A DNA stretch of 64,000 nucleotides from Marinobacter sediminum (GTDB taxonomy: Bacteria > Pseudomonadota > Gammaproteobacteria > Pseudomonadales > Oleiphilaceae): the NCBI RefSeq assembly GCF_016820575.1, contig NZ_JAEMQH010000002.1:989305-1053304 (forward strand). The letters run 5' to 3'. The notes under the pieces are model-generated. The model ran no database searches. It was not told where the DNA came from and was given only the letters and a program-made list of their open reading frames with translations. Shown here piece by piece: positions 1 through 64,000 of this stretch; positions within the stretch are counted from its first letter, which is position 1, and every line of letters begins with the position of its first letter. The translations under genes were made by a program, and so were the position numbers.

Positions 1-1214
1 ACCTTGACGGCAGCGTCCACGAATTCCAGAACAACGCGGCCTCCTGGGAGGCCAGCTTTCACGCCATTGAGGATGCTCGAGGCGTTGATTGGTACCTGGG
101 TACCTTCGTCAATCAGGACCTGATCAGTGCGCCGGTTCAAAGTGCTCGTCTGACCGGGTTGATAATGGCCTTCATCGGTCTTTTGATCTCCCTTGTCCTG
201 TTGCACCTTGGCATCAAGGTCCTGATGGCGCCTGTGCGGCGCCTTAACACCGCGATGGCGGACATTGGTGCCGGTGATGCCGATCTTACCCAAAGACTGG
301 ACGCCAGCGCCCGCGATGAATTTGGCCAGTTGGCGGAGAGCTTTAACCGCTTTGTCGAAAACATCCAGAGCGTCGTTCGCGATGTTCAGAGAGGCAGCGA
401 CGAGCTCGATGATAACGTGCAGTCCCTGCGCGACACCGCCAGTACCAGCCGATCCAGCGTTGAGCAGCAACAGTCGGAAATTGACATGGTTGCCACCGCC
501 ATTAATGAGATGTCCGCTGCAGCGGGTGAAATCGCACAGAATGCGCAACAAACTGCCGATGCCGCTAATACTGCCGACAACGACAGTCGCGCTTCGCTTG
601 AAACCGTAGCTGCGTCGCGGGATGCCGTACAAAAGCTGTCCAAAGAGGTAAATTCCGCCGCTGAGGTCATCAATGCCCTGGGCGAAGATGTGTCATCGAT
701 TACCTCGGTACTGGAAGTGATTCAGGGCATTGCCGAGCAAACCAATCTGCTGGCACTAAACGCAGCCATTGAAGCAGCGCGTGCCGGTGAGGCAGGGCGA
801 GGCTTTGCCGTGGTCGCCGATGAGGTACGGAATCTGGCTCAGCGAACCCAGTCGAGCACTGAAGAAATCAACAGCATGATCGAGCGCCTGCAAAAGGGTG
901 CCAACAATGCGGTCACCGTGATGAATGCCTCCACGGCAGTCTCGAATGTCAGCATGGAAAAAGCCCAGGATGCCATGGAGTCGCTGAATCGCATTGCCGA
1001 GGCTATCACCTCCATCAACCAGATGACCTCGCAGATCGCGACGGCATCGGAAGAGCAGACTTCAGTGACCGAGGAGCTGAATTCGTCCATCACGCGCATC
1101 GCCGACCAGGGTCAGGAAGCGGCCGCGGCGGCTAGCGAAAACGACGTTTACAGTGGGCAGATTGAAAGCATTGGTCGCACGCTGAACCAGAATGCGTCAC
1201 GATTCCGGGTGTAA
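1..1214 (+). CDS. Methyl-accepting chemotaxis protein, 5' end outside window
   Basis: The open frame runs in from position 3 without a start, so the N-terminal sensor is missing. What remains is the end of a periplasmic sensing domain, a transmembrane helix (about nt 159-210), a HAMP linker ([16 protein letters not shown]...) and a full cytoplasmic signalling hairpin. The conserved tip [19 protein letters not shown] is present and continues into [19 protein letters not shown]. It would transmit ligand binding to CheA/CheW at the inner membrane. No chemotaxis genes lie beside it, so it is a dispersed receptor. There is no CheR-binding pentapeptide at the C-terminus. The ligand cannot be inferred from this fragment. 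Confidence 0.93.
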
Positions 1215-1267
1215 CGGGCACCCGGGGGCCAATTGTGCGAAGATCAGGCAATCTCCCCTAATAGAGC

Positions 1268-1831
1268 ATGAACATGGCACTTATTGACACGATCATCGGC
1301 GCAACCGGGCAATGGGTTGCGCATTCAGATTCCAACGCCACCCTGGCAAACCCTTTGGCGTGGCTGCGCAAGACCGGTGGCTATGCCGCGGTAAACCGCA
1401 TCATCGGCCTGTCGATTCCGTTTGCTACCCGCAATCGATTCAGCGTGGAGGAGTTGCGGCCGGGCTACGTTAAGGCCCGAATTCGCCTGAAGGGCAACAA
1501 GAATCACTTTGGCAGTTTGTATGCCGGCGCCTATTTCCTGGTCGCGGAAATACCCGGTGGCGTGCTGACATTGTTTGACCTTGGGCCTTCGTACACGCCG
1601 ATCCTCAAGGAGATGACCCTGCAGTTTCTGCAGCCGGCAAACTCGGACGTCACCGTGGAGTTCTCACTGACACCGGAAATGGTCGAGGGCATTCTGGCGG
1701 ACGCGGACGCCACCGGCCGGGCCAAGTTTACCCTGGAAGGCCAGCTACATGATCAAGAAGGCAACCACGTTGCCAATTCAATCGCCCATTACCGGGTTCG
1801 AAAGCAGGGCTTCAAAGCTGAGGGCGAGTAA
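1268..1831 (+). CDS. DUF4442-type hotdog-fold protein, possible thioesterase
   Basis: A 187-residue soluble protein. The central segment KNHFGSLYAGAYFLVAEIPGG has the look of the hotdog helix region of PaaI/DUF4442-type thioesterases, where a conserved N-x-x-G-x-x-x-A pattern lines the acyl-CoA pocket. It is followed by the beta strands typical of the fold. Such proteins hydrolyse or bind acyl thioesters; the substrate is unknown. ATG at 1268 is taken as start, with an in-frame ATG at 1274 as an alternative, and neither has a strong ribosome binding site. It stands alone, 53 nt after the chemoreceptor gene and convergent with recQ. The family call is by resemblance only. Confidence 0.6.
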   Translation: MNMALIDTIIGATGQWVAHSDSNATLANPLAWLRKTGGYAAVNRIIGLSIPFATRNRFSVEELRPGYVKARIRLKGNKNHFGSLYAGAYFLVAEIPGGVLTLFDLGPSYTPILKEMTLQFLQPANSDVTVEFSLTPEMVEGILADADATGRAKFTLEGQLHDQEGNHVANSIAHYRVRKQGFKAEGE

Positions 1832-1864
1832 GCCCTGTGGAGTTGTTAACTGGGAACGGTAAAT

Positions 1865-1884
1865 GGAGCGCTTACGAGCGCTCC
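1865..1884 (-). terminator. Hairpin over the recQ stop codon
   Basis: Arms GGAGCGCT and AGCGCTCC (8 bp) around a TACG loop. The recQ stop codon lies inside the stem. On the minus strand a short T-rich stretch (ATTTACC) follows, so weak termination of recQ transcripts is plausible. There is no T-run on the plus strand. Confidence 0.4.
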
Positions 1885-3740
1885 AGACCAGAAAGGGTTT
1901 CGAGGAAAATGGCGCCGTACTTCTCCAGCTTGGCGGCGCCGACGCCGCTTACCTCGGCCAACTCGTCCAGGGATTGCGGTTTGCGCTCCAGCATGTCGAA
2001 CAGGGTGGCGTCGTGGAAGATGACATAGGGCGGAACCCCCTGCTTGTCGGCAAGTTCCTTGCGACACGCCCGCAAGGCATCCCAGCCGGCTTGGTCGGTA
2101 ATCTGTTCACGTATAGCTGCACCACTGCGACTGCCTTGGCCTCGCGACGAGGTTTTCTTAACCACCGGATCTTTGCGCAGCTCAACCGGCTGTTTGCCTT
2201 GAAGCAGTGGGCGACAGGTCTCCGTTAATTGCAGGGCGCCGTAGCCCTCGGGGTCCGCCCGCAAATAGCCGTTGGCAACCAGTTGCCGGAATACCGACTT
2301 CCACTCGTTCACTGACAACTCGGTACCAATCCCGTAGGTGGACACTGCCTGGTGGCCCGACTGCAGGATTCGTTCGTTTTCCGATCCCCGGAGCACATCA
2401 ATCAGGTAGGTGACACCGAAGCGCTGGCCAGTCCGAAAAACACAGGACAACGCCTTCTGGACCGCGACGGTTCCATCCCAGGTTTCAGGTGGATTCAGGC
2501 AGGTATCACAATTGCCGCAGGGCTCGTCCTGTGTGTCCCCGAAATAACGCAGTAACACCTCACGCCGGCACCGGGTGACTTCGCACAGGCCAAGCATGGC
2601 GTCGAGTTTCTGCCGTTCTACCCGCTTGAACTGATCGTTGCCCTGTGACGCTTCCAGCATCTGGCGCAGTTTGATGACGTCCTGAAGGCCATAGACCATC
2701 CACGCGGTTGAGGGCTTGCCGTCCCGGCCGGCACGACCGGTTTCCTGATAGTAGGCCTCGAGGCTCTTGGGCAAATCCAGGTGAGCAACAAACCGAACGT
2801 CAGGCTTGTCGATCCCCATCCCGAACGCAATGGTGGCCACAATAATCACACCGTCCTCACGCAGGAATCGTTCCTGATGCAGCGCCCGGGTTTCGGACGG
2901 CAGGCCCGCGTGGTAGGGCAGAGCCGTATAACCTTTGTCGGCCAGCATGCGCGCCGTTGCATCCACCTTGTTGCGAGACATGCAGTAGACGATGCCGCAT
3001 TCGCCATCATGTTCTGCTTTAATAAAATCCAGCAACTGCTTGTTTGCGTTTGTTTTAGGCGCAATTCGGTACTGGATATTCGGGCGATCAAACCCGCTTA
3101 CAAAGTGCCGCGCTTCGGTAAGGGAAAGCCGCTCGGCAATCTCCTTGCGAGTTCGCTCGTCGGCGGTGGCAGTCAGAGCGATGCGCGGAACCGTCGGGAA
3201 TTCGTTGGCCAGCATACTCAGCTGGAGGTAGTCAGACCTGAAATCATGCCCCCACTGGGACACACAGTGAGCTTCGTCGATGGCGAACAGAGAGATCGAT
3301 GCGTCGTGCAGCAGGTCAATGGTACGTGGCTGAATCAGTCGCTCAGGCGCGCAATACAGCAAATCGAGTTCACCCGTTGCCAACGCGTATTCGGTGGCAC
3401 GCGCCTGCTCCATGTCCATGGTGGAGTTCAGGAACGCCGCTTTCACTCCCAACTCTTTCAGCGCTGCGACCTGATCCTGCATCAGGGCAATGAGCGGGGA
3501 GATCACCACGGCAGTTCCGGGCCGAACCAAAGCGGGTACCTGGTAACACAGAGATTTACCGCCCCCGGTGGGCATCAGCACCAGGGCATCACGGCCATCG
3601 ACCACTTCCCGAATGATGTCGCCCTGCAACGGCCGGAACGTCTCGTAACCGAACACCTCATGGAGCACCTGTTCGGGATCCCTGCGGGAGGTCGTCGGGC
3701 GCTCTGTGCTGAGCTCTTCGAAGTTCTGATCAAAATGCAT
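1872..3740 (-). CDS. recQ: ATP-dependent DNA helicase RecQ
   Basis: A 622-residue superfamily 2 helicase that unwinds DNA 3' to 5' in RecF-pathway repair and fork processing. Walker A is PTGGGKS (about residues 57-63) and the DEAH box is [14 protein letters not shown] (about 153-166). The arginine-rich motif [11 protein letters not shown] follows. The RecQ zinc site has four cysteines in the segment around CRREVLL and CGNCDTC, then a winged-helix RQC domain and a C-terminal HRDC domain ([21 protein letters not shown]). Length and domain order match E. coli RecQ. It is a single-gene unit divergent from the acyltransferase gene. The long plus-strand open frame opposite it is a shadow. Confidence 0.97.
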
Positions 3741-3928
3741 AAGGTAACCGGTTAATCGACGTGTTTGCCGAAGAGATTGCAGAGGGAATTTGCTTGGGCG
3801 CGAATGATACCAGATTCACCAACAGATTCATTGGCGAGGATGCGAAACACGATGGCGGGGGATGGAGGCAAAGTAACCTGAGAAACGCTACAATACCGCG
3901 TTTTTGAATCACCGTTTAGCGGAATTCT

Positions 3929-5152
3929 GTGACAGACACCGATAATAACAGGGCTTCCATGCAGGAATTTGATGCCATCCGTCCGTATTCGGACGAAGAG
4001 ACCGGCCCGGCCATTAAGCGCCTGGTAAACGATCAGGAATTTCTCGACATGGTCGGCCGGTTCAAATCGCCGACACTCGCCCGTTGGGCTCCGGCAGTGC
4101 TCAGAGTGTTCATTCGCCGCTGGCTGGCAAACCATTTTGGGCAATACCACCGGGTTGATGATCTGCAAGCCAGCTTGTCTTCCTATGTTGGCGAATTGGT
4201 GGACGGCACCACATCACGGGTTACCGTCAGTGGCCTGGAACACCTGGACAAAAACAGCGCGCACCTGTTCATCTCCAACCACCGGGATATCGTCTTCGAC
4301 CCGATGGTGGTGAACTATCTGCTGTTCCAGAACGGTTTTCACACCACCCGAATTGCAATTGGTGACAATCTGCTCGCCAACCGCGTATTTGCGGAGATGA
4401 TGCGACTGAACAAGAGCTTTGTGGTTCGTCGCAACATGACCAGCCCGCGGGAAATGCGGGACGCTTATCTGACGCTGTCGGCCTTTATTAACCACAGCAT
4501 TGATACCAACAACAGCATCTGGATCGCCCAGCGGGAAGGCCGGGCCAAAGACGGCCTCGATTTTACCGATCCCGCCATCATCAAGATGTTCTACATGAGC
4601 CGCAAGAAGAGCGGGCTCAGTTTTGCCGAGGCCATGAACCGGCTACACGTGGTGCCTGTCTCCATTGCCTATGAGTACGATCCCTGCGACGAAGACAAAG
4701 CCCGAGAGCTGGAAGCGCGCGCCCGCACCGGCAATTACACCAAGGCCGAAGGTGAGGACACCGATCAGATCATGAAGGGCCTAACCGGATTCAAGGGCCA
4801 TGTGCACGTTCACTTTGGCAAGCCCATTCAAAACGCACCGGACGACGCCAAGGCTATGTCTGCGTTGATTGATCGGGAAATGCACGCTAACTACCACCTG
4901 CATGCCTCTAACCTGGTCGCGTACCATGCCCGTGGTGTACATCCCGATGCGCACGTCACCCCTGACACCGTCAGCGATACCGTGGTGACGGCCGAAGCCT
5001 GGTCACCGGCGGAAATGGAAGCTGCCGAGGCCGAAATGGACCGGCGCCTGGACGCCTGTGATCCGGCCATCCGTCCGTACCTGTTGGATATGTACGCCAA
5101 CCCGGTAGTGACGGCACTGGAAGCGAATTCAGACGAACCGAATCCGGAATAA
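3929..5152 (+). CDS. PlsC-like glycerolipid acyltransferase
   Basis: A 407-residue member of the 1-acylglycerol-3-phosphate/glycerol-3-phosphate acyltransferase superfamily. The catalytic block is SNHRDIVFDP, where the acid follows the histidine after five residues (H-x5-D) instead of the usual four. Later blocks are FVVRR, WIAQREGRAKDG (phosphate-binding) and VVPVSIAYEYDP. It is longer than ordinary PlsC (about 240 residues), with an N-terminal extension of about 90 residues and an acidic C-terminal tail. No clear membrane span is seen, so it may be peripheral. GTG at 3929 is used; an ATG at 3959 is possible. It probably acylates a glycerol phosphate or another lipid precursor. The carboxylesterase gene follows after 38 nt and could be co-transcribed. 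Confidence 0.8.
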   Translation: MTDTDNNRASMQEFDAIRPYSDEETGPAIKRLVNDQEFLDMVGRFKSPTLARWAPAVLRVFIRRWLANHFGQYHRVDDLQASLSSYVGELVDGTTSRVTVSGLEHLDKNSAHLFISNHRDIVFDPMVVNYLLFQNGFHTTRIAIGDNLLANRVFAEMMRLNKSFVVRRNMTSPREMRDAYLTLSAFINHSIDTNNSIWIAQREGRAKDGLDFTDPAIIKMFYMSRKKSGLSFAEAMNRLHVVPVSIAYEYDPCDEDKARELEARARTGNYTKAEGEDTDQIMKGLTGFKGHVHVHFGKPIQNAPDDAKAMSALIDREMHANYHLHASNLVAYHARGVHPDAHVTPDTVSDTVVTAEAWSPAEMEAAEAEMDRRLDACDPAIRPYLLDMYANPVVTALEANSDEPNPE

Positions 5153-5190
5153 TCCGAATCATCTATTTACCGACGTCAACGAGGTGTTGA

Positions 5191-5850
5191 GTGCAGGATC
5201 TTGATTACATTGAACTGGAAACCGCTCCGAATCCGACAGCTGCGGTCATCTGGCTGCACGGCCTGGGCGCGAGCGGGCACGATTTCGAACCGGTAGTACC
5301 GGAGCTGGGCCTGCCTGAAGGCGCGGCTGTGCGTTTTATCTTTCCCCACGCCCCCGAGTTGCCGGTGACAATCAACGGCGGCATGCGCATGCCCGCCTGG
5401 TACGACATCAAGGCCATGGATATAGATCGCGTGGTGGATACCGAGCAGCTGATGGCATCCGCCGATGCCGTGGGTAAATTGGTGGATCGCGAGATCGAAC
5501 GCGGCATCCCGTCTGAAAAAATCGTTATCGCTGGTTTCTCCCAGGGCGGCGCCGTGGCTTACGAGCTGGGCCTGAGTTACCCGAGCCGCCTGGCCGGTGT
5601 GCTGGCACTGTCGACCTACTTTGCCACCGCCAAAACGGTGAAACCGTCGAGCGCCAATGCCGGGATACCCATTTCTGTCTACCACGGAACCTTTGATCCC
5701 ATGGTGCCGGAATCACTGGGGGTACAAAGCGTGGAGGCCCTGAAAGCCATGGGCTTTGCCCCGGACTACCAGACCTTCCCGATGGAACACAGCGTTTGTC
5801 TGGAAGAAGTGGTCGATATCGGTCGCTTTATTCAGAAGCACGCGCTCTGA
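5191..5850 (+). CDS. Alpha/beta-hydrolase of the phospholipase/carboxylesterase family
   Basis: A 219-residue cytoplasmic serine esterase. The nucleophile elbow is GFSQGGA (Ser117) and the likely acid is Asp169 in YHGTFDP. The likely histidine is His200 in MEHSV. HGLGASGHDF near the N-terminus supplies the oxyanion region. This is the family of Pseudomonas fluorescens carboxylesterase and acyl-protein thioesterases, which hydrolyse short acyl esters or thioesters. The start is GTG at 5191, preceded by GAGGTGTTGA. It is convergent with glgA, with only 16 nt between the stops, and probably forms a two-gene unit with the upstream acyltransferase. Confidence 0.9.
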   Translation: MQDLDYIELETAPNPTAAVIWLHGLGASGHDFEPVVPELGLPEGAAVRFIFPHAPELPVTINGGMRMPAWYDIKAMDIDRVVDTEQLMASADAVGKLVDREIERGIPSEKIVIAGFSQGGAVAYELGLSYPSRLAGVLALSTYFATAKTVKPSSANAGIPISVYHGTFDPMVPESLGVQSVEALKAMGFAPDYQTFPMEHSVCLEEVVDIGRFIQKHAL

Positions 5851-5866
5851 GCCACGCCAGACCGGG

Positions 5867-7357
5867 CTAACCCCAAATGGCATGCTGGCGTTCGGCAAGG
5901 ATATTTTGGTACAGATCGCTGTATAGCCGGGCGCTGCGGTTCCAGGAATAATCGCCTGTCATGGCGTTTTCCTGGATCCGGCGCCAGGTTCTTCGGCTTT
6001 CATAATATTTCAGGGCCCGTTCAATAGTGGAGAGCAAAGCCGCGGCGTCTGGAATGTCAAAGCTGAAGCCGTTGGCTATCTCACCGCTGTTGTTGGAGAC
6101 ATCGAACACGGTGTCTCTTAGCCCTCCGACCCGATTCACGATGGGAATGGTGCCATAGCGCAGACCGTAAAGCTGGTTCAACCCGCAGGGTTCGAATCGT
6201 GAGGGCATGAGCAGCAAGTCACTGCCCGCAATCACGCGGTGAACAAGGGCCTCATCGTAAGCAATGGTCACTGACAGTTGTCCAGGCCAGTCCCGCGCAT
6301 GCTGGTCCATTGCAACCTCAAATTTCCTTTCTTCAGAACTCGACGCCTGAGAAGCGGTTCCGGCGCCTATCATGGCCAGCTGGCAGCCTCGCTTTAACAG
6401 CGCCGGCAACACGTCCGAAAGCCAGTCCAGACCCTTTCCTTTAACCATTCGACCTGCAAAGCAGAACAGTGCGGCATCAGTCTGTTCCAGCCCCAATTCC
6501 TGTCGCAACTGAAAGCGGCACAGGCGTTTGCTCTTGATGTCCTCAGGACCATAGTGGTGGGGAAGGTGGGCGTCGTTTTCAGGATCCCAAGCACGCGTAT
6601 CGATGCCATTCAGGATTCCGGTTAATTCATGACGACGTTGGTAAAGCAGGTCTTCCAGGCCACAGCCGAATTCCGGGGTCTGGATTTCCTCGGCGTAACC
6701 CGGACTCACGGTCGTGATGCGGTCACTGAACACCAGGCCGCCCTTGATGAACGCAAGCTGCCCCTTGAGGTCCAGTAGATCGTAGCTCCAGGATTTCTCG
6801 GGCAGACCAAAGTTTTGAAAGGTGTCTTGCGGGAACAGGCCCTGGCTGGCCAGATTGTGAACGGTAAATACCGTGCTGGGACGCTCGGAACTTAACTCCA
6901 GGTAGACCGGTAGCAGCGCGCTTTGCCAGTCGTTGCAGTGCACCACCTCGGGGATCCAGGATAACCCGGCCTTACCAAGTGCAATTTTGGCCCCTACCTT
7001 GGCAAACAACTGGAAACGACGTGCGTTATCCTTCCAAGGCTGTCCTTCTGCGTTTTGGTAGGGGTTTCCGGGGCGCCTGAAAAGCTGTGCGCAATCGACG
7101 ATCCAAAGGGTAACGGCGGTGCCGGGTAAGCGGGTTTGCCACAGGTTTACATCGTAACTGTCGACCCACAAGCGCGCTTTGTGAAGAGCCCCGGCGTCAC
7201 GGGTTAATTCCATGGCGGCAGGGTAGCCCGGCAACAGTATAGTGACGTCATAACCAATATGGCCCAGCGCCTCTGGCAAACTGGCGGACACATCGGCCAA
7301 TCCGCCGGTTCTGACCAACGGATGAACCTCACTGGTGACAAACAGAACACGGGTCAT
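5867..7357 (-). CDS. glgA: Glycogen (starch) synthase, ADP-glucose dependent
   Basis: A 496-residue GT5 glycosyltransferase of GT-B fold. It elongates alpha-1,4-glucan from ADP-glucose. The N-terminal substrate loop is RTGGLADVSASLPEAL (K-x-G-G-L motif with Arg for Lys). The C-terminal nucleotide-binding part has FAGRMVKGKGLD and the sugar-nucleotide pocket PSRFEPCGLNQLYGLRYGT. Length fits GlgA. No glgB, glgC or glgP lies nearby, so the glycogen pathway genes are dispersed. The gene lies downstream of trkH on the same strand, with about 100 nt between them. Confidence 0.95.
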   Translation of the reverse strand: MTRVLFVTSEVHPLVRTGGLADVSASLPEALGHIGYDVTILLPGYPAAMELTRDAGALHKARLWVDSYDVNLWQTRLPGTAVTLWIVDCAQLFRRPGNPYQNAEGQPWKDNARRFQLFAKVGAKIALGKAGLSWIPEVVHCNDWQSALLPVYLELSSERPSTVFTVHNLASQGLFPQDTFQNFGLPEKSWSYDLLDLKGQLAFIKGGLVFSDRITTVSPGYAEEIQTPEFGCGLEDLLYQRRHELTGILNGIDTRAWDPENDAHLPHHYGPEDIKSKRLCRFQLRQELGLEQTDAALFCFAGRMVKGKGLDWLSDVLPALLKRGCQLAMIGAGTASQASSSEERKFEVAMDQHARDWPGQLSVTIAYDEALVHRVIAGSDLLLMPSRFEPCGLNQLYGLRYGTIPIVNRVGGLRDTVFDVSNNSGEIANGFSFDIPDAAALLSTIERALKYYESRRTWRRIQENAMTGDYSWNRSARLYSDLYQNILAERQHAIWG

Positions 7358-7459
7358 GGCAATGACCTTAGCTTCACCACCCGCTAGGGCGGTAGGGCTT
7401 TGAACGTCGGTACTCGCTTAGACAGCACCCGTTAAGGCAGTGCTTGTTCAATAATAGCC

Positions 7460-8911
7460 CTAACTGCGCCAGAAGGCGGGCGACAGTACGATAATGACAC
7501 TGAGGATTTCCAGGCGACCCATCAGCATGCCGACTGAGAGTAACCATTTGGCGCCGTCTGGCAGGGGACCAAAGTTCCCAGAGGGACCGATGATGTCACC
7601 TAGCCCTGGGCCGACATTGGTCAGCGACGACAAGGCACCCGACAACGAGGTGATGAAGTCCAGCTGCATAGCGGCGAGTGCCACCGTAATCACCAGTAGG
7701 GAAAGCAGGAAAATGAAGCTGTAGGCGATCATGGACGAGATGATTTCGTCACTGACCGCCCGGCCGTTGTAGTTCCGCGTCAATACCGCACGAGGGTGAA
7801 GCAAGCGCATCAACTGCTCTCTTAGGATGATGATCGAGAGCTGGAAGCGGAAGACCTTCATGCCACCGGAGGTTGAGCCCGAACAGCCGCCGATGAACAT
7901 CAGGAAGAAGAACAGCACGAAGGCTAATGGACCCCAGGCCGAGTAATCCTCAGAGGCGTAGCCGGTGGTGGTTACTACCGAGGTTACGTTGAACAGAGTA
8001 GAGGCGTAGTTGTGCAGTGGGTCAAAGGGCACCGGCGACACGGCCCACCGGTAAAGGGTCAACACCGCCGGAATCAGCAGCAGTAACGTCAGCAGAAACC
8101 GCACCTGCTGGTCACGAAACAACACGCCATGTTGTCCGTGCATCTCCCGAACAAACAGGAAAAACGGCAGGCTGCCCAGAATCATGAACAGGGTTGCTTC
8201 CATCAAGATCAGGTCACTGAACTTGCCCATGGACATGTCTGAGGTGGAAAAACCGCCGGTGGCGATACTGGTCAGGCCATGATTGAAGGCATCAAACAGG
8301 GTCATCCCGGAGACCCAGTAGGTCAGCACCGCGACAATGGAAAAGATAATGTAAACCACCAGCAGCCCTCGGCTGAGGGTCTTCATGCGGGGCAGGGCCT
8401 TATCGGTCCACTCAGAGGATTCGGTGGCAAAGAGCCGCATACCGCCAACACGCAGGAACGGCAGAACCGCAACGAACATTCCGATTATCCCGATACCCCC
8501 GATCCACTGAAGAATGGAGCGCCACAAAAGCAAGTCCCGGTCCATGGTATCCAGACCGCTGAGCACGGTTGCCCCTGTGGTGGTTATACCGGAGGTTGCC
8601 TCAAAAACGGCATCCGGCGCGGAGATGTTGTTGCCACTGAGATAAAAGGGCAAGGCAGAGCAAAGGGTGAGGATGAACCAACTGGAAACCGTCAGGACAA
8701 ACATGTACCGGGGCTTGAGATCCCGAGGTTGCCGATAAGTGGCAACGATGCCAAAAATTCCAAGGCCACACACAATGCTGGCCGATTCCGCAAACGCCGA
8801 GGCATTAGGCGCAATAGAACCTGCCAGAAAAATGACCGGTAACGTCATGAAAATGCTTAAAAGCACAAACATGACACTGACGATGAATATTACGGGATAG
8901 AGGTTTCTCAA
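7460..8911 (-). CDS. trkH: Trk system potassium uptake protein TrkH
   Basis: A 483-residue polytopic inner-membrane protein with four repeated pore modules. The filter-like glycines appear as TTGATVLSG, ATGGFSTSD, TTTGYASEDY and NVGPGLGD. It conducts K+ in complex with the cytoplasmic NAD-binding subunit TrkA, which is not encoded here. Hydrophobic segments run from the N-terminal end (VIFIVSVMFVLLS) to the C-terminus (SVGMLMGRLEILSVIIVLSPAFW). Length matches E. coli TrkH/TrkG (483-485). The plus-strand open frames opposite it are shadows. Confidence 0.95.
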   Translation of the reverse strand: MRNLYPVIFIVSVMFVLLSIFMTLPVIFLAGSIAPNASAFAESASIVCGLGIFGIVATYRQPRDLKPRYMFVLTVSSWFILTLCSALPFYLSGNNISAPDAVFEATSGITTTGATVLSGLDTMDRDLLLWRSILQWIGGIGIIGMFVAVLPFLRVGGMRLFATESSEWTDKALPRMKTLSRGLLVVYIIFSIVAVLTYWVSGMTLFDAFNHGLTSIATGGFSTSDMSMGKFSDLILMEATLFMILGSLPFFLFVREMHGQHGVLFRDQQVRFLLTLLLLIPAVLTLYRWAVSPVPFDPLHNYASTLFNVTSVVTTTGYASEDYSAWGPLAFVLFFFLMFIGGCSGSTSGGMKVFRFQLSIIILREQLMRLLHPRAVLTRNYNGRAVSDEIISSMIAYSFIFLLSLLVITVALAAMQLDFITSLSGALSSLTNVGPGLGDIIGPSGNFGPLPDGAKWLLSVGMLMGRLEILSVIIVLSPAFWRS

Positions 8912-9121
8912 AGAATGCTCAGGCCAGCTGAAACAAGAGTGGCGTCAGAATACCTGTGGGTGCCCGCTTCCGCAACAAAACGGCACTTACAGGTTGCGAA
9001 TTAACAGAGCATTAAATCACTGTAAAAAAGGGGTAAATAGGGATCTTGGCTCTGGTATTGCCCGTGTTATTGGTGCAACTTCTAAAAAGAGCCACACTTT
9101 GCTCGATAAGGAGAACAAGCA

Positions 9122-9664
9122 ATGAAACACTCACGTTCACTTGCCGTAGTCCTGGCCTCAGGCCTTTTTGCCGCCAGTGCAGCCAGCGCTCAAGATATGT
9201 ACAAATCCGGGTTAGGTGGGGTTTACACCGGCCTTAACTACACCTTTATGAGTCTCGACGCCGGAGGCGAAGACGCTGACGTGGGTACGCTCTCAGCCAA
9301 AGCCGGGGTTATGGCCACTCCGTTTCTGGGCTTCGAAGCCCGCGGCGGATTTGGCGTGGATGACGATCGCGTTCGCGGAATCGATTATTCCGTCGACAAC
9401 TTCTTCGGTGGCTATGCCACGTTCAACATCGCGAACGAATCCCCAATAACGCCTTACGCGGTGCTGGGCTTCACCCGTGTTGAAGTTGAGGCGGAAGGGC
9501 CATTCAACACCGTTACCGATGACGAGAGCGACGTATCTTACGGTGTCGGCCTGAACATGGAGTTCGCACGCAATGTCTCTGGCAACCTTGAGTACATGCG
9601 TTACTATGACGACGATGACGTTACCGTAGACGGTCTCGGAGTTGGCGTTCAGTTCAACTTCTGA
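9122..9664 (+). CDS. Small outer-membrane beta-barrel protein
   Basis: A 180-residue secreted protein. It has a clear signal peptide, MKHSRSLAVVLASGLFAASAASA, with cleavage expected before QDMYKS. The rest alternates polar and hydrophobic residues in strands such as VYTGLNYTFMSL, YGVGLNMEF and LEYMRYY, and ends in the terminal aromatic signature GVGVQFNF recognised by the Bam machinery. This matches the OmpA-like/OmpW-size eight-strand barrels (outer membrane beta-barrel domain). Loops are strongly acidic (EDAD, DDDR, DDES, DDDD), as is common in marine and halophilic bacteria. A strong ribosome binding site AAGGAG precedes the ATG. Function beyond a structural or porin-like role cannot be read. 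Confidence 0.82.
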   Translation: MKHSRSLAVVLASGLFAASAASAQDMYKSGLGGVYTGLNYTFMSLDAGGEDADVGTLSAKAGVMATPFLGFEARGGFGVDDDRVRGIDYSVDNFFGGYATFNIANESPITPYAVLGFTRVEVEAEGPFNTVTDDESDVSYGVGLNMEFARNVSGNLEYMRYYDDDDVTVDGLGVGVQFNF

Positions 9665-9687
9665 TCCTATAATCGCCAGGAGCTTGC

Positions 9688-10263
9688 TTGAATCACCTTG
9701 CCCATGTTTTTCTCGCGCCGGATTCCCCCGAGGCCAGAGTGGGCAGTATTCTTGGCGATTTTACCCGGGGTATTGATGTGTCCCTGCTGCCCGTTCCGGT
9801 GCAGCAGGGCATCCGCCATCACCGGGCGGTGGATAGCTTTACCGACCAGCACCCTGAGGTTCTTGCCAGCAAGGCCATCTTTTCAAGGCAGCGGCGCCGG
9901 TTCGCCGGCGTAGCCCTCGACATTCTGTACGATCACTATCTGTTAAGGCATTGGCAACGTTTTAGCCAGACCGATCGTGGTATCTTTGTCGAAGGTATTT
10001 ACCAGGAACTTCAACGTAATGAGCACCTGATGCCGGAGAAAATGGCACAGGTGACACGACGCATGGTGGAGCACGACTGGTTTGGTGCATATCGAGATCT
10101 GGAGAGTATTGGCTATGCCCTCGATCGCGTTGCCGGTCGCATTCGGTTCGCCAACAAGTTCACCGGGATGATTGACGAAATCCGGGCAAATGATGTTGAA
10201 CTGGAAAAACGGTTTCTTCGCTTTTTCCCCGATTTACAGTCCTTTGCAGGAGATTTTGAATGA
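9688..10263 (+). CDS. acpH: Acyl-carrier-protein phosphodiesterase
   Basis: A 191-residue protein very close in length to E. coli AcpH (193). It removes the 4'-phosphopantetheine group from holo-ACP. HD-like metal residues are visible: MNHLAHVFLA, GSILGDFTRG, IRHHRAVDSFTDQHP and DILYDHYL, all typical of this DUF479 family. The start is TTG at 9688, chosen because CCAGGAG lies 5 nt upstream and MNHLAH is the usual family start. Its stop overlaps the start of the next gene by 4 nt (ATGA), so the two are translationally coupled. Confidence 0.9.
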   Translation: MNHLAHVFLAPDSPEARVGSILGDFTRGIDVSLLPVPVQQGIRHHRAVDSFTDQHPEVLASKAIFSRQRRRFAGVALDILYDHYLLRHWQRFSQTDRGIFVEGIYQELQRNEHLMPEKMAQVTRRMVEHDWFGAYRDLESIGYALDRVAGRIRFANKFTGMIDEIRANDVELEKRFLRFFPDLQSFAGDFE

Positions 10264-10850
10264 AATTTTTAACGTCACTGGCACTCGCATTTTCCTTGGC
10301 TCTGCCGGCAGGCGCCGCATTCGCGAAAGCCTCTGAGGATTCGGAAAAACCCGTTCCGGAAACCCTCGGCTTTGTTGAATGGTTGGTCATGAACGACACC
10401 AGCGTGCGCCTAAAGGCCCGCCTGGACACAGGGGCCAAGACCTCGTCACTGCACGCAGTGAACGTGGAAGGTTTCAAAAAGGGCGAAGAAGAGTGGGTGA
10501 AGTTCCAGCTGCCGCTGGGAGACCATGAAGACCAGCCCAGCGAGGGCACTATTGAACACGAAGATGTCATCCTGGAATTCGAGCGCCCGGTACATCGGAC
10601 CGTGCTGATCAAGCGGAAGAGCGCGCCGTCGCAGCGCCGGTACGTGGTGAAAATGAACTTCTGCATTGCCGGTACCGTGCACGAAACCCAGTTTTCACTG
10701 ACCGACCGCGGCAACTTCAAATACCCTGTGCTACTGGGCCGTCGCTTCATGCGCGATGACAACATCCTCATCGACTCTGCCGACAGCTTCATCGCTGAGC
10801 GCGAGTGTGAATACAACACGCTTGAGGAAATTGCCGCCCAAGTGGACTAA
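10260..10850 (+). CDS. Retropepsin-like protease (PF05618, 'ATP-dependent zinc protease' family)
   Basis: A 196-residue secreted protein. It has a signal peptide (MKFLTSLALAFSLALPAGAAFA) and then a single aspartic-protease-like half domain with LDTGAKTSSLHA (Asp56). Further family blocks are VKFQLP, VKMNFCIAG, FSLTDRG and YPVLLGRRFMRDDNILID. The family is often labelled ATP-dependent zinc protease, but the D-T-G motif and overall pattern are those of retropepsins. The substrate is unknown; periplasmic location is inferred. Coupled to acpH by an ATGA overlap. Its stop codon interlocks with the stop of the convergent patatin gene. Confidence 0.83.
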   Translation: MKFLTSLALAFSLALPAGAAFAKASEDSEKPVPETLGFVEWLVMNDTSVRLKARLDTGAKTSSLHAVNVEGFKKGEEEWVKFQLPLGDHEDQPSEGTIEHEDVILEFERPVHRTVLIKRKSAPSQRRYVVKMNFCIAGTVHETQFSLTDRGNFKYPVLLGRRFMRDDNILIDSADSFIAERECEYNTLEEIAAQVD

Positions 10851-12406
10851 CAGGGCACGGAGGGGAGCGTCAGCCTGCGACGCTCTCCTTTGCTTTGCTC
10901 GCTACTATTTCGCGCTCCGCCATTTCGCTTCCCACCGCTGGGGCGCACACCGAATTCCTTCTGATCCAGCGATTCCAGGATGGAATCCAGTTCCTGGCCT
11001 ATCAGGGTGGCATTACGAATCATCGCCAGTTTAGGCCAGGTATTGCGCTTGCCCGCAAGCACGAGATTTTCGATTTCCTCCTCCCCGTGGTAACTGAACA
11101 GCACATTGCGCCAGTGGAAGTTCTTCTTCTCAAGGATAATATTCACATCGCCCGTATAGCTTTGATTCAGCACGCCGTGCGCCATCAAAATGGCCGGACT
11201 GATGAGTGAGACGCCGACCCGAGTCAGGTAGTGCTCCAGGCCACTGAGCAGATCCGTTGCTACATCGGTCATCATGGTATTGGTCATGGTTCGAATGCGT
11301 CGGCGTGTACGCAGCTTCGGATCGTCTACAAATGGCACGGCCACCGGATTAATCATACTGACGATGTAGTGATTGACCCCAAACAGCCGGGATAATCGCT
11401 TGGCCGGCAGGTCCTCGGCAAAGGAGCCGTCCACCCATTTTCGAGTAGGCAAATAGGGCTTGGGTTTGCCATCGGCACCGCGCGCATACAGAGTGACCGG
11501 TGGCACCACGCCCGGAACACTGCCAGACGCATCCATGGCCGAGCGGATATACACGTTTGGCGAGGTAATAGCATTCATCAAACGGGAATTCTGGTGTTTC
11601 TCAGCCGGCGCAATTGAGATATTGATGTAACGGCCAGTGTGCTCGTAGGCTTCCTGGAACGTCATTTGGTTGTCGATGCCATCCAATGCGCACTGTTTAA
11701 TCGACAGCGGCGAAACCCCGGGTTCCAGGCCCGCCAGTACCCTCAAAGGATTCAAGTGTATTGGCAAATCGTAGCGGTAGTCCCCGATGACACCTGATTT
11801 CAGTTCTTCGTTGGTGTACATCGCCAACAACCCCGACACCCAGGCACCGGCACTGGCCCCCGAAATCACGTTCGGCAGCAGATCCTGCTCAATAAGCGTT
11901 TGCACGACACCATGGTGGGAATAGATCAGGCCGGCACCGCCACTGAGCATGAGTGCGGAGCGGCCGTAGCAGTGGCTAGCCCGGCGGAAGAAATCAACTT
12001 TATCCTGCAGTGAAATCTTGTTCGAGGGCGAGCGGGCAACCACCCAGAGGGCATCGGCAATGGCTGTGACGTAGTCGTCAATCAGGCATTTGGTACCTGT
12101 CATCGCCCGGTCGTAGAGAATCGGGCGGCCGATGCCGCTCATGTTGCCATGAATGCCTTCGTTCAGGGCGTACAGCAGTTCTTCGTGATTCTTGTCGTTG
12201 AGGAGAGTGACCAGTTGCTCATAGCGAGCCCGGATATCGAGGAAATCGTAGAACTCTGAAGCATCGTTCTGGCGCCAGGCCTCCGCGCCAGAGAGGTTAT
12301 CGAGGGCCAAAGCAGCGCCGTACCAATCCTGAAAGTTGGTAGCGGTTCGTAAGCACTGTCGCAATTCCTGCAGGCTGAATCCGTTCTGCTTCTTCAAGGA
12401 CATCAT
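10847..12406 (-). CDS. Patatin-like phospholipase with N-terminal DUF3336
   Basis: A 519-residue acyl hydrolase. The N-terminal region (about 1-140) matches DUF3336 seen in yeast TGL3/4/5-type lipases and bacterial relatives. The patatin domain starts at ALMLSGGAGLIYSHHG (oxyanion glycines), has the nucleophile in GASAG (about residue 186), and the catalytic Asp in WVDGSFAED (about 326). It would cleave acyl chains from glycerolipids. The C-terminal 35 residues are low complexity and basic (KRNGGARNSSEQSKGERRRL), and this tail is encoded across the hairpin terminator of the opposite strand. The stop CTA/TAG overlaps the TAA of the convergent protease gene. Confidence 0.88.
   Translation of the reverse strand: MMSLKKQNGFSLQELRQCLRTATNFQDWYGAALALDNLSGAEAWRQNDASEFYDFLDIRARYEQLVTLLNDKNHEELLYALNEGIHGNMSGIGRPILYDRAMTGTKCLIDDYVTAIADALWVVARSPSNKISLQDKVDFFRRASHCYGRSALMLSGGAGLIYSHHGVVQTLIEQDLLPNVISGASAGAWVSGLLAMYTNEELKSGVIGDYRYDLPIHLNPLRVLAGLEPGVSPLSIKQCALDGIDNQMTFQEAYEHTGRYINISIAPAEKHQNSRLMNAITSPNVYIRSAMDASGSVPGVVPPVTLYARGADGKPKPYLPTRKWVDGSFAEDLPAKRLSRLFGVNHYIVSMINPVAVPFVDDPKLRTRRRIRTMTNTMMTDVATDLLSGLEHYLTRVGVSLISPAILMAHGVLNQSYTGDVNIILEKKNFHWRNVLFSYHGEEEIENLVLAGKRNTWPKLAMIRNATLIGQELDSILESLDQKEFGVRPSGGKRNGGARNSSEQSKGERRRLTLPSVPC
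10865..10895 (+). terminator. Rho-independent terminator for the acpH/protease transcript
   Basis: Arms GAGCGTC (10865-10871) and GACGCTC (10879-10885) around a 7-nt loop, followed on the plus strand by TCCTTTGCTTTGC. It lies inside the 3' coding end of the convergent patatin gene, 15 nt after the protease stop. Confidence 0.6.
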
Positions 12407-12518
12407 CGGTTAATACCGTTGTCCTATGCCGAGAAATTCACATTTAGATCAACGCATTGTCGTATTTTTAGGATTCGCGTTGTCTACCCGGTCCCTCCGG
12501 ATTCTTGAAGTATGGCCC

Positions 12519-13265
12519 TCAATGTTTACTACTGCCAGTTAATGAAGCCTTACCCAGTGCCCGGCCAAGCTGAGCGAAATAGTCGCCGAAGGCCTGAGCG
12601 ACCTGATCACGCTGCTCACCTTCGGGATACAGCCCAAGCTGGGCCTCCGGGGACGAACGGGTGCCTCTGACCAGAAAGCTGTTATAGGGCGCGCTGTCTT
12701 CAATGAAAGCTTCAAAGGCGCGGGCACACATTTCCTCTGGCCGTGCCCAATAAAGAACCTGCTGCTCTCTATCCACTTTTTGCGATGACCGGAACAGCTC
12801 GCTCGGCTGGGTGCCGTCTTTGCTCAGTAAAATGGCCTCAAAGCATCGGAAAAGCAGGGAGGTGAGTGAGTGTGACTTATAGGCCTGGCTATCAAGCCAC
12901 AGTGAGCTGGCAAAGGCCTGGCGACTCGGCTGCACAAAGACTTTGCCGGCAATGTAGTGGTCAAAGGCGTGAAACCATTCGTGGGCCAGGCTACCTGCGC
13001 CTGCGTTCTTGGCCAGCGCCAATTGCCGGGTGGCAGGAATGTAGTGGGCACACACGCCAAGCTGACCGCCAATGCCATATTGCAGGCCCAACGAGCTTTT
13101 TAGCGAGATGACTTCTTCAGGCACATGAAGGGTATTCATCAGGGTAATCAGGGCATCATGAAACCGCACCGCGGCCCGGTCACGCTCTGCTTCGGTAACC
13201 CATCGCCCGATTTCAATGCTCCGGAAATCGTACCGGCGTCGGATGTGCACAAATGAAACGGTCAC
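12519..13265 (-). CDS. CLCA_X/LPD1-like zincin-type protein
   Basis: A 248-residue soluble protein. A zinc-protease-like motif H-E-W-F-H in LAHEWFHAFDHYI (about residues 92-104) is preceded by a small-residue stretch (AGAGSL) and followed by ARPEEMCARAFEAFIED. The downstream glutamates could supply the third metal ligand. This arrangement is like the LPD1 domains found in large polyvalent proteins and the 'CLCA_X family' of Pseudomonas and Marinobacter. There is no signal peptide, so a cytoplasmic site is expected. Peptidase activity is inferred from the motif only. It lies 84 nt downstream of the mechanosensitive channel gene on the same strand and may be co-transcribed. Confidence 0.6.
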   Translation of the reverse strand: MTVSFVHIRRRYDFRSIEIGRWVTEAERDRAAVRFHDALITLMNTLHVPEEVISLKSSLGLQYGIGGQLGVCAHYIPATRQLALAKNAGAGSLAHEWFHAFDHYIAGKVFVQPSRQAFASSLWLDSQAYKSHSLTSLLFRCFEAILLSKDGTQPSELFRSSQKVDREQQVLYWARPEEMCARAFEAFIEDSAPYNSFLVRGTRSSPEAQLGLYPEGEQRDQVAQAFGDYFAQLGRALGKASLTGSSKH

Positions 13266-13349
13266 TAACTACCTCAGGCCAGATACTGTATGAATAGCCA
13301 GTATGGTAGAGAAGGGGCAGGGCCGTTGCAATGGATGTCGGAACGGATT

Positions 13350-16073
13350 TTACTCGGGTTGGCCAGTCTCCTTGCGCACGGGTTCCGTTCGGATGTGAAT
13401 ATCCCGTTGCGGGAAGGGGATTTGGATGCCCGCTTCTTCCAGTGTGCGGGTGATGGCCGAGTGCAGTTCATGGGACAGCGGCATGAAATCCAACAAATCC
13501 CGAACAAACACGCGCACCTCGAAATCGATTTTACTGTCACCCAGCTCAACGCAGAACACCGCCGGTGCAGGCTCTTCAACAACCCGTTCGTTTTCGACGG
13601 CTACCTGGTACAGCAACTCCTGAACCTTATCGACATCGGAGCCATAGGCAACGCCCACGCGAATGATCACCCGGGTGATGGGGTCGGACAAGGTCCAGTT
13701 GGTTAAATCCTGGGTGACGAAGGTTTTGTTGGGAATGATCTGCTCTTTGCGATCCCAATCCACCAGGGTGGTTGCCCGAATGCGAATGCGCGAAACCGTG
13801 CCGGTAATGCCGCCAATGGTGACCGTATCTCCAACCCGGATCGGGCGCTCGAACAGCAGAATAATCCCCGAAACAAAGTTGGCGACAATCTCCTGCAGAC
13901 CAAAGCCGAGGCCAACACCCAGGGCGGCCACCAACCATTGCAGTTTGGACCATTGGAAGCCGAGCCCGGCAAGCGCGGCGGCAATGCCGATCAAGACGAT
14001 GGTGTAGGTGGCCAGCGTGGTGATGGCGTAACCCACACCCGGCTCCAGGTTTAGCCGGCTCAGGAACACCACTTCCATAGTGCCCGGCAGGTTACGGGCC
14101 GCCAGAACCGTGCCAACGCCGATGGCCAGGGCAATCATCAGGTCGCCGAGATTGATTGGAACCGGGCTTTCACCTTCAATCCCGGTGCTGATCGTCCATA
14201 GGGTTATCTCATCGAAGATTCCCAGTGCGGGAAAAACGTTGTCCCACAGCGCCCAAAGCCCGGCGGCGGCCAAAATCAGCGAGAAAATCTTCAGCACGGT
14301 TTCACTTTGCTGGCTGATGTCATCGATATCCCGCTGGGGCATTTCGTAGTTCATCGGCACGCCTTCGCCTGAGGTTTCCGCGGCTTCGCGGGTTTCGGCG
14401 ATCTTGCGCTCCGCTTCCCGGTTCTCGATGACGCGCTTGAGGGTCATCCGGCGCTCCCGAACGGTAAGACTGCGCAAACCCAGGTAATGCAGCAGGATGA
14501 CGCACGCCAGCCAGCACAGACTGATGAACATCAGCCCCTCAAAACGTACTGCAGTGTAGTGGTAGCCCCAGAGTGAAATGAAGGCCAGAATGAGCGGCAT
14601 GGCGACCGCGAACCCATGAAGAAGCTTGAGTATTTTTCGGTTGGGCTGGTCCTTGCGCACCGCCGACATAAAGCGCTGGGCAAAGAAAGCGAGGGCGATT
14701 GACGCTATCGCAAACAGCAGTCGCCCCAGGCTGTCGCTGAATGCGGCGCCCTTGGTGGTGGTCATCGTTGGCATCACCACAATGATCGGGATGAGCACGG
14801 CCAGCAACATCGGGATCTGTTTACGAAGCACCCTCAGCGTATTTGATTTCCACTGGAAGTGACGCTCACCCAAGCCCTTGTTGTAGGCCACGGTGTAGAT
14901 GCCCCGCAGAAGGAATGCCACAAATGCCGCGTTGGAAAGACCACGGGAAAGCGCGTGCAAGAACCGGTTACCGCCCTCCAGGGCCAAATGCCCGATGGTC
15001 AGCGTAATCACACCCGGCAAGGCCAGCAACAAACTGTATATGAGCGCAGAAAACGTAAATTGCCAACGATCCCGGCGCACATTGCCAACGTGGTAGCCGG
15101 TGTCGACGAGCGCCTTACGAAGCGCTCGGCGGCGGATCGCCATGATCAGCAGTAGGGCGGTTAGCAGGCTCATGAGGGGCCAGTTCTCATCGATCGATAC
15201 AGAAACAGCTTCCTTCAAAGACTCCCATTTAAAGCCAGAGACAAACCAGGCAAGCCCGCGATAGACCTCACTGAAAATGGTCAGATCGACTCTTTCCGTG
15301 CTGGGCAGCCAAAACAGCCTTTGCTGGAGCAGTGTTTGATAGGCTTCAAGCCGGTCCTGGAGCTGAATGACAATGTTGTAGTACTCGTTCAGCACCTCAA
15401 TATGCTTGGTGACCGTGCTGTGTAATTGCCGAAGAAGCTGCGCACGCTTCACTGCGAGCCTTCCACGGGCATCGTCGTCGGGTTCAATCACCGCTTCAAA
15501 CTCTTCCAGCCGCAACTGTTCTTCACGCGCCGCCGACAATTGTGCGGTGATACCTTTGGTGAGCCCGGCGGCTATGGTCTGGTCTCGCAAACGCTCGAGC
15601 CGCTGTCGCAGCAGATTCGCGTAGTCATCTGTCAGATTCAGTCCGGCGCGCTCCAGGCGGAGCTCAAAACTTTCGTACTCGTTATTCAGACGATTCAACA
15701 GCGACTCGGCGTAGTCCAGCCTTTGTTCACTCAGGCTGAGGGCATGTTGCCGGCCGTCGAGCGCATCCCGCAGTTTTTGAATCTGTTGCTGAATATCGGC
15801 GGTTTTTGGCGTTGGCAGAGTGCTTTTCAGAGGTTCATCTGGTGCTTCTATTTCAGGTTTTACCGGCTCGAGCTGCGGCTCCGGCTCTTCTTCTGCCTCG
15901 TCTTCTGAGGTCTCAGCCTTTGCGTCTTCATCTTCCGCCGGTGGGAATCGTTCGGTTTCGGTCTGTACGGGCGGGAGCAAGTCATCGAGTGCGGCCAATG
16001 TGGTGTCAGCATGGCTCGACCCTGTGACAAGGACTAGCGCGAAAAAGATGGTCTGAAGAAAAGGGCTTTTCAT
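13350..16073 (-). CDS. Large MscS-family mechanosensitive channel (MscK/MscM type)
   Basis: A 907-residue inner-membrane protein from the ATG at 16073. This start is chosen because it places a signal peptide (MKSPFLQTIFFALVLVTGSSHA) at the N-terminus; an upstream in-frame ATG at 16133 would hide it. Next come an acidic low-complexity stretch (about 35-75), a long periplasmic coiled coil (about 90-290), and about ten membrane spans. The MscS pore and vestibule are at the C-terminus (GLGFGLQEIVANFVSGIILL, RPIRVGDTVTIGG, IPNKTF). It releases solutes on hypo-osmotic shock. It is shorter than E. coli MscK/MscM (about 1,100). The acidic segment is unusual and may be a salt adaptation. Confidence 0.9.
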   Translation of the reverse strand: MKSPFLQTIFFALVLVTGSSHADTTLAALDDLLPPVQTETERFPPAEDEDAKAETSEDEAEEEPEPQLEPVKPEIEAPDEPLKSTLPTPKTADIQQQIQKLRDALDGRQHALSLSEQRLDYAESLLNRLNNEYESFELRLERAGLNLTDDYANLLRQRLERLRDQTIAAGLTKGITAQLSAAREEQLRLEEFEAVIEPDDDARGRLAVKRAQLLRQLHSTVTKHIEVLNEYYNIVIQLQDRLEAYQTLLQQRLFWLPSTERVDLTIFSEVYRGLAWFVSGFKWESLKEAVSVSIDENWPLMSLLTALLLIMAIRRRALRKALVDTGYHVGNVRRDRWQFTFSALIYSLLLALPGVITLTIGHLALEGGNRFLHALSRGLSNAAFVAFLLRGIYTVAYNKGLGERHFQWKSNTLRVLRKQIPMLLAVLIPIIVVMPTMTTTKGAAFSDSLGRLLFAIASIALAFFAQRFMSAVRKDQPNRKILKLLHGFAVAMPLILAFISLWGYHYTAVRFEGLMFISLCWLACVILLHYLGLRSLTVRERRMTLKRVIENREAERKIAETREAAETSGEGVPMNYEMPQRDIDDISQQSETVLKIFSLILAAAGLWALWDNVFPALGIFDEITLWTISTGIEGESPVPINLGDLMIALAIGVGTVLAARNLPGTMEVVFLSRLNLEPGVGYAITTLATYTIVLIGIAAALAGLGFQWSKLQWLVAALGVGLGFGLQEIVANFVSGIILLFERPIRVGDTVTIGGITGTVSRIRIRATTLVDWDRKEQIIPNKTFVTQDLTNWTLSDPITRVIIRVGVAYGSDVDKVQELLYQVAVENERVVEEPAPAVFCVELGDSKIDFEVRVFVRDLLDFMPLSHELHSAITRTLEEAGIQIPFPQRDIHIRTEPVRKETGQPE

Positions 16074-16299
16074 CTTGGCGAGATAATCTCGGGCGGATTT
16101 TCTACAGTCTAGCGGAATCAGCAGTGGGGCCAAATTGGCAAAACGTAATGCCCGCTCCCCATGAAGTTCCGTGGCCGTTATCAGTTGTGAACTTCGGCCC
16201 GAACTGGGGGATCGCGATGTGAGACTTTCTTCGGGAACTCTTGCGGCAGAAAACCACCCGTGCGGGCGGCATTGGAAGGCTAGTTAACGGCGGGAGCAA

Positions 16300-16332
16300 A
16301 GCGGGGAAGGAAGGCAGACTTCTTTCCCCGCT
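16300..16332 (-). terminator. Long hairpin downstream of the 74-residue gene
   Basis: A 14-bp stem with one GU pair: left arm 16300-16313 (AGCGGGGAAGGAAG) and right arm 16319-16332, loop GCAGA. It sits just past the stop of the minus-strand small gene. The T-run after the stem is short on both strands, so efficiency is uncertain. Confidence 0.5.
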
Positions 16333-16341
16333 TTCTGATAA

Positions 16342-16566
16342 TCAGGCTTTTTGCAGATCTCTCAGCCTTGCCTGTTCATCCAGGTGCGCCAGGTTCTTGT
16401 CCTGCCAAGCCTCTTCGGCACCATGAACGAACGGTGGCCAGGTGCGCGGATCGTTCGACAACTTATCAATGCCAATCTCTTTGGCCGCCTCGGCAATCGT
16501 TTCGTTGACGTTCAGTCCTTGCTGCCAGCATTTGGCACCAAAATATTGTCCTTTTCTTTCGCTCAT
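16342..16566 (-). CDS. Small conserved-looking protein of unknown function
   Basis: A 74-residue soluble protein beginning MSERKGQYFGAKCWQQG. I do not recognise the family. It is charged and rich in tryptophan for its size (W at three positions), with a predicted helical middle (NVNETIAEAAKEIGI) and a helical C-terminus (HLDEQARLRDLQK). It has no signal peptide or membrane span. AAAGGCAG precedes the ATG, and a strong hairpin follows the stop, which together support a real monocistronic gene. Confidence 0.6.
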   Translation of the reverse strand: MSERKGQYFGAKCWQQGLNVNETIAEAAKEIGIDKLSNDPRTWPPFVHGAEEAWQDKNLAHLDEQARLRDLQKA

Positions 16567-16753
16567 CGTGTTCTGCCTTTTTCAAATGTGCACCGAACCC
16601 TAGTGCAACTTCTAGGCTCCTGCCATCCGTGATTTCTCGGAGCTATCAACTTCAGACTAGTCGCTGCGTCAGCGGTTTTATCCGGCTCGCCACTCATTTT
16701 AGGAAAAACCTAATGTTACGATTTTGCTAGCCGTCAAGGATTCAAAGAGCCTA

Positions 16754-16772
16754 TGAAGTAGGGAATACTTCA
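16754..16772. repeat. 7-bp inverted repeat in the chemoreceptor leader
   Basis: TGAAGTA-GGGAA-TACTTCA, a perfect dyad about 45 nt before the chemoreceptor start. It could be an operator or a leader hairpin; no regulator is recognised for it. Confidence 0.35.
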
Positions 16773-16815
16773 GTAGTGGGTCAGACTTAAACCAATTAAA
16801 AAACGGGGAATACCG

Positions 16816-18741
16816 ATGTCTATCCGTAAGCTTTTCATTGCCTCTGTATCCGCTTTGCTTCTGGTTATCACCATTGTGGCCAGCGTTATGGTTGCCATGG
16901 ATTCCGAAACGACGATTACGACGGAGGTTCTGGAAAAGCGGGATGACCTAACAGATGAGATTGAAAGTCTGCTGACGGTGACGGACAACTTGATGTCCAA
17001 GCGCGTCGAAAATTCTTTGAATTTGTTGACAGAGAGAGGCAATCGGCTGGGTACACCCCGAATTGAGGGCCGCCAGTCTGTCGGTGGCACTGACGCGCCA
17101 GCGCTGTATCTGGGCGATGAGTTGATCAACAACAATTTCGATCTGGTCGACAGCGTGACCCAGGTCATGGGCGGCACCGCCACCCTGTTTGTCCGTGATG
17201 GAGGAGAATTTATCCGGGTCTCCACCAATGTGAAGAAGTCCGACGGCTCCCGCGCCATTGGAACAAAGCTCAACATGAATGGTGGCGCAGGCAAGGCAAT
17301 CAGCAGAGGTGAGGCATTCTTTGGCCAGGTGGATATCCTTGGCAATCCTTACCTTACCGCTTACAGCCCGATTCGCAATTCGGCCGGAAACATCATGGGT
17401 ATCTGGTACGTTGGTTATTCCGCTGACCTGACAGAGCTCGTGGACTCAATTACCAGCAGTGCACTTTTGGAAAATGGATTTGCTGCTCTTATTGATGATC
17501 GCGGCCGCCTGCGCATGCACTCCGATAACATCAAAACAGAGGCCCTTGAAAACATTCTGGAAAACGAAAGCGAAGAGTGGCATTTGCATCGAGCCGATTT
17601 TGAACCCTGGGGGTACGAAATCGTTACAGGCTATTCCGACAGCGAAGTCTCAGGCATGGTTGCAGCGAAAACAGGAAGTGCGGTGCTGGCCATTGCTATC
17701 GGCGGTCTGATCCTCGTTATTGCACTGAGTTTCCTCACTCAGATTGTGGTGGCCAGACCTCTTGACCAAATGATTTCAACAATCGAGGGGATTTCAGAAG
17801 GCGAGGGAGATCTTACCGTTCGCTTTAACTGGGATTCCAAAAACGAGCTGGGCCGCATGGCTGCCGGCTTTGACAGCCTTCTGGATCGACTTCAAGCAAC
17901 GATATCCGATACGAAAGGTTCGTCAAAGAGCCTGTTGCAGTCAGCTGAAAAGCTCAAAGGAATCGCTTCCGATAGCGCATCGGTTGTCTCTCAGCAGACG
18001 GAGGAGACCGAGCAGGTTGCCACCGCAATGAACGAAATGGCCGCAACAGCGCAGTCAGTGGCCGAAAGCTCAGCCCGGGCTGAGAGCATTGCCAAAGATG
18101 CTGATTCGCTTGCGGAAGATGGTCAGGCTCTGATCGATAAGACCACCCATACAATTCAGCGCCAGCTCGATAACAACCAAACCTCCGTCAAAACAAGCGC
18201 CTCATTGCAAAGTGCCTCCGAGAATATTGGGAGTATTCTGTCTGTGATCGAAAACATTGCTGAGCAGACCAATCTATTGGCCCTGAACGCGGCCATTGAG
18301 GCGGCCCGGGCAGGTGAGCACGGCCGAGGCTTCGCCGTGGTGTCTGATGAGGTTCGGCAACTGGCCAGCAGAACTCAGGCTTCGATCAAGGAAATTCAAG
18401 ACCAAATCCATCAACTTCAGGACGGTGTCGTAGGTGTTTCCGACGTCATCAACAGAGGAAGTGAGCTGGCAACAGAAGCCAGCGAAATGATCAAAGAAAC
18501 TGGGGTCGCCATTCAAAATTTACGGGACAGTGTACGGAACATTCGAGACACCAATATCGAAATGGCGAGTGCCGCCGAGCAACAGAGCCAGGTGTCTGAA
18601 GACATCAATCAACGTCTCGAGCACATTCGAAGGATGGCGTCGAATAGTCACCAAAATTCTGCGGCTACCAGTGATGCAGCTGAAACGCTGCAGCAGCTTG
18701 CCGATGAGCTTCAAGCCCAGTTGCAGCATTACAAAGCGTGA
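16816..18741 (+). CDS. Methyl-accepting chemotaxis protein with Cache_3-Cache_2 sensor
   Basis: A complete 641-residue receptor. It has an N-terminal membrane span (about 10-30) and a periplasmic Cache_3-Cache_2-like domain. Recognisable blocks are [35 protein letters not shown] and [11 protein letters not shown] second span lies near 290-312, then HAMP ([19 protein letters not shown]) and the signalling domain with tip [19 protein letters not shown] (about 481-499). Cache_3 receptors usually bind small carboxylates or similar metabolites, but the ligand is not evident. GGGGAAT precedes the ATG. There are no chemotaxis genes beside it. The C-terminus lacks a CheR pentapeptide. Confidence 0.95.
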
Positions 18742-19124
18742 CCTGGGAAAAGCACCAAGCAGTTCTCAATACGGCGTTCTCTTGATGATTGTTCGCTACC
18801 TTGGCCGGGTCGCCAAGGTAGCGAACGGAAGATAATTCATAGTTACTGGGCGAGAGCGGCATTCACAGGAATCCAATAAGCCCTTAGCTTCACCATACAA
18901 TATTTAACATAATATACATTATGCGCAGTGCAGGATCTTAATCAGGACGATAGTAACGGTTATTGCATACGCGTGGAGCAGCCATCCTTTCGTATAATAA
19001 GCACACTATCGAAACGGGCCTCATTCTTTAACAAGAGGCACAAAACTGTTCTTCCAACACGACAGTCCTTCTGAGTTTTGAGAAGTGGATCCGAACGGAA
19101 GAACCAATGGAGGTTAACCAAGCT
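18742..19124. other. Gene-poor, AT-rich intergenic stretch with dyads
   Basis: No convincing gene. It contains the perfect 15-bp hairpin at 18791-18826 and an AT-rich dyad at 18908-18923 (CATAAT-ATAC-ATTATG). Promoter-like A+T-rich DNA lies around 18895-18925, ahead of the small membrane protein at 19125. Base composition is lower in GC than the flanking genes. Confidence 0.5.
18791..18826. repeat. Perfect 15-bp inverted repeat
   Basis: GTTCGCTACCTTGGC and its reverse complement around CGGGTC. It lies 50 nt after the chemoreceptor stop, but no T-run follows on either strand, so it is not a standard intrinsic terminator. It could be an RNA 3'-end stabiliser, a repeated extragenic palindrome or a protein site. 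Confidence 0.75.
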
Positions 19125-19259
19125 ATGAATCTTATTCCTGTAATTACCCTGTTCGGCGGCCTGACAGCATTCTTTACTCTGGCCGTTACACTGAGATTCG
19201 CACTTGCCAAATCTCAGGCAGTCGAGACTCAAAACGACAACCAGCTCGCTGGCTCGTAA
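19125..19259 (+). CDS. Small single-span membrane protein
   Basis: A 44-residue frame, MNLIPVITLFGGLTAFFTLAV..., with one hydrophobic helix (about residues 3-22), then TLRFALAKSQ and a polar tail. The ATG at 19125 is preceded by GGAGG (11 nt away). An in-frame ATG at 19107 gives 50 residues. I do not recognise a family. Support is the ribosome binding site, the membrane helix and the AT-rich promoter-like DNA upstream; there is no homology evidence. Confidence 0.45.
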   Translation: MNLIPVITLFGGLTAFFTLAVTLRFALAKSQAVETQNDNQLAGS

Positions 19260-19527
19260 TTAGTTCGATGCAAAACGTCGCACCCGGTTGAGATTCTCAG
19301 CCGGGCTGCTCCTTCAGCTCTTATCCTGCCGTACGAAAATCCTGAAACTTCATCCCCAGTGTATTGCGGTCAAATCGAACCGCCAACCTCTGAGCTTCAA
19401 CGAGCTCTGATCTTACTATCCGACCCGAAGCGCTGACATAGGCATTGAGCTAATGCCTGGAATCGTTCTATCTGTCGTTTAATTGAAACCAGGGCCACGT
19501 TAGTTACACGTCGAGGTTATTCCGGTA

Positions 19528-19550
19528 ATATCCTGATTTTACGAGGATAT
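19528..19550. repeat. 7-bp inverted repeat upstream of the recombinase
   Basis: ATATCCT-GATTTTACG-AGGATAT. Its centre is about 30 bp from the centre of the next palindrome, close to three helical turns, which would place both on one DNA face. Confidence 0.5.
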
Positions 19551-19555
19551 AGCCG

Positions 19556-19583
19556 ATGTCCAATATTTAGGAGTATTGGACAT
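19556..19583. repeat. Lox-like 10-8-10 bp palindrome
   Basis: Perfect 10-bp arms ATGTCCAATA and TATTGGACAT separated by the 8-bp asymmetric spacer TTTAGGAG. Arm and spacer sizes are those of tyrosine-recombinase crossover sites. It lies 47 bp before the ATG of a solitary tyrosine recombinase. An autoregulatory operator is the main alternative. Confidence 0.6.
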
Positions 19584-19629
19584 TTTGGCTCACCCCGCAA
19601 TTTCACATTCCAGCCAAAGATCATTTCCA

Positions 19630-20889
19630 ATGAGCTCCAAAGCCAGATTTCCAGGTTTCCCTTTGTTTGATACTGCCGAACTGATTCACGAGCAGTCAGA
19701 TCTTGAGCTTTACCCGGATTTGCAGGCGCGTCTGATGGCCTTACCGCTCTCTCATCGCGAGGACTTTCAGGTAGCTCAACGGTTTCTCGTCAAATACAGC
19801 GATGTTTCAGGGACCTACAACCGCTTCCGAAGCGAAATTCAACGATTTCTCAACTACACCTGGCACATTGCAAAGCGCAACCTTTCCCAGTCGGACGGTG
19901 ACCTACTCAGCAGTTATTTTTCGTTTTTGAAGAATCCGCCGACCACCTGGGTGTCTCGGGGTATCTATCCGGCCTTTGTCGACAGCAGTAACCTGAGGCG
20001 CCAAAACCCGGATTGGCGGCCAATGGCTCAGCGCTCGAAAGACTCCAATGGCCCCTACTCCGTTGCTCAGGCCAGCCTCAACGCCAGTCGAACCGCATTA
20101 CAAACCTTCTTCAAGTACCTGCTGTTGCAGGATTATTTGCAACGGAATCCACTGCTTGATGTCCGCAAACGGGATCGAAATGCCAGACCAAGCCTCGATA
20201 AAGATTCTGATGCCGAAGTGCGACGTCTCACCGATTGGCAGTGGTCCTATCTGCTGGAAACGCTCACCCAATTGGCCAGCACCAACCCAAAATTCGAGCG
20301 GAATCTGTTTGTCATCGTGACGATGAAAAGCCTTTTCCTCAGAGTCAGTGAGTTGGCCCCGAGGCTCGTCGATCGAGGACAGATTCGGACTCCAAGTTTC
20401 GGTGATTTCAGGCGAACGATCGTGGATGGCGAGGCGTACTGGGTTTACTCCATCTTCGGCAAAGGCGATAAGACCCGTCAGGTCACGCTGCCCGATGCCT
20501 ATCTGAGTTACCTGAAGCGTTGGCGGCAATATCTCGGGCTCACATCTCCCCTGCCCGTTCCCGGTGAATCTACCCCCGTTTTGCCCTCTGCCAAGGGCGA
20601 TGCCATTGGTAAACGCCAGGTGCAACGCATTTACGAGCAATCGTTGGTTGCCACGGCCGATCGAATGCAGCAGGAGGGCTATGTCGACGAAGCAAAGCAG
20701 TTGCTGGCCATCCGCACGGAAACCCACTACCTGCGGCATACCGGCGCCAGCCAGGCCATTGAGGCCGGTGCAGATATCCGGCACATCAGTGAAGAATTGG
20801 GCCACGCGAATGCGACATTTACGGAGTCTGTGTACGTCAATTCAGAGCAGGCACGCAGACGTACCGAGGGTCGCAGGCGATTGGTTTGA
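19630..20889 (+). CDS. Solitary tyrosine site-specific recombinase (integrase family)
   Basis: A 419-residue protein from the ATG at 19630; a TTG at 19576 would add 18 residues but would start inside the palindrome. The N-terminal half is an arm/core-binding region (about 1-200). The C-terminal catalytic domain has Arg in LFLRVSELAPRL, Lys in FGKGDKTRQVTL, the H-x-x-R box in THYLRHTGAS, a late His in EELGHANATFTESVY and the nucleophile Tyr in that same stretch. All catalytic residues are present, so it should be active. There is no phage, transposon or cargo gene next to it, unlike a normal integrase. The length exceeds XerC/D (about 300). Confidence 0.88.
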   Translation: MSSKARFPGFPLFDTAELIHEQSDLELYPDLQARLMALPLSHREDFQVAQRFLVKYSDVSGTYNRFRSEIQRFLNYTWHIAKRNLSQSDGDLLSSYFSFLKNPPTTWVSRGIYPAFVDSSNLRRQNPDWRPMAQRSKDSNGPYSVAQASLNASRTALQTFFKYLLLQDYLQRNPLLDVRKRDRNARPSLDKDSDAEVRRLTDWQWSYLLETLTQLASTNPKFERNLFVIVTMKSLFLRVSELAPRLVDRGQIRTPSFGDFRRTIVDGEAYWVYSIFGKGDKTRQVTLPDAYLSYLKRWRQYLGLTSPLPVPGESTPVLPSAKGDAIGKRQVQRIYEQSLVATADRMQQEGYVDEAKQLLAIRTETHYLRHTGASQAIEAGADIRHISEELGHANATFTESVYVNSEQARRRTEGRRRLV

Positions 20890-20948
20890 GGCGCGACGGT
20901 GCTCTTCAAGGCTTACAGATCCGGAAAAATCCAACAATAAAGAAAGCT

Positions 20949-21164
20949 CTAATCTGCAGCCAGATCTAGCTTCCTGAGAGCGGTTATCCTCATGACGTAA
21001 AAAATCTTAATACCAGCCGCCCATATTGGGATTGAAAGGTGCGCGAGTACCTGTCCTGCCAGAGAAATTGTAGATCCCCACAGATACGCAACAAGAACAG
21101 ACGCGCCCAATGCTGCTACCGAAATGATCAATCCCCAGTTAGAACCGGTCAGTAATCTATTCAT
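20949..21164 (-). CDS. Small two-span membrane protein, unknown
   Basis: A 71-residue protein, MNRLLTGSNWGLIISVAALGA..., with two hydrophobic segments (about 10-30 and 35-55) and a basic C-terminus (MRITALRKLDLAAD). GTGAAGGTTG precedes the ATG. I do not recognise a family. It is convergent with the recombinase gene and divergent from the LysR gene. Confidence 0.5.
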   Translation of the reverse strand: MNRLLTGSNWGLIISVAALGASVLVAYLWGSTISLAGQVLAHLSIPIWAAGIKIFYVMRITALRKLDLAAD

Positions 21165-21350
21165 CAACCTTCACCTATCACAGAAACAGCTTGCAACGTT
21201 TTCGGCGCTCCAGCCTGGCTGTATTGCCGACTCGTGCAACTCGGGATTTAGGCAACCGCGAAATGCACAGAGAGGTTGTCCGTCGTGGAGCTTTTCCATA
21301 TGTCTCGAGGCTGTCCAGTATGAACTGACTTTTTCATCTGTAATAATGAA

Positions 21351-21378
21351 TTGTCTTGCGTTTTAATATCGATAACAT
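21351..21378 (+). promoter_or_regulatory. Putative sigma-70 promoter of the LysR gene
   Basis: TTGTCT, 16-nt spacer, TAACAT; the start codon follows about 35 nt after the -10 box. The match is moderate. Confidence 0.4.
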
Positions 21379-21413
21379 TGAATTTAAACACACTAAAAAG
21401 CCAGGTGACGTAA

Positions 21414-22247
21414 GTGGATATCGAACTCGCACGCACTTTTCTGGAGATTGTTCGCACTGGCAGTTTCATGGCTTCAGCGCAAAGGTTGCACATTACCCAG
21501 ACGACAGTTACCGCTCGAATTCAGAACCTTGAAAGTCAGTTAGGATGTCGTCTCTTCATCCGTAATCGAAGTGGCGCCAAACTAACACCGGATGGGGAGC
21601 GGTTTGCAGCTCGGGCCAGCCAGCTTGTTCAGACCTGGGATGCGGCTCGTCGCGAACTACCGCTCCCTGATGACTCCGACAGCGTGATCACACTGGGCGC
21701 TGAAACCAGCCTTTGGGATCCTTTGATGTTGGATTGGCTGTCCGCGCTGAAAGACGATGCGCCCAATCTCGCTTTGCGAGTTGAGGTCAGCGAACCCGAA
21801 ACGCTCCATGAATGTTTGGAACAGGGCGTGATGGATGCCGCTCTGGTGCACCAACCCAATTACTGGCCTGGACTGCAAATTGAGCAGCTGCTGGAAGAGA
21901 AGTTAATACTGGTAAAAACGAAGGAAAAATCAGGACCGTACGTCTATGTCGACTGGGGGCCTCATTTCCGGCAACAGCATGATGCGGCCTACCCGGAGAA
22001 GGCCCGCTCGCGCATGAATTTCACCTTAGGCCCCCTTGCGATTCAGCATCTTCTGCGAAATGGAGGTAGCGGCTATTTTAGGACCCGAGTGGCACAACCC
22101 TATTTGGATAGCGGATTGCTCGAACGCGTGGCAGATGCCCCGGAATTTAGCTATCCAGCCTACCTGGTTTACCCGCGTGTTTCCGAGACATCCAAGCTGG
22201 ACACTGTGGTCGAATCGCTGCACCGCGCAGTTGCGGCTGAAAATTAG
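21414..22247 (+). CDS. LysR-family transcriptional regulator
   Basis: A 277-residue regulator. The N-terminal winged helix-turn-helix spans FLEIVRTGSFMASAQRLHITQTTVTARIQNLE (about residues 8-40), followed by the linker helix. A periplasmic-binding-like effector domain follows (ITLGAETSLWDPLMLDWL...). The GTG start is preceded by AGGTGACG. No typical divergent target is present: the divergent neighbour is the small membrane protein at 20949-21164. Effector and regulon are unknown. Confidence 0.88.
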   Translation: MDIELARTFLEIVRTGSFMASAQRLHITQTTVTARIQNLESQLGCRLFIRNRSGAKLTPDGERFAARASQLVQTWDAARRELPLPDDSDSVITLGAETSLWDPLMLDWLSALKDDAPNLALRVEVSEPETLHECLEQGVMDAALVHQPNYWPGLQIEQLLEEKLILVKTKEKSGPYVYVDWGPHFRQQHDAAYPEKARSRMNFTLGPLAIQHLLRNGGSGYFRTRVAQPYLDSGLLERVADAPEFSYPAYLVYPRVSETSKLDTVVESLHRAVAAEN

Positions 22248-22575
22248 CGCTTAACTGCCCCACTCTTTACCCTTCCCCCTGCTTTTTGTTCCGAACTCCC
22301 TCCAAGACGGCCATGTGTAGCCAGCTGGTCAATCGGAGAGCTTTCCGTTCATTTCGTCACCGTTCTTATAGTATTTGGGCCTATCCCTACTGATCGAATT
22401 TTGACCTGCATCATGGCTCCTGAACCGCTGCCGCGCTATAAAATTAAGGCGTTCGTCAAGAACGTACTATTCTATAGTGGAGTCTCGCCGCGTTTTACAG
22501 GTGTTCAAGACAATCAAGCGTGCTGTCTGATCTCCCCTGTGTCGGTTATCTCCTTACCGCGCAAGGGAGTAAACC
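22248..22575. other. Intergenic region upstream of the Usp/glucan synthase operon
   Basis: No convincing gene. Two short dyads lie close together: CGTTC-GTCAA-GAACG (22450-22464) and ACTAT-TCT-ATAGT (22466-22478). TATAAAAT occurs at about 22438-22445. This is the likely promoter region for the two-gene operon that follows. Confidence 0.4.
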
Positions 22576-23541
22576 ATGTTTCAACGTATTGTCGTTCCTC
22601 TGGACGGTTCCTGCCTGGCCGAATGGGCACTACCGCATGCCATTAACCTGGTCAGAGCGCTGGATATCCAGCTTGTTCTGATCCGGGTGATGCAACAGGC
22701 GGACGGCTCCCACCGGCAATATCCGGCAGACCCAATCGCTCTGGACGCCGTCCAAGCCGAAGCCGCAGCTTACCTGGATTCGGTGGCCTCCAAACTGGGT
22801 GCGCTTGGCTTGCACCCGGAAACCAGAATTCTTGAAGGCGAAACCGTTGATCAGATTATTAACTTCGTTCGCCAGGATGGGCAGACGCTTCTCGTCATGA
22901 CAAGCCACGGCATTGGTGGCATCAGCCATTACATGCTGGGCAGCGTCGCTCATAAATCGATCCTGCAGGCGCACGTATCGTTCCTTCTGGTGCGGGCCTT
23001 CAGCGATCAGTGCCAAACGCTGCAGGAATATCACTACAACCGGATCACGGTCCCTCTGGATGGCAGCAGTCGATCTGAGTGTGTGCTGCCCATTGTTGAG
23101 CTTTTGTCACGCCACAATGAAAGCACCGTTGATCTTATCTCCGTTGTGCCCTCGCTGGGACATCACTATCAGATTGATAAAAATGACAGCCGGCTCGGCA
23201 AGGTGCTGGAGCTGCAGACCGAATTCAAAGAAAGACTCGTAGCTTACCTGGACCGTATCGGGGACCGGCTCAAGAACGAGAGCCTGCACGTCCAGACCCA
23301 GGTAAAGATTGCGGACTCACCGATTTCGACAATTTGGGAAGTGACCCGAAAAGCCCAGTCAGACCTGGTCATCATGGCCGCCCACGGCCGGAACTGCGTC
23401 AATCACTGGCCACTGGGCGCGCTACCCCTTAATGCCCTTGTCTATGGCGAGACTCCTTTGTTGGTACTCCAGGATCTGGAGCCAGAAGAAATAGAACCTA
23501 CCTTTGCCGAGAAAGCCGCCGCAGAAGCCTGGGGGCATTAA
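22576..23541 (+). CDS. Tandem universal stress protein (two Usp domains)
   Basis: A 321-residue cytoplasmic protein with two UspA folds (about 1-150 and 155-305), each opening with RI-V-PLDGS. The first keeps a glycine-rich nucleotide loop (SHGIGGISHYMLGS). The second has HGRNCVNHWPLGA, which departs from the canonical ATP-binding pattern, so one domain may bind nucleotide and the other not. GGGAG precedes the ATG. Its stop overlaps the next start as TAATG, which couples its translation to the giant glucan synthase. A signalling or stress-sensing role tied to glucan synthesis is inferred from this coupling. Confidence 0.9.
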   Translation: MFQRIVVPLDGSCLAEWALPHAINLVRALDIQLVLIRVMQQADGSHRQYPADPIALDAVQAEAAAYLDSVASKLGALGLHPETRILEGETVDQIINFVRQDGQTLLVMTSHGIGGISHYMLGSVAHKSILQAHVSFLLVRAFSDQCQTLQEYHYNRITVPLDGSSRSECVLPIVELLSRHNESTVDLISVVPSLGHHYQIDKNDSRLGKVLELQTEFKERLVAYLDRIGDRLKNESLHVQTQVKIADSPISTIWEVTRKAQSDLVIMAAHGRNCVNHWPLGALPLNALVYGETPLLVLQDLEPEEIEPTFAEKAAAEAWGH

Positions 23542-26500
23542 TGACAACGGAGACCGATCAGATAGGCCAGATGGACTCGGAAGCCACCGGCGCAGATGCC
23601 TCATGCAAGCGAGATCTGCAAAGCCAGTGGTCTGCGATTGGTCCCGGCTCTCGTGCGCCACACCACGATCTTTCCAGCACTTTAAGTGGTTTCGACAAAC
23701 AGCTCGATCGAACCCATAAAGAGTTGCTGGCTCTGCGCAGTAATCCGTCTGCGGCTGGCCCCTGGATCGACTGGTACCTCGATAATGAATACCTGATTCG
23801 ACGAATTTTGCGCATGCTGCGCAGAGATTTGTCGGCCGCCTTCGTTGCCCACTTGCCTCGATTGATATCGGGCCCGGCGACGGGTCTTCCGCGCGTCCAG
23901 GACATGGCAAGGGTCGTGTTGGACCTTTCCGAGCTGAAATTCGACCAGAACGTTCTTGAAGTGCTTGTCCTGGAGCAGAGAGACTCTGCCCCTCTAAACA
24001 CCGCAGAGCTCTGGGCCTTCCCTCTATTTCTTCGTTATCAGGCAATCAAACTTATTCAGGAAACGGTTCACCGGCGGATTGTCGAGCTGAGGTCCAGACA
24101 TGAGCTTGACGGCATGGTCGATATCGACAGTCGTGATGTGGTCGCTGACTGTGTCCAGAGTTTGCACCGCCTGCAACGTACCAGTTGGCAGAATTTCTTC
24201 GAGCGCACCTCTCAAGTTGAACTCTTGCTGAGACAGGATCCCGCCGGTGCGTACCGGCAGATGGATTTTACCACCCGAGACCGATATCGAAGTCGCGTGG
24301 AGCAGCTGGCGAGACGCAGCCAGCTGGATGAACTGGGAGTGGCGCGTTGTGCGCTGGAGCTTGCCAATGACGCCAGAAAAAAACCGAATGGCAACGCGCC
24401 CGCGGCGAGCCATGTGGGGTATTTCTTGATTGGTGAAGGGTATCGGATTCTTGAGGAAAAGGTGTCCGTCCGTCCGTTGATTTGGACGAGGTTGCGGCGG
24501 TGGGCTGTGCGTCACCGTCTGGCACTCTACTTCTCCGTCTTGGGAATATTCGCAACTGTCCTGTTTGCGCTCCCGACGCTCTACTCTTTGTATACCGGAA
24601 ATCTGCTGCACTCCATTACGGTTATGCTGGTGGTCATAGTGCCTGCTCTGGTTTTGGCATCAGTGCTACTAAACTGGCTGATAACATTATGGATTCCACC
24701 AAGAGTCCTGCCCAAAATGGATTTTAGACGGGGCATTCAACAAGACCACAAAACCGCTGTTTGCATGGCACTGCTCATTGGGCAAGAACGTGACATCAAG
24801 ACTTCCCTGGCCCATCTCGAGAAACACTATCTGGCAAACCCCGACCAACAGCTTCGTTTTGGGTTGCTGACTGGACTTTTTGATGCCACCGAAGCGACCA
24901 CACTGAAGGACCAACATCTTTTGACCTGCCTCGATGCAGGTATCGTTGAACTGAACAGACGGTATGACCACGACGGACACGCACCTTTTTTCTGGATGCA
25001 TCGAGCTCGGTGTTTTAACCCGCACGAGGCAGTCTGGATGGAGTGGGAACGAAAGCGGGGCAAACTCAAGGAATTCAATCATTATCTGCTCACCGGCGAA
25101 CTGGGATCTTTCACACACACAGCGGGTGACATTGAGTGGTTGCGACAGGCCCGTTATGTGATCACGCTGGACGCAGACACCTTGCTGCCGGTCGGAGGCG
25201 CTCAGCGGCTGGTAGGTACCATCGCCCACCCCCTCAATCAGCCAGTCTGGGACGAACAAACCGGCGAAGTCCTGTCTGGCTTCAGCATTCTGCAGCCACG
25301 GGTTGAGATCAACCCAATCACCGCTACTCGCAATATATTCACACGGATCTTTTCCGGCGACCGCGGTCTGGATCTCTATACGCTGGCCGTCTCTGAGGCC
25401 TATCAGGATCTGTTTGGCGAGGGTATTTTTACCGGCAAAGGCCTCTATCACGTAGAGGCTTTCGTCGCCAGCCTCCGCAATGCCGTACCGGAAGAGGCAG
25501 TACTCAGTCACGATCTCTTTGAGGGGATTCATGGCCGTACGGCGCTGGTTAGCGACATTGTGATGTATGAGGAATATCCCCCCGAGTACCTCTCTTTTAG
25601 TCGAAGGCTGCATCGGTGGATTCGAGGGGATTGGCAACTCGTGCCGTGGTTGTTGCCCAAGGTTCCCTCCGAAAGTGGCGAGAAACAACCCAACCGGCTC
25701 AATGGCCTTCATCGTTGGCAACTCGCCCACAACCTTTTGCGCAGCCTCCTGGCGCCCTGGTTGCTACTGCTTCTCTTTCTTGGCTGGTTTGCCTTGCCCG
25801 GATCGCCGCTCCACTGGACTACGTTGGCGTTAATTACGCTTCTGGTTCCGACTCTGACCGGTGTTGTGGGACTGGCTCATGCCACCATCCGCAGAAGACG
25901 CTCATCCGAGCACGTACGTAACCTGAAAGGAGATTTGAAGCGCTGGGTTCTGGCGGTTGCCTTTCTGCCGCAGGAGGCGGCAATAACAACAGATGCGATA
26001 GTTCGGTCGTTGTACCGCACGAATGTGAGTCACCGGCACTTGCTGGAATGGTCGCCGGCCGCACTTGAAGCCGGGCGCGCCAACTGTTCTTTACCGCACC
26101 ATTATTGGCGAGCGATGGGGGTAGGCCCGCTCGCTGCGATTGTAACTGCGGCAGCGCTTGCCTTTTCAACGACCTCCCTACTTCTCTTCGCTGCTCCGGT
26201 ACTGCTCTTATGGTTGGTGTCGCCGCAACTGGCCTATCTGGCCAAACAAGATCGCACGCCCCCCGTTGAAAAGATACGGTCAGAGGACAGAACACATCTC
26301 AGACGCTTGGCACGCCGCACCTGGTACTTTTTCGAACGTTTCGTTGGGCCGGAAGATCACTGGCTACCACCAGACCATTTTCAGGAGGACCCCAAAGGCG
26401 TCATTGCCCACCGCACGTCTCCGACCAACATTGGGTTACTGCTGGTCAGTAATCTGACGGCCTATGACATGGGGTATATCGATGCGCAGGAACTGACCAT

Positions 26501-29500
26501 ACGTTCACGGAACACCTTGCGGACACTAGGTAAAATGCCCCGTTTTCGCGGCCACATCCATAACTGGTGTGACACCCAGCACCTAACCACACTTCCACCG
26601 GCTTACGTTTCTACTGTCGACAGCGGCAACCTCCTTGGGTCGTTTCTGACCCTTAAGCAAGGGCTCCTGGGTATTGCCAAAGATAAAGTTTGGCGTTTCG
26701 GTCACTTCGAGGGACTGCTCGACACCATTGGAGTCCTCGAAGATTCCCTGGAGGAATATCCCTCAACCGAGCCTCGCAAGCGGCTGGCAAAGGAGCTGGT
26801 CGACCTCCGGCAGCTTGTCATGGGCGCAGCCCGACGTCCGGAACAATGGCCAGACCTGATTGAAAAACTGGAACGTCACCTGAACCGGCAGGTGGACCCG
26901 GCCGTCCAGAGACTGCAGAGGGAGCCAAAATCCCTGCCTCCGGAAACCCTTGCCGATATGCGGCTCTGGCTTGAACGTTCACATCACCACATGAAGCGAA
27001 TGAAGCAGAGCCGGGAGCAGTTCTTGCCCTGGTGGTCGAGGCTTGAAACCCGACCGAAATTCGCAACCAGTGAACTGTCTTCAGCCAAAAAACAATGCTG
27101 GGACTCACTGATTAACTCGCTGGTTCAGCCCATGTCTTTTGCTGAACTTGCCTCAATGCCCAAACAGATGGAACCAGAGTTGGCCGAATTGATGCCGGCT
27201 AACGGGAAGAATGACCTTCCCGAAGTTGCGCGACAGTGGCTTACAACCGTAACCGCTCAAATTCGAGCGGCAGCGAAAGCAGCCGAGGCACTTATCAAAT
27301 CCGCTACGGAACTGGCAGAAACCTGCGAGCTATGGTTTGAAAGCACCGACATGACTTTTTTGTACGACAAGGAAAAAAAGGTCTTCAGAATTGGTTACGA
27401 CGTGGATCAGGGGAAGCTGGATGAGAATGCCTACGACCTGCTGGCGTCGGAGGCACGACTGGCGAGTTTCCTTGCTATTGCCAAGGGTGAGGTGGCAGCA
27501 GATCACTGGATTCATCTGGGCCGCCCTCTGACTCTGGAGAACGGACAAGCCCTCCTGCTCTCCTGGAGCGGCACTATGTTCGAGTATTTGATGCCCCAGT
27601 TGATGATGCGCGAACCGGCAACGACCCTGCTTGGCCAAAGTGGCCGGATCGCCATTGACCATCAAATCCGTTACGCCAGCAACCACGACCGGCCCTGGGG
27701 CATCTCAGAGTCCGGCTACAGTCTTCTGGACGGTGCACAGAACTATGCCTACCACGCGTTTGGCGCGCCCGAATTGTCACTCCGGAGCAACAAGGGTGCG
27801 GAAGATTGGGTAATCACGCCTTACGCGACATTCCTCGCCCTGCACTGGCGGCCACAGGCCGCCTTCGATAACCTCAAGCGGCTCGAAAAAATGGGCATGC
27901 TGGGTCGATATGGCTTTTTCGAAGCGTTGGACTTCACCGAGCGTCGCATGGAGGTCGGCTCCACTTACAGCATTGTGCGGAGTTACATGGCACACCATCA
28001 TGGCATGTCCCTGATCAGTTTGGGGATTGCCTTGGATACCAAGAACGCAGTTTCGCGGTTCTCCAGTGATCCCAGAGTGCAAGCCAGCGAGCTTTTCTTA
28101 CAGGAACGAATTTCGCTGGACGTGGAGGTGGAATACCCCACCTACAGCGAAGAACAGGCACCGCCGTCCGGCGGTCTACAGGCAGCGCCGATCACTCCAT
28201 GGGACGTTCCCCTGGACAGCCCAACCCCACGGGTGCATTTATTGTCCAACGGCCGCCTGAGCGTCCTCGCATCCAGCTGGGGTGCTGGGGGAACCAGCTG
28301 GAAGTCCGATGCCATCACCCGCTGGCGGCCCGATGCCACCGAGCAGCGCTGGGGCAATTGGATATATTTGCAGGATCGCGATAGCAGGGATCTTTGGTCC
28401 ATTTCACGGGCTCCTATGAGCAGAAGAGGCGTGCGCGAATACGTTCGTTTCTTCAGTCACTGCGTTGAATACAAACGGCAGGACCAGAATCTGGTCCAGA
28501 CCCTTGAGGTCACTGTCTCGCCCTGGCATGACGTCGAGTTACGTCGCATTTCATTGACCAACCATGGCGATAAATCCCGCAATCTCAGACTGACCAGCTA
28601 CGCCGAAATGGTTCTCGCAGATCCGAGGGCAGATAGTCAGCACCCGGCCTTTGGCAACCTGTTCGTACATTCCGAATTCCTGGCCGACCAATCTCTGCTG
28701 ATTTTCGAGCGTCGCACCCGTGATCCCGGGGCTAAGGCGCCCGTCGTGGGCGAATGCCTGATCGGTATTTCAGGCGTCATCACACCCACTGCCATTGAAA
28801 CCGACCGCGCTAAATTCATCGGCCGCGGTGGCTCCTATGCGCATCCCGCAGCACTGGAGTCCAGCGAGGGGCTCTCAGGTTCACTGGGCTACACGCTCGA
28901 TCCGGTGGCGGCGCTGCAAACGGATGTGATTCTGGAACCGGGGGCTTCAGTCCAACTGGCATTTCTGAGATTCGTTGGCGATTCGCGTGAGGATGTTCTG
29001 GCCTCAGCCGCACGCTTTGCTTTCTGGCCACGCGTTCAACGAACCTTCGAAGAAGGCGAAGGTCAGGCCTGTCAGGATCTGTGGCGAAACCAATTGAGCA
29101 ACGACGAATTCCGCAAGGTCATTGCCCTCACCTCTGCGCTGATCTGTTCGCCACCAAAACTCAGGGCACCTGTGGCCGTGCTTTCGGCAAATCGTTTGCA
29201 ACAGGCCAACCTCTGGGGCGTCGGAATCTCAGGGGATTTCCCGATAATTCTGGTTAAGGTGGGACGTGAGGCCGATGTCGATACAGCACACCTTTTACTA
29301 AAAGCACATACCTTCTGGCGTAGACGCAATTTCAAAGTGGACCTGGTGCTGCTCAACATTGGCGACAGCGGTTATGAGGGCACGACACAGGACACCATTC
29401 GAAGGCTATTGGCGAAACACAACGTTGAGCCCTTTGTTGGTGGTCGTGGTGCCATTTTCCCCTTGACGGCTGATTCGCTTGGCACGGAAGAGGTGGTGCT

Positions 29501-32039
29501 GCTGGAAACCGCGGCGAAGCTGGTCCTGGATGCTTCTGGGTCATCCCTTGCACACGCGCTGCAGCTGCTCGAGCAGCGTGAATCCCCTCTGCCCAAATTG
29601 CATGTCAGACCCTCCAGTACGATGCCGTTTGAGGAACAAAAGCTTGCGCCCATCGAGGACCTGCGCTGCTTCAACGGGCACGGTGGCTTCTCCGCAGATG
29701 GCCGGGAGTATGTGATCAATGTTAGCCACAGCTGCCCCACCCCGGCACCCTGGATCAATGTGATCGCCAACCCGATCTTCGGCACCATCGTCTCGGAGGC
29801 CGGGGGCGGCTACAGTTGGTTCCAGAACAGCGGAGAAAATCGCCTGACAAGCTGGCGTAACGACCCGGTGCTCGATGAGCCATCCGAGTGTCTCTACCTG
29901 CGCGACGAAGAAACGGGTGCGCTCTGGTCTGCCACGGCTAAACCGGTGCCCCATGAATCTGAGTACCGGACGAGACACGGTGCTGGTTACTCTTGCTTCG
30001 AACATGTCCGACACGGCGTTCAATCGGAAATGACCGTTTTCGTGCCCCCCGAAGATCCGGTAAAAGTGGTGCGTCTGGTTCTTCGTAATCGCTCAAACAG
30101 GATTCGGCGAGTCACGCTGACGTATTACGCCGAATGGATTCTGGGAACACGCCGCGAGGATACCAGTGCTTATTTGCAGCCGGCATTTTTGCCAGAACAG
30201 CGCGCCCTGATCACAGCCAACCCGTACAACCCTGACTGGCCAGATCAGATTGCCTTTCTGGCAACAGACCACGCAGTTCACGGCTACACCACCGATCGGA
30301 CTGAGTTCATTGGTCGCCCCGGCAGCCTGGCTAATCCGGCGGCCTTGAAACGGGTGGGCCTGAACAACCGCGTTGAACCAGGGCGAGATCCCTGCGCTGC
30401 GCTCCAGATACACGTTGAGCTGCCCGCCAACGGCGAACACACCGCCGTGTTCTTCCTCGGCGCCGGACAGAATTTTGAAACTGCCGTTGATCTGATCAAC
30501 CGCTATCAACAACCCGCAATGTTCGACACCGCCTGGCAGGCAAGCCAAAGCTATTGGCGGGAAACCCTTGACGCGGTGACCCTGGATAGCCCGGATGAGA
30601 GCGTCGACTTCATTTTTAACCAGTGGCTTGTCTACCAGACACTTGCCTGTCGGCTGTTCGGCCGCAGTGGTCTTTATCAGTCCAGTGGTGCCTTTGGCTT
30701 CCGAGATCAGTTACAGGATTCCATGGCCCTGCTGCATACCCGGCCGGAGGTCTGTCGTAACCAGATTCTCGCTGCAGCGGCCCGTCAATTCCCCGAAGGC
30801 GACGTGTTGCACTGGTGGCACCCGCCCCATGCCCGCGGCGTCAGAACTCGAATCTCCGATGACCTTGTCTGGTTACCACTGGTTGTCAGTGAGTATCTGG
30901 AGCTGACCGGAGACGTTCAGGTTCTGGATGAGAAGGTTCCCTGGCTATCCGGGGAACCGCTTGCCGACGGTGAAGCGGAACGATACGCCCATTTTGATGT
31001 GTCCGACGACAAGGCGTCGGTTTACGACCACTGCCTCCGTGTTCTTGAACGCGCCAATCGTTTGGGGCCCCACGGCATACCGCTCATTGGCGGTGGTGAC
31101 TGGAACGATGGGATGAACCGGGTTGGTCTCGGTGGTCAGGGGGAAAGCGTATGGATGGGGTGGTTCCTGATTATGACACTGCAACGGTTCAGTCACGTTG
31201 CAACGGCACGAGGCGATCAGGCAACGGCCGAAAAACTCGCGACTCGCGCGGACAATCTTGCTGACAAGCTTCATCAGAGTGCCTGGGATGGCAGCTGGTA
31301 CCGCCGCGCCTATTATGACGATGGCACACCGATGGGCTCTGCAGGCCAGCCAGCCTGCGAGATTGACTCCATACCCCAGTCCTGGGCCGTTCTCTCGGGG
31401 GCAGCGGATACTGACCGCACAATAAAGGCAATGAACGCTGTCTGGAAGAAACTGGTGCGCCCCGACCCCGGTCAGGTGTTGCTGTTTACACCGGCCTTCA
31501 GAGGCCGAGGCGAGGGCCAGCCCGACCCCGGATACATCGCGGCCTATCCGCCTGGAGTCAGGGAAAACGGGGGGCAATACACCCATGCCGCCTGTTGGAC
31601 AGGTATGGCGTTTGCGGCCATGGGAGATGCAACAAGAGCGAGCGCCGTTCTGGATTGCCTGAATCCAGTGAAACACGGGAATTCCGAAAAGCGCATTGCC
31701 CAGTACCAGGTAGAGCCCTATGTGTTGGCGGCGGACATATATGGCGAACCACCTCACATCGGGCGCGGCGGCTGGACCTGGTATACGGGATCTGCCGGCT
31801 GGTTGTACCGGTTTATCCTCGAGGGCGTTCTCGGTATCCGCCGGGTTGGCAACCAGCTTCAAATTAAACCCTGCCTACCACCCCATTGGCCGGGCTACAC
31901 CTTGCGGTACCGCTATGGTCAAACGATCTATCGGATAACCGTTAAGAGAGAATCAGAGGCCTCATCAGTTGCAAAGGAGCCAAGCTACTTAGCGCTCACT
32001 GATGACGGTAAAACCCATGACATTACTATAGAAATTTAA
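23541..32039 (+). CDS. ndvB: Cyclic beta-1,2-glucan synthase, NdvB/ChvB/Cgs type
   Basis: A 2,832-residue membrane enzyme, the same size as rhizobial NdvB and Brucella Cgs. An N-terminal cytoplasmic region is followed by membrane spans (about 324-385). The GT84 glycosyltransferase has the acidic motif ITLDADTLLP (about 541) and R-x-x-R-W in RRLHRWIRGDW (about 688). More spans follow at about 732-790 and 860-885. A glycoamylase-like domain has SGYSLLDGAQNYAYHAFGAP (about 1390). Two carbohydrate-binding/GH94 N-terminal-like modules start near 1,560 and 2,060. The C-terminal GH94 phosphorylase barrel has GGGDWNDGMNRVG (about 2,517), with the general-acid Asp. It polymerises and cyclises glucose from UDP-glucose; the phosphorylase part sets ring size in Brucella. 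No ndvA exporter gene is adjacent. Confidence 0.93.
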   Translation: MTTETDQIGQMDSEATGADASCKRDLQSQWSAIGPGSRAPHHDLSSTLSGFDKQLDRTHKELLALRSNPSAAGPWIDWYLDNEYLIRRILRMLRRDLSAAFVAHLPRLISGPATGLPRVQDMARVVLDLSELKFDQNVLEVLVLEQRDSAPLNTAELWAFPLFLRYQAIKLIQETVHRRIVELRSRHELDGMVDIDSRDVVADCVQSLHRLQRTSWQNFFERTSQVELLLRQDPAGAYRQMDFTTRDRYRSRVEQLARRSQLDELGVARCALELANDARKKPNGNAPAASHVGYFLIGEGYRILEEKVSVRPLIWTRLRRWAVRHRLALYFSVLGIFATVLFALPTLYSLYTGNLLHSITVMLVVIVPALVLASVLLNWLITLWIPPRVLPKMDFRRGIQQDHKTAVCMALLIGQERDIKTSLAHLEKHYLANPDQQLRFGLLTGLFDATEATTLKDQHLLTCLDAGIVELNRRYDHDGHAPFFWMHRARCFNPHEAVWMEWERKRGKLKEFNHYLLTGELGSFTHTAGDIEWLRQARYVITLDADTLLPVGGAQRLVGTIAHPLNQPVWDEQTGEVLSGFSILQPRVEINPITATRNIFTRIFSGDRGLDLYTLAVSEAYQDLFGEGIFTGKGLYHVEAFVASLRNAVPEEAVLSHDLFEGIHGRTALVSDIVMYEEYPPEYLSFSRRLHRWIRGDWQLVPWLLPKVPSESGEKQPNRLNGLHRWQLAHNLLRSLLAPWLLLLLFLGWFALPGSPLHWTTLALITLLVPTLTGVVGLAHATIRRRRSSEHVRNLKGDLKRWVLAVAFLPQEAAITTDAIVRSLYRTNVSHRHLLEWSPAALEAGRANCSLPHHYWRAMGVGPLAAIVTAAALAFSTTSLLLFAAPVLLLWLVSPQLAYLAKQDRTPPVEKIRSEDRTHLRRLARRTWYFFERFVGPEDHWLPPDHFQEDPKGVIAHRTSPTNIGLLLVSNLTAYDMGYIDAQELTIRSRNTLRTLGKMPRFRGHIHNWCDTQHLTTLPPAYVSTVDSGNLLGSFLTLKQGLLGIAKDKVWRFGHFEGLLDTIGVLEDSLEEYPSTEPRKRLAKELVDLRQLVMGAARRPEQWPDLIEKLERHLNRQVDPAVQRLQREPKSLPPETLADMRLWLERSHHHMKRMKQSREQFLPWWSRLETRPKFATSELSSAKKQCWDSLINSLVQPMSFAELASMPKQMEPELAELMPANGKNDLPEVARQWLTTVTAQIRAAAKAAEALIKSATELAETCELWFESTDMTFLYDKEKKVFRIGYDVDQGKLDENAYDLLASEARLASFLAIAKGEVAADHWIHLGRPLTLENGQALLLSWSGTMFEYLMPQLMMREPATTLLGQSGRIAIDHQIRYASNHDRPWGISESGYSLLDGAQNYAYHAFGAPELSLRSNKGAEDWVITPYATFLALHWRPQAAFDNLKRLEKMGMLGRYGFFEALDFTERRMEVGSTYSIVRSYMAHHHGMSLISLGIALDTKNAVSRFSSDPRVQASELFLQERISLDVEVEYPTYSEEQAPPSGGLQAAPITPWDVPLDSPTPRVHLLSNGRLSVLASSWGAGGTSWKSDAITRWRPDATEQRWGNWIYLQDRDSRDLWSISRAPMSRRGVREYVRFFSHCVEYKRQDQNLVQTLEVTVSPWHDVELRRISLTNHGDKSRNLRLTSYAEMVLADPRADSQHPAFGNLFVHSEFLADQSLLIFERRTRDPGAKAPVVGECLIGISGVITPTAIETDRAKFIGRGGSYAHPAALESSEGLSGSLGYTLDPVAALQTDVILEPGASVQLAFLRFVGDSREDVLASAARFAFWPRVQRTFEEGEGQACQDLWRNQLSNDEFRKVIALTSALICSPPKLRAPVAVLSANRLQQANLWGVGISGDFPIILVKVGREADVDTAHLLLKAHTFWRRRNFKVDLVLLNIGDSGYEGTTQDTIRRLLAKHNVEPFVGGRGAIFPLTADSLGTEEVVLLETAAKLVLDASGSSLAHALQLLEQRESPLPKLHVRPSSTMPFEEQKLAPIEDLRCFNGHGGFSADGREYVINVSHSCPTPAPWINVIANPIFGTIVSEAGGGYSWFQNSGENRLTSWRNDPVLDEPSECLYLRDEETGALWSATAKPVPHESEYRTRHGAGYSCFEHVRHGVQSEMTVFVPPEDPVKVVRLVLRNRSNRIRRVTLTYYAEWILGTRREDTSAYLQPAFLPEQRALITANPYNPDWPDQIAFLATDHAVHGYTTDRTEFIGRPGSLANPAALKRVGLNNRVEPGRDPCAALQIHVELPANGEHTAVFFLGAGQNFETAVDLINRYQQPAMFDTAWQASQSYWRETLDAVTLDSPDESVDFIFNQWLVYQTLACRLFGRSGLYQSSGAFGFRDQLQDSMALLHTRPEVCRNQILAAAARQFPEGDVLHWWHPPHARGVRTRISDDLVWLPLVVSEYLELTGDVQVLDEKVPWLSGEPLADGEAERYAHFDVSDDKASVYDHCLRVLERANRLGPHGIPLIGGGDWNDGMNRVGLGGQGESVWMGWFLIMTLQRFSHVATARGDQATAEKLATRADNLADKLHQSAWDGSWYRRAYYDDGTPMGSAGQPACEIDSIPQSWAVLSGAADTDRTIKAMNAVWKKLVRPDPGQVLLFTPAFRGRGEGQPDPGYIAAYPPGVRENGGQYTHAACWTGMAFAAMGDATRASAVLDCLNPVKHGNSEKRIAQYQVEPYVLAADIYGEPPHIGRGGWTWYTGSAGWLYRFILEGVLGIRRVGNQLQIKPCLPPHWPGYTLRYRYGQTIYRITVKRESEASSVAKEPSYLALTDDGKTHDITIEI

Positions 32040-32347
32040 TGGCTTGCTCCGATCGGCACGTTCATCAGCCTTAGCTGTTCCTCGAGGAGGTCATGCTCAG
32101 CTGGACTGATCTGAGCCACTTTATCGCCCTACTCTTAGGCCAGATTCTCCATCAATCCCATGAACTAATTGTAACTGCCGGCTACCTTGTCGCCACCAGG
32201 TAGGTATGTGACCGTAATTAACGAAGTAATATCGCTTTAACAGAGCACCTAGGCATTACTTCGAAAAGTCAGTTCCAATCTACGAAAAGCCTAAGATCTG
32301 GATCCTGAATCAACGGAGCGATCTTCATGGCAACAAGGAGGAAGGCT
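32040..32347. other. Intergenic region between the glucan synthase and csbD
   Basis: No convincing gene. A short frame at 32093-32203 (36 codons) has an AGGAGG too close (2 nt) to its ATG. A dyad CTACCT...AGGTAG lies at 32182-32203, and a 9-bp dyad at 32222-32263. These are probably the 3' end of the glucan synthase transcript and the csbD promoter. Confidence 0.4.
32222..32263. repeat. Spaced 9-bp inverted repeat upstream of csbD
   Basis: CGAAGTAAT (32222-32230) and ATTACTTCG (32255-32263), perfect arms separated by 24 nt, in the likely csbD promoter region. Confidence 0.5.
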
Positions 32348-32614
32348 ATGAACAACGATATTATGGAAGGCAAATGGAGACAGCTTAAAGGTAAAGTGCG
32401 CGAAAGCTGGGGTAAATTGACGGACGACGAAGTCGATCAAATCGCAGGAAAGAAAGACCATTTTGTTGGAAAGCTTCAGGAAAAGTACGACGTCGAGAAA
32501 GACGAAGCGGAGAAAGAGTGGGACAAACTCACTAAACAACCGTCATTCCATCTTGATGCCAGGCCGATGGTACCTTCCGTGCCATCGGCCACCATCCCTT
32601 TTGCTCTCGCTTGA
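32348..32614 (+). CDS. csbD: CsbD family stress protein with extended C-terminus
   Basis: An 88-residue protein. Residues 1-65 are a typical CsbD domain (MNNDIMEGKWRQLKGKVRES, DEVDQIAGKKDHFVGKLQEKY, KDEAEKEWDKL). These small hydrophilic proteins are induced by general stress; their biochemical role is not known. The start at 32348 is set by AAGGAGGAAGGCT. The usual family length is about 60-70, but here the frame continues 20-odd residues through a terminator hairpin (32562-32590). Loss of the original stop codon is likely. Confidence 0.88.
   Translation: MNNDIMEGKWRQLKGKVRESWGKLTDDEVDQIAGKKDHFVGKLQEKYDVEKDEAEKEWDKLTKQPSFHLDARPMVPSVPSATIPFALA
32562..32600 (+). terminator. Rho-independent terminator overlapping the csbD 3' end
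   Basis: A 12-bp stem with one GU pair, GGCCGATGGTAC / GTGCCATCGGCC, loop CTTCC, followed by ACCATCCCTTTTGC. It lies within the annotated csbD frame. Confidence 0.65.
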
Positions 32615-32635
32615 TTTTAACGCCAGGCCCCTTCC

Positions 32636-33937
32636 TCAGGCAGACACCGCCAGCTTGGTTCTTTGCGACCAAGTGAGCTCCTTAATGGGTAGATGTATCA
32701 ACGCCGACAACGCCCCGACTCCCACACCGACCCACCAGACCAGCGTGTAATCGTTGTAGAGATCGTACAAGGCACCGCCCAGCCATACGCCCAGGAAGCC
32801 ACCCAGCTGGTGCGAGAAAAACACCACGCCGTAAAGTGTTCCCATGTATTTCAGGCCGTAGATATGAGCTACCAATCCGGAAGTCAGTGGCACGGTTGCC
32901 AGCCAGAGTGATCCCATCGAAACCGAGAACAGGACAACTGTTTCCGGGGTGATCGGCGCCATGATGAAGGCCGCGGATACCAGAGTTCGCAATAAGTAGA
33001 TTGTCGCCAGCAGATACTTTCTCGAGTATTTGTGCCCCAGCCACCCCGCAAGCAGCGTTCCACCGATGTTGAATAAACCTATGAGTGCTATGGAAATGGC
33101 GCCAAGTCCCGATGCGGATGTCACGCCCAGTACATAGAGCAGACTGTCGGTCCCAATAGGGCCACACATTTCGGTGATAAAGGCTGGGAAGTGCGCGGTG
33201 ATGAAGGCCAGTTGGTAGCCACAGGAGAAGAAGCCGATGAAGATGAACCAAAAAGTGGGATCCTTAAGCGCGCGCTTGAGTACCACGCCCATGGGCTCTT
33301 CTGCCACGGTCGACTGGGTCGGTTTCGGAGCGCGCATCAGCATCAGAGCCAACATGGACACCAGAACAAACCCAGCAAAGATGATAAACACCGATTGCCA
33401 GGGCATCTGGCTCAACAGCGCTTGCGCCACCGGCGGCCCGACGATTTGACCCGCAGAACCGGCGGCAGTGGCAATGCCCAGTGCCATAGACCGGTTTTTG
33501 TCGGAGGCCGCACGTCCGACCACGGCCAGAATAACGCCAAAGCCGGTACCCGCGATCCCGAAACCAACCAATATTTCCAGCAACTGATGCTGGCCCGGCG
33601 TGATGGCAAAGGCCGACAACACCAGGCCCACCACGTACACCACACCGCCGGTGAGAATGGCTTTGCGATCACCATAGCGCTCGGCGAACGCGCCGAAAAT
33701 CGGCTGACCGATTCCCCAGAACAGGTTCTGAATGGCGATAGCGAGAGAAAACGATTCCCTGGGCCAGGCGAACTCCAGTGCAATCGGCAGCTGGAACAAG
33801 CCAAAGGAAGCGCGCACTGCGAAACTCACCAGAATGATGATGCAGCCAGCAATGAGGACCGGGTTGATCAATCGGTCGTATGTGCCCGGGGAGGATCCAT
33901 CCAGCGCTTTGCCTTCGCCACTTTTAACGACATTCAT
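32636..33937 (-). CDS. MFS transporter, monocarboxylate/OFA-like
   Basis: A 433-residue inner-membrane protein with twelve expected spans. The MFS loop motif is GAFAERYGDRKAIL between helices 2 and 3, and the second-half equivalent is GWLGHKYSRKYLL. The overall pattern (RASFGLFQLPIALEF at helix 1, FFSHQLGGFLGVWLGG at helix 11) resembles the oxalate/formate and monocarboxylate branch. AAAGGCAG precedes the ATG. It lies 73 nt downstream of mtlZ on the same strand, so read-through from the mannitol operon is possible. Substrate unknown. Confidence 0.85.
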   Translation of the reverse strand: MNVVKSGEGKALDGSSPGTYDRLINPVLIAGCIIILVSFAVRASFGLFQLPIALEFAWPRESFSLAIAIQNLFWGIGQPIFGAFAERYGDRKAILTGGVVYVVGLVLSAFAITPGQHQLLEILVGFGIAGTGFGVILAVVGRAASDKNRSMALGIATAAGSAGQIVGPPVAQALLSQMPWQSVFIIFAGFVLVSMLALMLMRAPKPTQSTVAEEPMGVVLKRALKDPTFWFIFIGFFSCGYQLAFITAHFPAFITEMCGPIGTDSLLYVLGVTSASGLGAISIALIGLFNIGGTLLAGWLGHKYSRKYLLATIYLLRTLVSAAFIMAPITPETVVLFSVSMGSLWLATVPLTSGLVAHIYGLKYMGTLYGVVFFSHQLGGFLGVWLGGALYDLYNDYTLVWWVGVGVGALSALIHLPIKELTWSQRTKLAVSA

Positions 33938-34010
33938 TTAGCTGCCTTTGCTTATCCATCGTGCTAGGTGATCTTGTCACTTTCTAGCTGATTTTGCCTT
34001 ATAAAGCAGC

Positions 34011-35003
34011 TCAATAACTAAGAAAGGCCTCCACATCTTCAATGCCAGGCAACGAGGTAAACGCCCCGGCGTGGGTTACGGCGTGGGCGCCGCAGGCACT
34101 GGCAAAGGTCAGAATGCTTTCCAGCCGCTGCTGATCGGTACCCAGCCCTTCCAGGCCTGCTACCGACATATCCAGCTCAGATAGGCGATACAGCAAACCA
34201 CCAACGAACGCGTCCCCGGCGGCAGTGCTATCGACCATCTGGACATTGGGTGGCTGGATCGAACCGCTGTGATAAGCGGTGTGGTAACGCAGTGGTTTTC
34301 CGCCATCGGTGATCAGCACCAGCGAAGCACCGGCGTTTAATATCTGCTTTAACACCTGGGCTTCGTCGGTGTGCCGGCACAGGAAGGCGAGCTCTTCGGC
34401 GGATAACTTCACCAGGTCCGCTTGTTCGACACACGCCCACACCGATTCAAACGGGTCGGCGCCTTCCGGCCAGAGATTGTGCCTAAGGTTCATGTCGAAG
34501 CTGACAAGCCAGCCGGCCGCTCGCGCAGTTTCCAGACCGGCCAGAGTAGCTTCGAGGATGCCTGGCTCAGTCAGCGTGTTGGAGCAGAAATGGAAAATGC
34601 CACGTTCCTCAAACCATTCCTGCTGAAACTCGTGGGGGCCGAACAGCAAGTCCGCGGAAGGCCCGCGATAGAACTCAAAGCTTCGTTCGCCGTCTTTATC
34701 CAGCGATACAAACGCCAGGGCGGTTTTCGCCTCTTTGGTTTGCAGCAGATAGTCCGTGCGTACCTTCATGGCCTCAAGCGATTGAGCCAGAAAATCACCA
34801 AACATGTCGGCGCCGACTTTACCGGCAAAATAACTGTTCCCACCGAGTTTCCCAATTGCTGCGGCCACATTGGCTGGCGCACCTCCCGGGTATTTGGTGA
34901 AGCGCTCGTTCTCCGATCCATCACCCTGCCCGTCCTGGGCATCGTTTACCCGGCTCGACAACATGTCTACCAAAAGTTCACCAAACGAAATGACTTTAAT
35001 CAT
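34011..35003 (-). CDS. mtlZ: PfkB-family fructokinase
   Basis: A 330-residue ribokinase-fold sugar kinase. The N-terminal sugar-binding motif is YPGGAPANVAAAIGKLGG. The C-terminal catalytic/anion-hole motif is DSTAAGDAFVGG with the general-base Asp. In this operon it should phosphorylate fructose made by mannitol dehydrogenase to fructose-6-phosphate, as MtlZ does in Pseudomonas fluorescens. Its ATG overlaps the pgi stop (ATGA), giving translational coupling. It is the last clear mannitol gene. Confidence 0.93.
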   Translation of the reverse strand: MIKVISFGELLVDMLSSRVNDAQDGQGDGSENERFTKYPGGAPANVAAAIGKLGGNSYFAGKVGADMFGDFLAQSLEAMKVRTDYLLQTKEAKTALAFVSLDKDGERSFEFYRGPSADLLFGPHEFQQEWFEERGIFHFCSNTLTEPGILEATLAGLETARAAGWLVSFDMNLRHNLWPEGADPFESVWACVEQADLVKLSAEELAFLCRHTDEAQVLKQILNAGASLVLITDGGKPLRYHTAYHSGSIQPPNVQMVDSTAAGDAFVGGLLYRLSELDMSVAGLEGLGTDQQRLESILTFASACGAHAVTHAGAFTSLPGIEDVEAFLSY

Positions 35004-36649
35004 TGGGTGCCACTCTCCTCAGCCATTAAGCCCGCATTGGTCGCGGAGTTTGGCGATGCTGTGCTCGCAGCGAGATGCTGATTAACGATCGCCATCAGAC
35101 CCTGGGTTGATGGATCGTACTCATTGCTCTTGCCGTCAATATCACGGCTGATGTCATTGGCTAGCCGCTTGCCGAGCTGCACGCCCCACTGGTCGAATGA
35201 GTTGATGTTCCAGACGGCACCCTGCACGAAAACCTTATGTTCATAGAGTGCGATCAAGGCGCCCAGATTCCGGGGGCTCAGTTCGTCCAGCAACAGCACA
35301 TTGCTTGGGCGATTGCCGGGACAACTGGCGTACTGGTTGTCTTGGGTGTCGCCATTCATGAACGCATTGGCCTGGGCCAGCATATTGGTCAGTAAGGCAA
35401 AGTGATGTTCTTTGGTTTCTTCATCGGCTTTCAGTGACGCAATGAAGTCGATGGGAACGAACCGGGTGCCCTGGTGCAGCAGCTGGAAAAAGGCATGCTG
35501 GCCGTTGGATCCGGTTTGCCCCCACACGATGGGGCCGGTAGCGTGGCTGACCGGGTTGCCATCAATGTCCACGGACTTGCCATTGCTCTCCATATCCAGC
35601 TGCTGAAGGAATGCCGGCAGCTGGTGCAAGGCCTGGTCGTAAGGGATGATCGCCTGGGTTTCGGCACCCAGGAAATTAATATTCCAGATGCCGATAAGGG
35701 CCAGAAGGACCGGCATGTTGGCCTCCAATGGCGCATTCAGGAAGTGCTGGTCCATGGTGAAGGCGCCGTCGAGGAGCTCGACAAAGGCGTCGTACCCGAT
35801 GCTCAGCGCAATGGGCAAGCCAATGCTGGACCAGAGTGAATAGCGGCCACCCACCCAGTCCCAAAATTCGAAGATGCTGTCCTCGCGGATGCCAAATTCC
35901 GTTGCCGCCTGGATGTTGGTCGAAACCGCCACAAAGTGCTGGCCCATGTCGGCTGAGGTGCTATTGGTCTGCTCCTGGAACCAGCGCTTGGCGCTGTTGG
36001 CGTTCAATAGGGTTTCCTGGGTAGAGAAGGTCTTGGTCGACACAACAAACAGCGTGGTTTCCGGGTCCAGCCGTTTCAGCACCTTCTTCAGGTGCCGGCC
36101 GTCGACGTTGGAAATGAAGTGAACGCTGAGGTCCGGGTGCTGATAATCAAGCAGCGCCCGGCACACCATGCTGGGCCCAAGGTCCGAGCCGCCGATGCCG
36201 ATATTCACGACGTCGCGGATGCGCTTGCCGGTGTAACCCAGCCATTGCCCGTTCCTGACCTGGTCGGTGAAGGATTTGAGCTTTTCCAGGCTGGCCCGGA
36301 CATCCGGCATTACGTCGCGGCCGTTGACGATAATCGGCTTGTCACCAAGGTTTCGCAAGGCGATGTGCAGAACCGGACGCTGCTCGGTGACGTTGATGGC
36401 CTCCCCGGAAAACATCTGTTCCCGGCGCCGCTGCAGCGGCGAGTGTTTGGCCATTTCTTGTAGAGCGTCCATCACCTTCGGCGAAATTTTGTTCTTGGAG
36501 TAGTCCAGAAACAGCTCGCCCACACGCAGACTCATCTTATCGAAACGATCCGGATCGGCTTTGAAATAATCCGCGATCCGATCGTTCCCGGTCTCACTAG
36601 CGAGTTGTTCAAGCTTGCTCCAGCACATGGATGTGTCCAGTGCGTTCAT
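35000..36649 (-). CDS. pgi: Glucose-6-phosphate isomerase
   Basis: A 549-residue enzyme from the ATG at 36649. This start is chosen because AGGGAG lies 8 nt upstream and because 549 residues equals E. coli Pgi; a longer frame to 36757 is not supported. Signatures are GIGGSDLGPSMV, GGRYSLWSSIGLPIAL and SFDQWGVQLGKRLA. It interconverts fructose-6-phosphate and glucose-6-phosphate. Being inside the mannitol operon, between mtlD and mtlZ, it would divert mannitol-derived fructose-6-phosphate to glucose-6-phosphate. The P. fluorescens operon has a xylulose kinase gene (mtlY) in the corresponding place. Confidence 0.96.
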   Translation of the reverse strand: MNALDTSMCWSKLEQLASETGNDRIADYFKADPDRFDKMSLRVGELFLDYSKNKISPKVMDALQEMAKHSPLQRRREQMFSGEAINVTEQRPVLHIALRNLGDKPIIVNGRDVMPDVRASLEKLKSFTDQVRNGQWLGYTGKRIRDVVNIGIGGSDLGPSMVCRALLDYQHPDLSVHFISNVDGRHLKKVLKRLDPETTLFVVSTKTFSTQETLLNANSAKRWFQEQTNSTSADMGQHFVAVSTNIQAATEFGIREDSIFEFWDWVGGRYSLWSSIGLPIALSIGYDAFVELLDGAFTMDQHFLNAPLEANMPVLLALIGIWNINFLGAETQAIIPYDQALHQLPAFLQQLDMESNGKSVDIDGNPVSHATGPIVWGQTGSNGQHAFFQLLHQGTRFVPIDFIASLKADEETKEHHFALLTNMLAQANAFMNGDTQDNQYASCPGNRPSNVLLLDELSPRNLGALIALYEHKVFVQGAVWNINSFDQWGVQLGKRLANDISRDIDGKSNEYDPSTQGLMAIVNQHLAASTASPNSATNAGLMAEESGTQ

Positions 36650-36668
36650 ATCTGTGCTCCCTAATACT

Positions 36669-38144
36669 TCAGGCGTCTTGAAGTGACTGAAGGCCCGCAA
36701 ACACACCGTTGGTTTCCAGCTTGTCGAGTGCCGCATCAAAGGCTTCTTCAAAGTCACTGGAGCTGGCGAGCGTGGTCCCGAAAATATCCGCCATTCCCAG
36801 GAATTCCGGGGTCAGGTTGGCCCGGTCTTCAACCACGGATTTCAGCCGCGCGGCCATCGGATCGTTAATCTCGTGGTGCTGGCCCTGCTCATCCTGACCT
36901 CGGAGATAAAGCGCCCAGCTGGCGATGATCATAGCCACGCGTGACAGCGGTCGGCCTTCGTTCACCAACGTCTGCACCGTCGGCACCAGGAACTTGGGGA
37001 TCTTGCTGGAGCCGTCCATACAAAGGCGAGCCAACTGGTCGCCCATTTGAGGATTGGAGAAGCGCTCGATCAGGGTCTGCTTATAGGCGGGAATATCGAT
37101 ACCGGAGATGTCGCCTAGGATCGGCGTTACGTCGTTATCCATAAAGCTTCGGATAAAGTGACTGAACCGCTCATCGGCCATCACCTCGTGGGTGTAGCGG
37201 TAACCGGCCAGATACCCGAGATACGCCATAGCAGAGTGGCTGGCATTCAGCAGGCGGATTTTCATGCGTTCGTACGGTGCTACGTTATCCGTGAACTGCA
37301 CGCCCACCTTTTCCCACTCCGGGCGACCGTTGCAGAAATCGTCCTCGAGCACCCATTGGTAAAAGGGCTCGCAGATCACTGGCCAACCGTCTTCAAGGTC
37401 ATAATGCTCGGTCAGCCACTGACGATGTTTGTCGCTGGTTCCCGGGGTAATGCGGTCAACCATGCTGCTTGGAAAGCTCACCTTGGCATCAATCCAGCTT
37501 GCCAGCTCAGCATTCCTGAGGTTGGCAAAAGCCAGCAAGGCTGAGCGCGCAACGTGGCCATTCTCGGGCAGATTGTCGCAGGACATCACCGTGAACGGTG
37601 GCAGATTGCGCGCCCGGCGCCGGTCCAGCGCTTCGGCCAGGTAACCGAACACGGTTCGTGGCTGCTGGGGATGTTCCAGGTCGTGCAGGATGTCCGGATG
37701 GCTTGCGTTAAAGCGACCGGTATTGTCATCAACGTTGTAACCACCCTCAGTGATGGTCAGTGAGACAATTTTCACCTGCGGGCTCGCGAGTTTTTCGATC
37801 ACGGCGTCCTGCTCCTCAGGCGCAAACAGGAAATCCGTGATGGAGCCAATCACGCTCAGTGCGTTGGTGTTGTCGGCGCCCAGTTCGATCAGGGTGTAGA
37901 GATGGTCCTGCTTGGATAACACCTGTTGCATGGCTCGATCGCCTTCACGCAGTCCCACACCACAGATCGACCAGTCCGAACTGCCACCGGCCTGCAACAG
38001 CTGGTGGGTGTAGACCGCTTCATGGGCACGGTGGAATCCGCCTACGCCGATGTGAACGATGCCGTGCCGGAGGTTGCTCCGGTCATAGGCAGGCACGGAC
38101 ACCTCTGAACTCAATTGGTCCAATGTGGAGTTATTCAATTTCAT
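36669..38144 (-). CDS. mtlD: Mannitol 2-dehydrogenase (polyol-specific long-chain family)
   Basis: A 491-residue NAD-dependent enzyme oxidising D-mannitol (and often arabitol or sorbitol) to fructose. The Rossmann part is HIGVGGFHRAHEAVY near residue 31. The catalytic Lys-Asn-His triad is in KIRLLNASHS (about 294-302), as in the zinc-independent P. fluorescens enzyme. Length matches that enzyme (493). It follows mtlK with 6 nt between stop and start, and precedes pgi by 19 nt. Confidence 0.95.
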   Translation of the reverse strand: MKLNNSTLDQLSSEVSVPAYDRSNLRHGIVHIGVGGFHRAHEAVYTHQLLQAGGSSDWSICGVGLREGDRAMQQVLSKQDHLYTLIELGADNTNALSVIGSITDFLFAPEEQDAVIEKLASPQVKIVSLTITEGGYNVDDNTGRFNASHPDILHDLEHPQQPRTVFGYLAEALDRRRARNLPPFTVMSCDNLPENGHVARSALLAFANLRNAELASWIDAKVSFPSSMVDRITPGTSDKHRQWLTEHYDLEDGWPVICEPFYQWVLEDDFCNGRPEWEKVGVQFTDNVAPYERMKIRLLNASHSAMAYLGYLAGYRYTHEVMADERFSHFIRSFMDNDVTPILGDISGIDIPAYKQTLIERFSNPQMGDQLARLCMDGSSKIPKFLVPTVQTLVNEGRPLSRVAMIIASWALYLRGQDEQGQHHEINDPMAARLKSVVEDRANLTPEFLGMADIFGTTLASSSDFEEAFDAALDKLETNGVFAGLQSLQDA

Positions 38145-38150
38145 AGGAGG

Positions 38151-39254
38151 TCACGCTGCCATTCGGCTGGGTTTCTGAACGGCGTTGCCCTGTTCATCGA
38201 ACAAATGGCACTCATCCACGTGCAGGCGTAAACCGATGCGATCACCGTAGTTACAGGCAAAATTGCCCGGCATACGGACCGTCAACGTCTCCTGGCCATC
38301 AGTCTTCACATAGCAATAGGTATCGCTGCCCAAGCTCTCGGCAATGTCCATGTATCCAGTCAGTGAACTTTCGCTCGGTTCGACCACATCAATATTCTCC
38401 GGACGAACGCCAACGGTGACAGCACTGCCCTTACGCAGGTGTTCACTGGCCGCGGGCAAAGTCACAGAGGCACCTGAAGTCAGCTCAACCGTCACGCTGG
38501 AGGCGTCGATTGCGGTTACGTTGCCCGGCAGAAAGCTCATCTTGGGCATGCCGAGGAAGCCTGCAACAAAGCGGTTTGCGGGGTTGCGATACAGCTCCAG
38601 GGGCGTACCCACCTGCTCTATCCGGCCCTGGTTCAGTACCACAACCTTGTCAGCCAGAGTCATGGCTTCAACCTGATCGTGGGTAACGTAAATCATGGTG
38701 GCGTTCAGGTCGTGGTGAAGGCGCGCCAGCTCCAGACGCATCTGCACCCGCAGGGCCGCATCCAGGTTGGACAGCGGCTCATCGAACAGGAAAACCTTGG
38801 GCTGGCGCACGATGGCGCGGCCAATGGCCACCCGCTGGCGCTGACCACCGGACAGTTCTTTCGGCTTGCGCTCCAGCAGAGGCTCCAGTTCCAGAATTCG
38901 GGCAGCCTCGGATACCTTGGTGCTGATCACCTCCTTGTTTTCTTTCGCCAGCTCCAGTGCAAACGACATGTTTTTGCGCACGGACATATGGGGGTACAAG
39001 GCGTAGCTCTGGAACACCATGGCCAGATCCCGTTTGGCCGGGGCCAGATCGGTGATTTCTTTGTGGTCCAGCATAATGTGGCCGCTGGTGACGTCCTCCA
39101 GCCCGGCAATGGACCGCAGCAGTGTGGACTTGCCACAGCCTGACGGCCCGACAAACACGACGAATTCGTTGTCTTTGATCTCAAGGTCGATGCCCTTGAG
39201 AATTTCGATATCCCCGAAGGATTTCTTGAGGTTCTTTATTGTTAAGTTAGCCAT
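38151..39254 (-). CDS. mtlK: Sugar ABC transporter ATPase MtlK
   Basis: A 367-residue MalK/UgpC-type nucleotide-binding subunit. Walker A is GPSGCGKST and the Q-loop is [14 protein letters not shown]. The ABC signature is [15 protein letters not shown], Walker B is [13 protein letters not shown] and the H-loop is VTHDQVEA. The C-terminal third is an OB/TOBE regulatory domain (GVRPENIDV). It powers mannitol/polyol import with MtlF and MtlG. Spacing to mtlG is 12 nt. Confidence 0.95.
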
Positions 39255-39266
39255 GGGAAATCTCCG

Positions 39267-40100
39267 TTATTTGACGGCGCCAAAGGACAAGCCGCGAACC
39301 AGCTGTTTCTGGCTGATCCAGCCAAAGATAAGAATGGGGGCACAGGCCAGGGTCGATACGGCTGACAACTTGGCCCAGAACAAGCCTTCAGGGCTTGAAT
39401 AAGATGCGATCAGGGCCGTCAACGGCGCCGCTTCCGAGGCCGTGAGGTTGAGTGACCAGAACGCCTCGTTCCAACTGAGAATCAGTGACAGCAGCACCGT
39501 CGCGGCCAGACCGCCTTTGCTCATGGGCAGCAGTACTCGCCAGATCTCCTGGAACAGCGTGGAGCCATCCATTCGAGCAGCCTCAAGTACTTCTTTGGGT
39601 ATCTCTTTGAAATAGGTGTAGGCCATCCAGATCATGATCGGCAGGTTGATCAACGTGTAGATGATGACCAGTCCGGTTTTGGTATCGAGCAACCCGGTGT
39701 CCTTGAACAGCAGGTAAATCGGCACCAGCACGCCAACCGGCGGCAGCATTTTGGTGGACAGCATCCACAGCAGTGTCCCTTTGGTACGCTTGGTCTCAAA
39801 AAAGGCCATGGAATAGGCAGCGGGTACGGCGAGCATCATTCCGATGATCGTGGATCCGAAAGACACCACCACCGAATTCCAGGCAAAGTGCAGATAGTCA
39901 CTGCGTTCGTTAACCAGCGTGTAATTCTCGAGGGTCGGCGAGAAGAACAATTGCGGCGGTGTGGCGAAGGCATCGATCTCTGTTTTAAAGCTGGTCAGCA
40001 GCATCCAGAAAATCGGGAAGAAAATGGCCAAGGCCACACCCCACGCCAACACCCCCATAAGCAGAGTGTTAAGGCTACGTCGTTGTTTCAGGCTAAGCAT
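39267..40100 (-). CDS. mtlG: Polyol ABC transporter permease MtlG
   Basis: A 277-residue inner-membrane permease with six expected spans. The EAA loop that contacts the ATPase is EAARMDGSTLFQEIWRVLLP. The start is placed at the ATG at 40100 because GGAGG lies 7 nt upstream. A frame to 40121 that overlaps mtlF by ATGA also exists, and a ribosome could use both signals. It is of the MalG type. Confidence 0.92.
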   Translation of the reverse strand: MLSLKQRRSLNTLLMGVLAWGVALAIFFPIFWMLLTSFKTEIDAFATPPQLFFSPTLENYTLVNERSDYLHFAWNSVVVSFGSTIIGMMLAVPAAYSMAFFETKRTKGTLLWMLSTKMLPPVGVLVPIYLLFKDTGLLDTKTGLVIIYTLINLPIMIWMAYTYFKEIPKEVLEAARMDGSTLFQEIWRVLLPMSKGGLAATVLLSLILSWNEAFWSLNLTASEAAPLTALIASYSSPEGLFWAKLSAVSTLACAPILIFGWISQKQLVRGLSFGAVK

Positions 40101-40117
40101 TTTGTAACCTCCGGGAA

Positions 40118-41065
40118 TCATTGTTTTTCTGTCAGGCTTTTGCCGATCAGCCGCACCAGGAAGAAGGCGGCGATGTTGGCCAGCACAACGGCGATCAGGC
40201 CACCGGCTGAGGCCAGTCCGACATCGAACTGCAGCAACGCCTGGCTGTAGATGAGGTATGCAAGGTTGGTGGTCTCATAACCTGGGCCACCGCCCGTGGT
40301 GGTGAAGATCTCGGCAAAGATCGACAGCAGGAAGATGGTTTCAATCATCACCACAACCGCGATCGGACGAGCAAGGTGCGGCAAGGTGAGATGGAAGAAC
40401 AGCGCCCACGGACCGGCGCCGTCCAGGCGTGCCGCTTCTTGTTGTTCCTGATCCAGTGACTGCAATGCGGTCATCAGCAGCAGGATGGCAAACGGCAGCC
40501 ACTGCCAGGACACGATCATGATGATCGAGAACAGCGGAAACTCGGAAAACCAGTCGATTGGCGTAGCGCCGAAGAACTTCCAGATGGCGGCAAAGACCCC
40601 TGAAACCGGGTGCAGCAGCAGGTTTTTCCAGATCAGCGCGTTCACTGTCGGCATGATAAAGAACGGTGATATCAGGAGTATCCGGACGATGCCCTGCCCC
40701 CAGAACGCCTGGTTAATCAGCAGCGAAATGAGCACACCCAGAACCACCGTGATCAGCAGCACGGCGCCAACAAGTAGCAGTGTGTTACTCATCCCGGCCA
40801 TAAAACCGAAATCGGTGACAAAGAATTGGAAGTTTTCCAGCCCCACAAATTCGTTATCGCCGGGGTACAGCAGGTTATAGCGAATCAGGGAAAAGTAGAT
40901 GGTCATCGACAGCGGGATCACCATCCACAGCGCCAGGACGAGCACCGACGGCGACACCATAAAACGATTGATGCGGGAGGTCTTTTTACTCTCTCCCTTG
41001 CGGCTGTCCTTTTCGGGTTCCGCGGCGGAGCTCACGGGACCTGCATTCAGAGCGGTTGTCTTCAT
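40118..41065 (-). CDS. mtlF: Polyol ABC transporter permease MtlF
   Basis: A 315-residue MalF-type permease. A polar N-terminus (about 30 residues, rich in Lys and Ser) leads to six spans. The EAA loop is EAARLDGAGPWALFFHLTLP. GGAG precedes the ATG by 7 nt. It pairs with MtlG to form the channel. Confidence 0.92.
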   Translation of the reverse strand: MKTTALNAGPVSSAAEPEKDSRKGESKKTSRINRFMVSPSVLVLALWMVIPLSMTIYFSLIRYNLLYPGDNEFVGLENFQFFVTDFGFMAGMSNTLLLVGAVLLITVVLGVLISLLINQAFWGQGIVRILLISPFFIMPTVNALIWKNLLLHPVSGVFAAIWKFFGATPIDWFSEFPLFSIIMIVSWQWLPFAILLLMTALQSLDQEQQEAARLDGAGPWALFFHLTLPHLARPIAVVVMIETIFLLSIFAEIFTTTGGGPGYETTNLAYLIYSQALLQFDVGLASAGGLIAVVLANIAAFFLVRLIGKSLTEKQ

Positions 41066-41147
41066 ATCGGTTCTCCGGTGACCCCAAGCAGGCTCCGCCG
41101 AAGCGGACCCTGCAGCAGGTCATTGTTGTTTCGTCTTGGCCGGGTAT

Positions 41148-42470
41148 TCAGTTGGAGTAATAGCGGGCGCGAGTCATCTCACGAAGGGTGATCGATTGCG
41201 CTGCCTTCAGGGCGTGATCGACCGACATCGACCCTGCCAAGGCACCCGAGATCAGCTTGCCGACCTGGGTTGCGATCGACTGGAACTCAGGGATAGCCGC
41301 AAACTGAACGCCCACATAGGGGGAAGGATTCAACGTAGAATCGTTGGGGTCAGCGTTTCCGATTGCTTCCAGTGTGCGGGTCGCAAATGGGGCAGCTTCC
41401 AGGTATTCAGCGTTGTTGTAGGTAGAGGTCCGTGTGCCGGGCGGCACATTGGCAATGCCATAGGTTTCTTCAACCAGCTGGCTGTATGCCCGCGAGGTTG
41501 CCCAGGTGATAAAGGTCTTTGCCGCTTCTTTGGCATCCGAACTCACCGGAACTGCCAGGGCCCAGGACCACAACCAACCTGAACCTTTAGAGGTTACCTG
41601 CTGGGGCGCCAGGGCAAAGCCGATCTGGTCAGCCACCCTACTTTGCGTCTCGTCGGTCAGGAAAGCACCGGCCACCGTAGCGTCCACCCACATGGCACAT
41701 TTGCCACTGTTGAACAGCGCCAGGTTTTCGTTGAAACCGTTGGAGCTGGCTCCGGGAGGGCCGTAGTTACCGAGCAGATCAACGTAGAAGCTGATGGCGT
41801 TCTGCCACTCAGGCCCGGTGAATTCAGGCTTCCAGTTTTCGTCAAACCAGCGAGCACCAAACGCATTAGCCATGGTGGTGATCAGAGCCATGTTTTCGCC
41901 CCACCCTGCCTTACCGCGCAGGCAGATACCGTACTGGTCTTCTTCCGGCTTATGGAGTTGCTCGGCAAAGGACTTCATCTGATCCCAGGAGGGCTGGTCA
42001 GGCATGCTCAGGCCGTTGGCCTCAAACAGATCCTTGCGGTAGAAGGTCATTGAGCTTTCGGCGTAGAACGGCAGCGCATAAAGCGTGTCATTGTGGGACA
42101 GGCCCCCAAGGACTGATGGGAAAATATCCGCCATATCATAGTCGGCCGGCAAATCCTTCATCGGCGTCAGCCAACCCTTTTCACCCCAAATCGGGGCTTC
42201 GTACATGCCGATGGTCATGACATCGAATTGGCCGCCGTCTGTTGCGATATCGGTAGTCAGACGCTGCCGCAGGACATTTTCCTCAAGCACTACCCAGTCC
42301 AGGTCGATGTGCGGATAAAGCTTTTCGAATTCCTCAGAGAGGCCCTGCATGCGAACCATGTCGCCATTGTTCACCGTGCCAATGGTGACTTTGGTAGCAG
42401 CCATTGCGGAGGACGCAACAGCGGTCATGCCAACCGCCATAACCGCGGAAAGATATCGATTGTTGTTCAT
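41148..42470 (-). CDS. mtlE: Polyol ABC transporter substrate-binding protein MtlE
   Basis: A 440-residue periplasmic binding protein of the extracellular solute-binding family 1. The start at 42470 is chosen because it gives a signal peptide (MNNNRYLSAVMAVGMTAVASSAMA) and has AGAGG 7 nt upstream; the longer frame to 42593 runs over the promoter. The mature part begins ATKVTIGTVNNGDMV and contains the hinge pattern AALPFYAESSMTFYRKDLFE-like (LYALPFYAES, TFYRKDLFEANG). First gene of the operon after the regulatory region. Confidence 0.93.
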   Translation of the reverse strand: MNNNRYLSAVMAVGMTAVASSAMAATKVTIGTVNNGDMVRMQGLSEEFEKLYPHIDLDWVVLEENVLRQRLTTDIATDGGQFDVMTIGMYEAPIWGEKGWLTPMKDLPADYDMADIFPSVLGGLSHNDTLYALPFYAESSMTFYRKDLFEANGLSMPDQPSWDQMKSFAEQLHKPEEDQYGICLRGKAGWGENMALITTMANAFGARWFDENWKPEFTGPEWQNAISFYVDLLGNYGPPGASSNGFNENLALFNSGKCAMWVDATVAGAFLTDETQSRVADQIGFALAPQQVTSKGSGWLWSWALAVPVSSDAKEAAKTFITWATSRAYSQLVEETYGIANVPPGTRTSTYNNAEYLEAAPFATRTLEAIGNADPNDSTLNPSPYVGVQFAAIPEFQSIATQVGKLISGALAGSMSVDHALKAAQSITLREMTRARYYSN

Positions 42471-42826
42471 GCTCGAACCTCTGTTTGTTTTTGGAGTAGG
42501 TCGATCAAAATGCTCTGACTTCGTGGAGCTGTTTTTTTTACTGTAGACCCGCCGCGCGCACCACGTTTGGGCACGGCCAATCGCATGGGTCAATTACACG
42601 CTCTATGTGAAAACCGAACAAATACGTACCTTGTCATTTTTCTATACTTTTTTGCTGTCCAGTGACCCTGTTCACTCTTAGTGCCGCACCTTTTTAGGGC
42701 CCAAGCCGCGCCCCACTGGGGGTTTTCAGGGAGATACGCCCCGAAAATTAGCGAAACAACTATCACCAGAAAGTATTATTCAGGAAGGGCCAACTGACCA
42801 ATAAACAGGCAGGAGAGAACCAGAGC
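42471..42826 (-). promoter_or_regulatory. Mannitol operon control region
   Basis: 356 nt without a gene between mtlE and mtlR. On the minus strand, upstream of mtlE, it holds a promoter-like pair (42593-42621). Just beyond, an A-rich stretch with partial direct repeats (around 42630-42665) is suited to an AraC-type activator. The mtlR terminator hairpin is at its far end. Confidence 0.5.
42593..42621 (-). promoter_or_regulatory. Putative sigma-70 promoter of the mannitol operon
   Basis: Reading the minus strand: TTGTTC, 17-nt spacer, TGTAAT. The -35 is poor and the -10 good (5 of 6), as expected for an activator-dependent promoter. The leader to the mtlE ATG would be about 115 nt. Confidence 0.5.
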
Positions 42827-42837
42827 TCAGCTCTGGT
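42819..42837 (-). terminator. Hairpin at the mtlR stop codon
   Basis: ACCAGAGC-TCA-GCTCTGGT, an 8-bp stem covering the mtlR stop codon, followed on the minus strand by TCTCTCCT. Possible terminator that separates mtlR from the mtlE promoter. Confidence 0.45.
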
Positions 42838-43723
42838 ACAGGGCGTCCAGGGAGGTTTTTCGATATTCCGATGGCGTCATCTTCTTCACGTCGTAAAAGC
42901 GGCGGTTGAAATTGGCGATGTTATTGAAGCCCACCAGAAAACAGATTTCGGTGATGGGTTCATCGCTGTGAGCAAGGTGCTCGCAGGCTTTGTTGATGCG
43001 AAGGCTGTTGATGAACTCAATGAATCGATGCCCCGTGGCCTTCTTGAAGAACTTCGAGAAGTAAGTGGGGCTCACGTTCACATGGGCCGCGACTTCCTCA
43101 AGGGAAATACCGGTGTGGTAGTGCTCGAAAATGAGATCCAGGGCCTGATTCAGACGGTTGAGGATTTTTTCGTCGGTAATGGGCAGATAGGTTGAGGAGG
43201 ACAATACGCGGTAGTCACTCATGGCCGCCAGGAGTTCAATCAGCGACCAGAAGCGGGTCAAACGTCTGAACCCGGTGGATTCAGCCACCTCTTCAAACAA
43301 CGACACGGCTTTCGGTATCTGAGCGGCGTCCAAAAACTCAATGCCATAAGCCGCCCGTTCCCAAAATGGCCCCAAGGCACGGGTTTCAGGGAACACCGCA
43401 TCGCAGGCATTAATCAGGTCATGGGAGAAATTGATCACCCGGTCACGCAGTGCCACCCTCTCCCCTTTCTCAATGTGACTGATCCAATTATGAGGAAGGT
43501 TTGGTCCAACCAGAATCAGGCTGTTGGGTGAGAAGTTACCAATGTAATCCCCGACAAAGACCTTGCCGGACGTTTCGGTGATCAGGTGGAGTTCGTATTC
43601 TTCGTGGTAGTGCCAGCGCACCAACGGGTGCGGGTAGCCGTGATCCAGGTAGCGGATCGACTCATCCCCGCGCTGATCAACCCATTCAAATTCGGGTTTG
43701 ATGCGTTGCTTCTCCGCGCCCAT
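42827..43723 (-). CDS. mtlR: AraC-family activator of mannitol operon
   Basis: A 298-residue regulator. The N-terminal cupin/AraC ligand domain (about 20-160) includes WHYHEEYELHLI and GPNLPHNW. The C-terminal double helix-turn-helix has LEEVAAHVNVSPTYFSKFFKKATG and ITEICFLVGFNNIANFNRRF. P. fluorescens MtlR has the same plan and activates mtlEFGKDYZ in response to polyols. Here it lies directly upstream of the operon in the same direction, separated from it by the control region. Confidence 0.88.
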   Translation of the reverse strand: MGAEKQRIKPEFEWVDQRGDESIRYLDHGYPHPLVRWHYHEEYELHLITETSGKVFVGDYIGNFSPNSLILVGPNLPHNWISHIEKGERVALRDRVINFSHDLINACDAVFPETRALGPFWERAAYGIEFLDAAQIPKAVSLFEEVAESTGFRRLTRFWSLIELLAAMSDYRVLSSSTYLPITDEKILNRLNQALDLIFEHYHTGISLEEVAAHVNVSPTYFSKFFKKATGHRFIEFINSLRINKACEHLAHSDEPITEICFLVGFNNIANFNRRFYDVKKMTPSEYRKTSLDALYQS

Positions 43724-43805
43724 TCAACCTTCCTTCCGATATTTCCGCTTTCTGCAGTGTACCGTATTCGCCTGGGTTATAAATCTGGAGCTCATTGCTT
43801 GAAAG

Positions 43806-43834
43806 AAAAGGCGGTCCTGGTGACCGCCTTTTTT
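43806..43834 (-). terminator. Strong bidirectional Rho-independent terminator
   Basis: AAAAGGCGGTC-CTGGT-GACCGCCTTTT with T-runs on both strands. It is placed to end transcription of the exporter gene (43886-44833) before mtlR. Confidence 0.9.
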
Positions 43835-43885
43835 GTGCCCGAAGAAAGCACCGCGCACGCAGCTCTCCCATACTGAAACAGGGAT

Positions 43886-44833
43886 CTATGAGCCCGGGCA
43901 CTTATTAATTTTATCACTAGCCGTGACTTTGCTCTGCTGATCCAGAGAGTCATGGTTTGGCACCTCGCCCCCTCGACCAGCTCTTCCCGCGACCAATGAA
44001 CCAACAACTATCAACACGCTCGCAGCGATTACGGCGTTGGTGGCTTCACCAAAGCCGGCCAAAACCAACAGCACGACGGAAATCAGTGGTGCACTGTAGG
44101 CCAAAGTACCGAGTAGCTGAATATTGCCGTGCTTTACACCGTAGTCCCAGGTAAAGAACGCGATACCCACCGGGCCAAGCCCCAGACCAATCACCCCAAC
44201 CCACTGGCTCCAGCTATCTGGCCAGACTGTCTGCTCCCACAGCAGATGACAGACCCACGCCAACACGGCTGTTACCCCACAAAACCAGCCGACGGCATCT
44301 GTGGGTACGGATTTAACCAGGCGACTCAGCACCGAATAGGAGGACCAGATTAGTGCGCAGGCAAATGCGACCAGATAGCCATCCACATTCTCGACGCTGA
44401 ATCCGCTGCTGTTGCGGCCGATCAATAACCAGCACCCGACTAACGCCATTACCGCTCCTGCGATGTGCTGGGCGCGTAAGGATTCGCCCGGCAGGAAGGC
44501 TGAAAACAGCACGATGAACAGGGGCCAGAGATAGGCCAATAGGCTCACCTCGACAGCTGGAGCAAGGGTCATTGCCTTGAAATAGGCGAAGTGATACCCG
44601 AAAAGACCAACCACACCAATGCACCACGCAAATACCGACTGGCGAGCGAATCGAATACCCATGTGCCCTGCCCGCAACCACCGCACCGCCATCAAGAAAA
44701 ACGCGATGCTGAAAGTCATTGCCATGAGCTGGAATTCCGGAATATGGCCGCCAGTCAGCTTGGTCAGTAAGGCCAAAGTGCCCCACAGAAGCACCGATAT
44801 TGAGCCAATCCAGGTGGCTGTTGCTGTCGTCAT
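43886..44833 (-). CDS. EamA/DMT-family exporter, YddG-like
   Basis: A 315-residue ten-span transporter with two EamA halves. The pattern TWIGSISVLLWGTLALLTKLTG at the N-terminus, FGYHFAYFKAMTLAPAVEVSLLAYLWPLFIVL in helices 3-4 and GPVGIAFFTWDYGVKHGNIQ in the second half resemble the aromatic amino-acid exporter YddG. The start at 44833 has GGGAGAG upstream. It follows the AraC gene at 44925 by about 90 nt on the same strand and may be its target. Confidence 0.85.
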   Translation of the reverse strand: MTTATATWIGSISVLLWGTLALLTKLTGGHIPEFQLMAMTFSIAFFLMAVRWLRAGHMGIRFARQSVFAWCIGVVGLFGYHFAYFKAMTLAPAVEVSLLAYLWPLFIVLFSAFLPGESLRAQHIAGAVMALVGCWLLIGRNSSGFSVENVDGYLVAFACALIWSSYSVLSRLVKSVPTDAVGWFCGVTAVLAWVCHLLWEQTVWPDSWSQWVGVIGLGLGPVGIAFFTWDYGVKHGNIQLLGTLAYSAPLISVVLLVLAGFGEATNAVIAASVLIVVGSLVAGRAGRGGEVPNHDSLDQQSKVTASDKINKCPGS

Positions 44834-44924
44834 TATTGTCTCTCCCTTGGATACCATTGGTAGAACTCGAAGCAAGAGAGCTTAGGGTTTGCTGCCTGTA
44901 GTGGGCTTTCGGAATTCGGAAGGG

Positions 44925-45656
44925 TTATTTCGAAAGTCTGCGGAAGTAACTCGGGGAGTGCCCAAAATGCTGGGCAAAGCGATCGCTGAAGGCCGACAAC
45001 GAACTGTAGCCGACGGCATCAGCGATGCTCTGGATCGACAGGTCACCACGTTCCAGCAATTGCCAGGATGCCTGCATGCGGAGCTCGGTGAGGTAATGAT
45101 GCGGAGTCAGTCCGACCTGATGCTTGAACAGCTCGTTAAGCTGCCGCGGGCTCAGGTGTGAAATGGAGGCTAGCTGACTAACCGTAATTTTCTGGTGGTA
45201 GTTCTCGTCGATGAACCGCTTGGCGGTTTCCACCCGGCGGTCCAGTCTCAGTGTGTCGCCAAACCGTTCCTGTAGTAACTGAATCAACAGCAGCAGCATC
45301 TGGTGCTGCGTTTGGGAGGACTCATCGCCCTGCTCCAACTGCGAATGCAGGAATTGCACGTAGTGTTCGAGTCCGGCGTCCAACTGGACAAAACAAGGCA
45401 GCTTGTCCAGCATCGGCGCCAGCGCTGAGGGAATGTCAGCGACCACGAACCGATTGGCATTCGTTGCTGCGAAATCGTGATCGTGCCCAGCGGCGATGAT
45501 CGCGGCTTTGCCACCGCTCACTTCCCCCGCTTTACTGTCGACCGACAGCGACAGGGTACCCACTAACGGCAACACCAGTTGATGGTGATCATGGGCATGT
45601 TTCTGGCCCTGATCACCATAACTTTTTAGTTGGAGGTTCGTTCGGACATTCGACAT
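44925..45656 (-). CDS. AraC-family regulator with cupin domain
   Basis: A 243-residue regulator. The N-terminal cupin (about 15-75) contains KHAHDHHQLVLPLVG, with potential metal histidines. The C-terminal AraC DNA-binding domain has ITVSQLASISHLSPRQLNELFKHQ and IQSIADAVGYSSLSAFSDRFAQHFG. It probably regulates the exporter gene downstream. It begins only 14 nt after the LysR gene upstream, but that LysR gene has its own ribosome binding site. Confidence 0.87.
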   Translation of the reverse strand: MSNVRTNLQLKSYGDQGQKHAHDHHQLVLPLVGTLSLSVDSKAGEVSGGKAAIIAAGHDHDFAATNANRFVVADIPSALAPMLDKLPCFVQLDAGLEHYVQFLHSQLEQGDESSQTQHQMLLLLIQLLQERFGDTLRLDRRVETAKRFIDENYHQKITVSQLASISHLSPRQLNELFKHQVGLTPHHYLTELRMQASWQLLERGDLSIQSIADAVGYSSLSAFSDRFAQHFGHSPSYFRRLSK

Positions 45657-45670
45657 TTTTTACGTCCGAG

Positions 45671-46618
45671 TTAGACCGCTTTCAGGTGCCGACCACAGGG
45701 CGAATTCGCCATGATGTCATGCCAACGATCCCGAAGAAGTCGCTCCAGAAGTTCACGCATCCAGATAATGCCGGGGTCGCGATCATGACGGGCGTGCCAG
45801 ATCAGGTAAAGACTGGTGGGATCAATCTCGAACGGCAACTCACCCATCCAAAGCCCATTTACAAAACCACAATCCTGACTGATCAGCTCCGGTACCGCCG
45901 CGATTAGATTCGTGTCTCTCAATATCTGCGGCACAATGGAAAAATGGTTAACCGTGGTAGCAATTCGGCGACTCTGCCCCTTTTGATCCAGGTAACTGTC
46001 TACGAAGCCATGAGCATCGCCTGACATGGACACCAGTAAATGGCGCGCGGACAGGAACTCTTCCATGGTGATGGGCCTGCCCGCCAGCGGATGGTCTTCG
46101 CGCATGGCTAGAACGTACCCACCCTCGAACAACCAGGTACTGCGCAGGCTATGGTCATGCTGGTTCAACACACCAACCGCCAGATCAACATGCGCCTCTC
46201 TCAGATCGTCATAGCTGCCATCTGGGGTGTACGGAACCGCGTGCAGGTCAACGCCCGGCGCTTCTCGCTCAAGTAACTCTATGAGCGGCCGCCAGATCAT
46301 TTCCACAATGACATCGGTCGCAGCAATCCTGAACTTCCTTTTGGAACTGGCCGGATCGAACTGGGTAGCACTCACCGCGTTGGTTAGAGCGTACATCGGG
46401 TTGCCAACCTGGTCCCAAAGGCTCAGCGCGTAAGAGGTGGGCTCAATATTGCGCCCTTTTCGGACGAACAAGGGGTCGTTCCAGATCTGGCGCATCCGAG
46501 AAATCGCGTTCGACACCGCCGGCTGTGTCATGGCAAGCCGCTCTGCCGCTCGGGTAACCGAGCGCTCAGTCATAATGGCATCAAAAATATAGAGGAGTTG
46601 CAGCTCCTGCGTTTTCAT
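45671..46618 (-). CDS. LysR-family regulator (NodD/NahR-like branch)
   Basis: A 315-residue regulator. The helix-turn-helix spans LLYIFDAIMTERSVTRAAERLAMTQPAVSNAISRMR, with the variant PLFVRKGRNIEPT typical of the NodD/NahR/SyrM branch. The effector domain contains FRIAATDVIVEMIWRPLIELLE. The start is ATG at 46618 with AGGAAG upstream; a longer frame to 46669 is not supported. The target is not evident: it could control the AraC/exporter genes downstream. Confidence 0.87.
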   Translation of the reverse strand: MKTQELQLLYIFDAIMTERSVTRAAERLAMTQPAVSNAISRMRQIWNDPLFVRKGRNIEPTSYALSLWDQVGNPMYALTNAVSATQFDPASSKRKFRIAATDVIVEMIWRPLIELLEREAPGVDLHAVPYTPDGSYDDLREAHVDLAVGVLNQHDHSLRSTWLFEGGYVLAMREDHPLAGRPITMEEFLSARHLLVSMSGDAHGFVDSYLDQKGQSRRIATTVNHFSIVPQILRDTNLIAAVPELISQDCGFVNGLWMGELPFEIDPTSLYLIWHARHDRDPGIIWMRELLERLLRDRWHDIMANSPCGRHLKAV

Positions 46619-46691
46619 CGGGTGGCTTCCTGGATGAGGACGGCTGTCGCCAATAAGTCTGCCCAGCAATTACCTAGGGCGCAACTGAATC

Positions 46692-46723
46692 GCAAAAACG
46701 CCCTGTCGAAGTGACAGGGCGTT
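46692..46723 (-). terminator. Rho-independent terminator of trxA
   Basis: Minus strand: AACGCCCTGTC-ACTTC-GACAGGGCGTT followed by TTTGCG; an 11-bp perfect stem just past the thioredoxin stop. Confidence 0.88.
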
Positions 46724-46739
46724 CAAGCGGCTTGGTTTG

Positions 46740-47063
46740 TCAGATATTGCCTTTAACGAAGGTTCGCAATTGCCCCAGGCTGCCAGCGCCAGTTTGCCGG
46801 GCGATAACACCACCGTCTCGGAACAATGCCAGCGTCGGGATGCTTCGGATCCCCATGCGGGCAGCCGTTTCGGGACTGTCGTCCACGTTCACCTTGGCTA
46901 CAACCAATTCCTCGCCAAACTCATCGGCGATCTCCTCAACGATCGGCCCCACGGTTTTGCACGGGCCACACCAGGGTGCCCAGAAATCCACCAACACCGG
47001 CTTGCCGTTTTGGCTAACAGCCGTCTCAAAATTGCTGTCGTTTACATCAATAATGTTTGTCAT
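46740..47063 (-). CDS. trxA: Thioredoxin
   Basis: A 107-residue classical thioredoxin. The redox motif WCGPCK places the cysteines at 32 and 35, exactly as in E. coli Trx1, with the buried Asp in VLVDFWAPW and the cis-proline in RSIPTLALF. It reduces disulfides in cytoplasmic proteins using thioredoxin reductase. AAAGGAG precedes the ATG and a strong terminator follows, so it is a monocistronic unit. It may be a second thioredoxin beside the housekeeping copy usually found next to rho. Confidence 0.94.
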   Translation of the reverse strand: MTNIIDVNDSNFETAVSQNGKPVLVDFWAPWCGPCKTVGPIVEEIADEFGEELVVAKVNVDDSPETAARMGIRSIPTLALFRDGGVIARQTGAGSLGQLRTFVKGNI

Positions 47064-47196
47064 GTTGTTACTCCTTTCAATTTGCGACTTGCCCTAACCA
47101 TGAAGTCTGGTCCGGATTAAAACCAATTGTTCAGACGTATACATGGCATTTCCTCAGATGATGACCGCCGCCGCATTAACGATTGCTCAGTCGTTT

Positions 47197-47666
47197 ACTG
47201 AGCACCAGCCCCCCCCCAAGCCAAGGTGCGATCTCCCGTACCACTTTTGGTCTCCGAGCTCTGAACCCGAAGCACATAGCTCAGCTCCACACCGTTAGAG
47301 AGCGTGTGGGTATGGACGGTCACCATAATCAATCCGCCAGGCGGAAATTTCCTCGGGCGTAAAGCCATAAACGCCAAACTCCTGGGACGTACTCACAGCT
47401 ATGTCGGGAAATGCAGTAAAGCGGCCCAGCAAACCATGATCGATAGTTCCGGCCAGGCGCGAATACACATTGTTGCCAAACTCTGGAGAGTTCGAAGCAT
47501 AGGTAATCGCCACGCCGGCGGTGTAGTCCCGGTCTGTTTGAGTTGGAGCAAACAGATCGTTGTCCGTAGACAAAGCGTTCACAGAGTCCGGACCGGCTGA
47601 AAGGCCGGTGGTTGAGACGGCGGTAAAACCGAGTGCAAAGGCGAGTGAAAGGTAACGCATGGCCAA
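47197..47666 (-). pseudogene. Remnant of an LpxR-like lipid A deacylase gene
   Basis: The frame 47295-47666 encodes a signal peptide (MAMRYLSLAFALGFTAVSTTGLSAG) and an LpxR/DUF2219-type N-terminus: STDNDLFAPTQTDRDYTAGVAITYASNS, then QEFGVYGFTPEEIS and DRPYP. It stops after about 123 residues, whereas the family has about 300. A second frame just downstream (SNGVELSYVLRVQSSE) could be the remaining C-terminal strand, which would mean an internal deletion plus frameshift. A run of nine C (47209-47217) lies in this tail. Lipid A 3'-O-deacylase activity is not expected. Confidence 0.65.
47209..47217. repeat. Nine-C homopolymer
   Basis: CCCCCCCCC at the 3' end of the LpxR-like remnant; a tract prone to slippage in replication and to length errors in sequencing. 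Confidence 0.8.
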
Positions 47667-48076
47667 CTCCAGTACTTCGAGATCGTTGATCGAGTTGGCG
47701 GCTATTCTTGGGAGGCAAGGCGGTGAGGACTAATAAGAAGTTCGTATTTGGAGTATCACTATTCGTGATGCATACGTAGTTTAAAAGTTCTTCAGAGTAT
47801 GATCGGTTTTTGTCACTTATGAGAAAATTTCTAGGAGTCTCCTATACACAACTGTTTTAATGATGTTTTAACATTCTCCCTTGGGAAAATCAGCAGTTCA
47901 AAAATGATCCAGACGAGGATCAGGCACCCAAAATCATAACCTGGCGTGATATCACCCATACTGATTCCGAATTATTCATGGCCCACCGCAGTCCGCATAC
48001 TTCACTCCATCAGATAGCGACCACCTGGTCGGTATCGATTGAAGCATTAACCAACTTGAACTCAGGAGAAGATGTT
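47667..48076. other. AT-rich intergenic stretch
   Basis: No convincing gene. It is clearly more AT-rich than its surroundings around 47755-47895. It contains AGGAG-T-CTCCT near 47833 and the 10-bp palindrome GTGATATCAC at 47946-47955. It probably holds the promoter of the small secreted protein at 48077. Low GC next to two gene remnants suggests acquired or decaying DNA. Confidence 0.4.
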
Positions 48077-48328
48077 ATGCGTAAATTTGCTCTGGTAACC
48101 CTCGCCTCACTAATCGCCGTAGCGGCCCTTCCTGCCCATGCAACTCTGGCAGACCGCAAATCTGACGAACCGAGCGCAGAAACTGCTCAGCCCGCGCCTT
48201 ACAGTGGCCAAGTGGTCATTCGCGGCGAAGTTCGCTCTGAGAATGCCAAAAAGGACGACGCAGAGCCAGCACCCTACAGCGGTCAGATTGTTATTCGTGG
48301 TGAAGTTAAGTCCGAAAGCCACGGCTAA
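48077..48328 (+). CDS. Small secreted protein with a duplicated 17-residue motif
   Basis: An 83-residue protein. The signal peptide is MRKFALVTLASLIAVAALPAHA. The mature 61 residues hold two near-identical units, PAPYSGQVVIRGEVRSE and PAPYSGQIVIRGEVKSE, joined by a charged linker (NAKKDDAE). AGGAG lies 8 nt before the ATG. I recognise no family. The conservative substitutions (V/I, R/K) between repeats indicate selection on the protein, not a recent DNA duplication. A periplasmic or extracellular site is expected. Confidence 0.65.
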   Translation: MRKFALVTLASLIAVAALPAHATLADRKSDEPSAETAQPAPYSGQVVIRGEVRSENAKKDDAEPAPYSGQIVIRGEVKSESHG

Positions 48329-48380
48329 GTTTTGAATAGTTCATGTGCGTCTTGGCACCAGGGACGGTGCGTTTTTCCGA

Positions 48381-48707
48381 TTACTCCGCTTTACCCGGCT
48401 TAACCGCCCTGCTTTCCATTCTGACCTCCATCCATGGCGGTCTGCTGCCAATTCGTTCCAGCAGAAAATCAATGAATACCCGAACCTTCGCCGTCAACAC
48501 ATTGGACTTGGGATACACCAGCCAGAGCGCTGGCTCTGCATCCATCTGGTAATCTGGCAGAACCTGAATCAGGGTGCCTTCGGCGAGTTCCCTATGAACG
48601 CTCCACAGAGCATGTATGGCAATCCCTGCGCCCTCCATGGTCGCTATCTTGTAGCTCAAACCGTCATCGATAAAGAGCTTATTGCTCCGAAAAACTGAAT
48701 TGCACGA
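48381..48707 (-). pseudogene. C-terminal remnant of a LysR-family regulator
   Basis: The minus strand encodes the last third of a LysR effector domain: VFRSNKLFIDDGLSYKIATM, EGAGIAIHALWSVHRELAEG, LIQVLPDYQMDAEPALWLVYP and KVRVFIDFLLERIG. The DNA-binding domain and most of the effector domain are absent. Sequence upstream of it (toward 48717) is the start of the divergent ferric-reductase gene. It is therefore a deletion remnant and cannot act as a regulator. Confidence 0.75.
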
Positions 48708-48716
48708 TCGTAAGAA

Positions 48717-50039
48717 GTGAAACAGACTGAACGGATGAAACCGCTCTTTTTGATCGTCGGTTACCTTGTCGTTGTCACATTGCCTTTGGCCTTGTCCTGG
48801 TGGGTTGGTGGGCCTCCGCGCCAATTCCAACAGGAACTGGCATCCGGCATGGGCATTCTTGCCTTCTCGATGGTCCTCATGGAATTCATCTTGTCCGGCC
48901 GTTTTAAAGCCATTTCAAATGGCGTAGGCCTGGATGTAACCATGCGGCTTCACCAGATCATGGCCCGCACGGCTCTGGTCTTTGCTCTGCTGCACCCGTT
49001 TCTTTACCAGGGCACGCCCTCAGGTGGTCCACGCCCATGGGACCCCACGCATGTATTGACGATTACGACTGATTTTTCCGCTCTGTCGACAGGCATTGCC
49101 GCCTACCTGCTCCTTCCAAGCCTTGTGCTGCTGGCAATCGGGCGCGCTCAATTAAACTTTAGATACGAGACGTGGCGCCTTTTGCATGGGATCGGCGCGC
49201 TCTTGATCGCGGTTCTTCTGTTGCACCACACCGTGAATGCAGGGCGATACGGATCGCAGCCCGTGATGAGCTGGGTGTGGCTGGCAATGACTGGACTGGC
49301 TGTTGGGTCACTGCTTTGTGTTTACATCCTGGTTCCCTTACTTCAAAAGGCCCGCCCCTGGCGGGTGACCTCGGTAGCCCGATTGACACCCAAGCAGTGG
49401 GAAGTGACCGTAAAACCAAACGGTCATAGTGGGTTGGATTATAAAGCCGGGCAGTTCGTCTGGCTCAACGTGGGAAACAGCCCATTCTCGCTGAAAGAAA
49501 ACCCGTTCTCCATTTGCTCAGCGCCGGCGGCCGGACCGGAACTGTCGTTCATGATCAAAGAACTTGGCGACTTCACACGAACAATCCGCCAGATAAAAAC
49601 TGGAACCGTCGCCTATCTTGATGGCCCCTATGGCAATCTTTCTCTCGAAGGTCGCACTGAACCTGGGGTCGCGCTCATCGCAGGGGGCGTTGGCCTCGCC
49701 CCGCTGCTGGGCATACTCAGGCAAATGCGCCTGACCGGCGATTCACGCGAGGTAAAGGTGATCTATGGAAATCGGATAATCGATCAGATTGCCTATCGTG
49801 AGGAGTTGGATACGGAGGACGTCTTCTACGTTCTTCAGGAACCGCCAGAAACCTGGCACGGAGAAACAGGCTTCGTAGATGCGGCGCTAATAGACCGCGT
49901 ATTTACGGAGAAAGAGTTCAGCGAATGGGTCTTTGTGATGTGCGGGCCGGCAATCATGATGGATATCGTTGAAGATCACCTGACTGAGAGGGGCACGCCC
50001 TCTCATCGTATCCTGTCGGAGCGGTTCAGCTATGACTAA
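48717..50039 (+). CDS. Ferric-reductase-like transmembrane flavocytochrome
   Basis: A 440-residue membrane oxidoreductase of the predicted ferric reductase group (COG4097-like). The N-terminal half has about six spans with heme-ligand candidates His in RLHQIMARTALVFALLHPF and RLLHGIGALLIAVLLLHHT. The C-terminal half is an FNR-type module with the FAD site NPFSICSAP and the NAD(P)H site AGGVGLAPLLGILRQM, ending in VMCGPAIMM. There is no 2Fe-2S domain. It would pass electrons from NAD(P)H through FAD and heme across the membrane. The GTG at 48717 is used; ATG at 48735 is possible. It abuts a LysR remnant. Confidence 0.87.
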   Translation: MKQTERMKPLFLIVGYLVVVTLPLALSWWVGGPPRQFQQELASGMGILAFSMVLMEFILSGRFKAISNGVGLDVTMRLHQIMARTALVFALLHPFLYQGTPSGGPRPWDPTHVLTITTDFSALSTGIAAYLLLPSLVLLAIGRAQLNFRYETWRLLHGIGALLIAVLLLHHTVNAGRYGSQPVMSWVWLAMTGLAVGSLLCVYILVPLLQKARPWRVTSVARLTPKQWEVTVKPNGHSGLDYKAGQFVWLNVGNSPFSLKENPFSICSAPAAGPELSFMIKELGDFTRTIRQIKTGTVAYLDGPYGNLSLEGRTEPGVALIAGGVGLAPLLGILRQMRLTGDSREVKVIYGNRIIDQIAYREELDTEDVFYVLQEPPETWHGETGFVDAALIDRVFTEKEFSEWVFVMCGPAIMMDIVEDHLTERGTPSHRILSERFSYD

Positions 50040-50139
50040 TCCAATCAAGCGCCTGAGCACGCGGCGACGGGGTTTATGGATGATATGGGCCCTCAACATC
50101 GCACTTTGCTTAATGCTTCTGGTTTTCGTATTGCGCTAG
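50032..50139 (+). CDS. 35-residue single-span membrane protein
   Basis: Begins within the last codons of the ferric-reductase gene (8-nt overlap including the stop). It encodes a very basic N-terminus (MTNPIKRLSTRRRG) followed by one hydrophobic helix (LWMIWALNIALCLMLLVFVL) and stops. Positive-inside topology is clear. Its translational coupling to the reductase suggests an accessory subunit. There is no homology evidence. Confidence 0.5.
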   Translation: MTNPIKRLSTRRRGLWMIWALNIALCLMLLVFVLR

Positions 50140-50146
50140 CGAGAAC

Positions 50147-51247
50147 CTAAGTCTTCACCTTAATAGCCAGCTTTCCCGAAAAGCGCTTGGCCATGAAGTC
50201 CTCCTGAGCCTGAACCACATCACGCAACGCGTAGGTTTTTGCTACCACCGGGCGAATTTCATTCCGCTCGATGTAGCCGATCAGGTTCTCGAATACATGC
50301 TTCGGCTGCCAGGTAGACCCAAAAAAGCTCAGGTCCTTCAGGTACAAAGTGCGCACGTCCAGCTCCACGATGGGACCGGCGATCGCACCGGATACCACGT
50401 AACGCCCGCCTCGGCTCAGCACCTCCAGCAGCTCCGGCCACTGCGGGCCAGCAACCAAATCCGCCACCACGTCAATGCTGTCCTTCTCAAGCGTTTCAAG
50501 CAGAGATTGACCTCTGGGGATCACCTTATCCGCCCCCAGCTCACGAACCTCATCAAACTTGGCTTCCCCGCACACTGCGATGACCTCAGCGCCACGGCGC
50601 TTGGCCAATTGCACCGCAGCCGATCCGACACCGCCGGAAGCACCGGTAATCAGAATCCGTTCACCTGCTTTCAAACCGCCTCTGTCCAGCATGCCCTCCG
50701 CCGTGGAATAGGCACAGGGGAACGAAGCCAGTTCAGCGTCAGTCAGATCACTGTTTACTGAAAACACTTCGCTTGAGCGCGCGACGGCGTATTCGGCGTA
50801 GCCGCCATTACACTCGGAACCGAAGGTAATGAGATTGTAGGAAGAGGGATTATCGGGCGCCTGTTGCATGGGGCGCACCAGTACCCGCTCACCAATCCGG
50901 CCCGAATCCACGCCCTCACCTACCGCTACAATGCGCCCACAAACATCGGCACCCTGAATACGCGGAAACTCCAGGGGCTGTCCAGACCAACCGCCGTCTT
51001 CCTCGTTAGCGGACACAAAGCCGGCTGCGGCACCCTGATCCGTTCCCGTCGTCACGCCTTTAGAGTACCAGCCAGTGCGGGTGTTTATGTCGGTATTATT
51101 GATTGCACTGGCACCCACTTCGATCAACACCTCGTCTGCACCGGCCTTTGGCACCGCAAGATTGTCCCGGTACTCGAGTTTGTCCAGACCGCCATGACCT
51201 GTGAGCACCATGCCCGCCATAACCTCAGGAAGATCGTTCTGTTTCAT
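50147..51247 (-). CDS. Zinc-type alcohol dehydrogenase/quinone oxidoreductase
   Basis: A 366-residue medium-chain dehydrogenase. The catalytic-fold GroES-like part includes IQGADVCGRIVAVGEGV. The cofactor domain has GASGGVGSAAVQLAKRRGAEVIAV, an NADPH-type pattern. GSECNGGYAEYAVA is typical of the family. Classical structural-zinc cysteines are not evident, so it may be a zinc-independent reductase. The substrate is unknown. It is divergent from a LysR gene across a 173-nt region with two dyads. Confidence 0.87.
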   Translation of the reverse strand: MKQNDLPEVMAGMVLTGHGGLDKLEYRDNLAVPKAGADEVLIEVGASAINNTDINTRTGWYSKGVTTGTDQGAAAGFVSANEEDGGWSGQPLEFPRIQGADVCGRIVAVGEGVDSGRIGERVLVRPMQQAPDNPSSYNLITFGSECNGGYAEYAVARSSEVFSVNSDLTDAELASFPCAYSTAEGMLDRGGLKAGERILITGASGGVGSAAVQLAKRRGAEVIAVCGEAKFDEVRELGADKVIPRGQSLLETLEKDSIDVVADLVAGPQWPELLEVLSRGGRYVVSGAIAGPIVELDVRTLYLKDLSFFGSTWQPKHVFENLIGYIERNEIRPVVAKTYALRDVVQAQEDFMAKRFSGKLAIKVKT

Positions 51248-51322
51248 GCTGCTGCCCTCACTCGTCGGTTTGCAAAAGCCCGCTGGTGCGGAATGTCAGG
51301 CTGACATCATAAGAACGCCCAA

Positions 51323-51374
51323 TAATTCATTCAAACGAATTAATGTGATACCGTGATTCAGAATATTTGAATCA
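51323..51374. promoter_or_regulatory. LysR-type operator pair between divergent genes
   Basis: Two AT-rich dyads: TAATTC-N8-GAATTA (51323-51342) and TGATTCA-GAATATT-TGAATCA (51354-51374). Their size and position between a LysR gene and a divergent oxidoreductase fit the recall and activation sites of a LysR regulator. Confidence 0.55.
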
Positions 51375-51420
51375 TGAGCTAGTGCATTAGCTTACCTGCC
51401 CCCTTACTCTGGAACCCGCC

Positions 51421-52287
51421 ATGAAGCCCTTGCTAAACCTCGAGTTGCTGAACACCTTCTCGGTTGTCGTTGAAATGGGCGGCTTCAAAGAAGCTGCTAC
51501 CCGGCTCTACCGTTCGCAGGCAGCTGTGAGCATGCAGATCAAGCGCCTCGAAGAACAGCTGGGGCAACGGCTGCTAGAGCGAAGCAATCAGGGCATCGAA
51601 CTAACCGATTCAGGGAAAACGCTCCTGGCCTACATCAATCGGCTGCTGCGATTGAACAACGAGACCCTCAGCGCTCTCAGCGCAGAGCCCTTACGTGGCC
51701 CGGTGCACTTCGGAATTCCGACCGATTACGCTCAGACCTTTTTGGATCATTTCCTGCCGCGCATGCGGGATTCCTTCCCAGAGCTGGTTCCACGCATCAC
51801 CTGCGGCCGCAGCCGCAAACTTCGGGAGCTGGTGAACACCGGCGATCTGGACCTTGCGATTGTGACCGGCGAAGCCCAATTTCCAGGTGAAAAGAGCCTG
51901 TGGTCAGAAAGGCTATGCTGGTTCGCGCCAACAGGAATGCCCCTTGAGCAACAGGGCTCCCTGCCCGTGGCGTTGCTGCAAAGCGATTGTGCCCTGCGGG
52001 ATCTGGCCCAGTTGGATCTGAAACACTCTGGCCTGGATTACCATCCGGTGGTTACAAGCCCAGACATGGCCAATCTGTATGCAACGGTAGAGAGCGGCCT
52101 AGCGGTGGCTCTGCTGCCAGAGTCTTCAATTTCCTCAGAGCGGGTACGGCCCTTGCGCATGGACAGCCTGCCGAACCAGCGCCTACTCACTATGAATCTG
52201 ATCGAGGCGGGAACATTGTGCAAGACGTTTCTGGGTCCATTGGAGGACTGCATCCTCGAGGCGGCGAAAGTCTTACGCCAGCCTTAA
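51421..52287 (+). CDS. LysR-family regulator, divergent from dehydrogenase gene
   Basis: A 288-residue regulator. The helix-turn-helix spans LLNTFSVVVEMGGFKEAATRLYRSQAAVSMQIKRLEEQLG, followed by an effector domain beginning VHFGIPTDYAQTFLDHFLPRM. It most likely controls the divergent alcohol dehydrogenase gene through the dyads at 51323-51374. Effector unknown. Confidence 0.9.
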   Translation: MKPLLNLELLNTFSVVVEMGGFKEAATRLYRSQAAVSMQIKRLEEQLGQRLLERSNQGIELTDSGKTLLAYINRLLRLNNETLSALSAEPLRGPVHFGIPTDYAQTFLDHFLPRMRDSFPELVPRITCGRSRKLRELVNTGDLDLAIVTGEAQFPGEKSLWSERLCWFAPTGMPLEQQGSLPVALLQSDCALRDLAQLDLKHSGLDYHPVVTSPDMANLYATVESGLAVALLPESSISSERVRPLRMDSLPNQRLLTMNLIEAGTLCKTFLGPLEDCILEAAKVLRQP

Positions 52288-52464
52288 CACCATCAATGGC
52301 TAGGGCTTGGCCTTCTGACCAAATGATCGCATTGGAATCGAACACGCGCACGCCACCACCGTCGTGACCTTTGGAGCCCATTGATACGCCCCCGCCAGAG
52401 AACTCGAATGGCTTAATTTTGCGCTGGACAAGACACTTTAGATAGTTTTGAGTGATCACTCACC

Positions 52465-53664
52465 TTAATGTTCACAAATTTTCAAGCGCTGCTGTTCAGT
52501 GGCAGTTTCCCGGCTCTTCGCCATGATCAGTAGCAGAGCCCCAAGCACCATTGCTCCAGCGGCTGTATAGAGCCCCGCCGAGTAATCTCCGTTGTACTCA
52601 CGCAGAAGCCCGGTGATCGCCGGAGCAATAATCTGGGCAATCCCATAAAAGATGGTCATCTTCCCCATGAATTTGGCGGGTCTGGAGGGATAGAAGCGGC
52701 CTGCCATGGTGAGCACGAGGCAAACAATGCCCACAAAGGTGCCGCCGAACAAGATGGCGCCCAACACCGTTAAGACAAGATTGGGTTCAATGATAGGCAA
52801 CAGAATGCCTACAGCTTGCAGTAAACTCGCGACAATCATCGCATTCAGATTGCCTACCCGGCGCGCGATAAGATCCCAGAGTATGGCGCTTGGCGCTGCA
52901 GCCAGCCCCATCACAAGAAAGGCCCAGACGCCCTTACCTTCCAGCCCGGGCAGTTCATCAACCAGCGCAACAATGAAGGTCGCGCTGACCACGTAACCAA
53001 CGCCGGCACAGAAATAGGCAACGGCGAACAGTCTCATAAAGGCGGCGCTGGGTGGCGAGTCCTCCATGGATTTCTGATTCAACCCGACGGGCACCGGCAC
53101 CGGTCGCGGCAACCAACCCAAAGCAGGAATCAAAAGAATGGCACCAATCGCGGTCAACACCAGCCATTGCTCGCGCCAATCAAAAACTGTGTTCATCAAC
53201 TCAACGGCAGCGGCACACAAAACCATGCCCAGGCCAACGCCACTGAACTGAATGCCCAACTCACTACGGTGGTTATTCCGCATCAGCCAATTCAGCACCA
53301 ACCCGGAGCCGATAAGCATACCGGCGGCACAGCTTAAACCGGCCAGAAAGCGCAGGAACGACAAAAGCCAGAAGTTTTCAGTGAGCCCCATACCCGCTGT
53401 GGTAACCACGGCAAAGAACAGGCCTATCCGATATAGCCGATCCTTCAATGCCAGGTCACTGATCATCGAGGCGATTAATGCGCCACACAGGTAACCCAGA
53501 TAGTTAATCGCGGCCAACCAGCCGCCTTCAGCCGCTCCCAGCTCTGTGTTCTCCAACATGGCCGGCAACAACGGCGTGTAGGCAAACCGCGAAATGCCCA
53601 TCACCAGAATCAGGTTCATTACTCCTGCGGTCAGAACCTTGTAACGTTGGGCTGAGTCATTCAT
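52465..53664 (-). CDS. MFS transporter, YbfB/YjiJ family
   Basis: A 399-residue twelve-span transporter from the ATG at 53664, chosen for GAGGTG upstream and for the family start just before the first helix (VLTAGVMNLILVMGISRFAYTPLLPAM). That G-x-x-R-F-x-Y-T-P-L-L-P pattern is characteristic of the YbfB/YjiJ (DUF1228) branch. The loop motif is SMISDLALKDRLYRIG. Substrate unknown. It has no evident operon partner. Confidence 0.88.
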   Translation of the reverse strand: MNDSAQRYKVLTAGVMNLILVMGISRFAYTPLLPAMLENTELGAAEGGWLAAINYLGYLCGALIASMISDLALKDRLYRIGLFFAVVTTAGMGLTENFWLLSFLRFLAGLSCAAGMLIGSGLVLNWLMRNNHRSELGIQFSGVGLGMVLCAAAVELMNTVFDWREQWLVLTAIGAILLIPALGWLPRPVPVPVGLNQKSMEDSPPSAAFMRLFAVAYFCAGVGYVVSATFIVALVDELPGLEGKGVWAFLVMGLAAAPSAILWDLIARRVGNLNAMIVASLLQAVGILLPIIEPNLVLTVLGAILFGGTFVGIVCLVLTMAGRFYPSRPAKFMGKMTIFYGIAQIIAPAITGLLREYNGDYSAGLYTAAGAMVLGALLLIMAKSRETATEQQRLKICEH

Positions 53665-53858
53665 GGGCACCTCAGGACGAAAAGATGGAAACTGTTCAAA
53701 GCCTATCCTAAGGAATAACATATAGGAACTGGATTATTTGGATGCTAACTAAAGTCTAATGCTGCAATCAGAAGTGAAGAATCTCGCTCTAGGACTTGAG
53801 AAATTCCCAGCGTCGCTCAGGCTCAGCCAAGTCTTGGCCTGCATTTAGAGGAGTATCA

Positions 53859-54398
53859 ATGACCATGAAATTAGTCTGGCTTCATGGGCCACCAGCCGCA
53901 GGTAAATTGACCGTTGCTAAAGCCTTGCAGAGCAATCACGGCTTCAAGCTCTTTCATAACCACCTTGCGGTTGATCTGAGCATGGCGATTTATGATGGCT
54001 TCGGTGAAAAGGACTTCCACGACTTCACCAACTCCATCAGACGCCAGGCGCTCTCCAAGGCCAATGAACTTGGGGTCGCGCGCATGGTGATGACATTCAT
54101 GACCTGTGCGGAGGAAGATGAGGAGGAAATTGCTCGATACCTGGATTTCTTTCAGTCTGAGGGCATTGAGGTATACCCGGTTCAGTTACTCCCGAGGCAT
54201 GACGTGCTTTTCAGCCGCGCAGTGTCGGTAGAGCGCCTGCAAAGCCATAAGATCTCCTGCCAGGGCCAGCTTTCTGAGTTGTTGTCGGAGTGGCAGTTCT
54301 TGCCCATTGAGCACATGAACGCTCTTCAGATCGATAATTCCGAGCGATCCCCTGATGACGTAGCCCGCGTGATCATTGGGCATCTATCGCTCTTCTGA
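53859..54398 (+). CDS. Small P-loop kinase-like protein
   Basis: A 179-residue protein with a Walker A motif WLHGPPAAGKLTVAKAL at residues 7-23, as in shikimate-kinase/AAA_33-type small-molecule or nucleotide kinases. Further conserved-looking elements are FHNHLAVDL (possible substrate site) and an arginine-rich lid-like region (SRAVSVERLQSHK). The start at 53859 has AGAGGAG upstream. The substrate is unknown. It is convergent with the next gene, with 4 nt between the stops. Confidence 0.75.
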   Translation: MTMKLVWLHGPPAAGKLTVAKALQSNHGFKLFHNHLAVDLSMAIYDGFGEKDFHDFTNSIRRQALSKANELGVARMVMTFMTCAEEDEEEIARYLDFFQSEGIEVYPVQLLPRHDVLFSRAVSVERLQSHKISCQGQLSELLSEWQFLPIEHMNALQIDNSERSPDDVARVIIGHLSLF

Positions 54399-54402
54399 TT
54401 AT

Positions 54403-54801
54403 TCAGTCATGCCCCTTCAATACCTCTTCAGCCCTCGCATCGGCCCCCTGCCGGGAGGTAACCGTCTCGGCAGGGGCTCCCTTGTTATCGTAGATCTCAA
54501 TCAACTGGTCGATCACGTCATCGGGAATGTCTGGGGCCAGGATAATCACCTGCCGAATCATTCCCCGCTTCACCGACCACTCGGCGATGTCCTTTCGGAT
54601 CTGCTTCAAGTCTTCGGCGTACAGCAGCCCCAGAAGGTCGGAGGTTTTTGCATAGTCAGTAAAGTCGATGATTTTGACCCAATCACCGGCCGGATGGTGG
54701 TTCACCATGGATCTATAGGCGAGGAAATAATCGCTGACGCTGGTCGTTGCCCAGGTTTTGAAAAGAGTGACGACTAAGCTATTCCCTTCCCATACGATCA
54801 T
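54403..54801 (-). CDS. Protein of unknown function
   Basis: A 132-residue soluble protein from the ATG at 54801 (MIVWEGNSLVVTLFKTWATT); a longer frame to 54864 lacks support. It alternates strands and helices (WVKIIDFTDYAKTSD, MIRQVIILAPDIPDDVIDQLIEIY), somewhat like the SpoIIAA/STAS-like fold, but I cannot assign it. The C-terminal 20 residues are charged and probably disordered. Ribosome binding site is weak. Confidence 0.6.
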   Translation of the reverse strand: MIVWEGNSLVVTLFKTWATTSVSDYFLAYRSMVNHHPAGDWVKIIDFTDYAKTSDLLGLLYAEDLKQIRKDIAEWSVKRGMIRQVIILAPDIPDDVIDQLIEIYDNKGAPAETVTSRQGADARAEEVLKGHD

Positions 54802-54919
54802 GGTGTTGTGACTCTCTGGTAGCGACCTAAGGGCCAGGGTTAAATATACGCTTGATCCGAACAACCGGCCTCCCCAGATGCGGATCTGTTTCAGAGCTCA
54901 GCGGCAAAAAGGAACAAAA

Positions 54920-54945
54920 CAAGGGCGACCGGTTAGCCGCCCTTG
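54920..54945 (-). terminator. Rho-independent terminator of mqo
   Basis: Arms CAAGGGCG and CGCCCTTG, followed on the minus strand by TTTTGTTCC; it begins 10 nt after the mqo stop. Confidence 0.8.
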
Positions 54946-54954
54946 GGAACGATC

Positions 54955-56418
54955 TTACGGAGTGGCAGGCTGGCCTATCCCCAACTTGCTATTTGCCGAA
55001 TCACGAATGGCCCGGTAGCGCTCCGGGTTATTAATCAGCGTGTCCAGGTCATCCTCGGGAAAAATTTCTTTCCTCTTTTCCTGGGCTTCGTCCTTGGTAA
55101 AAATCGAAGGCAAGAGCTGCTCCAGACAGCGCAACATTACCTCAGGGGAAACCGATGCACCAGGCGAAGCGCCCAGCAACGTGCCGTAGGTTTTGTCACT
55201 GGATACCAGGATCTCCGTGCCCATCTGCAGATCACCGTCTTTGATGATCTGCACACGCTGGCCGGCCTCTATGGCTTTCCAGTTAAACTTCTTGCTCATG
55301 CCAGGAGCGAAGCGCTCCAGCTCCTCGAACATGCTCTTCTCGCCTTTGAAGGTCTCTGAGACCAGATACTTAACCAGCGGGAAGTGTTCCAAGGCAACGT
55401 TTAACAGGCCGGGGATGTCATGCAGCCGCATGGACTTGAGGTAATCAAAGAACCCGCGCCCCTTTTCCAACACAGGTTTGAAAGAGGCAAAAGGCCCAAA
55501 CAGTAGGTAATGCTGGCCATCCGCTACCCGTAAATCCAAATGGGGCACTGACATCGGTGGCGCGCCAACCGCGGCTTTGCCATAGGTTTTAGCCCGGTAT
55601 TGTTCGGCCTGCTCTGCGCTGATTGGCGCCTGCAGGAACCGCCCGCCGACCGGAAAACCGGTAAAACGGCTCCGGAAAGGCAGGTGGCTTTTCTTCAACA
55701 GCGGGAAGGCGCCACCGCCTGCGCCGACAAACAGTACGTCGGCGCGATGCTGAATTTCCGTTCCGTTCTGTTCAGCTTCGATCAGCCAGCGCCCAGTGGG
55801 GCTGCGGTGCACGCGTTTCACATGGGTGCCGTACTCAATTTTTACGCCAAGCTCCTGCACCGCGTGGGCGGCCATCTGCTCAGTCAGGGCGCCGAAATTC
55901 ACGTCGGTACCGGTTTCAATCACCGTGGCCGCCATCTTCTCGTGGCGAGGACGCTCCTCCATCAGGTACGGGATCCAGCTCTTGATCTCGTCGAAATCTT
56001 CGGAGAACTGCATGTTCTCGAAGAAATGGTGAGCTGACATTTCCTTGAACCGCAGCCTCAGCTCTTCAATGGACGACTCAGACACAATGGTGCAGTGCTT
56101 GGTGCGGTTGATGAAGCTCTTGGGATCTTTGATGGCGCCCTTTTCAACCAAATGCGCCCAGAACTGCTTGGCTATATTGAACTGCGCGTGGATTTTTAAA
56201 GCCTTCTCAACGGAAATGACCTCTTCGTCTACGGGGGTGTAGTTAAGCTCGCAGTTGGCTTCGTGCCCGGTACCGGCGTTGTTGAATACCCAAGAGTTAC
56301 CCGCCCCGGCACGATCCAATCGCTCCAGAATGGTCACGTCCAGCTCGGGAGCCAGCTCTTTCGCCAGCGTGGCGAGAGTGGTGCCCATAATCCCCGCGCC
56401 GATGATGATCACGTTCAT
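54955..56418 (-). CDS. mqo: Malate:quinone oxidoreductase
   Basis: A 487-residue FAD-dependent peripheral membrane enzyme that oxidises malate to oxaloacetate and passes electrons to quinone. The N-terminal FAD site is IIIGAGIMGTTLATLA and continues to NSWVFNNAGTGHEANCELNYTP. The C-terminal end has KDGDLQMGTEILVSSDKTYGTLLGASPGAS, typical of Mqo. Length matches the family (about 490-550). No TCA gene lies beside it. It is divergent from the HDAC-family gene. Confidence 0.95.
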   Translation of the reverse strand: MNVIIIGAGIMGTTLATLAKELAPELDVTILERLDRAGAGNSWVFNNAGTGHEANCELNYTPVDEEVISVEKALKIHAQFNIAKQFWAHLVEKGAIKDPKSFINRTKHCTIVSESSIEELRLRFKEMSAHHFFENMQFSEDFDEIKSWIPYLMEERPRHEKMAATVIETGTDVNFGALTEQMAAHAVQELGVKIEYGTHVKRVHRSPTGRWLIEAEQNGTEIQHRADVLFVGAGGGAFPLLKKSHLPFRSRFTGFPVGGRFLQAPISAEQAEQYRAKTYGKAAVGAPPMSVPHLDLRVADGQHYLLFGPFASFKPVLEKGRGFFDYLKSMRLHDIPGLLNVALEHFPLVKYLVSETFKGEKSMFEELERFAPGMSKKFNWKAIEAGQRVQIIKDGDLQMGTEILVSSDKTYGTLLGASPGASVSPEVMLRCLEQLLPSIFTKDEAQEKRKEIFPEDDLDTLINNPERYRAIRDSANSKLGIGQPATP

Positions 56419-56613
56419 AAACTTTATCCATCCGCCTGATTTTTTTAAGTTTGCTCCACGAAGGAGCCGTGCTAGAAAGTGCTAATACCCGAAGGTACCA
56501 TGCTTCGGCCATTCTCAGGGAACCTGATATGGCTGATACCTCGACAGCAACCAAACCACTTCGAGAACCGGGCGTAGAACTGTAGTGATCGAAGTGAGAA
56601 AAAATTGACCACC

Positions 56614-57522
56614 ATGACCATCCCTTTGGTGTACCACCCAGACTACAGTTTCCCGTTTCCGTCCCGCCATCGCTTCCCCATGGAGAAGTTTGCGCGATTG
56701 GCTGCCTACCTGCGTGGCCAGAATATCCTGACACCGGGCAATTGCTATCGCCCAGGCCCCTGCCGCCAGCAATGGCTGACACAAACCCACTGCTCCGAGT
56801 ACCTCCAGCGCTTTTATCGCAACACTCAGTCCGACAAAGAGCGTCGGCAAATGAACCTACCCTGGAGCGAGGGGCTGGTAAAGCGGACCTTTCTGGCACC
56901 CTCCGGTACCGTGCTCACCGCACAGCTTGCCCTGCAGCATGGCATTGCCTGCCATCTGGCCGGTGGTACCCACCACGCCCATCACGACTACGCCTCCGGC
57001 TTTTGCATTCTGAATGACCTGGCCATTGCCGCAAACGTGCTGGCACGCCAGAACGGAGGTCTGCAAGTTCTGGTGTTTGACTGCGACGTCCACCAGGGCG
57101 ATGGCACCGCCGCACTTTTGCGGAATGAACCCCGAGCCTTCACATGCTCGATTCACTGCAAACAGAATTTCCCATTCACCAAGCAACAGAGTGACTGGGA
57201 CGTAGAGCTGCCTGCAGGTACGCAAGATGAAGCCTATCTCGATACCGTTCGATCAACACTGCTGACGGCTATTGAACAAGTCCAACCCAACATCGTGCTC
57301 TATGACGCCGGTGTCGACGTGTTCGACGGTGATCCGCTCGGCCAGCTGCGCATCACCGAATCCGGCATACGGCGACGGGACAACCTGGTGCTGAGTGAGC
57401 TCAAAAAAGCACAAATTCCCGTCGCGACAGTGATTGGCGGTGGCTACGACGATGACCGGGACACCCTGGCCCGCCGCCATGCCATTGTAATTGAAGAAGC
57501 CCAACGAGTTTTCGGCCGCTAG
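56614..57522 (+). CDS. Histone-deacetylase-family hydrolase
   Basis: A 302-residue enzyme of the arginase/deacetylase fold. Zinc and catalytic residues are in GGTHHAHHDYASGFCILNDLA (His pair and tyrosine region), VLVFDCDVHQGDGTA (zinc Asp and His) and YDAGVDVFDGDPLG (zinc Asp). Bacterial members deacetylate small amines such as acetylpolyamines, or acetylated acyl groups. ATG at 56614 is taken as start because MTIPLVYHPDY is the family start; TTG at 56605 is an alternative. It precedes the branched-chain oxoacid dehydrogenase operon but is separated from it by a terminator-like hairpin. Confidence 0.9.
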   Translation: MTIPLVYHPDYSFPFPSRHRFPMEKFARLAAYLRGQNILTPGNCYRPGPCRQQWLTQTHCSEYLQRFYRNTQSDKERRQMNLPWSEGLVKRTFLAPSGTVLTAQLALQHGIACHLAGGTHHAHHDYASGFCILNDLAIAANVLARQNGGLQVLVFDCDVHQGDGTAALLRNEPRAFTCSIHCKQNFPFTKQQSDWDVELPAGTQDEAYLDTVRSTLLTAIEQVQPNIVLYDAGVDVFDGDPLGQLRITESGIRRRDNLVLSELKKAQIPVATVIGGGYDDDRDTLARRHAIVIEEAQRVFGR

Positions 57523-57564
57523 AAGTTCTTAAAATCCCGTCACAGGTCTACCCCAATTCGGAAG

Positions 57565-57580
57565 TTTACGTTAAGGTAAA
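57565..57580 (+). promoter_or_regulatory. LiuR-like operator dyad upstream of the bkd operon
   Basis: TTTAC-GTTAAG-GTAAA, an imperfect palindrome about 120 nt before the E1 alpha start. It resembles the TTTACGT-type dyads associated with MerR-family LiuR regulators of branched-chain amino acid catabolism in gammaproteobacteria; this match is from memory. A second dyad, TCGGAA (57558-57563) and TTCCGA (57585-57590), encloses it. Confidence 0.45.
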
Positions 57581-57643
57581 GGTGTTCCGATCCTGACACA
57601 GATCTCACCGGATCCCGTCAGGCTGTCTTTCGAGACTTTAACT

Positions 57644-57665
57644 ACACTCCCACAAGGAGTGTTTT
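57644..57665 (+). terminator. Terminator-like hairpin in the bkd leader
   Basis: ACACTCC-CACAA-GGAGTGT followed by TTTG, 33 nt before the E1 alpha ATG. A small GTCT-TTCG-AGAC hairpin lies just upstream (57625-57636). It may end the HDAC-family transcript or attenuate the bkd operon. Confidence 0.55.
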
Positions 57666-57697
57666 GTTCCTCAGGCCATCACCCCAGGAAGAGGATT

Positions 57698-58882
57698 ATG
57701 ACAACAACAAAATCCAAAGTTGTATATTCCCCAGTATTTACCGATGGTGCGGAATTCCGGATTCCCACCTTCAAGCTTCTGAAACAGGACGGTTCACTCT
57801 ACAAGAGTGCCAAGGCTCCTGATCTAGATAAAGAGAAGGCCCTGCGTATCTACCGGGCCATGGTCACCACGCGGATTCTCGACGAGCGCATGCTTGCCGC
57901 TCAGCGCCAGGGGCGTTTGAGCTTTTACATGCAGTGCACCGGTGAAGAAGCCGCTGTTATCGGCAGCACCGCTGCGCTAGATGATGGTGACATGATCATG
58001 GCGCAATACCGGGAACAGGGCGCCCTCGCCTATCGCGGCTTCTCCATCGACGAGTTTATGAACCAGTTGTTCGGCAACGAGCTGGACTATGGCAAGGGCC
58101 GCCAGATGCCTGTCCATTACGGTTCCGAAAAACTCAACTACATGACTATTTCATCGCCCCTGGCCACTCAGATTCCTCAGGCCACAGGCTACGCGTACGG
58201 CCAGAAAATGGCGGGCGAAGGTCATTGCACCATCACCTACTTCGGCGAAGGCGCTGCCTCCGAAGGTGACTTTCACGCCGCCCTGAACATGGCCGCGGTT
58301 CACCGCGTGCCCGTGATCTTCCTGTGCCGCAACAACGGCTACGCCATTTCAACGCCCGCCGCTGAACAGTTCGCGGCCGATGGTGTTGCGCCCCGGGCCT
58401 ACGGCTACAAGATGGACGTGATCCGGGTGGACGGTAACGACATTCTGGCCATGTACCAGGCCACCCAGGAAGCACGAAAACTGGCGGTGGAGCACAATCG
58501 CCCCGTGCTGATCGAAGCCATGAGCTATCGCCTGGCGGCCCACTCCTCCTCCGACGATCCCTCGGGCTATCGCAGCAAAGACGAAGAAGCCGTCTGGCGC
58601 GAAAAAGATCCGATCCTGCGCATGCGTTTGTGGCTGGAAAGCCTCAAATGGTGGAGCGAAGACGACGAAAAGCAACTCCAGGAAAACATGCGCCGCGAAG
58701 TGCTTGAAACCATGAAGCGCGCCCAGAAGCGGCCACCTCCCGCACTCGATACGCTGGTTACCGATGTTTACGACGAAGTTCCGCCGCACCTGGCAGAACA
58801 GTTCGAAAAGGTAAAAGCGCACATCTGCAAGTATCCGGATGAGTATCCAAAGAGTGCTGAGCATGCGAAGGGAGGGGCCTGA
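57698..58882 (+). CDS. bkdA1: Branched-chain 2-oxoacid dehydrogenase E1 alpha subunit
   Basis: A 394-residue thiamine-diphosphate subunit. The TPP motif runs from [20 protein letters not shown] to [10 protein letters not shown] (G-D-G...N-N type). The segment [20 protein letters not shown] matches the phosphorylation-loop region of BCKDH/PDH E1 alpha (contains S-x-S-D-D-P). It decarboxylates 2-oxo acids from Val, Leu and Ile. The start at 57698 has AGGAAGAGG upstream. The E1 beta start follows one nt after the stop. Confidence 0.94.
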
Positions 58883-58883
58883 G

Positions 58884-59861
58884 ATGTCTAAGATGAATAT
58901 GCTCCAGGCCATTAACAGTGCCCTGGACACGGCCATGGCCGAAAACGAAAAGGTATTGTGCTTCGGTGAAGACGTCGGTGTTTTTGGTGGGGTATTCCGA
59001 GCCACCAGCAACCTGCAACAGAAATACGGCAAGGCACGGTGCTTCAACACCCCACTGGTGGAACAGGGGATCATCGGCTTTGCCAACGGCCTGGCCGCGC
59101 AAGGTTCGGTCCCGGTGGCGGAGATTCAGTTTGCGGACTACATCTTTCCGGCGTTCGACCAGATCGTTAACGAATCCGCCAAGTTTCGTTACCGCTCTGG
59201 CAACTTGTTTAATGTAGGTGGCCTGACCATTCGAGCACCCTATGGCGGCGGTATCGCCGGTGGCCTTTACCACTCGCAGTCACCGGAAGCCTATTTCGCT
59301 CACACACCCGGTCTGAAGATTGTGGTGCCGCGCAACCCTCATCAGGCCAAGGGCCTGTTGCTGGGCGCGATTCATGATCCTAACCCCACCCTATTCTTCG
59401 AGCCCAAGCGCCTCTATCGCGCGTCCGTTGGCGAAGTGCCCGACGAGGACTACCGGCTCCCACTGGGTGAAGCCGAAGTCATCAAGGAAGGCTCGGACAT
59501 TACCCTGCTGGGCTGGGGCGCCCAGATGGAAGTGATCGAAAAAGCCGTGGAAATGGCCGAGAAAGAAGGCATTTCCTGCGAGGTTATCGACCTGAGAACC
59601 ATCCTGCCCTGGGACGTGGAAACCGTTGCCAACTCGGTATTCAAAACCGGACGCCTGGTAGTTACTCACGAAGCTCCCCTGACCGGCGGTTTCGCCGGTG
59701 AAATCGCCGCCACCATTCAGGACCGTTGCTTCCTGTATCTGGAGTCTCCGATTGCACGGGTTACCGGGATCGACACACCGTTCCCGCTGGTGCTGGAAAA
59801 AGAGCACCTGCCCAATCACCTGAAGGTCTATGAGGCCATCAGGGCGAGCGTCGATTTCTAG
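58884..59861 (+). CDS. bkdA2: Branched-chain 2-oxoacid dehydrogenase E1 beta subunit
   Basis: A 325-residue transketolase-like subunit. [21 protein letters not shown] contains the conserved Glu that activates [23 protein letters not shown] and [18 protein letters not shown] are family blocks. The ATG at 58884 has GGGAGGGG upstream, within the end of the E1 alpha gene. It forms the alpha2beta2 E1 with the previous product. Confidence 0.95.
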
Positions 59862-59887
59862 GCTGATATCAGGACAGGAGAGTAACC

Positions 59888-61501
59888 ATGAGTGATTTTA
59901 TACTGCCCGATATCGGCGAAGGTATCGTGGAATGTGAACTGGTCAAATGGCTGGTCAGTGAAGGCGATCTGATCGAAGAAGATCAGCCGGTGGCCGAGGT
60001 CATGACCGACAAGGCCCTGGTGGAAATCCCCGCGCCCTATAAGGGCCGCGTAACTCGCCTCTATCATAGGGAAGGCGACATCGCGAAGGTTCATGCGCCG
60101 CTGTTCGAGCTGGTTGGCGAAGATGATTCCGGCGATAGCACCGCGCAGGCCACTTCGGACGCTAAAGAACCGCAACCGTCTGGCGAGCAGCCGCCTACGC
60201 CAGCCCCGAAAACCGTTTCAGCCCCCGATCAGGGCGACGATGCCACCGAAGACTTTATTCTACCGGATATTGGCGAAGGCATTGTTGAGTGTGAAGTGGT
60301 TGAATGGCGCGTTGCCGAGGGTGACGAAATCGAAGAAGACCAGCCCGTGGTCGACGTAATGACCGACAAGGCGATGGTTGAAATCACCGCACCCAAGGCC
60401 GGCCGGGTCACTAAGCTTTACCATCAGCAGCAGGAAATGGCGCAGGTGCACTCGCCTCTGTTCGCCTTTATCCCGCGCGAACGTGACGAGCCGGTCGAAT
60501 CGAAAGCCAAGCCCAGCCAGGCTCCTGCCCAGGATGCAGCGCCAGCCGCTGCGCAACCGGCGGCGGCAAAGAATCGACAACGAATTCCGGCCAGCCCGGC
60601 GGTTCGTCGACTGGTCCGGGAACACAGCCTGAATCTGGCCGACATCAATGGTTCCGGCAAAGACGGCCGCGTGCTGAAGGCCGATGTGCTGGCTCATCTT
60701 GAAAAACCGGCTGCGCAGCCTTCAAGCCAGGCAACCTCTGCTGAAGCCAAGCCGACGCAAGCCAGTGATGGACGCCGACGTGCGGCGGGCGAGCAGGAAG
60801 TCCGTGTTGAGCCGATCAAAGGCATGAAAGCGGCCATGGCTCGCAAGATGGTTACTTCGGCGAGCACGATCCCTCATTTCATCTACAGTGAGGACATCGA
60901 CGTCACCGACCTGCTGGCGCTGCGTGAGAAACTGAAAGTGGAGGCCGAAGCCAGGGGCTCTCGCCTGACCCTTATGCCATTTTTCATGAAGTCCATGGCT
61001 CTGGCGGTGCAGGACTTCCCGGTGCTCAATAGCCGAGTCAACGACGACTGTACCGAGATTCACTACCTGTCTCAGTGCAACATCGGCATGGCGGTAGACG
61101 GTAAGTCTGGACTGATAGTGCCCAACGTCAAAAGCGTTGAAAGCCTGACCCTGCTCGGCGTTGCTGACGAAGTGGCACGCCTGACCGAGGCCGCCCGCTC
61201 TGGCCGTGTCAGCCAGGAAGATCTCAAAGGAGGCACAATCAGCATTTCCAACATTGGCGCGCTGGGCGGCACCTATGCCTCGCCTATTATAAATGCGCCG
61301 GAAGTGGCCATCGTTGCCCTTGGCCGTACCCAGAAGCTGCCACGCTTCGACGCCAACGGCCAGGTCGTGGAACGGGCTATCTTGACGGTAAGCTGGGCAG
61401 GCGACCATCGCATTATTGATGGCGGCACCATTGCCCGCTTCTGCAATCGATGGAAAAGCTACCTGGAATCGCCGCAGTCGATGCTGCTGCATATGGGCTA
61501 A
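59888..61501 (+). CDS. bkdB: Branched-chain 2-oxoacid dehydrogenase E2 with two lipoyl domains
   Basis: A 537-residue dihydrolipoyl acyltransferase. Two lipoyl domains (1-78 and about 121-198) carry the lipoyl lysines Lys42 and Lys161 in VMTDKA. They are very similar, which indicates an internal duplication; Pseudomonas BkdB and most bacterial BCKDH E2 have one. Pro/Ala/Glu-rich linkers separate them. The E3/E1-binding domain is IPASPAVRRLVREHSLNLAD, and the catalytic core ends with GDHRIIDGGTIARF (active-site His and Asp). No E3 (lpd) gene follows, so the complex must use E3 from elsewhere. Confidence 0.95.
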   Translation: MSDFILPDIGEGIVECELVKWLVSEGDLIEEDQPVAEVMTDKALVEIPAPYKGRVTRLYHREGDIAKVHAPLFELVGEDDSGDSTAQATSDAKEPQPSGEQPPTPAPKTVSAPDQGDDATEDFILPDIGEGIVECEVVEWRVAEGDEIEEDQPVVDVMTDKAMVEITAPKAGRVTKLYHQQQEMAQVHSPLFAFIPRERDEPVESKAKPSQAPAQDAAPAAAQPAAAKNRQRIPASPAVRRLVREHSLNLADINGSGKDGRVLKADVLAHLEKPAAQPSSQATSAEAKPTQASDGRRRAAGEQEVRVEPIKGMKAAMARKMVTSASTIPHFIYSEDIDVTDLLALREKLKVEAEARGSRLTLMPFFMKSMALAVQDFPVLNSRVNDDCTEIHYLSQCNIGMAVDGKSGLIVPNVKSVESLTLLGVADEVARLTEAARSGRVSQEDLKGGTISISNIGALGGTYASPIINAPEVAIVALGRTQKLPRFDANGQVVERAILTVSWAGDHRIIDGGTIARFCNRWKSYLESPQSMLLHMG

Positions 61502-61510
61502 CGGGCAATC

Positions 61511-63355
61511 ATGACGCAGGCAAAACAGATCCAGCAGTTCTACATACCCGAAGAGCAATCTGTTTACCTGCTCAGTCATGACGACGCCAAAAAGCTCAAG
61601 GACTGGGTGGCGCTATGCGCCGCCCAGCTCCGCCAGCTTGGGTACCACGACATCGAGATGATCGGCAAAGGTGCCTATGGCTTCGTGTTCGCAGGCCGCC
61701 TGAGCCTGAAAGGCGCAAGCGACCTGGAGCACGTCTTCAAGTTCACCCGCATCAACCTGCCCCAGCACCTGCAGGATCGGCTGGAAGATGAAGCCTACAT
61801 CCTCGAGCAAGTTCGGCACCCGCGGGTGCCAAGGTTGATCTCCTTCCAACGCGCCCACAATCAGCCCATTCTGGTAATGGAACGGGCCGCCGGCCTCAAT
61901 CTTGAAGAAGTCTCCCTGCGTGAGGGCCGACTGAAACCTCGGCTCATTGTACGAATTGCCGACCAGCTTGCGGACATACTGCGCAACCTGCGGCGTGAGT
62001 CCGGCCCTGCCGGACGCCCCATCGTGCACGGTGACATTAAACCTTCGAACCTGGTCTTCGACGCCAGCACCGAGAACATTGCCCTGATCGACTGGGGGTC
62101 GTCGGTGTTCGCCCAACTGGATGCCAACCAGCAGTTCATCACCGCCAATGTAATGGAGCTGATGTCCGATAACCTTCAACAAACCAACGCCCGGCTGGGC
62201 GATGTCTATTTCATCGGTTCGGAACAATTGAGCGGAGGGCTCTCGTCACCGCGCTTTGATGAACAAGGCGCAGCCGGCACTCTGTACGCCCTGGCCTCGG
62301 GCCAGTCCTGCCGTTTCGGCCACCAGGCTATTCCGGCATCGTCGCTGGGGCTGCCGATGGAATTTGCCCGCATGTTGGACGGCATGCTGTCACCGGATCC
62401 GGAAACCCGCCGCAAGGCCGGTGATTACTACCTGAATGAAATGCCGAGAATGGCACGTACGGTAATGATCGACCTGCCAGCCAAGCCGGTCGCGCCGCTG
62501 GTTCCGGTGTGGGTACGAGCTTCTGAGCAGGAAATCGACACCGTTGTCTACAGCTCCCGGAAATCCTTCTTGCGTGAGGAAGGCGCGCCCGAAACTCTGA
62601 ACGACGTTAACGACGTGCAGCTGGATCGCTACTACAAGAACTTCATGCAGGGCATGGGCGAAACTGAAAAGGCCTTTCTCGCTTCAGTCAGCAGGTTGGG
62701 CCGATACCCGGTCGAAGGTGGCCTCGCGGTGCGCTGGGAAACTGATGGTGTATACATCGATACCTCGCTGAATCTGCACGATCCGAGCTTGAAGGCTGCC
62801 TTTGTCCGTGCGGTCAACAACATGGTCTATCTGGCCCAGGCGATCTATCGCAAAGGTATCTTCAAGAGTTGCCTGTTTAACGCCCGGAACACCCTCCACA
62901 TTGATCGCGCCGAACCGGACCAGCCGTTTCTGGTAACTCCCGGTATGAACCTGCATTACGAGGTCAGTGCGGCACCGGAGGTGGAAGACGAAACCCGCGT
63001 TCACTCCTACTTCGAGGACGGTCCCGATCCTGAAGAGTTTCTAGTGCTGCCAGAGACCATCATCCGGGCGTTGGAAGCGCTGAACAGAATTCACCACACC
63101 GGGATGATCATCTTTGAGGCTCTTCCCAAGCACCTGAAGATTCACAGCCATTACCGGCTGCTCGACCCAGAGCAGGAGCCGGAGTTCAGCCGGCTGCTGA
63201 ATGAGATCCTCTCAGCGGTGGAGGAGATTTCCGGGCTGGGCGTGTCTGGCTTCATGAAAATGCCCTACAAAGACACCCGGTTTTTCCCTCACATTGAGCG
63301 CTTACCGGAGAGTTATTACCCCCGGAATCCCAGATCCACCAGCGTTACTTCTTAA
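61511..63355 (+). CDS. Hanks-type protein kinase with unknown C-terminal domain
   Basis: A 614-residue soluble protein starting 9 nt after E2, so in the same operon. Residues about 45-320 are a eukaryotic-like kinase domain: glycine loop GKGAYGFVFAG (52-62), Lys77 in VFKF, catalytic loop IVHGDIKPSNLVF (Asp175, Asn180), metal Asp194 in DWG (DFG variant). All catalytic residues are intact; HGD replaces HRD. Residues about 330-614 form an alpha/beta region I cannot assign, including RYYKNFMQGMGETEKAF and MNRIHHTGMIIF-like stretches. No membrane span. Phosphorylation of the neighbouring oxoacid dehydrogenase is an inference from position. Confidence 0.85.
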   Translation: MTQAKQIQQFYIPEEQSVYLLSHDDAKKLKDWVALCAAQLRQLGYHDIEMIGKGAYGFVFAGRLSLKGASDLEHVFKFTRINLPQHLQDRLEDEAYILEQVRHPRVPRLISFQRAHNQPILVMERAAGLNLEEVSLREGRLKPRLIVRIADQLADILRNLRRESGPAGRPIVHGDIKPSNLVFDASTENIALIDWGSSVFAQLDANQQFITANVMELMSDNLQQTNARLGDVYFIGSEQLSGGLSSPRFDEQGAAGTLYALASGQSCRFGHQAIPASSLGLPMEFARMLDGMLSPDPETRRKAGDYYLNEMPRMARTVMIDLPAKPVAPLVPVWVRASEQEIDTVVYSSRKSFLREEGAPETLNDVNDVQLDRYYKNFMQGMGETEKAFLASVSRLGRYPVEGGLAVRWETDGVYIDTSLNLHDPSLKAAFVRAVNNMVYLAQAIYRKGIFKSCLFNARNTLHIDRAEPDQPFLVTPGMNLHYEVSAAPEVEDETRVHSYFEDGPDPEEFLVLPETIIRALEALNRIHHTGMIIFEALPKHLKIHSHYRLLDPEQEPEFSRLLNEILSAVEEISGLGVSGFMKMPYKDTRFFPHIERLPESYYPRNPRSTSVTS

Positions 63356-63588
63356 CCGATTGCCTGAATGACCGGCCAGCCCTACAACTGTCCTGAATGA
63401 CGGACAAAACCTGTACGTAAAGCCGGACATCTGTATCCAGATTTCAGGACAAGTTTGCCCCCGTACACTGACAATCACTTATAAATCATACACGTAAAGA
63501 TATGGTGCAGTTTTTGAATAGGTTTTAGTCGCAACTATTGGAATTTTAATAATTCCAGGCACGTTTTAATAACAACAAGGAACATTGC

Positions 63589-64000
63589 ATGCGACTACTC
63601 CTCCTGGCCTTTTTGCTGTTCAGCCCGATGTGTTTTGGCAAAACCGTGGTCGTGATAGAAAGCTATCACGGCGGCTACAAATGGGATGCCGACTACGTTG
63701 CCGCTGTTAAATCGGTATTAGGAACAAAGCACGACATTCACGTCCTGGAATTGGACACCAAGCGGCTGAAAAAATCGGAATGGCCTCAGAAAGCGGCTGA
63801 GATTCAGCAGGCCGTTGCCAGCATTCGGCCTGATGTTGCCATTCTCGGCGACGACAACGCCTTCTCACTGATGGCTGAGCATTTGGTGGGCCAGCAGATT
63901 CCTGTTGTGTTCCTGGGCGTCAACGGCGGCCCGGACCAACACCCCGCGCTCAACCACCCGCTGGTCACAGGTATTCTGGAACGGCCGTTTTTCGCCGAGA
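63589..64000 (+). CDS. Periplasmic binding protein-like gene, 3' end outside window
   Basis: The first 137 residues are visible. A signal peptide (MRLLLLAFLLFSPMCFG) is followed by KTVVVIESYHGGYKWDADYVAAVKSVLG, then IRPDVAILGDDNAFSLMAEHLVGQQIPVVFLG. This is the start of an ABC_sub_bind (PF04392)-like fold, often the sensor half of a larger signalling protein in this clade. AAGGAAC precedes the ATG. Whether it is a free binding protein or a receptor fused to a histidine kinase or GGDEF domain cannot be decided here. Confidence 0.75.
   Translation, partial: MRLLLLAFLLFSPMCFGKTVVVIESYHGGYKWDADYVAAVKSVLGTKHDIHVLELDTKRLKKSEWPQKAAEIQQAVASIRPDVAILGDDNAFSLMAEHLVGQQIPVVFLGVNGGPDQHPALNHPLVTGILERPFFAE

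Follow-up and report, generated by a model that had tools for sequence, protein, structure and literature searches.

Genes for a Hanks-type kinase and for the branched-chain oxoacid dehydrogenase complex (BCKDH) are strongly coupled across the genomes examined. The kinase encoded in a 64,000-nt stretch of Marinobacter sediminum DNA (the window) is probably a dedicated regulator of BCKDH that acts most likely via E1α, with a C-terminal half that probably serves in sensing or docking. This suggests that a bacterial BCKDH is controlled, by predicted phosphorylation, by a kinase unrelated to the mitochondrial one.

Table 1. Features of the putative BCKDH operon and its kinase in the window
Feature	Position	Strand	Basis or remark
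Palindromic operator-like site, TTTACGTTAAGGTAAA	57565..57580	.	117 nt before E1α start
BCKDH E1α (2-oxoisovalerate dehydrogenase alpha), 394 aa	57698..58882	+	E1_dh (Pfam), PDB comparison
E1α serine-rich loop, 12 residues (282-293)	58541..58576	+	Alignment with 1dtw
BCKDH E1β, 325 aa	58884..59861	+	Transket_pyr and Transketolase_C (Pfam)
BCKDH E2 acyltransferase, 537 aa	59888..61501	+	Two lipoyl stretches, E3_binding and 2-oxoacid_dh (Pfam)
Hanks-type kinase of BCKDH operon, 614 aa	61511..63355	+	Pkinase (Pfam), relatives' loci
Kinase domain, about residues 45-320; K77, E94, HGD175, N180, DWG194; non-RD	61643..62470	+	
Kinase C-terminal region, residues 321-614	62471..63352	+	Conservation, secondary structure of full-length model

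The genes for E1α, E1β, E2 and the kinase follow one another on the same strand, separated by 1, 26 and 9 nt, and their coordinates (57698-63355) confirm the order and spacing that a sequence-only reading had given. The arrangement is not due to chance, because it is repeated among relatives: of the 79 named loci that hold E2 as well as the kinase, taken from the top 80 of 250 relatives, 76 have the kinase start at most about 120 nt from E2. The 80th locus, L041, ends at a contig edge 71 nt before the kinase. For these counts tblastn ends were extrapolated to gene ends, independently of ORF calls.

The window E1α possesses an E1_dh domain, and its nearest solved relatives are named BCKDH. The top structures are the BCKDH E1α 1dtw and 2bff (400 bits; we take 1dtw to be the human protein), followed by the 2-oxo acid dehydrogenase 1um9 (245 bits), the pyruvate dehydrogenase (PDH) E1α 1w85 (236 bits), the 2-oxoisovalerate dehydrogenase 1qs0, presumably bacterial (220 bits), and mitochondrial PDH E1α (144 bits). 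No NCBIfam model matched E1α at or above its cut-off. Since the best of them is a PDH E1α model below its cut-off (374.6 against 411.35 bits), the substrate of E1α is deduced from sequence, and the assignment of the operon to BCKDH is likewise supported by sequence only.

Judged by its domain, catalytic residues and modeled fold, the window kinase is a Hanks-type (eukaryotic-like) protein kinase of predicted activity. Its Pfam matches are Pkinase (PF00069; 64.6 bits, cut-off 31.7, E 1.2e-17), PK_Tyr_Ser-Thr and APH only, and its best NCBIfam models all fall below cut-off. Gly52, Gly54, Lys77, Glu94, Asp175, Asn180 and Asp194 are identical in 38 of 38 family members and Gly57 in 37, so that the catalytic set noted earlier (glycine loop, Lys77, Asp175, Asn180 and Asp194) is not only present but kept in the family. 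HGD stands in place of HRD, and DWG in place of DFG (Phe to Trp). Gly174, found in all 38 members at the position of the HRD arginine that marks the RD subclass, makes the family non-RD, a subclass of Hanks kinases that does not exclude family membership. The full-length model displays a PknB-like protein kinase fold (mean pLDDT 76.5), and in a structural realignment (VIA-align), whose rows spanned mostly residues 36-320, nearly all of the 50 rows shown are protein kinases. According to Pfam, the window kinase has neither a BCDHK_Adom3 nor a GHKL ATPase domain; its Pfam matches and model fold thus bear out the earlier assignment to the Hanks rather than the GHKL class. A search of the whole genome with PF10436 gave no match, and its controls likewise matched nowhere.

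Residues 321-614 of the kinase are conserved about as well as the kinase domain, and in the full-length model they form two α-β-β-α-β units. Searches of this region against Pfam (up to E 10) and against PDB sequences were both empty. Its two halves align with each other at P 0.0013 but with a probability of 18, which is suggestive only of an internal duplication. The region modeled by itself was poor (pLDDT 51.7) and gave Foldseek matches of E 0.2 or worse; an ACT/ferredoxin-like sensor was sought, with nothing found by Pfam and with a fold test on that same poor model. The conserved C-terminal region is therefore one with no matching family in the libraries searched.

The coupling extends well beyond the loci described above. 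Among 398 genomes of the phylum, the kinase is present in 29, all belonging to the window's class, and an E1α of at least 60% identity is present in exactly those 29; 59 further genomes possess an E1α of at most 43% identity and no such kinase. Of 145 genomes of the order, 15 have both genes, 1 has E1α only and none has the kinase only. The sole genome found with a window-type E1α and no detectable kinase is G141, and a class search turned up a single kinase fragment, located where a contig ends, in G503, which has no E1α at E 1e-100. In 7 of the 29 genomes (G692, G716, G765, G803, G835, G815 and G793) the kinase lies apart from bkd, in four of them far away on the same contig and in three on a different contig. 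In families f6, f36, f37 and f40, where presence is mixed, kinase and E1α agree in each genome named in the tables. Protein searches covered the best 120 of 1967 and the best 120 of 1975 matches, and related genomes are nonindependent samples in all of these counts. Kinase homologs are thus not found mostly without bkd, the outcome that the sequence-only reading had named as speaking against it: the linkage holds in 76 of 79 loci, and the same 29 of 398 genomes carry both partners, including those with separated genes. That reading had spoken of "this bacterium"; the pairing is indeed present there, but its scope was drawn too narrowly, as several families of the window's class share it, and many marine and salt-loving bacteria carry it.

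On each side, the genes that flank the kinase-bkd loci sort into some 40 clusters. This clustering was based on greedy ORF calls, which kept 80 of 121 loci, the rest being lost through antisense ORFs; the flanking ORFs may be spurious in part, and some loci are too short for farther neighbors. Neighbors thus turn over on both sides while the linkage of kinase and bkd stays, which argues against mere co-inheritance.

The serine-rich loop of the window E1α aligns with HSTSDDSSAYRS of 1dtw, and by aligned position we take Ser283 to correspond to mitochondrial site 1 and Ser293 to site 2. Among distinct E1α rows that cover at least query residues 60-325, the site-1 Ser is found in all 108 of the window E1α type and likewise in all 61 that come from genomes lacking the kinase. 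Site 2 is Ser or Thr in 105 of the 108 versus Ser in 17 of the 61; kinase-bearing genomes have Asn there in L126 and Ala in L184, and G141 has Gly. The site-2 Ser as a mark of kinase presence is confounded by phylogeny and suggestive only. The earlier claim that the loop lies at the mitochondrial phosphorylation site stands, but the loop lends no support to phospho-control and was rejected as proof of it, because the site-1 Ser is equally conserved where the kinase is lacking.

Of 139 regions upstream of the window E1α type, 101 match the operator-like pattern at 12 or more of the 14 positions scored, and none of 139 single-base shuffles does. The pattern was picked by eye from the window, and the 139 regions include repeated genomes and many close kin; the other 38 regions score below 12/14. 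The site presumably resembles that of LiuR, a regulator of the MerR family. For Shewanella, control of bkd by LiuR has been predicted (PMC3223726). At the unlinked kinases no such site was found, the best scores in the seven loci being 8-10/14, which is shuffle-like. Nor was any gene common to the surroundings of the unlinked kinases recognized in the loci inspected, where neighbors vary by locus (RlmJ-like, TesB-like, VOC-like and transporter-like, named from reading the sequences). The BCKDH operon contains no phosphatase gene. Two proteins of the genome match the PP2C_2 model, the only one searched: C6:301264 adjoins the kinase match C6:300416, and C1:418609 lies within a 661-aa frame that also has a kinase match. 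Each goes with another kinase, and they were rejected as the cognate phosphatase.

We propose that the kinase, encoded directly after the BCKDH genes in most genomes examined, would be a dedicated regulator that phosphorylates the complex, most likely E1α and possibly Ser283 of the loop beside the thiamine diphosphate site, whereupon less flux would pass from Leu, Ile and Val into acyl-CoA; its conserved C-terminal half would probably sense a metabolic signal or dock on the complex. Phosphorylation, subunit, residue, sign and signal are all inferred, with differing confidence. That the kinase acts on BCKDH at all is quite probable from its genomic coupling; E1α as its target is somewhat favored, an inhibitory effect stands a little short of even, and Ser283 as the site is tentative. 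We counted against the dedicated-kinase reading the conservation of the site-1 Ser without kinase, the loss of site 2 in L126 and L184, G141 and the lack of an operon phosphatase, as well as the unlinked kinases without operator-like site, the G503 fragment and the kinship of the genomes.

The kinase may instead serve BCKDH by some route other than shutting it off at the E1α loop, phosphorylating E2 or E1β or activating or assembling the complex. This is rather unlikely, although it would fit a loop Ser not restricted to kinase-bearing genomes, the loss of site 2 in two rows from such genomes and the position of the kinase gene right behind E2 in most loci; the mitochondrial analogy, in which activity is controlled by targeting the E1α loop, and the site-2 difference described above, which may be phylogenetic, speak for E1α. 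Less probable is a different target altogether, such as a small inhibitor, a regulator or another pathway enzyme, the bkd linkage then reflecting shared conditions; the missing operator-like site at unlinked kinases is in keeping with this, as is the precedent of PknG and OdhI (PMC9769921), but no third gene travels with the pair among the inspected neighbors, and the flanks are highly varied.

Vertical co-inheritance, by which the two would be chance neighbors within a single ancient lineage while the kinase did an unrelated job, is very improbable. The restriction of the kinase, in the phylum sample, to 29 genomes that all belong to the window's class, and the nonindependence of kin, agree with it; against it, the linkage is kept while other neighbors change, presence agrees inside mixed families, and co-occurrence outlasts separation in seven genomes. 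There is slighter chance still that the window protein is a pseudokinase or a small-molecule kinase, as its noncanonical HGD and DWG and an APH match above the Pfam cut-off (31.4 versus 23.2 bits) might indicate, given that the catalytic residues checked are invariant, that Pkinase scores higher and that the realigned structures are nearly all protein kinases.

The sequence-only reading had proposed independently evolved phospho-control by a different kinase family; the coupling with bkd and the Hanks class support this in part, while its serine-loop argument falls away. A broader view is conceivable, though we lean slightly away from it: Hanks-type kinases dedicated to BCKDH, forming a whole family and equipped with a two-unit C-terminal sensor of a branched-chain metabolite, would control the breakdown of branched-chain amino acids across Gammaproteobacteria, as functional counterparts of mitochondrial BCKDK that act on a closely related E1α but have an unrelated fold. 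Should the proposed control by the window kinase hold, BCKDH would have come under phosphorylation at least two separate times, through kinases of unrelated fold, and bacteria degrading branched-chain amino acids would possess a post-translational switch besides transcriptional control. The substrates of bacterial Hanks-type kinases are mostly broad or unknown; here a single complex stands out from the genome evidence as the likely target, so that the search for a substrate can be put directly to the test. No bacterial BCKDH kinase is described in the titles and opening lines of abstracts that could be reached, which leave out most subscription papers.

Among known systems, mitochondrial BCKDK, which phosphorylates a Ser of the E1α loop and thereby lowers activity, shares the proposed substrate complex, and the window E1α is nearest to mitochondrial BCKDH E1α among solved structures, with the loop conserved. 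BCKDK has a GHKL fold, whereas the window kinase is Hanks-type and encoded together with the complex. Where bkd operons carry the other type of E1α, as for example in G094 and G122 (probably Pseudomonas), they have the same E1α-E1β-E2 order (L176 and L178), but their E1α is 41-42% identical and their genomes lack a kinase of the window family. Unlike PknB-type kinases, the window kinase has no PASTA match and no NCBIfam model at cut-off, and it has its own C-terminal region and the motifs HGD and DWG. PknG possesses other domains besides its kinase, while the window kinase has kinase-type Pfam matches only; the PknG substrate OdhI is an FHA-type inhibitor protein. In Corynebacterium glutamicum, the Ser/Thr kinase PknG governs one of the 2-oxoacid dehydrogenases, 2-oxoglutarate dehydrogenase, through OdhI (PMC9769921); for the window kinase such control is only proposed, and no partner like OdhI is found among the inspected neighbors of its family.

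The kinase encoded after E2 is best read as a candidate dedicated BCKDH kinase whose gene follows those of the complex in most of the genomes surveyed; the data show its genetic coupling, predicted fold and residue conservation. The gene order proposed in the sequence-only reading was confirmed: E1α, E1β, E2 and the kinase gene all lie on the plus strand, separated by 1, 26 and 9 nt. Pfam matches comprise E1_dh, two transketolase domains (E1β), the domains of an E2 with two lipoyl stretches, and Pkinase; no NCBIfam model scored above its own cut-off for any of the four proteins; the best for E1α was a PDH E1α model (374.6 bits versus a cut-off of 411.35). Compared with solved structures, E1α reached 400 bits to BCKDH E1α (1dtw, 2bff), 245 bits to a 2-oxo acid dehydrogenase (1um9), 236 bits to PDH E1α (1w85), 220 bits to 2-oxoisovalerate dehydrogenase 1qs0 and 144 bits to mitochondrial PDH E1α. 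By these similarities, we read the window's E1α as BCKDH E1α.

Features of the bkd region in the window
Feature	Position (nt)	Strand	Remark
Histone-deacetylase-family gene	56605-57522	+	same strand as bkd, directly upstream
Palindrome TTTACGTTAAGGTAAA	57565-57580		LiuR-like putative site, 117 nt before E1α
E1α	57698-58882	+	
E1β	58884-59861	+	
E2	59888-61501	+	
Kinase	61511-63355	+	

The expected co-occurrence of the kinase with bkd genes was borne out in relatives. A scan with one genome per species yielded 250 relatives, and among the best 80 of these, titled Marinobacter, Halomonas, Billgrantia, Litchfieldella and one Oleiphilaceae MAG, E2 and the kinase were both found in 79 loci. The kinase starts within ~120 nt of E2 in 76 of the 79, at 121 to 400 nt in 2 and at 7.6 kb in 1; the 80th locus (L041) is a contig end whose sequence starts 71 nt before the kinase. 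The distant case, Halomonas ramblicola (L077:2360-10000), has several large opposite-strand ORFs in its ~7.6 kb. In a second set of 27 loci that carry E2 and the kinase, counting the one in the window, the gap is at most 120 nt in 14, 121 to 400 nt in 4 and 401 to 3000 nt in 9. Two f185 genomes have an RlmJ-like methyltransferase gene between E2 and the kinase (L185:6896-7738 and L187:7185-8099) and a TesB-like thioesterase gene after it, both named from sequence reading. Seven further full-length kinases had no bkd inside the fetched stretch, 5 of them belonging to family f234, and at L205, where the contig ends, only a fragment of the kinase is present. The f234 kinase of G692 is 99% identical to Shewanella proteins among the matches listed. 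Kinase and E1α are distant on one contig in genomes G692, G716, G835 and G793 and on separate contigs in G765, G803 and G815.

The samples of the order, class and phylum, which overlap, were examined for presence of both genes. In the order sample (145 genomes), 15 have the kinase (E 2.1e-158 or better), and E1α of at least 61% identity occurs in the same 15 and in G141; 5 more have E1α of at most 42% identity, none with such a kinase. In the phylum sample (398 genomes), the kinase (E 1e-30) and E1α of at least 60% identity occur in exactly the same 29, all of the window's class, and 59 others carry E1α of at most 43% (E 1e-60) without such a kinase. Both genes occur together in 5 of the 369 genomes of the class sample, in which G503 has no E1α at E 1e-100 but a single fragment of the kinase, located at the end of a contig. 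Families f6, f36, f37 and f40 are mixed: the two genes are present together in some genomes and both missing from the other genomes named in the tables. G141 has no kinase match at E 0.001 anywhere in its genome, despite its E1α; the gene after its E2, at the kinase's usual place (L175:9614-10690), reads from its own sequence as leucine dehydrogenase. The kinase in a record labelled Streptosporangium jomthongense (P0099) shares 82% identity with that of the window; the record is probably a mislabelled Marinobacter-like genome.

The kinase is retained beside bkd while the surroundings change. Immediately upstream of E1α, the neighbors from 79 loci form 42 clusters; immediately downstream of the kinase, those from 80 loci form 41, some ORF calls perhaps being spurious. 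Among 121 loci, the window's genome included and some too short to contain these genes, the window's deacetylase-like neighbor occurs in 2, its Mqo neighbor in 12 and its gene downstream of the kinase in 8. The palindrome resembles a LiuR site. Of 139 upstream regions, with several genomes represented repeatedly, 101 keep at least 12 of the 14 scored palindrome positions, against 0 of 139 single-base shuffles, and the palindrome is absent upstream of the unlinked kinases. In one study, bkd in Shewanella is predicted to be controlled by LiuR and TyrR (PMC3223726). No PP2C gene lies inside the bkd operon; the window's genome has two PP2C_2 matches, each with another kinase. One of the two lies in a 661-aa frame (G000:C1:418609-419826) that also shows a weak match to the kinase query and is likely a phosphatase-kinase fusion.

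The window's E1α loop (residues 282-293) aligns with HSTSDDSSAYRS of mitochondrial E1α. We surveyed 169 distinct E1α rows, 108 of the window's type (one from kinase-less G141) and 61 others from kinase-less genomes. Ser283 (site 1) is present in 108/108 and 61/61, respectively, so the serine-rich loop fails as the argument for phospho-control that it had been taken to be: Ser283 is shared by these E1 proteins at large and, being common to both sets, uninformative on the kinase. Site 2 is Ser/Thr in 105 of the 108, and in the other 61 it is Ser in 17 and Pro in 41; this difference could be explained by phylogeny, and two E1α rows from kinase-bearing genomes have lost the site. The E1α of G229 (L261) is only ~40% identical, yet agrees with the kinase-linked type at 11 of 12 checked residues that are otherwise found just in that type; G229 is not among the kinase carriers.

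As a dedicated enzyme, the kinase would phosphorylate the BCKDH complex, probably on E1α. When the site-1 serine of the mitochondrial enzyme is phosphorylated, the loop next to the cofactor becomes disordered and decarboxylation ceases; by analogy the loop may be open to the same control here. Weaker kinase matches in the order sample (~22 to 38% identity) are confined to portions of residues 17-337, and the C-terminal region (residues 321-614) was therefore not seen outside the kinase family in these 145 genomes; it would be a natural place for a signal-sensing or docking function.

Mitochondrial BCKDK is a GHKL enzyme, and the window kinase belongs to another kinase family. Unlike PknG-OdhI (PMC9769921), the window kinase is encoded with the complex, and no recognized inhibitor partner appears among the inspected neighbors of window-type kinases. 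The literature searched, available in part, yielded no description of a dedicated BCKDH kinase of this sort. Kinase control of a 2-oxoacid dehydrogenase is already known; what is new is the kinase family as the proposed agent.
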